Source: Clostridiaceae bacterium
GTDB taxonomy: Bacteria; Bacillota; Clostridia; Acetivibrionales; DUMC01
Assembly (NCBI GenBank): GCA_012840075.1
Contig: DUMC01000161.1
Span: forward strand, 1-32,351
Reading direction: 5' to 3'
DNA: 32,351 bases
The translations under genes and the position numbers were made by a program. The notes under the pieces are model-generated. The model was given only the letters and a program-made list of their open reading frames with translations, did no database searches and was not told the DNA's origin. Of this stretch, positions 1-32,351 are shown in pieces (position 1 is the first letter of the stretch; each line of letters begins with the position of its first letter).

Positions 1-455
1 ACGGTACAATTAGCTACTTTTTATTCCAGCAAAACAAAAAACAGGTAGAGTCATAAGTGAAAAAAATATGCAATTATACAAGGATGAAAATACACAAAAA
101 AATTGCCAACTTAAACTTGACAGTAACCTTATTGTGTGTACGACTTTCTTCAAGTATAATATCACATAATATTTATTAAACATAATTTTCATTTGTTGTA
201 TAGCAAAGGATTTCAAAAAAGAAACCTAAGAGAACATAAATATGGTATAATACATAGTATAATATTTTTGAATATTATTTGAAGGTGAAATGCATAAGTA
301 TCAAGAAGCAACTTAAAAAATATATTCTGGCGAAGGGGTATATTTGGTAAAAATCATGAATTACTGTCTAGCACTTGGGTGATAAGTCAGGGGGTGTGGT
401 GAGTCTCCTATATTGTTGAACAAGATTTTAAATGATGAAAGGAAGATGTTTAGGT
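1..455. other. Non-coding leader region upstream of the sensor operon
   Basis: No gene is supported here; the reverse-strand open frame near the start has no ribosome site and no recognisable protein. A TTGTGT (132-137), 17-base spacer, TATAAT (155-160) arrangement on the + strand could be a promoter for the downstream response regulator with a leader of about 290 bases. A second TATAAT at 246-251 has no good -35. Both promoter readings are weak. Confidence 0.3.
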
Positions 456-1190
456 ATGTATACTTTGCTTAAATTGATAATTGTAGATGATGATAAAGTG
501 TTTCTAAACGGCCTTATAAAACATATGAATTGGAAAGAGATGGGTATAGAACTTGTTGCCACTGCAACTGATGGGATTGAAGCATTAAGATTGTGCAAAA
601 TATACAAGCCTGAAATAGTCCTTACAGATATAAGTATGCCCAGAATGAACGGGATAGAGCTTGCCACCCAGATAAGAGAATTAATTCCGGACTGCCAAAT
701 CGTTTTTATTAGCGTACACTCCGATAAATCTTACTTAAAAATGGCAATTAAGTTACGAGCAATTGATTACATTGACAAACCTGTTGATCCGTTTGAATTA
801 AAAGAAGTATTGACTAATGCTGTCAAGCTTATTAACCAGGATCGAAAAAATAAGTCAAATGGTATTAAGAGTTATAGCCGTACTATTGAAGATATTATCC
901 TGTATTTGCAAAATAATTATAATCAAGAAATAACAATAGAGTTTTTGGCGAGTCAGGTATATCTTACTCCAAACTATCTTTGCAACTTGTTCAAGAAAGA
1001 GACTGGGAAAACTATTAACCAGTATATAACGGAAATACGTATTGAAAAATCTAAAGAAATGCTGGCTAATACTTATAAGAACATAGAAGAAATTGCAAAT
1101 GAAGTGGGTTATAATGATGCAAGGTATTTTTCGAAGCTATTCCGAAAAATTGTAGGGAAAACTCCTTCCGAGTTTAGGAGGCTGTGCTAA
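456..1190 (+). CDS. YesN-type response regulator with AraC DNA-binding domain
   Basis: Cytoplasmic two-component response regulator. Residues 1-120 are a receiver domain with the acidic pair in IIVDDD near residues 8-13, the phospho-acceptor Asp58 in VLTDISMPRMNG and the conserved Lys in IDKPVD. Residues about 145-244 are an AraC-type double helix-turn-helix (FLASQVYLTPNYLCNLFKKETG, then EIANEVGYNDARYFSKLFRK). The ATG at 456 follows an AAGGAAG site and begins directly at the receiver fold; an in-frame ATG at 432 lacks a ribosome site. It ends in TAATG, overlapping the sensor kinase start. By family precedent (YesN/LytT-like regulators beside LplABC transporters) it should activate the downstream sugar uptake genes when phosphorylated by its partner kinase; that target is inferred from position. 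Confidence 0.9.
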   Translation: MYTLLKLIIVDDDKVFLNGLIKHMNWKEMGIELVATATDGIEALRLCKIYKPEIVLTDISMPRMNGIELATQIRELIPDCQIVFISVHSDKSYLKMAIKLRAIDYIDKPVDPFELKEVLTNAVKLINQDRKNKSNGIKSYSRTIEDIILYLQNNYNQEITIEFLASQVYLTPNYLCNLFKKETGKTINQYITEIRIEKSKEMLANTYKNIEEIANEVGYNDARYFSKLFRKIVGKTPSEFRRLC

Positions 1191-2965
1191 TGGCGATTTT
1201 TAAGCTGCTAAAAACATATGTTTACAAGACAAGCATCAAGGCTAAGCTTATGATATTGACTTTTGCACTTATTATATTTCCTCTCTCGGTTACAAGTATA
1301 ATTATGTTTAAGAATATGACTGATATGTATAAAGAGTCGGTTTACAAGCTAAGTGATATGTCCCTGGAATATATAAGCCATGTAATTGAATCTAAGCTTC
1401 TTACCGCCTTGAATACCGCAAACCTTATAGCAATAGATGACAGTGTGCAGGAGATTCTTTCGAAAAATATTGACGATTATAAAATGGAAGAACAGTTAAC
1501 GGACATGAAAAACCTTTCTAACTATCTACAAAGTTATACTGCAGATGCAATCGTAGAAAGGGTTAGACTGGGAGTTAGGGATGGATTGATATATTCTAAT
1601 TTTAGTGAGTATTTTGTTAACCTGGACAAGCTCAAAGAATATGCATGGTTTGACATGATGAGGAATAATAAATACATAAATTCATGTTACTGGATACCTT
1701 CCAGTGCTCATGGTGTGGAAAACCTGCCAAATGCAAGAAACGTTATTTCCTGTGTAAAATTTATTCATAGTATAAAAAACTTTGACAGTATTATTGGATT
1801 AGTATTTGTGGATATCCCTATAAAAGAGTTAAATTTAGCACTTACCAGGGGAGGCTTAACAAAAGATGCCGTTACATTGGCAATTGATAATAACAATATA
1901 GTAATAGCTTCTACTGATAACATATCAAGCTTGGGAGAGGTTAATAACTTGATAGACAGAATCTTGGAATCTGACAAAGAAACCATAAAAATATCAGGAA
2001 TTGAATATCAAGTTCATTTCAAGGAAATTGATGCCTTTAATTGGAAGATTGTTTCGCTTATGCCGATTGAAATTATTCAAAGAGAACGTAACAAGAATGT
2101 GCTTTTTACAATTATACTGGTAGTAACGTTGGCAGGTATGACCTTGCTTATGGGTAATTTTTTATATAAGTCTACGCTAAGGCGCATTAAACAAATCGTT
2201 GTGAGCATGAAGGAAGTTCAAAATGGAAATCTTAATACTATTCTGTTGGGAGAAAGCGAAGATGAGATAGGCCAGATAGAACGGAATTATAACTTCATGA
2301 TAAGGCGCATAAGGGAGTTGATAGATGAAACGCGCATATTGGCAGAGAGAAACAGGGATGCGGAATACAAGTATCACCAGGCACAAATAAACCCCCACTT
2401 TCTCTATAATACGATCAATACAATTAGCTGGATGGCAATGGATTATGGAGCAAGCAAGGTATGCCATATGCTTAAACTATTATCTGATTTTTACAAGCTA
2501 AATCTTCATTCTTATAAGGATGATATTTTGCTAAGCGACCAGATAAAGCATGTTGAACTATACGTAGAAATTCAAAATATGAAATATGACAATTCTGTGC
2601 GCTTGGAAGTCAATATACCCCGGGAACTGTACTCATGCAGGACACCAAACATGCTCCTGCAGCCGTTAGTAGAGAATAGTATTTTACATGGTATTATGGC
2701 CCGAGAGGATAAGCAGGGCACGATAAATATTTGTGCAGAGAAAAATGGTAATGATCTTGTTATATCAATAATAGATGATGGGATAGGCATGGATGAAGAT
2801 ACACTTCTTAAGATTAACTCTTGCCAGGACATAGGCGAAAAATACGGGATATATAATATTAATGAACGCATAAAACTTAAATATGGTGCTGAGTATGGGC
2901 TTGTTTTCACAAGTATCAAAAGCAAGGGTACCCGAGTCGATGTAAGAATCCCATATGTTGTTTAG
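1190..2965 (+). CDS. YesM-type sensor histidine kinase
   Basis: Membrane sensor histidine kinase, partner of the preceding regulator. One transmembrane segment lies near residues 19-40, followed by an extracytoplasmic sensor region of about 260 residues, a second transmembrane segment near 303-325, a HAMP linker (SMKEVQNGNLNTILLGESEDEIGQIERNYN region), a His_kinase domain with the phospho-acceptor His403 in NPHFLYNTIN, and a C-terminal HATPase domain (LLQPLVENSILHG N-box, DDGIGMD G1 box). The length of 591 residues is normal for YesM kinases. The ATG at 1190 overlaps the regulator's stop and has TAGGAGG 8 bases upstream; a GTG at 1184 is less likely. The extracellular domain likely senses an oligosaccharide or the loaded binding protein; the ligand cannot be read from sequence. 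Confidence 0.92.
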   Translation: MAIFKLLKTYVYKTSIKAKLMILTFALIIFPLSVTSIIMFKNMTDMYKESVYKLSDMSLEYISHVIESKLLTALNTANLIAIDDSVQEILSKNIDDYKMEEQLTDMKNLSNYLQSYTADAIVERVRLGVRDGLIYSNFSEYFVNLDKLKEYAWFDMMRNNKYINSCYWIPSSAHGVENLPNARNVISCVKFIHSIKNFDSIIGLVFVDIPIKELNLALTRGGLTKDAVTLAIDNNNIVIASTDNISSLGEVNNLIDRILESDKETIKISGIEYQVHFKEIDAFNWKIVSLMPIEIIQRERNKNVLFTIILVVTLAGMTLLMGNFLYKSTLRRIKQIVVSMKEVQNGNLNTILLGESEDEIGQIERNYNFMIRRIRELIDETRILAERNRDAEYKYHQAQINPHFLYNTINTISWMAMDYGASKVCHMLKLLSDFYKLNLHSYKDDILLSDQIKHVELYVEIQNMKYDNSVRLEVNIPRELYSCRTPNMLLQPLVENSILHGIMAREDKQGTINICAEKNGNDLVISIIDDGIGMDEDTLLKINSCQDIGEKYGIYNINERIKLKYGAEYGLVFTSIKSKGTRVDVRIPYVV

Positions 2966-3010
2966 TTGTTAAAGAGCTTAATTTTAGACACATTATTGTA
3001 GTTCTATCGC

Positions 3011-3040
3011 ATTGTTATTAACAATACTGTATTTTATAAT
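3011..3040 (+). promoter_or_regulatory. Promoter with overlapping 15-bp palindromic operator
   Basis: TTGTTA at 3012-3017, a 17-base spacer and TATAAT at 3035-3040 form a good housekeeping-type promoter in the 170-base gap between the sensor kinase and the first permease. The -35 lies inside the perfect palindrome ATTGTTATTAACAAT (3011-3025, central T), which looks like a binding site for a dimeric regulator. Transporter genes can therefore be expressed separately from the two-component genes. Confidence 0.55.
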
Positions 3041-3135
3041 ATAAACAAATCATATAGTACATATATTGATTTCCAGTTTATACATTTAACCGAAAAAAGA
3101 TGAATCTTGGAATAATCACATGCGAGGATGATTGG

Positions 3136-4053
3136 ATGAGTAAAAAAAGAAACCGCGGGGGATTATATTACGTAATTCATAATTGGGACTTGTATATCCT
3201 TTTATTACCCGGCATCTTGTTAACCATCCTGTTTAAGTATGTGCCTATATACGGCATAATAATCGCTTTTAAGGATTTCAAGATTTTTGATGGTTTTTGG
3301 GGAAGTCCCTGGGTCGGATTAAAGCACTTCAACAGGGTTTTCAGTGATTCTTATTTTTACTTGGTATTGTGGAATTCATTTATTATCAGCGTGTATAAAC
3401 TGGTATGGATTTTCCCCATGCCGATAATTCTTAGTATTTTATTGAACGAGGTTCGAAATATCTATTTCAAGCGAACAATTCAAACTGTAGTTTATTTGCC
3501 GCATTTTCTTTCATGGGCAGTTGTATACGGGATTTTCTATGCGCTCTTGTCCAATGATGGACCGTTTAATGATATATTAGCAATGCTGGGTATGAAACGT
3601 ATCCCGTTTTTTGTTACTCCGAGGGTATTCCGTGGTGTCTTAGTTGCAACCGATGCGTGGAAATCTGTTGGCTGGGGAACGATTATATATCTAGCAGCAT
3701 TAACATCTATTGATCCAGAATTATATGATTCGTCAAAAATTGATGGAGCTAATAAATTCCAACAAGTAATCTATATTACCCTACCGGGAATAATGTCTAC
3801 TGTTATAGTAATGCTTGTGCTCAGGTTAAGTTCATTGTTAAATGCTGGTTTTGAACAAATCTTTATCATGTATAATCCCACAGTTTATAATGTTGCAGAT
3901 GTTATAGATACTTATGTTTACCGCACGGGTCTGGGAAGGCAGGAATTCAGTTATGCATCCGCGGTTGGGTTGTTCAACTCGGTAGTAAGCTTTATTCTTA
4001 TAATCCTTAGTAATGCATTGGCCAGGAGATATTCCGGGCGGTCAATATGGTGA
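3136..4053 (+). CDS. ABC sugar transporter permease, LplB type
   Basis: Integral membrane permease of a carbohydrate ABC importer (LplB/UgpA-like, MalF class). About six hydrophobic segments are visible starting at WDLYILLLPGILLTILF, and the cytoplasmic EAA-like loop that contacts the ATPase is seen in the SIDPELYDSSKIDGA...LPGI stretch. The length of 305 residues is typical. I chose the ATG at 3136 because GAGG sits 8 bases before it and it starts with the usual basic leader MSKKRNRGG; the upstream ATG at 3100 would add twelve atypical residues. It is followed by the second permease 16 bases later. No ATP-binding subunit is encoded in the window, as is usual for this family, which shares an MsmK-like ATPase encoded elsewhere. 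Confidence 0.92.
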   Translation: MSKKRNRGGLYYVIHNWDLYILLLPGILLTILFKYVPIYGIIIAFKDFKIFDGFWGSPWVGLKHFNRVFSDSYFYLVLWNSFIISVYKLVWIFPMPIILSILLNEVRNIYFKRTIQTVVYLPHFLSWAVVYGIFYALLSNDGPFNDILAMLGMKRIPFFVTPRVFRGVLVATDAWKSVGWGTIIYLAALTSIDPELYDSSKIDGANKFQQVIYITLPGIMSTVIVMLVLRLSSLLNAGFEQIFIMYNPTVYNVADVIDTYVYRTGLGRQEFSYASAVGLFNSVVSFILIILSNALARRYSGRSIW

Positions 4054-4069
4054 AAGGAGAAAGGCAGAA

Positions 4070-4930
4070 TTGAAACCAAGTTTGGGAGAAAGGGTTTTTT
4101 CAGTATTTAATAGCATATTGCTGACGCTTATAGGCTTAAGTACACTTCTTCCGTTCATTCATGTAGTGGCAAAATCTTTTAGCTCGGATGTTTATGTAAT
4201 TTCGGGACAGGTTGGTATTTGGCCCCTTGGTTTTAACATTGAAGCATATAAATTTGCTTTCAAGAATACACCTATCTTAATTGCATTCAAAAATACAGCT
4301 TTTGTGACCTTTGTTGGGACGTGCCTGGCCTTAATAATCAGTTCTGCTGCAGCATATTCCCTATCTTTACCGAATCTATATGGCAGGAAACTGCTTATGT
4401 ATTTCTTTGTATTTACCATGTTTTTTAACGGCGGTCTGATACCGTCATTCCTGTTGATGCGCTCGCTGGGCTTGATGAACAATTTGTGGTCGCTCATTTT
4501 ACCGCACCTGCTGGTAGTTTATAATATGATTCTCATTAAAAACTATTTTGAAGGATTGCCGGATAGTATCAGGGAATCCGCAATGATAGACGGTGCAAGC
4601 AATATTACTATTTATTCCAGGATTATTATGCCCATGTCAAAGCCAATTTTAGCCACGATTGCCGTATTTAGCGCGGTTGGATTTTGGAATTCTTACTTTA
4701 ACGCCATGCTATATTTGTCTGATCCAAAAAAGATTACATTACAACTGTTCCTGGTAAACTTGGTCAGGCAAGCCGACCTTATGGATAGTATTAACTCTGA
4801 AATAATTGTTCCGCCTGATACCGTGAGGGCAGTTTCCGTGGTTATAGGGACTGTTCCTATACTCCTGGTATACCCCCTTATGCAGGAGCATTTTGTAAAA
4901 GGTATTACCATGGGTTCGGTTAAAGGATGA
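4070..4930 (+). CDS. ABC sugar transporter permease, YtcP/AraQ (MalG) type
   Basis: Second permease subunit of the carbohydrate importer, MalG class. It has about six transmembrane segments beginning at FNSILLTLIGLSTLLPFIHV, and the EAA loop SIRESAMIDGASNITIYSRI, then IMPMSKPI. It ends in the family-typical KGITMGSVKG. The frame is open upstream to 4013, inside the previous permease, but the TTG at 4070 has AAAGGAGA about ten bases before it, just after the previous stop, and gives 286 residues, the usual size. A TTG start would lower its translation relative to the other subunits. It forms a heterodimer with the upstream LplB-type protein. Confidence 0.9.
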   Translation: MKPSLGERVFSVFNSILLTLIGLSTLLPFIHVVAKSFSSDVYVISGQVGIWPLGFNIEAYKFAFKNTPILIAFKNTAFVTFVGTCLALIISSAAAYSLSLPNLYGRKLLMYFFVFTMFFNGGLIPSFLLMRSLGLMNNLWSLILPHLLVVYNMILIKNYFEGLPDSIRESAMIDGASNITIYSRIIMPMSKPILATIAVFSAVGFWNSYFNAMLYLSDPKKITLQLFLVNLVRQADLMDSINSEIIVPPDTVRAVSVVIGTVPILLVYPLMQEHFVKGITMGSVKG

Positions 4931-4962
4931 TAATAAAAGAGTTTACAATTAAAAGAGTTTCT

Positions 4963-4996
4963 AAGAGCTGTGTTATCAAACTCAAACAGCTTTTTT
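4963..4996 (+). terminator. Intercistronic hairpin with T-run
   Basis: AGCTGT (4967-4972 region) pairs with ACAGCT before a run of six T at 4991-4996, between the permease genes and the solute-binding gene. The stem is short with a long loop, so it would be a partial terminator or an mRNA-processing element that sets different levels of permease and binding-protein message. Confidence 0.5.
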
Positions 4997-5040
4997 GGAT
5001 AAAAATTTAATAAAATAAGATAAGTTAAGGAGGTTTTAGC

Positions 5041-6553
5041 ATGCGTAATTTAAAAAGAATCATGTGCTTATTCTTAGTAGTAGCATTATGTGCAATGATC
5101 TTGGTTGCTTGCCAGGGAGGGGTAAGTAAGAAGACCGACGCAGATAATACCGCAGCAACGGGCTCACCGACGAAAGAATCAAAACCTGTATTGAAGTACT
5201 TGGGCAGAGATGCAACATTTGACTTGGCCAGCAGTCCCATAATCCCAATCATTGAAGAGTTTACAGGCTACAAGGTTGAATATGAAGCTCTGCCGGCAGG
5301 AGAAGAAGGGACAACTAAGCTGATGATGTTAATAAGCTCGGGGACTTCATATGATATCATCAATTCCAACACAAACCATTTCGATAGGTTGCTGGCTGCA
5401 AAAGCATTGTTACCAGTGGATGATATGATTAAGAACGCGCCGAACTTATTAAAGTGCGTGCCGCTGGATAGTACAAGCTGGTTGAGGGTAAAGGCAGAAG
5501 ACGGGAAAGCCTACGGGATACCTCAGCTGCATCCTGTTGACAGACCTGTTAATACGATTGCCGTAAGGCAGGATATACTCAATGAACTAGGCATTAATAT
5601 GCCGGATACACCGGAAGAGTTTTATGATGCACTGAAAACTATACAGGAAAAGAAGCCTGAAATGATCCCCTATAGCACCGGAACCGACTTTCTCTTCTCC
5701 TCCACTCGAGAGCGGGTTCAACGTTTACAAGGATTGGTATGAAGAAGGTGGAAAACTTATTCCCAACCAGTTGCGCTCTGAATACAAGGAATACATTACT
5801 TTCATGCGTCAGCTGTATGCAGAAGGTCTTATGGACCAAGAATTTCCGGCTAATGATGCGGCCACCAGGCTGCAAAAGTTTACTTCAGGAAAAGCGGCCA
5901 TGATCTTTTTTGGATGCTGGGAAGGTCCAGGGTTTTATAGCGCTCTTCAAGAGAACATACCCTCAGCCGAAGTTTCATATGTTCCTTTCCTCAAAGATAA
6001 AAACGGAAACAGGGGTGCCATGGCGACAGGTGGCCTTGAAAAAGTCTGTATGATTCCCAAGACAGCTGCTCATCCGGAGGATGCTATTGCCTGGATTGAT
6101 GCTTTCATGGCAAACTTCAAGGATATTTATATTGGACCTGAAGGAGAACACCACAAGGTAGAGAATGGAAAATATGTTCCCATCATGCCGGCATTTTCGG
6201 TTCATGACACCGTTTGGTGGTTCATGCCAGCCGTAGATGAAGCTAATGTATTCGATTGGTGGCAGGCCCGTGTACGCAAAAACGCTGAAGTAGAGCGGGC
6301 TTACATGGATACATTTGCTCTCAGACATGAAGGTGTGAATGCAGTTATACCTACCTTTGCAATGTATCCACCAAATGAGGAGTTTATTGAACTTGGTAAT
6401 ATTTTGGGCCAATACTGGAAAGATGAAATGGTTAAGATAGTAACCTGGGCAATTTCCTTGGAGGAATATGATAAGATAGTTGAGAAGTGGAAAGCTGATG
6501 GTGGAACCAGATATGTAGAACTTGCAAACCAGATATGGGAGAAATATAAGTAA
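5041..6553 (+). pseudogene. Frameshifted LplA-type lipoprotein solute-binding protein
   Basis: Extracellular solute-binding lipoprotein of the sugar importer, read in two frames. The first part (5041-5742) starts after AAGGAGG and has a lipoprotein signal peptide with the lipobox LVAC, Cys24 being the lipid anchor. It continues as a normal binding protein to about GTDFLFSS. The frame then has to shift by +1 near 5690-5702, in a CT-rich run, to continue as PPLESGFNVYKDWYEEGG and on through EYITFMRQLYAEGLMD to the stop at 6553. Both halves together make about 504 residues, close to a full-length protein, so almost nothing is missing. Either this is a recent one-base indel that inactivates the transporter, or a sequencing error. 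The TTG at 5771 is unlikely to be a real start. Confidence 0.85.
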
Positions 6554-6601
6554 GAAAAAGTAAGTAAAGAAAATAAGTGGAAAAAAGATGCAAAGAAGTT
6601 T

Positions 6602-6625
6602 AGGGCTGTCTTTTAATGGCAGCCC
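6602..6625 (+). terminator. Hairpin after the binding-protein gene
   Basis: GGGCTG (6603-6608) and CAGCCC (6620-6625) form a stem about 50 bases after the solute-binding stop. It lacks a good T-run on the + strand, so it may stabilise the upstream message rather than terminate. Confidence 0.35.
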
Positions 6626-6766
6626 TTCGAAAAATATTCATGCAATGCAAACAAAATGTACATATGTAAACAGAAAGTTAATCCAACATGTATAATAAGC
6701 AAATGTAGGTGATAAAAATACTTGCATAAGTAAAAGCATACAATAAGTTAACAGGAGAGAGACTCG

Positions 6767-8608
6767 ATGGGTAAAAGAGTTTTATGGATGTTAATATCTA
6801 GTATGTCAAATTCCGATATCCACCTTGTAATACCTACTATTGCATGGATGGCCAAGGAAGCAAAGGTGGAATTTGAATGTTACCTGGAAGCATCCAGGAA
6901 TGGAAAGCTATTTGCTGCCAGTGGGAGTACAATATTGGGAGGATATCATTTCGAACAGTTTAATTATCTAAATTCGGTATTTGAAGTAAAATATATCCTT
7001 TTCGGAGAGACATCGGTGTTTAGATCGACATTAAACATATTGAGTTCAGAAATCCTTATTGAAACAAGTTCATTACAGGAACTGTATGAAACATTGCTAA
7101 AGCAATCTGGTATCGGTAAACCCGGTGGAATATTGATCGCTCCCCCACTCGGAGAGATGTCTATTGCCTCTGTAACCGGCACCCGGGTGCAGTTGGAGTA
7201 TCTGGAAATAGGACCATATTTATATACCGAGATTTACTTTAGAAGAGCATTGGCCTTCCCTGTATCCCTTTGGGAAGTAGCGGAAAAATATTTTGAACGA
7301 TACAAGCAATCTAAAAAGTACTATATTTATTTATCGTGTAAGGAAAAGAAAAAAGCTAGTCGTTACTTGGAGGATGCAACCGAGATTGATAGCATGAGTG
7401 AAAACGATACCTATTCCACTGTCACGTTACGTATAGCTCGACGCTGGAAACATTTGGCAAAGGGTGTTGCTTTCGGAGATCCAATGGCCATACTTTCTAT
7501 ATTACCAACCCTTTGCCGCGAAGAGAGGATTGCACTTTACGGCGAATTAAAAAAGAAACCTCTTTCACAAATCAAAGTAGCTTGGTATACCGAGAGTTCC
7601 TCGGAAATAGCAGCTGAAGTTGCCGGTCTTGCGGAGGAAACCGGAAATCGGGTGATAATCGGGCGGCAAACTGGCGATGGTGATCTCTTTGAATGGTCGA
7701 AAAAAGGAATATGCATGAAAATTATTGACCCAAATAGGCCGGCTTTTCCTGTTGTAACGAGGGTTAAACACCCATGGACTAATAGGTATAATGCATACGA
7801 GGATGAGGTTGATGACGAGACCCTTTTACAATATGCCAAGAGTGGGAAAATACTTGCAAGCCTTATATGGCATTCGGGTGAAATGGCCCATAACGAGGCC
7901 ATGCTTAATTTAATAGACCTTGTATCTTTTACAGGGATAAAAATGGGTATAGGAGTTCATGCAGCCCGTTATGAAACCTGCCCTCAGTTGTGGGAGTTAA
8001 TTAATGTACCAAAAGAAAAAGGCGGAGTAAAAGGCTATATTGAACCTATTATCCATTCCGGCGGTATGGGTGTAATGGCAGAGATTAATTGTCCTGTTAA
8101 CTTGCTGAAGCAGCATTGTGAAATTGCTCTGGCAAGAATCCGGCAAATAGCGGGAGATGAAGCTGTCCCCAGGGGTTACTATGCCTTTGCCGATACTGAC
8201 TTGGATACCATGATGACAATAAAATCTGAAATATATGAAGCCATAGAAGAAAGTGGACTTGAATATTTTATATCCTCTGTAAGACCCGGACGAAACAGGA
8301 TCATATACTTGACAGATAAGATGATAGTCGTCAACCAGTCCTCGAGGACCCACTGCAGTGGATCGCCTTTTGTCAGGATTACAACCATCGAGGATATAAA
8401 AGAAAGCGGTTTTCAATCAAGACCTGGCTGGTTCATTGGCACTCTTGATTCTCCGGTTATCTCATTTAACCCGTATATATGGCGTTATGGTTCTCAGTTC
8501 ATGCAGATAGTGGATTGGATGCTCAACGCAAAAGACGTGGTGAATGTAACACCTCATACCATAGCCAGGTATGCTAGAATTCTAAAACAAGAAGGCTTCT
8601 TGGCTTGA
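6767..8608 (+). CDS. Unknown 613-residue protein linked to the sugar transporter
   Basis: I do not recognise this family. It starts at ATG after ACAGGAGAGAG and has no signal peptide or membrane segment, so it is probably cytoplasmic. Two parts can be seen. Residues 1-270 are an alpha/beta region (start MGKRVLWMLIS, GKPGGILIAPPLGEMS near 125-139). Residues about 270-613 are richer in motifs: SLIWHSGEMAHNEAM, MGIGVHAARYE, IIHSGGMGVMAEIN and FADTDLDTM, with several His and acidic residues after beta-strand-like stretches, as in a TIM-barrel or deacetylase-like hydrolase. That reading is speculative. It follows the ABC transporter by about 210 bases in the same direction and is closed by a strong terminator, so a role in processing the imported sugar, or in responding to it, is inferred from context only. 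Confidence 0.8.
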   Translation: MGKRVLWMLISSMSNSDIHLVIPTIAWMAKEAKVEFECYLEASRNGKLFAASGSTILGGYHFEQFNYLNSVFEVKYILFGETSVFRSTLNILSSEILIETSSLQELYETLLKQSGIGKPGGILIAPPLGEMSIASVTGTRVQLEYLEIGPYLYTEIYFRRALAFPVSLWEVAEKYFERYKQSKKYYIYLSCKEKKKASRYLEDATEIDSMSENDTYSTVTLRIARRWKHLAKGVAFGDPMAILSILPTLCREERIALYGELKKKPLSQIKVAWYTESSSEIAAEVAGLAEETGNRVIIGRQTGDGDLFEWSKKGICMKIIDPNRPAFPVVTRVKHPWTNRYNAYEDEVDDETLLQYAKSGKILASLIWHSGEMAHNEAMLNLIDLVSFTGIKMGIGVHAARYETCPQLWELINVPKEKGGVKGYIEPIIHSGGMGVMAEINCPVNLLKQHCEIALARIRQIAGDEAVPRGYYAFADTDLDTMMTIKSEIYEAIEESGLEYFISSVRPGRNRIIYLTDKMIVVNQSSRTHCSGSPFVRITTIEDIKESGFQSRPGWFIGTLDSPVISFNPYIWRYGSQFMQIVDWMLNAKDVVNVTPHTIARYARILKQEGFLA

Positions 8609-8798
8609 GTTGTTGCCGAGCTTGAGCGATGAAAAATAATCAATTTAATTTAAATATAATCAACTTGATTTAAAAAATTATGATTCAACAATTTCTTCCC
8701 ACATGTGAAATATATGCAAACTTTTATGCAAAATAAGCAAATAATTTTTAATGTTATACTTGTATAATTTTTATTCTTTACTTTAATGGTAAAAATAT

Positions 8799-8846
8799 AA
8801 AAAACCTTTGTAATCCTTGAAAGAAGCGGACTACAAAGGTTTTTTT
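8799..8846 (+). terminator. Rho-independent terminator, likely bidirectional
   Basis: AAAAAACCTTTGTA...CC pairs with GG...TACAAAGGTTTTTT around a loop of about 11 bases, with A-run and T-run flanks on either side, so it can work on both strands. It separates the sugar locus from the helicase operon. Confidence 0.85.
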
Positions 8847-9029
8847 AGTCTTCAAAAACTGTTGCAGAGTCAAATAAATACATATTTTTAAATACATATT
8901 TACCCCTTCCAATGTTCTCTAAAAACATTTAATATATCATAATAGACTTATAATATACAACTAAAAATAAAAAAAGTACACTTAACAAATTCTTCACATA
9001 AATTAAATGCACCTGCTGGCTGCAGCATT

Positions 9030-9057
9030 TTGTCCTTTTGAGTATGTATGCTATAAT
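9030..9057 (+). promoter_or_regulatory. Extended -10 promoter of the three-gene helicase operon
   Basis: TTGTCC (9030-9035), a 16-base spacer and TATAAT (9052-9057) preceded by TGC, giving an extended -10 element. The small hairpin TGCTGGCTGCAGCA at 9014-9027 abuts the -35 and could be an operator. The leader to the ATG at 9114 is about 50 bases and carries AAGGAG at 9102-9107. Confidence 0.65.
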
Positions 9058-9113
9058 TATAATATGTCTGATAATATTGTGAGTTTGTTGCCTTATGCTT
9101 TAAGGAGTATGCT

Positions 9114-10316
9114 ATGCAGCTAGGGTGGATAGATTTTTCAAAAAGAGAAAGAGAAAAAGTACTTGATGTTATAAATCTTCTTACCGAAGAAGGTGCTATT
9201 GATGAACTGGGCATAGGTGTTATTAGGGATAGTTTTGCCAACTTGTTCTTTCCCGGCACATCAACTGTCCAGACCCGGGCAAAATACTTTTTAATTGTCT
9301 CTTATATTTTAAAGGAAGCTGAAGAAGGCAAATACGGAGATCATCCTGAAGCAATTTTTAGAAGAATAGATGAAGAAGAACGAAAATGTGCTCTTAAGTT
9401 GCTTGAAAATGACAGAGATGGTGTTATCGGCGCGAGAGTTCTTCCTGATAAATGGGTGATCAGAACGCCTTCTAATATATATTGGAATGGCATTAAAACG
9501 TTGAAAATCTTCACGGATGAAAATTTGTCGATCCAAGAGTATATCAGACTGGTTTGTTCTCTCAGAAAACAAAAGAATGCCATAAATTTGGGCAACCGAA
9601 ATGATGATGCAGAGAATGAGGGCTCAAGTGATGATAAGGATGCAGCAGAAACTGATAAGTTTTATTTTTGGAATTTGCCGAGTACATACAAAACGAACTG
9701 GAGAGAAAACCTACGGATACAGCTTTTGCCTGAAGAAGCAGCTTTTTTAAAGCAGCAGATTATAAAGGAAGTTTCTGACACTTTGTTTGCATTTTTGCTG
9801 AAGAACCATATTGATGTAAACAAATACGATACATTTGAGGCACTTTATGAAGACCTGAAATATGAAGTGTCTGAAAGCTTAAGGAAAGATATGCTGATGG
9901 CATGTGAATTTAATAACTTTATTCAGATTGCTTTTACTCAGTACAACCTGATTATATCGGCTGGGAAAAATTCGAGAGCATTGGATAAATGGGAGAAAAT
10001 AAGGGTTAACATTGATAAGTATGCCATGATAGATTTAGACGCGATTTTTTTCCGGCTTAGAATTGTCAACCCTGCTCTGAAAGCTTTTTTAAAAGGCATA
10101 AGAACTGCTTCGCTAGAAAAAGACATCGACAGACTAAGACAGTTGATAATAAATAGGGAAAATAATCTGAAAAGCAAAGCCCGTGCAAAGGTAAATCGTG
10201 TAGGGGAATTTGACGAAAATGCATGGATTGGACTGGAATACCTGGATTACCGGTTCAGCAACGCTAAGCGAATTATTAACGATATTTATGAAGGAGAGCA
10301 GATAACTGATGTTTAG
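9114..10316 (+). CDS. DUF6361-like protein, first gene of helicase operon
   Basis: The N-terminus (GWIDFSKREREKVL, then LLTEEGAIDELGIGVIRDSF and FFPGTSTVQTRAKYFLIV) matches my memory of the DUF6361 family; no biochemical activity is known to me. The 400-residue protein is soluble, without signal peptide. Residues 162-184 are a low-complexity acidic linker (NDDAENEGSSDDKDAAE) dividing an N-terminal part from a mostly alpha-helical C-terminal part. The start is fixed by AAGGAG seven bases before ATG. The last codons overlap the start of the PLD gene by 8 bases, so the two are translationally coupled. The fixed grouping with a PLD protein and a helicase suggests a sensor or adaptor role in a DNA-directed defence complex; that is inference. 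Confidence 0.85.
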   Translation: MQLGWIDFSKREREKVLDVINLLTEEGAIDELGIGVIRDSFANLFFPGTSTVQTRAKYFLIVSYILKEAEEGKYGDHPEAIFRRIDEEERKCALKLLENDRDGVIGARVLPDKWVIRTPSNIYWNGIKTLKIFTDENLSIQEYIRLVCSLRKQKNAINLGNRNDDAENEGSSDDKDAAETDKFYFWNLPSTYKTNWRENLRIQLLPEEAAFLKQQIIKEVSDTLFAFLLKNHIDVNKYDTFEALYEDLKYEVSESLRKDMLMACEFNNFIQIAFTQYNLIISAGKNSRALDKWEKIRVNIDKYAMIDLDAIFFRLRIVNPALKAFLKGIRTASLEKDIDRLRQLIINRENNLKSKARAKVNRVGEFDENAWIGLEYLDYRFSNAKRIINDIYEGEQITDV

Positions 10317-12120
10317 GACAGATAAAGACAGACTTTATTATGGAAACATTCTAATGCCGCCTGACGGATATAAACTGGAAAAAGCAGTAGGCACGACTTA
10401 TTCACTAGATTTGAAGGCGCTGACTGCAGTGATTATAGCACTGGGCTTGCATGAAGATACAGATTCTATACTTGAAAATGATCCTGTTTACTTGTTAAAT
10501 GCAATACAAAATACAGCTGATAAAATTATACTGTTTTGTGAGTCAGGTCAGATAAAACTGCCTCAGTCACCCAGTATTTTATATATTTTGTTGGAGAAAA
10601 TGGTGGTTCCGGTTGCTTTGCCAAAAAAGACTGAGAATGGCAGATATCCTTCATTTCACCCTAAAACATGGCTGTTGCAGTATTGCAACGATAAAAATGA
10701 GCGAAAGTACAGGTTTGTTGTGCTAAGTCGTAATCTTACATTTGACAGGAGCTGGGATGTAAGTATTGTACTTGACGGGAATGAACAAAATAAAAATTCT
10801 GAAAAGACACAGCCGATAAAGGATTTTTTAGAGTTTTTGATAAAACAGATAAGCGGCGATTTTTTATGGGATAATAACAAAAAGAATCTTATTGACAAAC
10901 TGTGCAGTGAGCTAGAAAATGTCTATTTTGAAATAAATATGAAAGAGTTTTATGACTTAAAAATAATGCCTATCGGAATAGGCAAAAAACAGTATGATAT
11001 AATTAATGATGAGCTGTTTTATGATACCTTTCATGAACTGGTGATAATGTCACCTTTTATATCTGCTGATGTAATAGAAAGCTTTAATAAGGACAATAGA
11101 GGATTGACGGGATGTCAACGCACTTTAATAACAAGAAAAACCGAAATCAGAAAATTGAAAAAAGAGCAGGTAGCCAATTTTAATATATATACATTGAAAG
11201 ATATAATAATTGATGGCGAGAATGCTTTATCGGATGAAGATGTTGAAAAGCAAAAGCAGGATATCCATGCAAAAATTTTTTTGAAGAGAAAGTATGCTAA
11301 CACAGATCTGTACATCGGGTCAATGAATGCCACATATTCTGCAGTTTATGAAAATGTGGAGATGATGATAAAATTATCAGCCAAAAACAGGTATCTGAAT
11401 GGTTCCATATTTTTAAAAGAAATATTCTGTGGAGATACCGATTCACCTGAAAACCCCTTTGAAAAAACAGAAATAAGCGAAGAAGAAATAAGTTCAGAAG
11501 GAGAGCAAAAAGACCTGAAAGAACAAGCGGTTAAACAAATATGTAGGATGAAAAAACATGCAAAGGTTATAAGTAATTATAACAGATATAATTTGATTAT
11601 AAATTTTGAAGATGTATTAAACCTGCCGGTTGAGATTATCATATCACCACTCAGAAGCAGAAAGGAAGCTCCTCTTTCCTTGGAAATCAGGATTTCTGAT
11701 TTGGATATACTGCAGCTTTCAGAATTCTATTCTATAAAAGTATCAGATCAGAAGGGAAAAATTGAACGTATTATTATGATTCCAACTGAAGGGATTCCTG
11801 ATAACCGTGAAAGTGCAATAGTAAATAGTATAATAAAAGACAGAAAATCTTTTTTGGAATATATTGCATTTGTGCTTGGTGATGATTATATCCTTTCGTT
11901 TATGCAAAAAAAGATGGTAAATGAAAGCGGCTTCTTCCGAAGAAGTGAGGATATCGGTCCTGCAATATATGAGAAAATGCTGAGGACTTCCTTAAATGAT
12001 CCAGAACGGTTTAACAATATTGAATATGTAATGAAACATATTACAAATGATGAAATTATACCCGATGAATTTCGCAAAATGTATGAAGTGTTTAAAAAAT
12101 CATTAAGAATTGATAATTGA
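10309..12120 (+). CDS. Phospholipase-D-like nuclease candidate
   Basis: Soluble 603-residue protein with two HKD-like half-sites. The first is His117-Pro-Lys119 followed by SRNLT at 140-144; the second is His320-Ala-Lys322 followed by GSMNAT at 337-342 and NVEMM at 349. Two HxK...(G)SxN sites are the hallmark of the PLD superfamily, which uses a covalent phospho-histidine and, in helicase-linked members such as DISARM DrmC, is thought to cut nucleic acid. The canonical downstream Asp is not obvious, so catalysis needs testing. An acidic stretch (EISEEEISSEGEQ) lies near residue 390; the C-terminal 200 residues are unassigned. The ATG overlaps the upstream gene by 8 bases and has GGAGAG upstream. 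It is the middle gene of the operon. Confidence 0.85.
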   Translation: MFRTDKDRLYYGNILMPPDGYKLEKAVGTTYSLDLKALTAVIIALGLHEDTDSILENDPVYLLNAIQNTADKIILFCESGQIKLPQSPSILYILLEKMVVPVALPKKTENGRYPSFHPKTWLLQYCNDKNERKYRFVVLSRNLTFDRSWDVSIVLDGNEQNKNSEKTQPIKDFLEFLIKQISGDFLWDNNKKNLIDKLCSELENVYFEINMKEFYDLKIMPIGIGKKQYDIINDELFYDTFHELVIMSPFISADVIESFNKDNRGLTGCQRTLITRKTEIRKLKKEQVANFNIYTLKDIIIDGENALSDEDVEKQKQDIHAKIFLKRKYANTDLYIGSMNATYSAVYENVEMMIKLSAKNRYLNGSIFLKEIFCGDTDSPENPFEKTEISEEEISSEGEQKDLKEQAVKQICRMKKHAKVISNYNRYNLIINFEDVLNLPVEIIISPLRSRKEAPLSLEIRISDLDILQLSEFYSIKVSDQKGKIERIIMIPTEGIPDNRESAIVNSIIKDRKSFLEYIAFVLGDDYILSFMQKKMVNESGFFRRSEDIGPAIYEKMLRTSLNDPERFNNIEYVMKHITNDEIIPDEFRKMYEVFKKSLRIDN

Positions 12121-12132
12121 CAATTTGATAAT

Positions 12133-12184
12133 TGATATTTTTATAATTGCTAATTAATAGCTGATATTTTTATAATTGCTAATT
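12133..12184 (+). repeat. Two 23-bp direct repeats before the helicase gene
   Basis: TGATATTTTTATAATTGCTA plus ATT occurs at 12133-12155 and again, identically, at 12162-12184, six bases apart. A shorter related piece (TTGATAATTGA) precedes them around 12111-12132. They fill the 73-base gap between the PLD stop and the helicase start and leave only a short GGAACGGGA as ribosome site. Copy number could tune helicase translation or act as a protein-binding site. Confidence 0.8.
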
Positions 12185-12193
12185 GGAACGGGA

Positions 12194-15100
12194 ATGATTT
12201 TTATGGATATTGTAGATTTAAGAAAGATAGAAGAAAGTACAGTTGAGATACTAAAAGATTTCCAGAAAGAAACTGTTAACCGCATTGAATATTTGTTTCG
12301 CAGCGGTCAGAAACGTGTGCTGGTAGCTGATGAGGTTGGCTTGGGCAAAACTCTGATAGCCAGAGGTGCTATCATAAAAACTGCAATAATGAAGTTTGAG
12401 CATGGGACCGAATTATTCAAGGTTGTATATGTATGTTCCAATCAGAATATCGCCAGCCAGAATATCAGAAAGCTTAAAGTGTATTCAGGCGCAAGCATTG
12501 GCAATATATCCGAGACCAGGCTGTCTATGCAACATCTGAATATAGTAGAGCAAGAATTAGATGAAACCGTACGTAAAGGATATATTCAGCTTATACCGCT
12601 CACCCCTGATACTTCTTTCAGAATGACAAGCGGCGGAGGAAGTGTCAGGGAAAGGGCTTTAATGTATTCAATACTGATCAGGATCGATTTTATTAGAAAA
12701 TACAGCAATGAACTGGAGAAGCTGCTTATACACGGGGCATTCAAGGTATGGAATTGGCATAAGAATCATTACATGGATAGAGTCAGCAAATGTGAAATAA
12801 AATCAGGAGGAAAATATCCTTCTGAAATATTGCGAAGGATACTAAATTATTTTTCAGAAGAAAAAGAACTTAAGAACGTGCTTATATCCCATTTGATCAG
12901 TATCAGGGAGAATACTGCAAAGAAATATTCTGATGGATTTGTAATTAATAAACTCAGAGTCATGTTTGCAAGGATTAGTATTTCGATGTTGAACCCTGAT
13001 CTGGTAATAATGGATGAATTCCAAAGATTTAAATATTTAATTTCAGCGGATGAGGAAAGCGAAACTGGCATATTGGCAAGGCGGTTTCTGAACAATGACA
13101 ACACTTATGTATTGCTTTTGTCTGCAACTCCATACAAACTTTATTCCACTTTGGATGAAATAAATGAAACACTGATTGATGAGCATTACAATGAGTTCTT
13201 CGAAGTTATAAAATTCTTGTTTAATTATGAAAAGAAATTTTTTGAGTTCAGGGGAATTTGGTCAAATTATTCAATAATGCTTCGCGAATTAAAAGAAGGG
13301 AATACAGCTGTTATTAATGTGAAAAATCAAGCAGAAGATGCAATATATCAGGGTGTTTGCAGAACTGAGAGGATTTTAGAAGCAGATTCAGCTGACTATA
13401 CGGATGATTCATCAGTGAAAGAGAGTCTGAAAATCAGTGAATATGACATTATGTCTTACCTGGAAGCAGGAAAGCTTTTAAAGAATATCGGAGCGAATTT
13501 CACACTACCTGTTGATTATGTAAAGAGTTGTCCTTATCTGCTCTCCTTCATGAAAAATTATAAATTGAAAGAAAAAATTGAGAAATATTTTTCAAATCAT
13601 CCTGAAGAAATAACACTTGCAAGAAGTAAGCTGCTTTGGCTAAATGAGTCACTTATAGACAAGTATGAAGAATTCTCAAAAGCAAATGCAAGGTTGGAGT
13701 GTCTGTTGAATCATTCATTTTACAATAAATCAGAATTATATCTCTGGATACCGCCCTCAAGACCTTATTATGAATTTCAGGGAGTATACAGAGACAGCGA
13801 AGGTTTTTCAAAGATACTCGTTTTTTCATCATGGGAAATGGTACCGCGCATGATAGCCACTCTCGTTTCTTATGAAGCGGAGCGAAGAACCATTGGGCGG
13901 CTTTCCAGGCAGTCAAAATACGTAGATAGAAAGAATGCACATTATTTCGCTGATGCATCGAAAAGATTTCCTGTTCCAAGACTTCGTTTTAATGTGCATA
14001 ATGGAGAGGCCAGAGGCATGAATCTTTTCAGTCTTCTTTATCCTTCAAGGTTTCTTGCTGATTTGTACAATCCTATTCAATGCATGAATAAAGGAATGAC
14101 GCTAAAAGACATTGAAAAAAAGCTAAAAAATGATATTGAATTAGCACTAGGATCATTGGTGAAGTACCAGGGAACGTCCGGCCGTAAAGATGACAGATGG
14201 TATTACCTAGCTCCTATGCTTTTGGATGGGTCTGAATTTGTTAGTGAATGGCTAAAAGCCCTTAAAAATGAATTTGACAGGGATCTGGATGATAGCGATA
14301 ATGATAGCGATGATAAAGGAAACAGTGGCAAAATGCTTCATTTGAAACAACTTGAGGAGATGTATAAAGACAGGGAAAACCTCTTGTTAGGCGAAAAACC
14401 TTATGATTTAATACCTACGTTAATAAACATGGCAATAGCATCTCCGGCAGTCTGCATTTACCGGGCAAGTGGTGGAAATGTGCCGATGGCAACAACTCTG
14501 GCTAATATATTCTTGAAACGATTTAACACGACTGAGGCAACAGCAATAGTTGATCTTGCATATGGCCGGTATAAGGACGATTTGTCTCATTGGAAAAATG
14601 TTCTCAGATATTGCAAAGATGGCAATTTTCAGGCAATGATAGATGAATATTATCATTTGATTTCTGAATCAGTAGGTTTTGCGGATAAAACAGACAAAGA
14701 CAGAGTTATTTTTGAAACAATGGCTGACGCTCTTCAAATACACAGTGTTTCTTATAATGTGGATACATATAAAAGCTTTAAGGCAAGGATAAATGGAAAG
14801 AAGAAAAAGAATATAAGACTCAGGTCGCATTTTGCTGTAGGGTTTACTCAAGGTGAGGGAGAGGATGAAAAAAGGCTTTACCGTAAAGAAAGCATAAGAA
14901 ATGCTTTTAATTCACCATTGCGACCGTTTGTTCTTGCCACTACATCAATCGGACAAGAAGGACTGGATTTCCATAACTATTGCAGAAAAATCATGCACTG
15001 GAATCTTCCGGCTAATCCTGTTGACATAGAACAGCGTGAAGGGAGGATCAACAGGTTTAAATGTCTTGCAATAAGGCAGAGTATAGCTGAAGAATACGGA

Positions 15101-15451
15101 AAAATAAATTTTAAAAAAGATGTATGGAAAGAAATGTTTGGCGAGGCGGCAAGACATGCGAAAAAAGAAGGGAAGTCAGACCTGGTTCCTTTTTGGTGCC
15201 TTGGAGGTGATTATAAATACAAAATTGAAAGAATAGTGCCCATGTATCCCATGAGCATGGATGTGTTAAAATATGAAAGGCTGATAAAAATACTTTCTTT
15301 ATACAGGATTACGCTAGGACAAGCAAGGCAAGAAGAATTGCTGGAATATCTTTTTAATACATTTGACGATTGCAGCAGGCTGAGAGAGTTATTCATGGAT
15401 TTAAGTCCATACAGTAGACGGGTAAAAGCAAACAACGTTGCAAAAAGGTAG
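12194..15451 (+). CDS. Large SF2/SNF2-like helicase of candidate defence operon
   Basis: ATP-dependent nucleic acid motor or translocase of 1085 residues. In order: a Q-motif-like LKDFQKETV near 20-28; Walker A ADEVGLGKT (45-53); Walker B variant MDEFQRF with Asp274 (DEFQ rather than DEAD/DEAH); motif III LLLSATPYK near 308-316; a long insertion of several hundred residues; motif IV-like LVFSSWEMV; a Ser/Asp-rich linker DLDDSDNDSDDKGNSG near residue 698; motif V ATTSIGQEGLDFHNYC; motif VI QREGRINR from 947. The arrangement and DEVGLGKT resemble SNF2-like helicases in bacterial defence systems. No nuclease or HKD motif was found in it, so the PLD neighbour may supply cleavage. The ATG at 12194 or 12203 is preferred over a TTG at 12176 lying inside the direct repeat. 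The gene is last in the operon. Confidence 0.88.
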   Translation: MIFMDIVDLRKIEESTVEILKDFQKETVNRIEYLFRSGQKRVLVADEVGLGKTLIARGAIIKTAIMKFEHGTELFKVVYVCSNQNIASQNIRKLKVYSGASIGNISETRLSMQHLNIVEQELDETVRKGYIQLIPLTPDTSFRMTSGGGSVRERALMYSILIRIDFIRKYSNELEKLLIHGAFKVWNWHKNHYMDRVSKCEIKSGGKYPSEILRRILNYFSEEKELKNVLISHLISIRENTAKKYSDGFVINKLRVMFARISISMLNPDLVIMDEFQRFKYLISADEESETGILARRFLNNDNTYVLLLSATPYKLYSTLDEINETLIDEHYNEFFEVIKFLFNYEKKFFEFRGIWSNYSIMLRELKEGNTAVINVKNQAEDAIYQGVCRTERILEADSADYTDDSSVKESLKISEYDIMSYLEAGKLLKNIGANFTLPVDYVKSCPYLLSFMKNYKLKEKIEKYFSNHPEEITLARSKLLWLNESLIDKYEEFSKANARLECLLNHSFYNKSELYLWIPPSRPYYEFQGVYRDSEGFSKILVFSSWEMVPRMIATLVSYEAERRTIGRLSRQSKYVDRKNAHYFADASKRFPVPRLRFNVHNGEARGMNLFSLLYPSRFLADLYNPIQCMNKGMTLKDIEKKLKNDIELALGSLVKYQGTSGRKDDRWYYLAPMLLDGSEFVSEWLKALKNEFDRDLDDSDNDSDDKGNSGKMLHLKQLEEMYKDRENLLLGEKPYDLIPTLINMAIASPAVCIYRASGGNVPMATTLANIFLKRFNTTEATAIVDLAYGRYKDDLSHWKNVLRYCKDGNFQAMIDEYYHLISESVGFADKTDKDRVIFETMADALQIHSVSYNVDTYKSFKARINGKKKKNIRLRSHFAVGFTQGEGEDEKRLYRKESIRNAFNSPLRPFVLATTSIGQEGLDFHNYCRKIMHWNLPANPVDIEQREGRINRFKCLAIRQSIAEEYGKINFKKDVWKEMFGEAARHAKKEGKSDLVPFWCLGGDYKYKIERIVPMYPMSMDVLKYERLIKILSLYRITLGQARQEELLEYLFNTFDDCSRLRELFMDLSPYSRRVKANNVAKR

Positions 15452-15535
15452 TGTGCTTTAGAATATTCCATTCAAAACACTTAAATTCCGTATCTTGCTT
15501 TCAAATGATTCTCTTGCTAATACCGGGGAAAAGCG

Positions 15536-15560
15536 TAAGGATAGTATGGTGGTATCCTTA
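15536..15560 (+). terminator. Hairpin downstream of the helicase gene
   Basis: TAAGGATA (15536-15543) and TATCCTTA (15553-15560) make a perfect 8-bp stem with a 9-base loop, 85 bases after the helicase stop. There is no T-run, so termination is uncertain, but no better candidate follows the operon. Confidence 0.35.
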
Positions 15561-15568
15561 GTAAAATA

Positions 15569-16175
15569 TTAATTGAGCGCATTATCAAAAAGCATAAATA
15601 TCAAAAATGCACCCCATGAATTATTTTTATAATTTTTTACAAAAAGCATGCCGTAAATCAAAATAAATACAGCAAACTCTTCCATAAAAGTATAAAAATC
15701 AGATCCCACAATCCCATGAATTAGTAAACAAAAAATTCCACAAGATATCGCGCCCCAGTTTATCCGCATATTTTTGAATTGGTAGTGCTGATTTATCTTA
15801 TCATTAATTACTACATAGATTAATTACTACATAATTGAATCCTTCAAAAAATCCCCAAACAACTACAATAATGAATATACCAATTATCTTGTACGGGAAA
15901 CCGGTTTCAAACCATTCTTTTGCTATCGTTACTATTTGTTATGGCAAGTAACTTGAAAACGAACTTGTTGACAGACCAAAAATAATATAAAGAATAAGTG
16001 TTGATATTGATAACAAAATAGTTTTTAATAGATTTGTTTTTGTGAGCCCAAATTTAATAAATCTTTCTTTTCTATATAATGCAATAATTGTAATTCCCAA
16101 ACCAGCCACTCTCCATTGAAAAAAGCAATAAAGAGAGTACGTAACAAAAAAGGCACATTTGTATTTTTGCTAAAA
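15569..16175 (-). pseudogene. Decayed CPBP-type membrane protease gene
   Basis: On the reverse strand three frames join into one membrane protein: a start-proximal piece (VPFLLRTLFIAFF), then WRVAGLGITIIALYRKER with IKFGLTKTNLLKTILLS, then EWFETGFPYKIIGIF and VWGFFEGFNYVVI, and finally INWGAISCGIFCLLIHG to FDNALN at 15569. The pattern resembles CPBP-family intramembrane proteases (a short basic loop before FGLTKxNLLK, a late xEG motif). It is broken by a frameshift near 16115, an in-frame TAA where CAA (Gln) is expected near 15935, and a 16-bp tandem duplication at 15803-15833. The exact ends are approximate. An intact CPBP gene lies at 25374. Confidence 0.6.
15803..15833. repeat. 16-bp tandem duplication inside a pseudogene
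   Basis: ATTAATTACTACATAG at 15803-15818 is followed at once by ATTAATTACTACATA (15819-15833). Removing one 16-base unit restores the reading frame of the CPBP-like pseudogene on the reverse strand, so the duplication is probably one of the inactivating events. Confidence 0.8.
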
Positions 16176-16225
16176 GATATAATTTGAGAGTTAAAAATTA
16201 TATAAATAATAATACTATAAGAGTA

Positions 16226-16426
16226 ATGGATATAATAATATTTAAATCTATATTTGCATTTTTTAGTCCAATTGATGATTTAGATATCATACAATTCCAC
16301 TTTTATATTGCATGTATTGTACCTGCAGGTAGCGCCGGAAGTTTAATAGTCTTTTGTCTTTTGACTCTTCTCCTAATACTTCCATTATTGTATCATATTA
16401 GCAATATTAGTAAAATAAAAGAATGA
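16226..16426 (+). CDS. Small hydrophobic ORF, possible membrane-protein remnant
   Basis: A 66-residue frame from the ATG at 16226 (a TTG at 16184 is also in frame). The first hydrophobic stretch is IIIFKSIFAFF and the second AGSLIVFCLLTLLLILPLLY, so it would span the membrane twice. No convincing ribosome site precedes it and it lies among decayed genes, so it may be the C-terminal remnant of a larger polytopic protein. Family not recognised. Confidence 0.3.
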   Translation: MDIIIFKSIFAFFSPIDDLDIIQFHFYIACIVPAGSAGSLIVFCLLTLLLILPLLYHISNISKIKE

Positions 16427-16700
16427 AGTCATGATCATAAAGGGACGCTCTAGGTACAGGAAAGCGTTATAAATACAAAAAACTAGAGAATGTAAGAATC
16501 ATATTGCAATATAATCATGAATGATTAAAATGACATAGAGTTCTTTCCCTAAAAACCTTCAATGCCGCAGAACATTGAAGCCACACCCGGTGATAGTCAA
16601 GTGACGTTAAGCTTGAATACTCCGCAAAGCAATGAAGTAATGTTATAATCCGTTATGAAGTATAAAAAGATGACAATGATCACTGGATGGATGTAGGATA
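16427..16700. other. Unassigned stretch between remnants
   Basis: No open frame of note. Nothing recognised beyond AT-rich sequence and scattered short inverted repeats; the segment directly precedes a fibronectin-III fragment and may be further decayed coding sequence. Confidence 0.4.
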
Positions 16701-16790
16701 AATACTTCATATACCTTCACCGGCTTAGCTAATGGAGTAGAATACACCTTCTATGTGAGAGTGGTAAACAGAATAGTAGAAGGAGAATGA
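16701..16790 (+). pseudogene. Fibronectin type III domain fragment
   Basis: Thirty codons read [12 protein letters not shown], then [17 protein letters not shown] and a stop. This is the C-terminal half of a fibronectin type III domain (the Y-x-F-x-G-L-x-x-G-x-x-Y-x-F-x-V-R-x-V-N signature), a module common in secreted clostridial glycan-degrading enzymes. The rest of the gene is missing, so an extracellular enzyme or adhesin was lost here. No start codon or ribosome site belongs to it. Confidence 0.6.
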
Positions 16791-17002
16791 ATCTTGATGA
16801 AGGCTACGCCGGTAGCTATACTATAGATCACCTATACGGTAACGATAGTGGTCATATAAACAAAGAAGTAAAAGTATTATCCATAAGGGAATGGGTATGT
16901 GAGAAATGCAATACAATTCATCAGAGGGATGAAAATTCTGCGAAAAGTATATTAAAACAAGGATTAAGGGAGTTAAAATATAACAACATAAATACAGAAT
17001 AA
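16787..17002 (+). pseudogene. TnpB (IS200/IS605 OrfB) C-terminal remnant
   Basis: From about 16858 the frame reads [17 protein letters not shown], then [21 protein letters not shown]. This is the end of the RuvC-like nuclease TnpB: the second CxxC of its zinc ribbon and the final catalytic Asp in the RDxN(A/S)AxxIL motif. The upstream two thirds of the protein, with the first two catalytic acids and the DNA-binding parts, are missing, so it cannot be active. The first 24 codons (from 16787) are not TnpB-like and overlap the fibronectin fragment. The 3' flank still has the structured right end listed next. Confidence 0.75.
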
Positions 17003-17131
17003 ATACAGATGACTAGGGTAGGAACTATCTGAAGTAAGACGCCTGTGGAGTGAGTCCATAACGAGGACGAAGAAGCAGGAAAATCTGTTGGTGACAACAG
17101 AAGCACATGACTCTAGTCATGTGAGGTTCAC
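17003..17131 (+). ncRNA. Omega-RNA-like right end of the TnpB element
   Basis: Directly after the tnpB stop, about 130 bases contain two perfect hairpins: TCTGTTG-GTGA-CAACAGA at 17084-17101 and CACATGAC-TCTA-GTCATGTG at 17104-17123, followed by AGGTTCAC ending at 17131. Position, size and the terminal hairpin followed by a TTCAC-type end match the omega-RNA scaffold / right end of IS605-family elements, in which sequence just past the end (here from 17132) acts as guide for TnpB. Because tnpB is truncated, the RNA would be orphaned, or could serve a TnpB encoded elsewhere. Expression cannot be read from sequence. Confidence 0.55.
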
Positions 17132-17153
17132 AGCCTTCAATATGGGGTACTTG

Positions 17154-17580
17154 TTATCTAAAGATAGCTTTCCAATCGACAGGGTATAGAATCAGTAACT
17201 GACTTAGTACTTTATCCCAATTCTTATACCTCTGAGTCCACTTTTTCATCACATTCATAGAGGCTAAATATAGCATTTTTTCTAACCAGCTACCTGATGA
17301 AAACATAGTCTTTGTTTTCGTAGCTTTCCTATACTGACGAGGCTGAGTTTCTAAGATGTTGCTAGTATAGATTATTTTCGTATTTCTTCCGGAAACTTGA
17401 AAAATGGAGTTATTACATCCCAGTTTCTTTCCCAGCTTCGAATAGCGTAAGGATAGCTTTTCTCCCACTTTGCTTTTACTTTACAAAATTTTTCTAGTGT
17501 TATTTCCTCGTTAACAGCATGGTATACTTCTTTAAATCTTTACTAAATGCTTTTATGTCCTTGACTGTTTGCAGCGATGG
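17154..17580 (-). pseudogene. IS256-family transposase, C-terminal fragment
   Basis: On the reverse strand: VKDIKAFSKDLK, then (after a one-base shift) EVYHAVNEEITLEKF and KAKWEKSYPYAIRSW, then (another shift) KIIYTSNILET, KATKTKTMFSSGSWLEKMLY and KKWTQRYKNWDKVLSQL. These match the end of mutator-type IS256 transposases (the conserved KTKxxFP, LYLAxMDIxKKW and NWxxxLSQL stretches). The N-terminal half is absent and there are at least two frameshifts. No terminal inverted repeat could be identified. It ends close to the DUF1893 gene. Confidence 0.75.
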
Positions 17581-17688
17581 GTATAGCAACAACCTTATGG
17601 ATAAAGTTAAAAAGTTGCTTGTATTCAAATATCATGTTGAGAATTTGCTGAATTAGACTGGGAAAGATAAATGTATTGCTGTTAAACC

Positions 17689-17732
17689 CTTCCGCTCTTA
17701 CCGGCGGGGAAACCACGCTGGAAAGGCGGAAG
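17689..17732 (-). terminator. GC-rich hairpin after DUF1893 gene
   Basis: On the reverse strand CTTCCGC and GCGGAAG enclose an inner imperfect stem (CCAGCGTGG with CCCCGCCGG), ending 11 bases past the DUF1893 stop. It is far richer in GC than its surroundings. No T-run follows, so it may be a 3' stabilising structure or a palindromic repeat unit rather than a classical terminator. Confidence 0.4.
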
Positions 17733-17742
17733 AGTTGTTGCT

Positions 17743-18171
17743 TTATTTTGAAGACGTACCGGCAAGCCAATTCTTGATGCGGTGATACATTTCGATTGGC
17801 TGTTTTACACCCTCGGACAGTTCCTCCATAGGGCACCGGCCGTCCCGCTTCCGATTGGCAATAAACGGCACCAGGTGGTCATACTCGACGTATATATTAT
17901 ACTCCTCGAGTATTCTTTTCGCGTCAATGCTCATCACTTCGGCATATACCGATGTGATGCCGCATAGCACGACGAGAAAGGCTGCCGCCCTTCCGATTAC
18001 CTTGTCAGCCAAAACAGCATTGCTGAAATTCCGGCTTTTATTCTCGTAATAGTGAATCAGAGGTCTCACACCACTCTCAAAGGATGTCATTATTACTGAA
18101 TCTTCATGAACCACTACACACGAATAATTATGAAGGGTCAATTCGTTTTTGGCAAGGTCAATTGCTCTCAA
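17743..18171 (-). CDS. DUF1893 domain protein
   Basis: A 142-residue protein that matches DUF1893 (the family of Thermotoga TM1506, cytidine-deaminase-like fold): LTLHNYSCVVVHEDSVIMTS, then ESGVRPLIHYYENK, ADKVIGRAAAFLVVLCGI, VYAEVMSIDAKRILEEYNI and RDGRCPMEELSEGV. The family's activity is not established; the retained Cys in GRCPME and the DKVIGRAAA helix are conserved features. The TTG at 18171 has AAAGGAG nine bases before it and is preferred to a TTG at 18192. It overlaps the end of the ECF transporter gene by 14 bases, so the pair is co-translated; a role in handling the imported micronutrient is inferred. Confidence 0.85.
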   Translation of the reverse strand: MRAIDLAKNELTLHNYSCVVVHEDSVIMTSFESGVRPLIHYYENKSRNFSNAVLADKVIGRAAAFLVVLCGITSVYAEVMSIDAKRILEEYNIYVEYDHLVPFIANRKRDGRCPMEELSEGVKQPIEMYHRIKNWLAGTSSK

Positions 18172-18688
18172 GCTGCATTCTCCTTTCCACAAGGTAAACC
18201 ACGGCAGGAATGAAAATGATTTGTATAATCAATCCTGGTATTCCAGCTGTAACAGCTCCAAAGACGCTGATTGACGGTGGAATGTTTATTTTCAGCACAT
18301 GTACCGCTGTCAGAATGGCGGCACCGTATAAAAGGCGGCCGAAAATCATGCTGATAATTAAAGAAACATAAATATTCAGCTTAAGCTTTCTGAAGAGAAA
18401 ACCTGCGGCAAGCCCGTAACCGCCCAGTTCAATAACCATAAAATACAGCATCGGGGGCATAGGCATCGATGTTATCAAGAAGCTGAGCAATGGCGAAATT
18501 ATTCCGGTTATAACACCGATTGTCGGACCTGCGAAAAAACCTGCAAGCATGACGGGAATATGCATCGGTAAAAATATTCTCCCGGCGGCAGGACCGCCGA
18601 TTAAATGAAATACCTGCGGGAATAAAACAGCAAGAGCTAAAAATAATCCACCTAATGCTATTTTTCTTATTGTTAACTTTTGACGCAT
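18158..18688 (-). CDS. ECF transporter substrate-binding (S) component
   Basis: A 176-residue integral membrane protein with about six hydrophobic segments, beginning with IRKIALGGLFLALAVLFPQ and containing FLPMHIPVMLAGFFAGPTIG and the ending IIFIPAVVYLVERR. This is the pattern of S components of energy-coupling-factor vitamin transporters (the FxPxHIPVMLAGxFxGPxxG stretch is characteristic of one large subgroup). The ATPases and the T subunit would be shared and encoded elsewhere. The ATG at 18688 follows AAGGGGTG; an in-frame upstream start at 18715 lacks a ribosome site. The substrate cannot be named. A structured leader with a terminator precedes the gene, so it is probably controlled by transcription attenuation. 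Confidence 0.85.
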   Translation of the reverse strand: MRQKLTIRKIALGGLFLALAVLFPQVFHLIGGPAAGRIFLPMHIPVMLAGFFAGPTIGVITGIISPLLSFLITSMPMPPMLYFMVIELGGYGLAAGFLFRKLKLNIYVSLIISMIFGRLLYGAAILTAVHVLKINIPPSISVFGAVTAGIPGLIIQIIFIPAVVYLVERRMQLESN

Positions 18689-18724
18689 ATCAACACCCCT
18701 TACAAATAATAACAAATAATAAAA

Positions 18725-18851
18725 ATAAAAAAAGCCTGCTCAAAGCGGAAATACAAGCTTTCGCAGCCTTTATATCTGCCTTCGTGGCAAATATATGATT
18801 TTTTTTAAAACACTGATTTAAACGTTGATTTAAATGCTGGCCTTCGTGGCC
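18725..18851 (-). promoter_or_regulatory. Structured leader: twin hairpins plus terminator, riboswitch candidate
   Basis: Read on the reverse strand, the leader of the ECF transporter gene has hairpin A GGCC-ACGAA-GGCC (18851-18839), an AT-rich linker of about 50 bases, hairpin B GCC-ACGAA-GGC (18788-18778) with the same loop, then an imperfect stem AAAGGCTGCGAAAGC / GCTTTGAGCAGGCTTT (18772-18731) ending in a T-run (18733-18725) just before the gene. A repeated aptamer-like hairpin followed by an intrinsic terminator is the layout of a riboswitch or protein-controlled attenuator. I could not match it to a class; the loop is five bases, not the ACGR tetraloop of guanidine-II RNAs. Confidence 0.55.
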
Positions 18852-19260
18852 TTAAACTAATATTAGCATATTTTACGGATCAGCGCAATAAAAAAGTCGG
18901 TGCGAAGTTTGTTGTATCTCTCGTAAAGCCTGCTTTCCGTGAGTTATTTTTCCCTATAAGCACCTATTAAGCACCTATCTTTCTTTACTGCCTTTTAGAA
19001 AGTCACTGCTTGTGGAAAAAAACCAAATTTCCTGGATGCATAAAGCATTCTGTATTAAAGGTGGCTGGGAGCTTAGCTATAAAGAAAGATACACTAAGTT
19101 GAGAAAGAGTTAATGAAAATTGCAATGCCTGGCTGCAAGTATGAGTTGATGAAAGAAAAGGACTCGATTTTAATGCAATTGCAAGATGGTTCAAAAACTG
19201 CATGATGCAGGAAAAAATGCAGATTTAATTAATGTTTGATTCCATCTTTATATTTCTTCA
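18852..19260. other. Unassigned stretch upstream of the ECF leader
   Basis: No supported gene. The promoter for the ECF leader must lie in about 18852-18920 on the reverse strand; TGCTAATATT (reverse complement around 18860-18870) is a possible -10. On the + strand, short pieces such as NAWLQ and DERKGLDFNA near 19110-19190 faintly recall IS630 transposase ends but carry stops, so they are not called. Confidence 0.35.
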
Positions 19261-19368
19261 CTATATGAGGCTTTTCCACCTGAAGAAGTTATTCAAATTG
19301 CAAAACGTCTGGAGATTCATTACACCCTTAATCACGGAAGTTGGTTGAATATTGCAGAGAAAGAATGA
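19261..19368 (+). pseudogene. IS630-family transposase fragment
   Basis: Thirty-five codons read LYEAFPPEEVIQIAKRLEI, then HYTLNHGSWLNIAEKE and a stop. This is the highly conserved C-terminal part of the IS630/Tc1-like DDE domain (HYTPKHGSWLNMAEIE in intact copies), including the last catalytic acid (Glu in NIAEKE region). The rest of the transposase is missing or unrecognisable. A 14-bp tandem duplication overlaps its end. Confidence 0.7.
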
Positions 19369-19387
19369 TCTTCAAAGAATGATCTTC
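19360..19387. repeat. 14-bp perfect tandem duplication
   Basis: AAAGAATGATCTTC occurs twice without spacer (19360-19373 and 19374-19387) at the end of the IS630 remnant. It shifts frame relative to the sequence that follows. Confidence 0.85.
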
Positions 19388-19550
19388 TCTGGCTCGTTAA
19401 TGCTTGGGAAAAAGGAGAATTGATAACATACGTATCCTTAACGCCTAATTCAGTGAGCACTGCACTACTTCACCGGGCGGCAAGTGCTGTGAGATAGAAG
19501 ATGTCAGGATAAAATAAGGGGTCTTTTTATATTGATGTAATAAAAATTGG

Positions 19551-19660
19551 TTGATATTTTCCTGCAAACGGCGATTTTAGAAAAAGAGGTCAACAACCGA
19601 TTGACATGTTCCTGCAAACAGATGCTGTAAAAAATAGCGTGAAGACATTAATTCCAACCA
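19551..19660 (+). repeat. Diverged interspersed repeat, copy A
   Basis: About 110 bases resemble 22696-22803 over their whole length: both start TTGATAT, share a GATTTTAG-like block, then GACATGTT, ACAGATG and end in AGACATTAATTCCA (identical 14 bases). Copy A is also flanked by AACAACCG (19592-19599) and CGGTTGTT (19678-19685), an inverted pair. It could be an old non-autonomous element or the decayed end of a duplicated gene; no coding sense was found. The rest of 19388-19775 contains nothing recognised. Confidence 0.55.
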
Positions 19661-19775
19661 CTCGATCCACGTGGAGACGGTTGTTCTTTTGTCTCACAAA
19701 AATTCCAGATGTTTTTATCTGTGTAAAATAAATTATAATAGATTATACAATCGGTAGACAGAGGGAGGATATTTT

Positions 19776-20210
19776 ATGAACAATATAATAAAAGCACTGC
19801 AAGACAAAGATGAAAAAAAAGCATATGCTCTGTTTAAGGAAATTGGAGCAAGATCAGCTGCATCAGATGAATACTATTCCTGTTTTGATGATTTTTTGGG
19901 GCTCTTGAATGCTAAGAATTCATATGTAAGAACAAGGGGATTTGTTTTATGCTGTGCTCAGGCGAGATGGGATGAAAGCGGGAAACTACAAAACGCACTT
20001 CCAGTTATGTTTGTCTTGCTGCATGATGATAAACCAATAGTGGTCAGGCAGTGCCTTGCGGCTTTGCATGAAGTTGTTTTATACAGGACAGAATTGAGCG
20101 AAGCAATAAAGGCTGAGTTAGAAACAATTGATTTATCAAAGTATAAGGATAGCATGTCTCCGTTGATTAAGAAAGATATAGATGAACTTTTAAAATTGAT
20201 AGATGGGTAA
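19776..20210 (+). CDS. HEAT-like repeat protein ('SufBD protein' of clostridial annotations)
   Basis: A complete 144-residue soluble alpha-helical protein starting at ATG after GGGAGG. Helical pairs DFLGLLNAKNSYVRTRGFVL and LLHDDKPIVVRQCLAALHEV are HEAT-like repeats; the whole sequence agrees with a small clostridial family often labelled 'SufBD protein', although it has no real SufB/SufD beta-helix. Such proteins are presumed to bind other proteins; function unknown. It stands alone between remnants and appears intact, unlike most of its neighbours. Confidence 0.75.
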   Translation: MNNIIKALQDKDEKKAYALFKEIGARSAASDEYYSCFDDFLGLLNAKNSYVRTRGFVLCCAQARWDESGKLQNALPVMFVLLHDDKPIVVRQCLAALHEVVLYRTELSEAIKAELETIDLSKYKDSMSPLIKKDIDELLKLIDG

Positions 20211-20375
20211 TTCTGGCTAATTCAGTAAAGGCTAATATGCATACATGGAAATATATCGAGGGTATATTTTGGGGTAAAATTTTAGTCCGAAAATTGGTAA
20301 GGTTGAATTGACAGAATAGACAACGCACAGGTTGGGAGCTTCCCCAAAATTGTTTAGGAAAGCCCCTTTTAGAAG

Positions 20376-20922
20376 TCACTTTTCAATAATAGGAACATAG
20401 ATGTCAACTTCTGCGAATGGGAGCATGGTTCTTGAACGTTGATAATGCTCAAAAACGAATGAGCGGTCATTATATTTAAATTCTGACGCTGGTAACCATG
20501 TACCGAAGATATACCAGTACAATGCAGATATTCCAGACAGGTCAAATTCGTTTCTGGTGGGACTTTTGTATGTAAATACTGCTCAAGTGTTTGTATTGGC
20601 TTGCCTGTTTTGCGGAAATCAGTTGGATTTTTTCCGAACTCCCTCTTAAAAGCTCTTGAAAAGCTTTCCGGAGAATCAAATTGATATTCGAGTGCAACAT
20701 CTATTATTTTACATTTTTAGCCAAAAGATCAAGGCAAGCGCAGTTCAAGCGGCGGCGACGGATATAGTCCTTAACACTATGACCGGTAAAGGCATAAAAT
20801 AATCTGTAATAATTAGCGATGGACATATATGCCTTCGAAGCAATCGTTTCCAAAGACAACTCGGATTTTAAATTTTCTTCGATATAATCAATTGAGTTTT
20901 GAATGCGTTCATAATAATTCAT
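20376..20922 (-). pseudogene. AraC-type regulator with effector-binding domain, truncated
   Basis: Starts at ATG 20922 after AAAGGAGGAT with a typical AraC domain: YYERIQNSIDYIEENLKSEL, LETIASKAYMSIANYYRLFY and DYIRRRRLNCACLDLLAKN. A one-base deletion in an A run near 20716-20720 shifts the frame; it continues IIDVALEYQFDSPESFSRAFKREFG and NPTDFRKTGKPIQTLEQYL. After another shift near 20540 the reading continues DLSGISALYWYIFGTW to VDIYVPIIEK and the stop, which is the end of a GyrI-like effector-binding domain. The middle of that domain is missing: about 180 residues remain of the usual 290. The regulator is therefore dead. Confidence 0.75.
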
Positions 20923-20943
20923 CTCTATCCTCCTTTCCGACAA

Positions 20944-21371
20944 GGATACTTTATCACAAATAAAAGAAAATTACCTGACTTTTTTTATCAAAAATAAAAA
21001 GTGGACAGGCTTGCGTTTTGGGACTTTACAAATATAAGTTCAGTAACATATATGATGCTTTTTGAATGGAGAGAAGGTGTATATTAAAATGGTGCAGATT
21101 TTGTAAGTTATGAAAATCATTCTAAACTTTCGGAGTAAATTAAAAATGCGTAATTCTCTTGCTGATAAAGTAGTAAAAGATCACAATATTATCATATTTG
21201 AACAATTTTTCTTTTTTGAGAAACATTTTGCGGTAAAATGTGGTAAATATGTTGTAAAAATGCAAAAACAAATGTTGAGAAACTGGTAAAACGTGAAGGC
21301 GTAGCTACGTTTATTGATTACTATGAGAGAATCAATCGATAATTGGAACCAAATAGAAGGGAGAATAAATT
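20944..21371. other. Gene-free spacer
   Basis: About 430 AT-rich bases without an open frame or recognised protein similarity. The AAGGGAG at 21357-21363 is the ribosome site of the following GNAT gene. A short coding-like piece (EKLVKREGVATFIDYYERIN) near 21275-21340 has no start and is not called. Confidence 0.4.
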
Positions 21372-21782
21372 GTGACTATAGAAACAGACAGATTGATTTT
21401 ACGAGAAATGACTGAGAATGATTTTAATGCATTGTATGATGTTCTTGCAGATTCGGATATTATGAAGCACTATCCATATACCTTTGACGAGGATAGAGTC
21501 AGAGGATGGATAAGAAAAAATATTGAAAGATATAAGATTTTTGGCTTTGGTTTATGGGCAGTGGTTTTGAAAGAAACCGGTGAAGTGATAGGGGATTGTG
21601 GTCTTACAATACAAATTATTAATGGACAGATAAAGCCGGAAATAGGATATCATATTCGTAAAGATTGTCAAAGACAAGGATATGCCAGTGAAGCTGCAAG
21701 AGCAGTAAGGGACTGGACTTTTTTGAATACACCTTTTAATATTATTTACTCCTATATGAAGTATGCGAATGTTCCATCATAA
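21372..21782 (+). CDS. GNAT acetyltransferase, C-terminally truncated
   Basis: A RimJ/RimL-like GCN5-related N-acetyltransferase of 136 residues from GTG after AAGGGAG. It has the N-terminal TDRLILREMTENDFNALYDVL, the core GEVIGDCGLTIQ strand, PEIGYHIRKDCQRQGYASEAARA (acetyl-CoA pyrophosphate-binding motif A, Q/RxxGxA type) and SYMKYANVPS. Intact relatives run another 30-40 residues after NVPS (the S-x-x-x-x-x-x-GM/F-x-x strand and C-terminal tail), so the last part of the fold is missing and the protein is probably inactive. Substrate unknown. Confidence 0.7.
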   Translation: MTIETDRLILREMTENDFNALYDVLADSDIMKHYPYTFDEDRVRGWIRKNIERYKIFGFGLWAVVLKETGEVIGDCGLTIQIINGQIKPEIGYHIRKDCQRQGYASEAARAVRDWTFLNTPFNIIYSYMKYANVPS

Positions 21783-21804
21783 TTTGAACAGGGAGAGATG
21801 ATGA

Positions 21805-21942
21805 ATGAATACACCAGGAGAGGTTGATTTCAAAAGAATTGTAAATGATGAGGAACTTTTACATTACTATTTAAAAAAGGAGTTGAAGTATAGCTTATAC
21901 TATGTAAAATTAAAATATCGAACTCTCGATGTATATGGATGA
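21805..21942 (+). CDS. Small ORF of 45 codons, not recognised
   Basis: ATG at 21805 with GGGAGAG a few bases upstream; reads MNTPGEVDFKRIVNDEELLH, then YYLKKELKYSLYYVKLKY and ends VYG. Charged and soluble, no family recognised. It follows the truncated GNAT closely and could equally be a remnant. Confidence 0.3.
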   Translation: MNTPGEVDFKRIVNDEELLHYYLKKELKYSLYYVKLKYRTLDVYG

Positions 21943-21996
21943 GAAAAGTAGAGTATTTCATAGAGATTAAGAATTTAACTTTAAAGGGGTATTGTT

Positions 21997-22671
21997 ATGG
22001 CACTTGCGGATTATATTGAAAATAAGCCTGTTTTACGGACCGAACGCTTAACACTTCGACAGTTGCTTCCATCTGATATTCCAGCACTAAAAGAATGGAT
22101 GTCGGATAAAAGAATGTATACCTATTGGGGCAAGCCAGCAGGAAAGAAGGATAAAAATCCGGAATTACTGTTTGAAAAGGTTAAGAAAAAAACAAAGAGT
22201 TTTCATTGGGGTATAGTATTACATGAAGATGATAAGGTTATCGGTGAAGCATGGGTGAGTTTTGTTGGACGAAAAGGATTTGAGAAGTTTATACATGATT
22301 TACCAAAGTGGTAATATGAGCTTACGAAAGAGGAATACGATAAGGTTCTTATAAATATAGTTATGCTACTTGGTTCGGTGCCGACTGTTCCTAATGTATT
22401 GCGGGGAATCAGTGAGCCGGACAAAATAAACTATTGCGGTGGTTTTGATAAAATGAGCTGGATTCTCGAAGAAATTGGGAAAGAGTATGATAATAAAAAT
22501 TGGCTTAAAGCATCTGAGCGTTTTGAAGAAGGAGCTGTAGCCATTTCTGAGATCAAAGATGTTATCGTGGCTTATCTTATGGGGGAACATGACAAGGCTG
22601 TAGAACTACCTAAGTTGTTTTCCAATGTAATGGAGATATTATCAGATGGATTTCGTCTACTGGACTTATAA
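21997..22671 (+). pseudogene. Chimeric remnant: GNAT N-terminus fused to an unknown protein
   Basis: One frame from ATG 21997 (after AAAGGGG) with a single internal TAA at 22312-22314. Residues 1-87 are a GNAT start (VLRTERLTLRQLLPSDIPAL, HWGIVLHEDDKVIGEAW). The sequence then changes abruptly to VGRKGFEKFIHDLPKW, stop, YELTKEEYDKVLINIVMLLG, and runs to FRLLDL at 22671, an unrelated helical protein of about 135 residues that I cannot name. The acetyl-CoA-binding core is absent. CAA to TAA (Gln) would explain the stop. This looks like a deletion that fused two genes, followed by a nonsense change. Confidence 0.65.
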
Positions 22672-22695
22672 TAGAACAACCGTCTATCATGATGA

Positions 22696-22803
22696 TTGAT
22701 ATATTCCCATGAATGCCGAATTTTAGGGATAAAAAATATCCATAGACATGTTACTACGAACAGATGTTATAAAATTAATACCCCGCAGACATTAATTCCA
22801 TCA
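22696..22803 (+). repeat. Diverged interspersed repeat, copy B
   Basis: Second copy of the repeat at 19551-19660, about three quarters identical by eye, ending in the same AGACATTAATTCCA. It lies 25 bases past the chimeric GNAT remnant. The inverted counterpart AGAACAACCGTCT at about 22674-22686 is the exact reverse complement of 13 bases flanking copy A (19674-19686). The remainder of 22804-23117 contains nothing recognised. Confidence 0.55.
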
Positions 22804-23117
22804 CCTCAGCCCATTTAGAGTGCGTGACATTGGCGTCAAAGGTTGAGAAATAAAGAAGTAAAAGCTTGTAAGTAAGGGGTTTTCAGAAAATGATAAGTTC
22901 TCTTGGCTGCTATTGCTGAGGAGATAATGTCACAAAACCTTATTTTTTATTGTTTGCAAAAACATGTTAACTGACCTGAAAGTGATAGGGTTGTGGAGAC
23001 AGGATGGATGTCCCTTAATTTAAGAAATCTTCCGCATAGCAATGCTTCTCGGTACGGGAAATAGCTTGCTCATTGTTTTTCCTTGCAGGGGTGAAATACC
23101 ATAGTTAAAAGTGTGAT

Positions 23118-23174
23118 ATAAAAAGAACGCTTCGTATCAGTATTGCAGAGGTATTGCAGATGCGGAGCGTTTTC
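23118..23174 (-). terminator. Terminator of the sigma/anti-sigma operon
   Basis: On the reverse strand GAAAACGCTCCGCATC pairs with GATACGAAGCGTTC and is followed by a T-run (23124-23118). It lies directly after the anti-sigma stop. Confidence 0.75.
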
Positions 23175-23175
23175 T

Positions 23176-23631
23176 TTAATCAGAACTTGTTTGTACTATG
23201 TCAATTTGTCCGGGAGTAATTTGGTAAGTTGTTCCTGTTTTTTCATAGGTAGAATAGGTTATCGCAATAATATCACCTGTTTTCAAGGCACGATTCCCTG
23301 ATTCGTTACTGACATAATCATAATTGATAGTAACAATATCACCCTTTGCAAAATTCTGATCTTCCCCAGTAATTCTTACATCGTATCTCCCATCGTCCTT
23401 AATTGCAACTACCTCTCCAAGCACTCCATAAACCGGTGTGTTCGTATTGGATTTAGGAAATAAACTAATAGTAATTTTGATAGCCCCCAATAAAACTAAA
23501 CATAAACATGCTACAGCGGCAACATAACGAAACCACACTAACTTAACTAACGACGGCTTATACTCAACCGCCCCAGATACAAGGTCATCATCGATATAAC
23601 CCATTGCAATAGCCAACTTCGGTGTTTTCAT
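23176..23631 (-). CDS. Membrane-anchored anti-sigma-like protein
   Basis: A 151-residue protein with a short cytoplasmic N-terminus (LAIAMGYIDDDLVSGAVEYKP, the usual start of clostridial sigma-partner proteins), one transmembrane helix (FRYVAAVACLCLVLLGAIKI) and an outside domain of beta character (YGVLGEVVAIKDDGRYDVRI, GDIVTINYDYV, GDIIAITYS) that resembles an OB-like or DUF3221-like fold. Its ATG overlaps the sigma factor stop by four bases. By position and topology it should hold the sigma factor at the membrane and release it on an envelope signal; the N-terminal zinc anti-sigma motif (HxxxCxxC) is not present, so the mode of binding is unclear. Confidence 0.75.
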   Translation of the reverse strand: MKTPKLAIAMGYIDDDLVSGAVEYKPSLVKLVWFRYVAAVACLCLVLLGAIKITISLFPKSNTNTPVYGVLGEVVAIKDDGRYDVRITGEDQNFAKGDIVTINYDYVSNESGNRALKTGDIIAITYSTYEKTGTTYQITPGQIDIVQTSSD

Positions 23632-24182
23632 ACTTCTATACCTTCTTTCTTCAAATACTCTCTCAATTTGTTACGGGAGCGATATAGCATATTCTTGACT
23701 TTGCTTTCAGTAAAGGAATATCGCGATGCAATATCGCTGATCGAATCAAAGAAATAGTATCTACGGATAAACACATTCCGAGCATCTTCTTTTTCTTGCC
23801 GCAGGAAATTACTGATTAGCTTGCCGAGTTCTTCATATTCACAATTGGGAACAGTACGGGTGTACGACAATATTTCTTCCAGTTCTGAAAATGATGCCGT
23901 TATATTTTGTGTGTGCTTCAATGCACGGTTAAAGTCTAGTTTCTTCATAGACAGGTTTCGGACTATCTTACAAATAAAAGCCATGAAGTTATTTGGCCGT
24001 GTCGGCGGAATCTTATTCCACACGCTCAAATATGTATCATTCACACATTCCTCTGAATCTTCGTTATTGCCCAAAATATTGTTTGCCAAGTTATAACATA
24101 GTTTTCCGTATTTTACATCAGTTTCTTTGATTGCCTGTTCGTCACGCGCAAAGTACAGCTCGATAATCATTAAGTCATCCAT
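23628..24182 (-). CDS. ECF-type RNA polymerase sigma factor
   Basis: A 184-residue sigma-70 family factor of the extracytoplasmic-function group. Region 2 is seen in YGKLCYNLANNILGNNEDSE, ECVNDTYLSVWNKIPP and FMAFICKIVRNLSM; region 4 in FIRRYYFFDSISDIASRYSF and TESKVKNMLYRSRNKLREYL, a helix-turn-helix for the -35 box. The start at 24182 follows AGAGGTGGGGG; the open frame upstream to 24296 is not needed. It is coupled to the downstream membrane protein (ATGA overlap), its probable anti-sigma partner. Target promoters are not evident here; autoregulation is usual for the family. Confidence 0.9.
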   Translation of the reverse strand: MDDLMIIELYFARDEQAIKETDVKYGKLCYNLANNILGNNEDSEECVNDTYLSVWNKIPPTRPNNFMAFICKIVRNLSMKKLDFNRALKHTQNITASFSELEEILSYTRTVPNCEYEELGKLISNFLRQEKEDARNVFIRRYYFFDSISDIASRYSFTESKVKNMLYRSRNKLREYLKKEGIEV

Positions 24183-24864
24183 GCGTCTACCCCCACCTCT
24201 TTTGAATCTCAAGAGCCTTTCACCCATTAAGTACGGTTTTTCCACCGTTGGTCGCAACTTTTTTGATTTAACATTATTTCCAATGTAAATCTGCAATTTG
24301 ATAGTATAATAATAACATATATTTATATATTTATGGAAAAATATGCATTTTCAATTCATTTGATATGACTTCTCAAGTCATAATAGCTTCAAAAACAGAC
24401 AAGGGAGTTTGTTATTAGTCAGTTCTTATATGGATGTGTGTATTGTTACTTAATGGCATATTTTATGCCACAAGTGTCAACAAAGTCAACGATGGAATCT
24501 TTAAGCAACTTTACCTAATTAATTGATTTTATTACCAGTAGAATACAATATTTCAATAAATGTTATTAAAGAAATTTTAGGAGTAATTGTAAATTATATG
24601 ATATTAGATGTATAATTATGGTGTATTTTGTAATAAAGACAATTTGATTATTTGTATTGTGACATTATACAATTATTTTCTATTTGCAAAAAATATAGAT
24701 TAACCAATCGCCTTAGTATTAGAGTGTTAACTTAGGATAAATGAAACACAAGTTAAAGGTGCTATGTACTTGAGCTGAGCATAAGTGATATAGAAGAATG
24801 CGGATAAATCTATAGATAAAGGGTCGAAAGGATTAAACTCAACTAAAGCTGAGGGGTGATTCTA
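24183..24864. other. Long intergenic region between divergent genes
   Basis: About 680 AT-rich bases between the sigma operon (leftward) and the TIGR04076 gene (rightward), so promoters for both must lie here. Visible items: a perfect inverted repeat GGCATA-TTT-TATGCC at 24455-24469 and several TATAAT-like boxes (for example around 24305 and 24612). No gene is supported. Confidence 0.4.
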
Positions 24865-25191
24865 ATGAATAAGGTAAAAATAACTGTTTTGAAGAAATGC
24901 TTTTATGAAGAATTGGCTGATACATATCTTACTGAAGGCAGAGCGGTTGGACCGTGTCCGCTGGTTGAAGAGGGGCAAACCTTTATTTATGAAGGCAGCG
25001 CAACCATGCCGGAAGGTTTTTGCCCCTGGGCCTGGACTGATATTTATAGAGGTGTTGCTGCACTTTCAGCAGGAGCTACCAATACTCCCTGGAACAAAAA
25101 GGATGGGCAAGAGATCTTTTGCTGTTCAGACGGGGTTCGTCCTGTTGTGTTTTTACTTGAGAGGTTGAATGAATCATGTGACCATGATTAA
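24865..25191 (+). CDS. TIGR04076 family protein
   Basis: A 108-residue protein starting at ATG after GAGGGGTG. It has the family pattern: VKITVLKKCFYEELADTYL, GPCPLVEEGQTFIY, MPEGFCPWAWTDIYRGVAAL, CCSDGVRPVVFLLER. The three conserved cysteine-containing blocks (PCP, FCPWAW, CCSDGxRPV) suggest metal or redox chemistry, but the family's function is unknown to me. It has no signal peptide and appears intact and monocistronic. Confidence 0.85.
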   Translation: MNKVKITVLKKCFYEELADTYLTEGRAVGPCPLVEEGQTFIYEGSATMPEGFCPWAWTDIYRGVAALSAGATNTPWNKKDGQEIFCCSDGVRPVVFLLERLNESCDHD

Positions 25192-25373
25192 TGCGTGTGA
25201 TAGTTCTTTACGTTATTGAGGGAGAATTAGTATGAAATACACTTTTGGGAAATATGTACCATACAACGAGCTTAAATGCACAGTTTAAGCTATAATAGGA
25301 AGTTGCTGAATGAATGCTTATATCCATCGTGAGCAAATAGTATAATCTGTATTGAATATAAGATCAAGTTTGG

Positions 25374-26021
25374 GTGGGGAAAGATGTGGAGAATTCAACT
25401 TGTAGAAATAGATTGATAGTCATTTTAGAAGCTTTTATTCTGATGATCGCATTTCAGGGAATTACAGAATTAGCTGAGTGGTTTATTTCACCTTTTTTCC
25501 CAGATACACGATTTAATGAAAAGATGATTAATATGTCGATGATGATCTTTTTGATAATCATTTTAACTTGTTATGCGAAAATAAAAAAGCAGACATTATC
25601 CTTGTTCCCTAAAAAATTTTCCAAACGGTATATAATTGTAACCTGCGTTACAATCGTACTTTTTATTATAGCTCCGTCCAATTATGTTCAAGGATTCATT
25701 TCGGTTATGAATATTATTTATGGCAGTATAGTAACGCCAGTATATGAAGAATTGTTTTTTAGGGGATATATTTGGAATAGGTTTAGCAAGGTAATGACAA
25801 GTAAACTACATATCTTTGTCTGGAATATAGCTCTGTTTACAATATGGCATCTTTTTTATATTATTCCAGGTATAATATCAGAAAATTGGGATGTATTACA
25901 ATTACTGAAACTTGCAGCAGGAATAGGTTATGGAACAGTACTAGGACTTATCAGATTGAGAACTGAGAACTGTTGGGCAACAATATTAGCGCACGGAATT
26001 ATGAATTTTTTTATGATTTAA
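25374..26021 (+). CDS. CPBP-family intramembrane metalloprotease
   Basis: A membrane protein of 215 residues with about six hydrophobic segments. It retains the catalytic set of the CPBP (Rce1/Abi) family: Glu125-Glu126 and Arg130 in VYEELFFRGYIW, His159 in IWHLFY, and His207/Asn211 in LAHGIMNFF. Such proteins cleave substrates within or near the membrane and in bacteria are often linked to bacteriocin immunity or peptide processing; no peptide gene is seen nearby. GTG at 25374 is the first start; GTG at 25386 with GTGGGGAAAG before it is an equally good choice. An unrelated decayed copy lies at 15569-16175. Confidence 0.88.
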   Translation: MGKDVENSTCRNRLIVILEAFILMIAFQGITELAEWFISPFFPDTRFNEKMINMSMMIFLIIILTCYAKIKKQTLSLFPKKFSKRYIIVTCVTIVLFIIAPSNYVQGFISVMNIIYGSIVTPVYEELFFRGYIWNRFSKVMTSKLHIFVWNIALFTIWHLFYIIPGIISENWDVLQLLKLAAGIGYGTVLGLIRLRTENCWATILAHGIMNFFMI

Positions 26022-26067
26022 TATATTATACATGGACACGGTGGAAAAGCTTCATCATAGGTGGATT

Positions 26068-26205
26068 ATGATACTCAAAGAAAGAGGAGAAAAGGTTGGA
26101 ACTTGTGGTTTTCACTGTTGGAATAGGGAAACCGGCGAGATTGAGATGAGCTACGATTTACAACCAACCTATTGGAGAAAATGTCAAGTAGTACATATTC
26201 TATAA
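26068..26205 (+). pseudogene. GNAT acetyltransferase internal fragment
   Basis: Forty-five codons read LKERGEKVGTCGFHCWN, then RETGEIEMSYDLQPTYWRK. This is the central part of a RimJ/RimL-type acetyltransferase (G-x-C-G-F strand followed by E-I/V-E-x-x-Y-D-L-x-P-x-Y-W). The acetyl-CoA-binding helix that should follow (G-x-G-x-A) is gone and the frame ends soon after. No proper start belongs to it. Confidence 0.6.
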
Positions 26206-26343
26206 TATTCATAAAAATTATTATCAATAATTACAATTGAGATTAAAATAGCAAGCTTATATGTTTAATTTTCTGTCATCAGATGGATTTAAAAATTGAA
26301 CTTGCTGATTATCAAAAAGACATGCTTTCACCGGTTGAAGAAC

Positions 26344-26385
26344 TAGCGTCTGTATTCCCGTGACTTTAGTCATGAGTAAAGACGC
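26344..26385. other. Long imperfect hairpin, IS200/IS605-end-like
   Basis: AGCGTCT at 26344-26350 pairs with AGACGCT at 26379-26385, and inside it GTGACTTTAGTCAT forms a second stem. The core ACTTTAGTCATG resembles that of the omega-RNA-like end at 17104-17123 and of 30129-30149, so it is probably the right end of another lost IS200/IS605 element. Confidence 0.5.
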
Positions 26386-26462
26386 TATAACATGTGTGAT
26401 TATAATATGTTACAATTTTACATATAAATGCTTGATTTTTACTAATGTATAAGTTATAATGG

Positions 26463-26497
26463 TAATAAATGGTACAAATATAATGTACCATTTATTA
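26463..26497 (+). other. Perfect 13-bp hairpin, probable IS200/IS605 left end
   Basis: TAATAAATGGTAC (26463-26475) and GTACCATTTATTA (26485-26497) form a perfect 13-bp stem with a 9-base loop. It lies just before the tnpA remnant, where the subterminal left-end hairpin recognised by the Y1 transposase sits in IS200/IS605 elements. Confidence 0.55.
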
Positions 26498-26529
26498 TAA
26501 AGGCATAAAAAGGTATAAATGCAGGATTA

Positions 26530-26646
26530 TTATATAAGCAATACCTGAAGTTAAAAAGGAAATTTTGGGATTGTTGTTTATGGAATTCATCGTATTTTGT
26601 AGCAATAGTTGATGAAAATAAAGAAGAACAAATAAGAGATTATTAG
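26530..26646 (+). pseudogene. TnpA (IS200-type Y1 transposase) C-terminal remnant
   Basis: Reads LYKQYLKLKRKFWDCCLWNS, then SYFVAIVDENKEEQIRDY and a TAG. This matches the end of IS200-type TnpA (LKKxFWGGxLWxxSYFVATV...EEQI), the HUH-tyrosine transposase that moves single strands. The HUH motif and catalytic Tyr region lie upstream and are deleted: only about 30 bases separate the left-end hairpin from this piece. Confidence 0.65.
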
Positions 26647-26680
26647 GAATTCACAAAAGAAAAAGCAAGTGAATTTATCT

Positions 26681-26965
26681 GTGTTAAAAGTATACAAATA
26701 TCGTCTATATCCTGATGAAGAACAAAAAATACAGCTATCTAAGACATTTGGTTGTGTCAGGCTTGCATATAATTACTATCTTGCCAAGCAGACGGAATTG
26801 TATAAACAGAACAAAAATACCTGTCTAAGATAGATTGTAGTAACCATTGTAATCAGGTAAGATAGATTGTAGTAATCATTGTAATCAGGAAAAAAACGAA
26901 TTTGTATAGCTAAAAGAAGCAGATAAATTTGCCTTAACCAATAGAGTATATAACAATATGAAAGG
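26681..26965 (+). pseudogene. TnpB N-terminal remnant
   Basis: From GTG 26681: VLKVYKYRLYPDEEQKIQLS, KTFGCVRLAYNYYLAKQTEL, then after a frameshift SKIDCSNHCNQ twice (because of a 32-bp duplication), then EKNEFV, a TAG, and LKEADKFALTNRVYNN. This is the first 80 or so residues of TnpB (YRLYPxxEQxxxLxKTFGCxRxxYN). The whole nuclease part is absent. It follows the tnpA remnant in the normal order of an IS605 element. Confidence 0.75.
26826..26889. repeat. 32-bp tandem duplication in the tnpB remnant
   Basis: The 32-base unit beginning TAAGATAGATTGTAGTAA is present at 26826-26857 and again at 26858-26889, with one C/T difference. The unit is not a multiple of three, so it also shifts the frame. 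Confidence 0.9.
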
Positions 26966-26980
26966 GAAAGAGGTTTTGAC

Positions 26981-27484
26981 ATGAATAAAAGAAATACAAT
27001 TATACCTGCTGTATTAGTTGTTGCTTTTATTGCTATCATATTTGTATTGGTAAAAGTGATAAAAAAGGATGATAGAAAAGAAAAGATAGAAAGAAATTAC
27101 GGGATTTCCCACATTGAAACAAAGATAACTTCAAATGGAATTGAAGAAACTAAGCCGGAAGATGCTGTTCCGCAGAAGGAGCAATTAATTCAGAATCTTA
27201 AGGATAAGGGATACGATATTGAATACTATGATACCGTTTTTGATAGTGATATTTCCTGTTATAGGATTTATGCCACGAAAAATAATGAATTTATTGATAT
27301 CTGCTATGATTTAACAGAGGAAAATGCGGAAACGGCTTTTTATGAATATGAAAATAAATATGATAAGTATTACCTTATGGCAATGAACGGAACCTTTGTT
27401 TATTGTATCAGTGATAAAAAAGTTTTTAAGGATGCAGGATTTAAAAGCCTTGCTAATAATGGAATACAATACATTAATCATTAG
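26981..27484 (+). CDS. Single-pass membrane protein of unknown function
   Basis: A 167-residue protein from ATG after AAAGAGG. A positively charged start (MNKR) and a hydrophobic segment TIIPAVLVVAFIAIIFVLVK (residues 5-24) are followed by an outside domain with EAxQLIQNLKDKGYDIEYYD-like alternation and many acidic and aromatic residues (FYEYENKYDKYYLM). It looks like a membrane-anchored PepSY-like or unnamed clostridial surface protein; I do not recognise the family. It begins only about 15 bases beyond the tnpB fragment, so its leader is transposon-derived. A hairpin terminator overlaps its stop. Confidence 0.75.
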   Translation: MNKRNTIIPAVLVVAFIAIIFVLVKVIKKDDRKEKIERNYGISHIETKITSNGIEETKPEDAVPQKEQLIQNLKDKGYDIEYYDTVFDSDISCYRIYATKNNEFIDICYDLTEENAETAFYEYENKYDKYYLMAMNGTFVYCISDKKVFKDAGFKSLANNGIQYINH

Positions 27485-27501
27485 AGAAATGATTAATTTT
27501 T
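27473..27501 (+). terminator. Rho-independent terminator overlapping the stop
   Basis: ATTAATCATT (27473-27482) and AATGATTAAT (27488-27497) form a perfect 10-bp stem with a 5-base loop, followed by a run of T. It covers the last codons of the membrane protein gene. Confidence 0.8.
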
Positions 27502-27516
27502 AGTAAGTATATTGAT

Positions 27517-27861
27517 TTGCAAAACAAAGGGATTGGCAAAAAGTTAGAGTATGAATTCCCTAATACTAAGATATGGAGAACAGAAACTTCGATTTTTTCT
27601 CACAGAAATCATAACTTCGAAAATATTCGAAGAAATTGGATTGACTGCCAGCTTAATCTCCGGTTTTTAGAAAGCATTAACATACCATATCGACTTTATA
27701 GACAGAGAAGCTGCTGTTTTTGGCTGAAAAAAAGCGAGCCTGTCATCCGCAAGAGTAAAATTGTAGAAAACAGATGGGTCAATGCTGAAAAGGCAAAGGA
27801 GTTGCTGTATTCTGAAGATGGTAAAATCATTAACGAAGCGGAAAAGATGATATTCTTATGA
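27517..27861 (+). pseudogene. Chimeric remnant: GNAT C-terminus joined to a second protein
   Basis: The first third (NKGIGKKLEYEFPNTKIWRT, then SIFSHRNHNFE) is the C-terminal end of a GNAT acetyltransferase (usual form NKGIGKKLL...TETPxFSxRNHxFY) with a short deletion. The last third (KKSEPVIRKSKIVENRWVNA, EKAKELLYSEDGKIINEAEKM) is another protein, with a weak resemblance to a NUDIX hydrolase end. No start codon with a ribosome site was found. Its stop overlaps the ATG of the YdcF gene (ATGA), suggesting that the second part is the real former neighbour of ydcF. Confidence 0.5.
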
Positions 27862-28457
27862 AAAGTCGTATCATTACAGATATATCGAATTTTATTTTCA
27901 TTTCTGACACGCCGCGCAAGGTTGACGCTATATTTTTGCCTGGTGGTTCTCATCCGGAACAACCGGAATATGCCGCCAAGCTCTATCATGAAGGATATGC
28001 TCCATTGATTATCCCTTCCGGCGGAGTCAGCGTCAAACGGGACAAGTGGCCCGGTGTTCGTTCTAAAGCAGATGTATATAACGGAAATTATCAATCAGAC
28101 TGCGAATTTTTTACCGATGTGCTTATGAAAAATGGTGTTCCGCAGGTTGCAATTATTGGTGAAGACAAGTCCGGACATACACGCGATAATGCTTTCCTGT
28201 CACGCAAAGTTGTCGATGAACATGGACTTGATATAAAAAGCGCAATTATTGTTTGCAAGTCTTTTCATGCCCGCCGCTGTCTGATGCTGTATCAGCTTGC
28301 TTTCCCTGAAACAGAAATGTTTGTCTGCCCTGTTAATTGTTACGGTATTACAAAGTATAATTGGTATCGGTCCGAATACGGAATTGACCGTGTACTAAGC
28401 GAACTTGCCCGTTGTGGAAACCAGTTTGTAGGAGATATAAAGGAGTATTTGAGATGA
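27858..28457 (+). CDS. YdcF family protein (DUF218)
   Basis: A 199-residue protein of the YdcF/SanA/ElyC superfamily. Motifs in order: VDAIFLPGGSHPEQPEYAAK, LYHEGYAPLIIPSGG, FFTDVLMKNGVPQVAIIGED, HTRDNAFLSRKVVDE (the conserved S/H-T-x-x-N/D-A motif) and SAIIVCKSFHARRCLMLYQL. Members have a Rossmann-like fold and some affect envelope metabolism; YdcF of E. coli binds S-adenosylmethionine. This one lacks a transmembrane segment, so it is likely cytoplasmic. It is coupled to the remnant upstream by an ATGA overlap. It appears intact. Confidence 0.88.
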   Translation: MKSRIITDISNFIFISDTPRKVDAIFLPGGSHPEQPEYAAKLYHEGYAPLIIPSGGVSVKRDKWPGVRSKADVYNGNYQSDCEFFTDVLMKNGVPQVAIIGEDKSGHTRDNAFLSRKVVDEHGLDIKSAIIVCKSFHARRCLMLYQLAFPETEMFVCPVNCYGITKYNWYRSEYGIDRVLSELARCGNQFVGDIKEYLR

Positions 28458-28657
28458 AAAAATTTTAAAGAAGATATCAGTTTTACGATTACTATCGTTG
28501 AAGGCAGAAAAAGAAGAAAGATGGGTATTATGACCGTTAAAGAAAGAGATAGACCTTGTACTTCAAGAACCTAAGAAAGTAAAGGAATTTATTGGTGTGG
28601 ATGAGGATATAAATGTCTATTCAAATACTGCATCATCACTGTAATTATCTTTATTTA
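28458..28657. other. Spacer, no gene seen
   Basis: AT-rich, broken short frames (for example KEFIGVDEDINVYSNT near 28575-28630 on the + strand). No start or ribosome site belongs to them. The reverse strand continues the ISL3 remnant in a shifted frame to about 28620. Confidence 0.35.
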
Positions 28658-29214
28658 TTAACCCTTTTGGATATTTAATTTAAATATAACGAACCACAGT
28701 ATCAAATATATTTTTTGTAAATGCCATCTATCTACTATCTGCATAGCTTCAGGCAGAGCTTTAGAAACTGCACCTGCATAAACACTACTCCTATCATGAC
28801 ATACAACTGAGATATACGGATTCTCTTTTAGCCAACTTAATAATGTTTCTGAATCTCTGTTAGGCAAGATATCTATGAGTCTACGAGTTTCCAAATCACA
28901 TGTTAAAGTTCCATATATTTTTTGTTTTTTAAAAGCCCAATCATCAATACCAATATGTTTTACTGATTTTACACTTTTGTTATTTCTCACTAGACTTATT
29001 AATGTATTAGAGCTTACTCCATTTGACATGTACAATGGCATTTTAGAAACAGTTTCTGCACTTGTAACCATGGATAACCAGAGGAGAGTTTCTTGCAAAA
29101 GAAAAGTTCTTCTTGAATATTTGTCTGTAAGTCCTTCAAGATTTTCAACTAATATTTTTCTATGACAGTGTGTATTATCACAAAAAATTTTCTTGCTTTA
29201 ACATTTAAGACCAT
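28658..29214 (-). pseudogene. ISL3-family transposase fragment
   Basis: On the reverse strand from ATG 29214: KIFCDNTHCHRKILVENLEG, TDKYSRRTFLLQETLLWLSM, then VKHIGIDDWAFKKQKIYGTL, CDLETRRLIDILPNRDSETL and SVVCHDRSSVYAGAVSKALP, AMQIVDRWHLQK. These are ISL3 transposase hallmarks: the zinc-ribbon end CDNxxC, the first DDE Asp in GIDDWAF, and the second in CHDRSSxYA. A one-base loss in an A run near 28706 shifts the frame after HLQK; the proper continuation NIFDTVVRYI can be read in the next frame. The C-terminal third, with the catalytic Glu, and the N-terminal zinc finger start are missing. Confidence 0.85.
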
Positions 29215-29243
29215 AGTATAGTATAGTTTAATATTGGAAGGTT

Positions 29244-29390
29244 ATGAGTAGCTCTAGTATAAGCACATTAACCCCGGATGAACTTGAACTACATACCGTA
29301 CAAGTTGAAGATGCTTTTATGGATCTTAATTCCATTACATTATTTGCCAGGAAGAAATATTCCATAGATTGCTTTGTTGCCTTTAAATGA
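29244..29390 (+). CDS. Small ORF of 48 codons, not recognised
   Basis: ATG at 29244 with GGAAGG just upstream (spacing only three bases, so poor). Reads MSSSSISTLTPDELELHTVQ, then VEDAFMDLNSITLFARKKY. No family recognised. It diverges from the ISL3 remnant; it may be a chance frame. The stretch 29391-29677 that follows is AT-rich with no gene seen. Confidence 0.25.
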   Translation: MSSSSISTLTPDELELHTVQVEDAFMDLNSITLFARKKYSIDCFVAFK

Positions 29391-29677
29391 AAGATTAATT
29401 TCTATTGAAGAAGTGTTAGTCTATTATAAACTAATATCTTTTGAAACTATATTATTGTAACTATTGTTTAATGCAAGTACTTGTTCTATCAGAGAAAATA
29501 TAAGTATAAATGCTAATAAAACAAAAACAACTTTTTTCATTATAATTATACATAATTATACACTTTCTTAATTCTATTAATAAGTTTATTTTCAAACAAT
29601 TTTTGAGAATATCAACAAAGAACTTTCAGCTATTACAATCGTATTTTTTTTGCAAGAGAAAAAGAGAGTGGAGCGAT

Positions 29678-29818
29678 ATGAATACATACAAAATTATTTC
29701 TCTTATGATTTCAAGCTGTATGTTGGTAGCATCGCTTATCTTCTTAATACTTGCCATAGTAAAGACAATATTAGGACCAAAAAATAATCACCCTGCTTCC
29801 ACCAGGGTTGATTATTAA
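29678..29818 (+). CDS. Hol-Tox type small membrane toxin
   Basis: A 46-residue protein: NTYKIISLMISSCMLVASLI, then FLILAIVKTILGPKNNHPAS. It is a single hydrophobic helix with a charged tail, as in putative holin-like toxins (Hol-Tox, related to TxpA/BsrG toxins of type I toxin-antitoxin modules). The ATG at 29678 is preceded by GAGAGTGGAG; the longer frame from 29603 has no good start. The 3' end contains a strong inverted repeat, also usual for these genes. In known systems an antisense RNA from the opposite strand overlapping the 3' end blocks the message; such an RNA is not proven here. Confidence 0.7.
   Translation: MNTYKIISLMISSCMLVASLIFLILAIVKTILGPKNNHPASTRVDY
29782..29815 (+). terminator. 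Inverted repeat overlapping the toxin 3' end
   Basis: AATAATCACCCTG (29782-29794) and CAGGGTTGATTATT (29802-29815) form a long stem covering the last codons, followed by AATTAATTGC rather than a full T-run. It probably terminates the toxin message and may also terminate an antisense RNA. Confidence 0.5.
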
Positions 29819-30161
29819 TTAATTGCAATCCTGTATAGCAACCGCACCTTTGCGGTTACGGTCACCTTAATCTATTTATATTAAACACATTTTATTATAA
29901 AATAAACTGTAGAATTATGTTTTGTAAGTAATAAGCAAAAATTATTTCCCTTTCATAAAATAAAATTACATTCTTTAATGCTTTGCTTATTTCTACTTTC
30001 TTTAGTCTACTGATTTCCTTATCGTGCAATTTAATAAAATTATCAAAATCTTTCTTAGATTTTTTTGATTTACAGTTTTTAAATTATCGTTTACATGAAT
30101 GTTGTTAAAGCATGAGAGTAACCTTCATCCCAGTGACTAAAGTTATGGGCTTTCAGCCATG
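29819..30161. other. Spacer with hairpin and IS200/IS605-like end
   Basis: About 340 bases without a gene. AACCGCACCTTTGCGGTT at 29839-29856 is a small hairpin, possibly part of the antisense antitoxin RNA of the Hol-Tox gene read leftward. At 30129-30149 CCCAGTGACTAAAGTTATGGG (reverse strand CCCATAACTTTAGTC core) resembles the IS200/IS605 end hairpins at 17104 and 26355. A reverse-strand run reading LHDKEISRLKKVEISKAL (about 29960-30060) has no start and is not called. Confidence 0.45.
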
Positions 30162-30647
30162 TTATTTGTAATCTTTGAAATAATCTAATATCCGATCTGT
30201 TTCATAATTAGCTTTAGTAGATGCTACATAGACCGAATTAACATTATCATGTTCAACTATCATAACATTCTCAAAATTTTCACTAAAAAATATAGTTCCA
30301 AAAACATATATATTTCTAGCTGCGCTATATCGAGCTAATGTGCACCATTGAACATCATTATCAGGTGTTTTAAATATCGTTCCCATTAATTCATAAATTG
30401 CTTTGTTTGAACTTTCAAAATCATATGGAGTAATAGTCAATGTTCCCTTAAGTTTATCAGGCTGAAATAAATAAATTAAATGCCAACCTTTGATAGATAA
30501 CGTTGCAGAATTACCTGCAACCCCATCTACCAATCGAGATGCTTGCAAAGTTACATTTATTCGTAAAGGAAAGGGTAAAAAATATACTATTGCAATTATA
30601 ATTGTAAGATAGATTGCTATTGCAATTATTCTTTTTTTCGTGGCCAA
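30162..30647 (-). CDS. Membrane-anchored protein of unknown function
   Basis: A 161-residue protein starting at TTG 30647, one base after the stop of the upstream secreted-protein gene, with GGGAGG ten bases before. It begins with a basic stretch and a transmembrane segment (IIAIAIYLTIIIAIVYFLPF), followed by an extracellular domain of beta character (RINVTLQASRLVDGVAGNSA, LKGTLTITPYDF, YVFGTIFFSENFENVMIVEH). No family recognised. Tight coupling to the secreted protein suggests they work together on the cell surface. Confidence 0.75.
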   Translation of the reverse strand: MATKKRIIAIAIYLTIIIAIVYFLPFPLRINVTLQASRLVDGVAGNSATLSIKGWHLIYLFQPDKLKGTLTITPYDFESSNKAIYELMGTIFKTPDNDVQWCTLARYSAARNIYVFGTIFFSENFENVMIVEHDNVNSVYVASTKANYETDRILDYFKDYK

Positions 30648-30648
30648 A

Positions 30649-31671
30649 TCAAAAATCCTCCCGATGAGTTATTATTGTCCTATCACCATACTTATAATGT
30701 ACATCACCTACGACATCATATTGTATCCATGAGTAGAGATAACCAATTACCGCCATTTCTTTTCGCCATTGATAATTGTAATAATGTGTAGATTCTACCA
30801 TCTCAGATTTATCATTTGTAGGTACTGGTTCATATTTGTTTGTAGCAGCACTATAATACATACCACTCATATACGTACTTGCCGTTACATATTCTACACT
30901 AGAACAAAATAACCACGCTTGGTCATATTCACTCCAAACTTGAGTATAAGCTCGTGTCCAATTAGTACCGGCATTCATATTCAATGTATGAGTTTTATTT
31001 TGCACAAAGCTATCTATACTTAGACCACAAATAGATGCTACTGTACCTAAAACACTATTAATTGATGATATATACGCAGAAATTATGGTATTAAGACAGT
31101 TTATTAATAATTGTCTTGAAGATGATTTAAGCACATTTTCAGTCGATGCCTTACCATATGCGGGGTCATCTGCTGCTGTAATAGCAAAATACCTCATAAT
31201 GTAAGTAGTTCCATTATATGTGAAAGCGAACGGATCAGTTATAGCACCAAGTGGTGTAACACCATCACCTGAAGCATCAGATGGTTCTCCACTTATTACT
31301 ACAATATATGAATACTCACTATTAAGCCCTATATCATTAAAATTGGTAGAGAGTATTCTCTGAACTTCATCAAATGTATTAGCATTAACAGAGTAAGCCT
31401 CATAACCTGCAGCTCTTAATTCATTTACAGTTTGTTCTTGAATTTGTTCACGTTTTGCTTTTATATCATTTGTAGTCAAAAGTTGTATAGGAGCATCTTT
31501 TTCTAGTTCATGGATTTGTTCATGATATGAAGATAAAATTTCTTCAATACTTTTATTCGATGTAGTTTCAAGATATTCAGTATCACTATACGCTAATGAA
31601 TTAATACTGCCAGTAGATAACAGCATGCAAACCAACAAAATTAAAGAAATGTATTGTTTTAATTTTAACAT
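30649..31671 (-). CDS. Secreted protein of unknown function
   Basis: A 340-residue protein from ATG 31671 (AAAGGGAT before it). The N-terminus is a signal peptide (MLKLKQYISLILLVCMLLST, cleavage likely after NSLA near residue 27). After a helical charged stretch (ILSSYHEQIHELEKD, KAKREQIQEQTVNELRAAGY) comes a domain rich in aromatic and Thr/Ser residues (YIVVISGEPSDASGDGV, DPFAFTYNGTTYIMRYFAIT, NMNAGTNWTRAYTQVWSEYD, STHYYNYQWRKEMAVIGYLY). No catalytic motif or family is recognised; the overall look recalls uncharacterised secreted clostridial/bacillar proteins. It forms an operon with the membrane protein that follows. Confidence 0.8.
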   Translation of the reverse strand: MLKLKQYISLILLVCMLLSTGSINSLAYSDTEYLETTSNKSIEEILSSYHEQIHELEKDAPIQLLTTNDIKAKREQIQEQTVNELRAAGYEAYSVNANTFDEVQRILSTNFNDIGLNSEYSYIVVISGEPSDASGDGVTPLGAITDPFAFTYNGTTYIMRYFAITAADDPAYGKASTENVLKSSSRQLLINCLNTIISAYISSINSVLGTVASICGLSIDSFVQNKTHTLNMNAGTNWTRAYTQVWSEYDQAWLFCSSVEYVTASTYMSGMYYSAATNKYEPVPTNDKSEMVESTHYYNYQWRKEMAVIGYLYSWIQYDVVGDVHYKYGDRTIITHREDF

Positions 31672-31703
31672 TTGCCTAATCCCTTTCTCTTAGTTTTCTA
31701 AAA

Positions 31704-31841
31704 TTATGAATATGCTTCATAATAGCCTGACACTGTTTCACCAATACCATTTTGATATACCGTTGCAGGAATTGTTAATCTGTACATATAGCCTAAAGAT
31801 ACATAATATGTTCCATTGGAAATAAGAAGATCGAGGTACAT
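31704..31841 (-). CDS. Small ORF of 45 codons upstream of the secreted protein
   Basis: ATG 31841 on the reverse strand with GAGAGGAAA before it; reads MYLDLLISNGTYYVSLGYMY, then RLTIPATVYQNGIGETVSGY and ends YEAYS. Beta-rich like the exported part of the neighbouring proteins and without a signal peptide, so it may be the end of a decayed secreted protein. Not recognised. Confidence 0.35.
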   Translation of the reverse strand: MYLDLLISNGTYYVSLGYMYRLTIPATVYQNGIGETVSGYYEAYS

Positions 31842-31904
31842 TATTTTCCTCTCTACTATATAAACAATTGAGGATACCACTTTGCAACACTTTTTTAAAA
31901 ATTT

Positions 31905-32216
31905 TCAAAATTTTTTTATACTTTCAGCAATAAGTAACAATTGTTCGATTTCTATTCTTGAAACCAGCTCAAATACCTTTCCATTAGAATTCCATATTAA
32001 TACATTTGAATTATTTTCAGCATTTGCTTCAAATAAATAAGCGATATTACCTGCTACCTCGACTTCTGTATATGTTGTATATTCATTATCTATTCCTGTG
32101 GTTACTGTTGATGCAGGGCGTTGAGTAAAGCATATTTCAACATCGTCATTATTTGAATATATTATTATAATATTATTTCCAAATTTTCTAGTTAACTTTT
32201 CGTTGAAACCGTTGGT
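31905..32216 (-). pseudogene. DUF4367-like domain fragment
   Basis: On the reverse strand, an open frame without start: KLTRKFGNNIIIIYSNNDD, TQRPASTVTTGIDNEYTTYT, EVEVAGNIAYLFEANAENNS, VLIWNSNGKVFELVSRIEIE, QLLLIAESIKKF, stop. The ending (Y-L-F-E-x-N-x-x-N-x-S-x-V-L-I-W-N-x-x-G, then E-x-L-x-x-I-A-E-S-I) matches the C-terminus of DUF4367 proteins, usually membrane-anchored anti-sigma or sporulation-linked clostridial proteins. The frame is cut by a stop at 32217-32219, near the end of the IS3-like element, which probably removed the 5' part. Confidence 0.65.
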
Positions 32217-32311
32217 CTATATACATAACTATTTAGCCCCCTATTGGGTTTGGAGAAAAACATACAATATGTTATAGTTATAATTACAGAAGAAACAGGG
32301 GGTTATAGTAA

Positions 32312-32351
32312 ATGGCTAAAAAGCGATACAGTACAGAATTCATTGAACAGG
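32312..32351 (+). CDS. IS3-family transposase OrfA, 5' end only
   Basis: ATG at 32312 after CAGGGGG; the only visible residues are MAKKRYSTEFIEQ. This is the usual start of IS3/IS150-group OrfA helix-turn-helix proteins (KKRYSxEFKEQ). The gene runs out of the window. The element's left end is probably the AGCCCCCTATTGGG region near 32235-32248, just past the broken DUF4367 fragment. Confidence 0.65.
   Translation, partial: MAKKRYSTEFIEQ

What the first reader, a model, noticed from the sequence alone, without database searches (positions are those of the whole stretch)
9030..15451. Candidate undescribed three-gene defence system: DUF6361 + PLD nuclease + SNF2-like helicase
Three overlapping or closely spaced genes share one promoter: a DUF6361-like protein, a protein with two PLD half-sites (His117/Lys119, His320/Lys322) and a 1085-residue helicase with DEVGLGKT, DEFQRF, SATP and QREGRINR motifs. 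Helicase plus PLD nuclease is the logic of DISARM (DrmA/DrmC) and Mokosh, but no DrmB, methylase or other known subunit is present and DUF6361 does not belong to those sets. The operon sits between a sugar locus and a transposon graveyard, as defence islands often do.
Basis: partly seen in the sequence, partly recalled or inferred. Interest (0 to 1): 0.82.

Follow-up and report, generated by a model that had tools for sequence, protein, structure and literature searches.

The report
Known Azaca anti-phage defence operon
The three genes are an intact copy of Azaca, an anti-phage defence system that is already named and catalogued, so the find is real but ordinary, although how Azaca works is still not known.

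Summary
Window 9114-15451 (+) has three intact genes (400, 603 and 1085-1091 aa). They match, nearly full length, the PADLOC profiles ZacA (E 3.9e-90), ZacB (1.2e-147) and ZacC (E 0). ZacC is in print as the helicase of Azaca, a system credited to Millman et al. 2022 (that paper is not held). In 22 of 22 examined loci that reach zacC (of 26), the order is A-B-C on one strand. Strong ZacA and strong ZacB mark the same 6 of 391 class and 10 of 398 phylum genomes (29, 95). Both PLD half-sites are kept in 23 of 23 aligned ZacB, and a ZacB model folds as a two-lobed PLD (Z 14.6). Likely mechanism: an ATP-driven helicase-nuclease complex attacking invading DNA, with helical ZacA as adaptor or sensor; these roles are inferred. 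No further defence system was recognised among 20 neighbouring ORFs scanned. New member of a known kind; low interest.

The parts
8799..8845 (+). terminator-like hairpin followed by T-run, after the upstream sugar locus
   Evidence: inverted repeat I11, arms 8799-8816 / 8828-8845, 94% complementary; sequence; not in the terminator list, whose loop limit is 8
9030..9057 (+). promoter-like site TTGTCC-16-TATAAT with TG before the second hexamer
   Evidence: 10 of 12 consensus matches; 45 such sites found against 31.2 expected, so weak evidence
9114..10316 (+). zacA, DUF6361 protein, 400 aa
   Evidence: PADLOC PDLC03828 ZacA E 3.9e-90, residues 2-395 on 4-394 of 396; Pfam PF19888 DUF6361 E 1.1e-20; AAGGAG before the ATG
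10309..12120 (+). zacB, PLD-superfamily protein with two HxK half-sites (H117/K119, H320/K322), 603 aa
   Evidence: PADLOC PDLC03829 ZacB E 1.2e-147, 1-599 on 1-581 of 586; half-sites in 23 of 23 aligned sequences; model residues 1-396 match two-lobed PLD structures
12110..12182 (+). AT-rich 29-nt direct repeats, 3 copies in register, two of them overlapping, around the zacB-zacC junction
   Evidence: role unknown, possibly none
12194..15451 (+). zacC, SF2/SNF2-like helicase, 1085 aa from ATG 12194 (1091 from TTG 12176)
   Evidence: PADLOC PDLC03830 ZacC E 0, 1016 bits, 19-1080 on 6-1018 of 1019; motif II D-E-F-Q in 20 of 20, motif I Lys in 19 of 20 aligned sequences

Best explanation
The operon is an intact Azaca system (zacA-zacB-zacC), probably acquired by horizontal transfer. 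Most likely working: the three proteins form one complex. ZacC uses ATP to move on or open DNA. ZacB is a two-lobed PLD phosphodiesterase whose two HxK half-sites form one active site and cut or nick the DNA that ZacC delivers (through a phosphohistidine step without metal, as is established for PLD enzymes). ZacA, predicted mostly helical and without a recognised relative, is the adaptor or sensor that loads or licenses the other two on invading DNA. Shown: gene content, order, co-inheritance, intact catalytic motifs, PLD fold of the ZacB model. Inferred: the complex, DNA as substrate, the role of ZacA, the trigger, and defence by this copy. I put identity as Azaca at about 0.97 and this mechanism at about 0.55.
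For: Nearly full-length ZacA/B/C profile matches. ZacA profile matched by 22 of 22 aligned relatives (partly circular, as many were found with that profile). A-B-C in order on one strand in 22 of 22 loci that reach zacC; the other 4 of the 26 loci end at a contig edge first. 15 of 15 genomes with strong ZacA have ZacB and 14 of 15 have ZacC (the exception is 82% complete and its contig ends inside zacB). Strong ZacA and ZacB mark the same 6 of 391 and the same 10 of 398 genomes (29, 95). Distance matrices of the three proteins agree (Mantel r 0.92-0.93, 0 of 5000 permutations as high, 19 loci). H117, K119, H320, K322, G337, S338, N340, N349, E351 in 23 of 23 ZacB; D280, E281, F282, Q283 and E952-R957 in 20 of 20 ZacC (numbering of the 1091-aa form). 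The ZacB model matches PLD3, PLD4, Tdp1 and phosphatidylserine synthase at Z 12-15 over residues 1-396. Profile search of the PDB finds the PLD restriction enzyme 7clg (SauUSI; E 6e-4) and a restriction endonuclease 2c1l (E 0.02); Foldseek also lists 4rct, NgoAVII (E 9.7e-4), and SauUSI (E 1.3e-3).
Against: No activity was measured. The top Foldseek rows for ZacB are polyphosphate kinases, and phosphatidylserine synthase and a poxvirus membrane phospholipase-like protein head the second list, tied with Tdp1, so the fold alone does not prove a nuclease. The ZacB model is of middling confidence (mean pLDDT 63; residues 298-321, which hold H320, under 50). The ZacA model is poor (mean pLDDT 55) and has no significant match. 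The literature seen calls the mechanism unknown (PMC10482375, PMC12926258).
Confidence: 0.75

Rival explanations
1. [quoted passage not shown]
For: Hachiman is a helicase-nuclease pair that works so (abstract and passages of PMC12278908); Azaca likewise pairs an SF2 helicase with a PLD-type phosphodiesterase.
Against: No homology of ZacA or ZacB to HamA was tested directly; Azaca has a third conserved gene; the trigger was not tested.
Confidence: 0.2
2. ZacB acts on something other than DNA (RNA, phospholipid or nucleotide), so Azaca is a membrane- or metabolite-directed killer.
For: Foldseek's best ZacB matches are polyphosphate kinases, and phosphatidylserine synthase heads the VIA list at Z 14.6.
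Against: PLD3 and Tdp1 match equally well (rows within Z 1 are tied); the profile search finds restriction nucleases; the helicase gene follows in 22 of 22 loci that reach it.
Confidence: 0.1
3. A new, undescribed three-gene system.
For: No paper in the held library contains DUF6361, and NCBIfam has no model at its cut-off for any of the three.
Against: Nearly whole-length ZacA/B/C profile matches and published use of the name Azaca with ZacC as its helicase.
Confidence: 0.01
4. A decayed, inactive copy.
For: Neighbouring DNA holds broken genes (a TnpB C-terminal remnant at 16733-16999; a solute-binding protein gene in two pieces), and the zacB-zacC gap (55 or 73 bases) is longer than in 18 of 19 relatives (the 19th, L048, had its start cut by my script).
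Against: All three frames are open, fill the profiles and keep the catalytic residues that relatives conserve.
Confidence: 0.05

Closest known systems
Azaca (ZacA, ZacB, ZacC; credited to Millman et al. 2022)
   Same: Nearly full-length matches to ZacA, ZacB and ZacC, and a PLD-like domain and an SF1/SF2 helicase as printed for Azaca. That ZacA and ZacB are its other two genes rests on the shared name series and recall.
   Different: Nothing of substance seen; a 55-73 base spacer with AT-rich repeats between zacB and zacC, where 18 of 19 relatives overlap or lie within 15 bases (starts picked by script)
DISARM (DrmA/B/C/D, methylase)
   Same: Helicase with a DrmD-like motif V-VI stretch, and a PLD partner
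   Different: Match to DrmD only over residues 903-961, 59 bits against a 610-bit cut-off; DrmC match E 0.011 over 44 residues; no DrmB or methylase profile among the 20 neighbouring ORFs scanned
Mokosh (MkoA, MkoC)
   Same: Helicase plus PLD-like domain (PMC10952713 lists both Mokosh and Azaca under PLD-like)
   Different: No Mko row among the PADLOC rows shown for the three proteins; I did not check that the library holds Mko profiles
Dpd (DpdE helicase, DpdK PLD)
   Same: SNF2-like helicase and PLD protein in one cluster
   Different: Weak, local matches only: DpdE 50.5 bits against a cut-off of 500, DpdK 14.1 against 100
Hachiman (HamA nuclease, HamB helicase)
   Same: Nuclease plus helicase logic
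   Different: Two genes; homology not tested directly here

Membership tests
Azaca | zacA (DUF6361) full length | tested here: met
   E 3.9e-90, 4-394 of 396 profile positions
Azaca | zacB with PLD-like domain | tested here: met
   E 1.2e-147, 1-581 of 586; HxK half-sites 23 of 23; PLD fold, Z 14.6, rmsd 4.1, 284 aligned; Pfam PLDc_2 only under cut-off
Azaca | zacC, SF1/SF2 helicase | tested here: met
   E 0, 1016 bits; helicase motifs conserved; ZacC is named as Azaca's helicase in PMC12278908
Azaca | the three genes adjacent, in order A-B-C, on one strand | tested here: met
   window; 22 of 22 loci that reach zacC, of 26 examined
Azaca | protects a host from phages | not testable with these tools
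   needs a plaque assay
DISARM | DrmB and a DNA methylase beside DrmA/DrmC or DrmD | tested here: not met
   no such profile at E 0.01 in the 20 neighbouring ORFs scanned; DrmD and DrmC matches far under cut-off or very short; the rest of the genome was not searched
Mokosh | Mko proteins | tested here: inconclusive
   no Mko row among the rows shown for the three proteins (for ZacC 25 of 26 rows were shown); presence of Mko profiles in the library not checked
Hachiman | HamA/HamB homology | tested here: inconclusive
   no Ham row among the PADLOC rows shown (26th ZacC row not seen); no direct comparison made

The most novel reading that the evidence does not exclude
Azaca is an add-on that works downstream of restriction: ZacC loads on ends made by restriction enzymes and ZacB destroys the fragments. 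This would explain why it is nested in type I restriction operons (M-S-[Azaca]-R on the Haliscomenobacter plasmid; HsdR directly before zacA in L051). The window copy, with no restriction gene found among the neighbours scanned, would depend on enzymes elsewhere in its genome (not searched).
Probability: 0.08. Interest if true: 0.5.

Novelty: new member of a known kind. Interest (0 to 1): 0.14.

Why it matters
As a find it adds one more intact Azaca locus, in a genome whose 59 other sampled nearest genomes have no strong ZacB. The relatives gathered here do give a small usable result: which ZacB and ZacC residues do not vary in the aligned set, and a ZacB model that is a complete two-lobed PLD. 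Together they make the unknown mechanism of Azaca directly testable by point mutants.

Tried and rejected
Undescribed system: rejected. DISARM: rejected. Dpd: weak local matches only. Mokosh and Hachiman: no row seen, not settled.

ZacA function: the AlphaFold2 model from four sequences is poor (mean pLDDT 55; blocks from residue 211 to 350 are better, 66-89) and helical throughout. Foldseek gave no match better than E 1.8, the second look no Z above 4.2, and the PDB profile search nothing better than E 1.6. So nothing is claimed beyond 'helical', and even that rests on a poor model.

Literature: searches for zacA/zacB/zacC, DUF6361, and Zac with PADLOC or Zorya gave nothing relevant. I first guessed wrongly that 'Zac' had to do with Zorya, then recalled the name Azaca; two searches bore that out for ZacC. 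The founding paper is not held, so its text was not seen; eight papers were seen as passages only.

Viral contigs: ZacA patterns gave 14 stretches, none a relative; the one ZacC match (L059, 29% identity, query residues 913-987) is a motif match only. E. coli genomes: no near match of zacA. The weak ZacB hits in 17 of 60 nearest genomes (E 8.7e-4 to 2.7e-7, short PLD stretches) were set aside as other PLD proteins. The ZacC family search in the own genome also rang weakly in other helicases, as it did in 6 of 14 control genomes. Two weak ZacA hits (G302, G306; E about 1e-4) were dropped before the count of six.

Rows dropped before the conservation counts: ZacA L046, L056; ZacB L037, L038; ZacC L009, L045 (short or broken). 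L048 counts as lacking motif I only because my script cut its start; one search shows its N-terminal part is present.

The ZacB and ZacC profiles (A2, A3) were built from loci found through ZacA or ZacC, many of them from the very genomes searched, so those calls are partly circular; could in principle under-see ZacB that travels alone, though the 1e-20 threshold is loose. The class and phylum samples share some genomes. The ZacB and ZacC trees have long branches (L057, L058, L041, L052), so only well-supported inner forks are used. The window's organism could not be named with these tools. Whether restriction genes are enriched beside Azaca was not tested against random loci.

Full report
What is there. 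Three open frames on the + strand, 9114-10316, 10309-12120 and 12176-15451, make a compact gene set. A terminator-like hairpin (8799-8845) follows the upstream genes, which are a response regulator, a sensor kinase, two ABC permeases, a solute-binding protein in two pieces and a 613-aa protein without a match. A promoter-like site lies at 9030-9057, and AAGGAG precedes the first ATG. Whether one promoter serves all three genes cannot be said: promoter-like sites are common here, and one falls just before zacC.

What it is. PADLOC profiles ZacA, ZacB and ZacC match the three proteins over nearly their whole length with E 3.9e-90, 1.2e-147 and 0. The profile rows carry no system name. Passages in print tie them to Azaca. 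A 2023 review lists Azaca among systems with a PLD-like domain, citing Millman et al. 2022 (PMC10952713, passage). The Hachiman paper lists 'Azaca (ZacC)' among defence systems with an SF1/SF2 helicase (PMC12278908, passages). That ZacA and ZacB are Azaca's other genes rests on the name series, the PLD listing and recall. Two papers list Azaca as of unknown mechanism (PMC10482375, PMC12926258, passages). Further passages list it in Pseudomonas, Halococcus and E. coli surveys (PMC10855318, PMC12629846, PMC13321033, PMC10121019). The Millman paper itself is not held.

Relatives. ZacA was sought in 391 genomes of the class (6 strong hits, 2 weak ones dropped) and 398 of the phylum (10, all strong). 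The window's own genome is in both counts, giving 15 genomes. A search with the window's ZacC gave three archaeal contigs. ZacA also matches 40 plasmid records, 19 of them Cronobacter, and one record of the phage collection. I examined the window and 25 fetched loci: 3 archaeal, 14 genome stretches, the phage-collection record and 7 of the 40 plasmid records. ZacA was found in 26 of 26 (in L056 as a fragment), ZacB in 25 of 26, ZacC in 22 of 26; the misses are all at a contig end. Order and strand are A-B-C in all 22 loci that reach zacC. In whole genomes ZacB accompanies ZacA in 15 of 15 and ZacC in 14 of 15, in some on another contig. The reverse search with ZacB gave the same genome sets. 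Of the 60 nearest genomes only the window's own has a strong ZacB. This patchy spread, with two Methanobrevibacter loci inside a well-supported ZacC clade with bacterial ones and a haloarchaeal plasmid copy grouping elsewhere, points to horizontal transfer, also between domains.

Anatomy. ZacB keeps H117, K119, H320, K322, G337, S338, N340, N349 and E351 in 23 of 23 aligned sequences; ZacC keeps motif II D-E-F-Q and the motif VI core in 20 of 20, and the motif I lysine in 19 of 20. The ZacB model (mean pLDDT 63) aligns over residues 1-396 with two-lobed PLD-superfamily proteins: phosphatidylserine synthase Z 14.6 (rmsd 4.1, 284 aligned), a poxvirus F13 protein 14.4, yeast Tdp1 14.3, PLD3 14.1. 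Rows within 1 of each other are tied, so the fold does not tell the substrate class; Foldseek's own top rows are polyphosphate kinases. By sequence profile the nearest solved structures are PLD restriction enzymes. ZacA has no recognised fold here, from a poor model.

Setting. Of 20 other ORFs of the window scanned against PADLOC at E 0.01, only the AraC-type response regulator rang: its helix-turn-helix part (PDC-S05, PDC-S23) and, weakly, its receiver part (SduA, E 0.0038). I read these as shared DNA-binding and receiver folds. Not all small ORFs were scanned. Downstream lies a TnpB C-terminal remnant (16733-16999). Several relatives do sit among restriction genes. Among the 17 loci with at least 2.8 kb on both sides (the window counted), type I or IV restriction genes were found in 4: L040, L041, L051, L052. 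L058 has an annotated Eco57I-type restriction-methylase protein, L049 a PLD-helicase defence protein, L053 and L057 an integrase directly upstream, and L054 and L057 nuclease/UvrD pairs. I scanned only ten chosen neighbours with PADLOC, so these are lower bounds, and no random control was run.

How it works. The best-supported reading is an ATP-driven helicase-nuclease complex, with ZacC as motor, ZacB as phosphodiesterase and ZacA as adaptor or sensor. Gene content, order, co-inheritance (Mantel r 0.92-0.93) and active-site conservation are shown. The complex, its substrate and its trigger are inferred.

Verdict. Real, apparently intact, already known: a new member of Azaca. Interest is low; what remains open is the mechanism of Azaca itself.

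Noticed in passing
window 16733-16999 (+), and the stretch to about 17140: Remnant of a TnpB RNA-guided nuclease: only the C-terminal end is left (NCBIfam IS200_TnpB E 3.5e-11, positions 319-360 of 360). The following stretch looks like an IS605 right end (recalled look; no Rfam match).
   Followed up: partly
window 5041-5742 and 5771-6553: A solute-binding protein gene lies in two pieces (SBP_bac_1 positions 12-148, then 192-299), so the sugar transporter locus may be broken or misassembled.
   Followed up: no
window 12110-12182: AT-rich 29-nt direct repeats at the zacB-zacC junction, with a promoter-like site at 12147-12176; in 18 of 19 relatives the two genes overlap or lie within 15 bases.
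   Followed up: partly
L051 (MT835621.1) 418-23460: A human-gut record filed as 'Bacteriophage sp.' (unverified) carries a type I restriction cassette with HsdS pieces on both strands beside an integrase (a likely invertible specificity locus), then HsdR and a complete Azaca set, flanked by an endolysin-like and a DNA-polymerase-like gene.
   Followed up: partly
L052 (Haliscomenobacter plasmid pHALHY01) 6501-20125: Azaca sits inside a type I restriction operon, between the M-S pair and R.
   Followed up: partly
L056 (Caballeronia plasmid p2) 9989-11227: zacA is annotated as three separate small proteins, so this copy is probably broken.
   Followed up: no
window 6767-8608: A 613-aa protein next to a sugar transporter with no Pfam, PADLOC or NCBIfam match at the limits used.
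   Followed up: no
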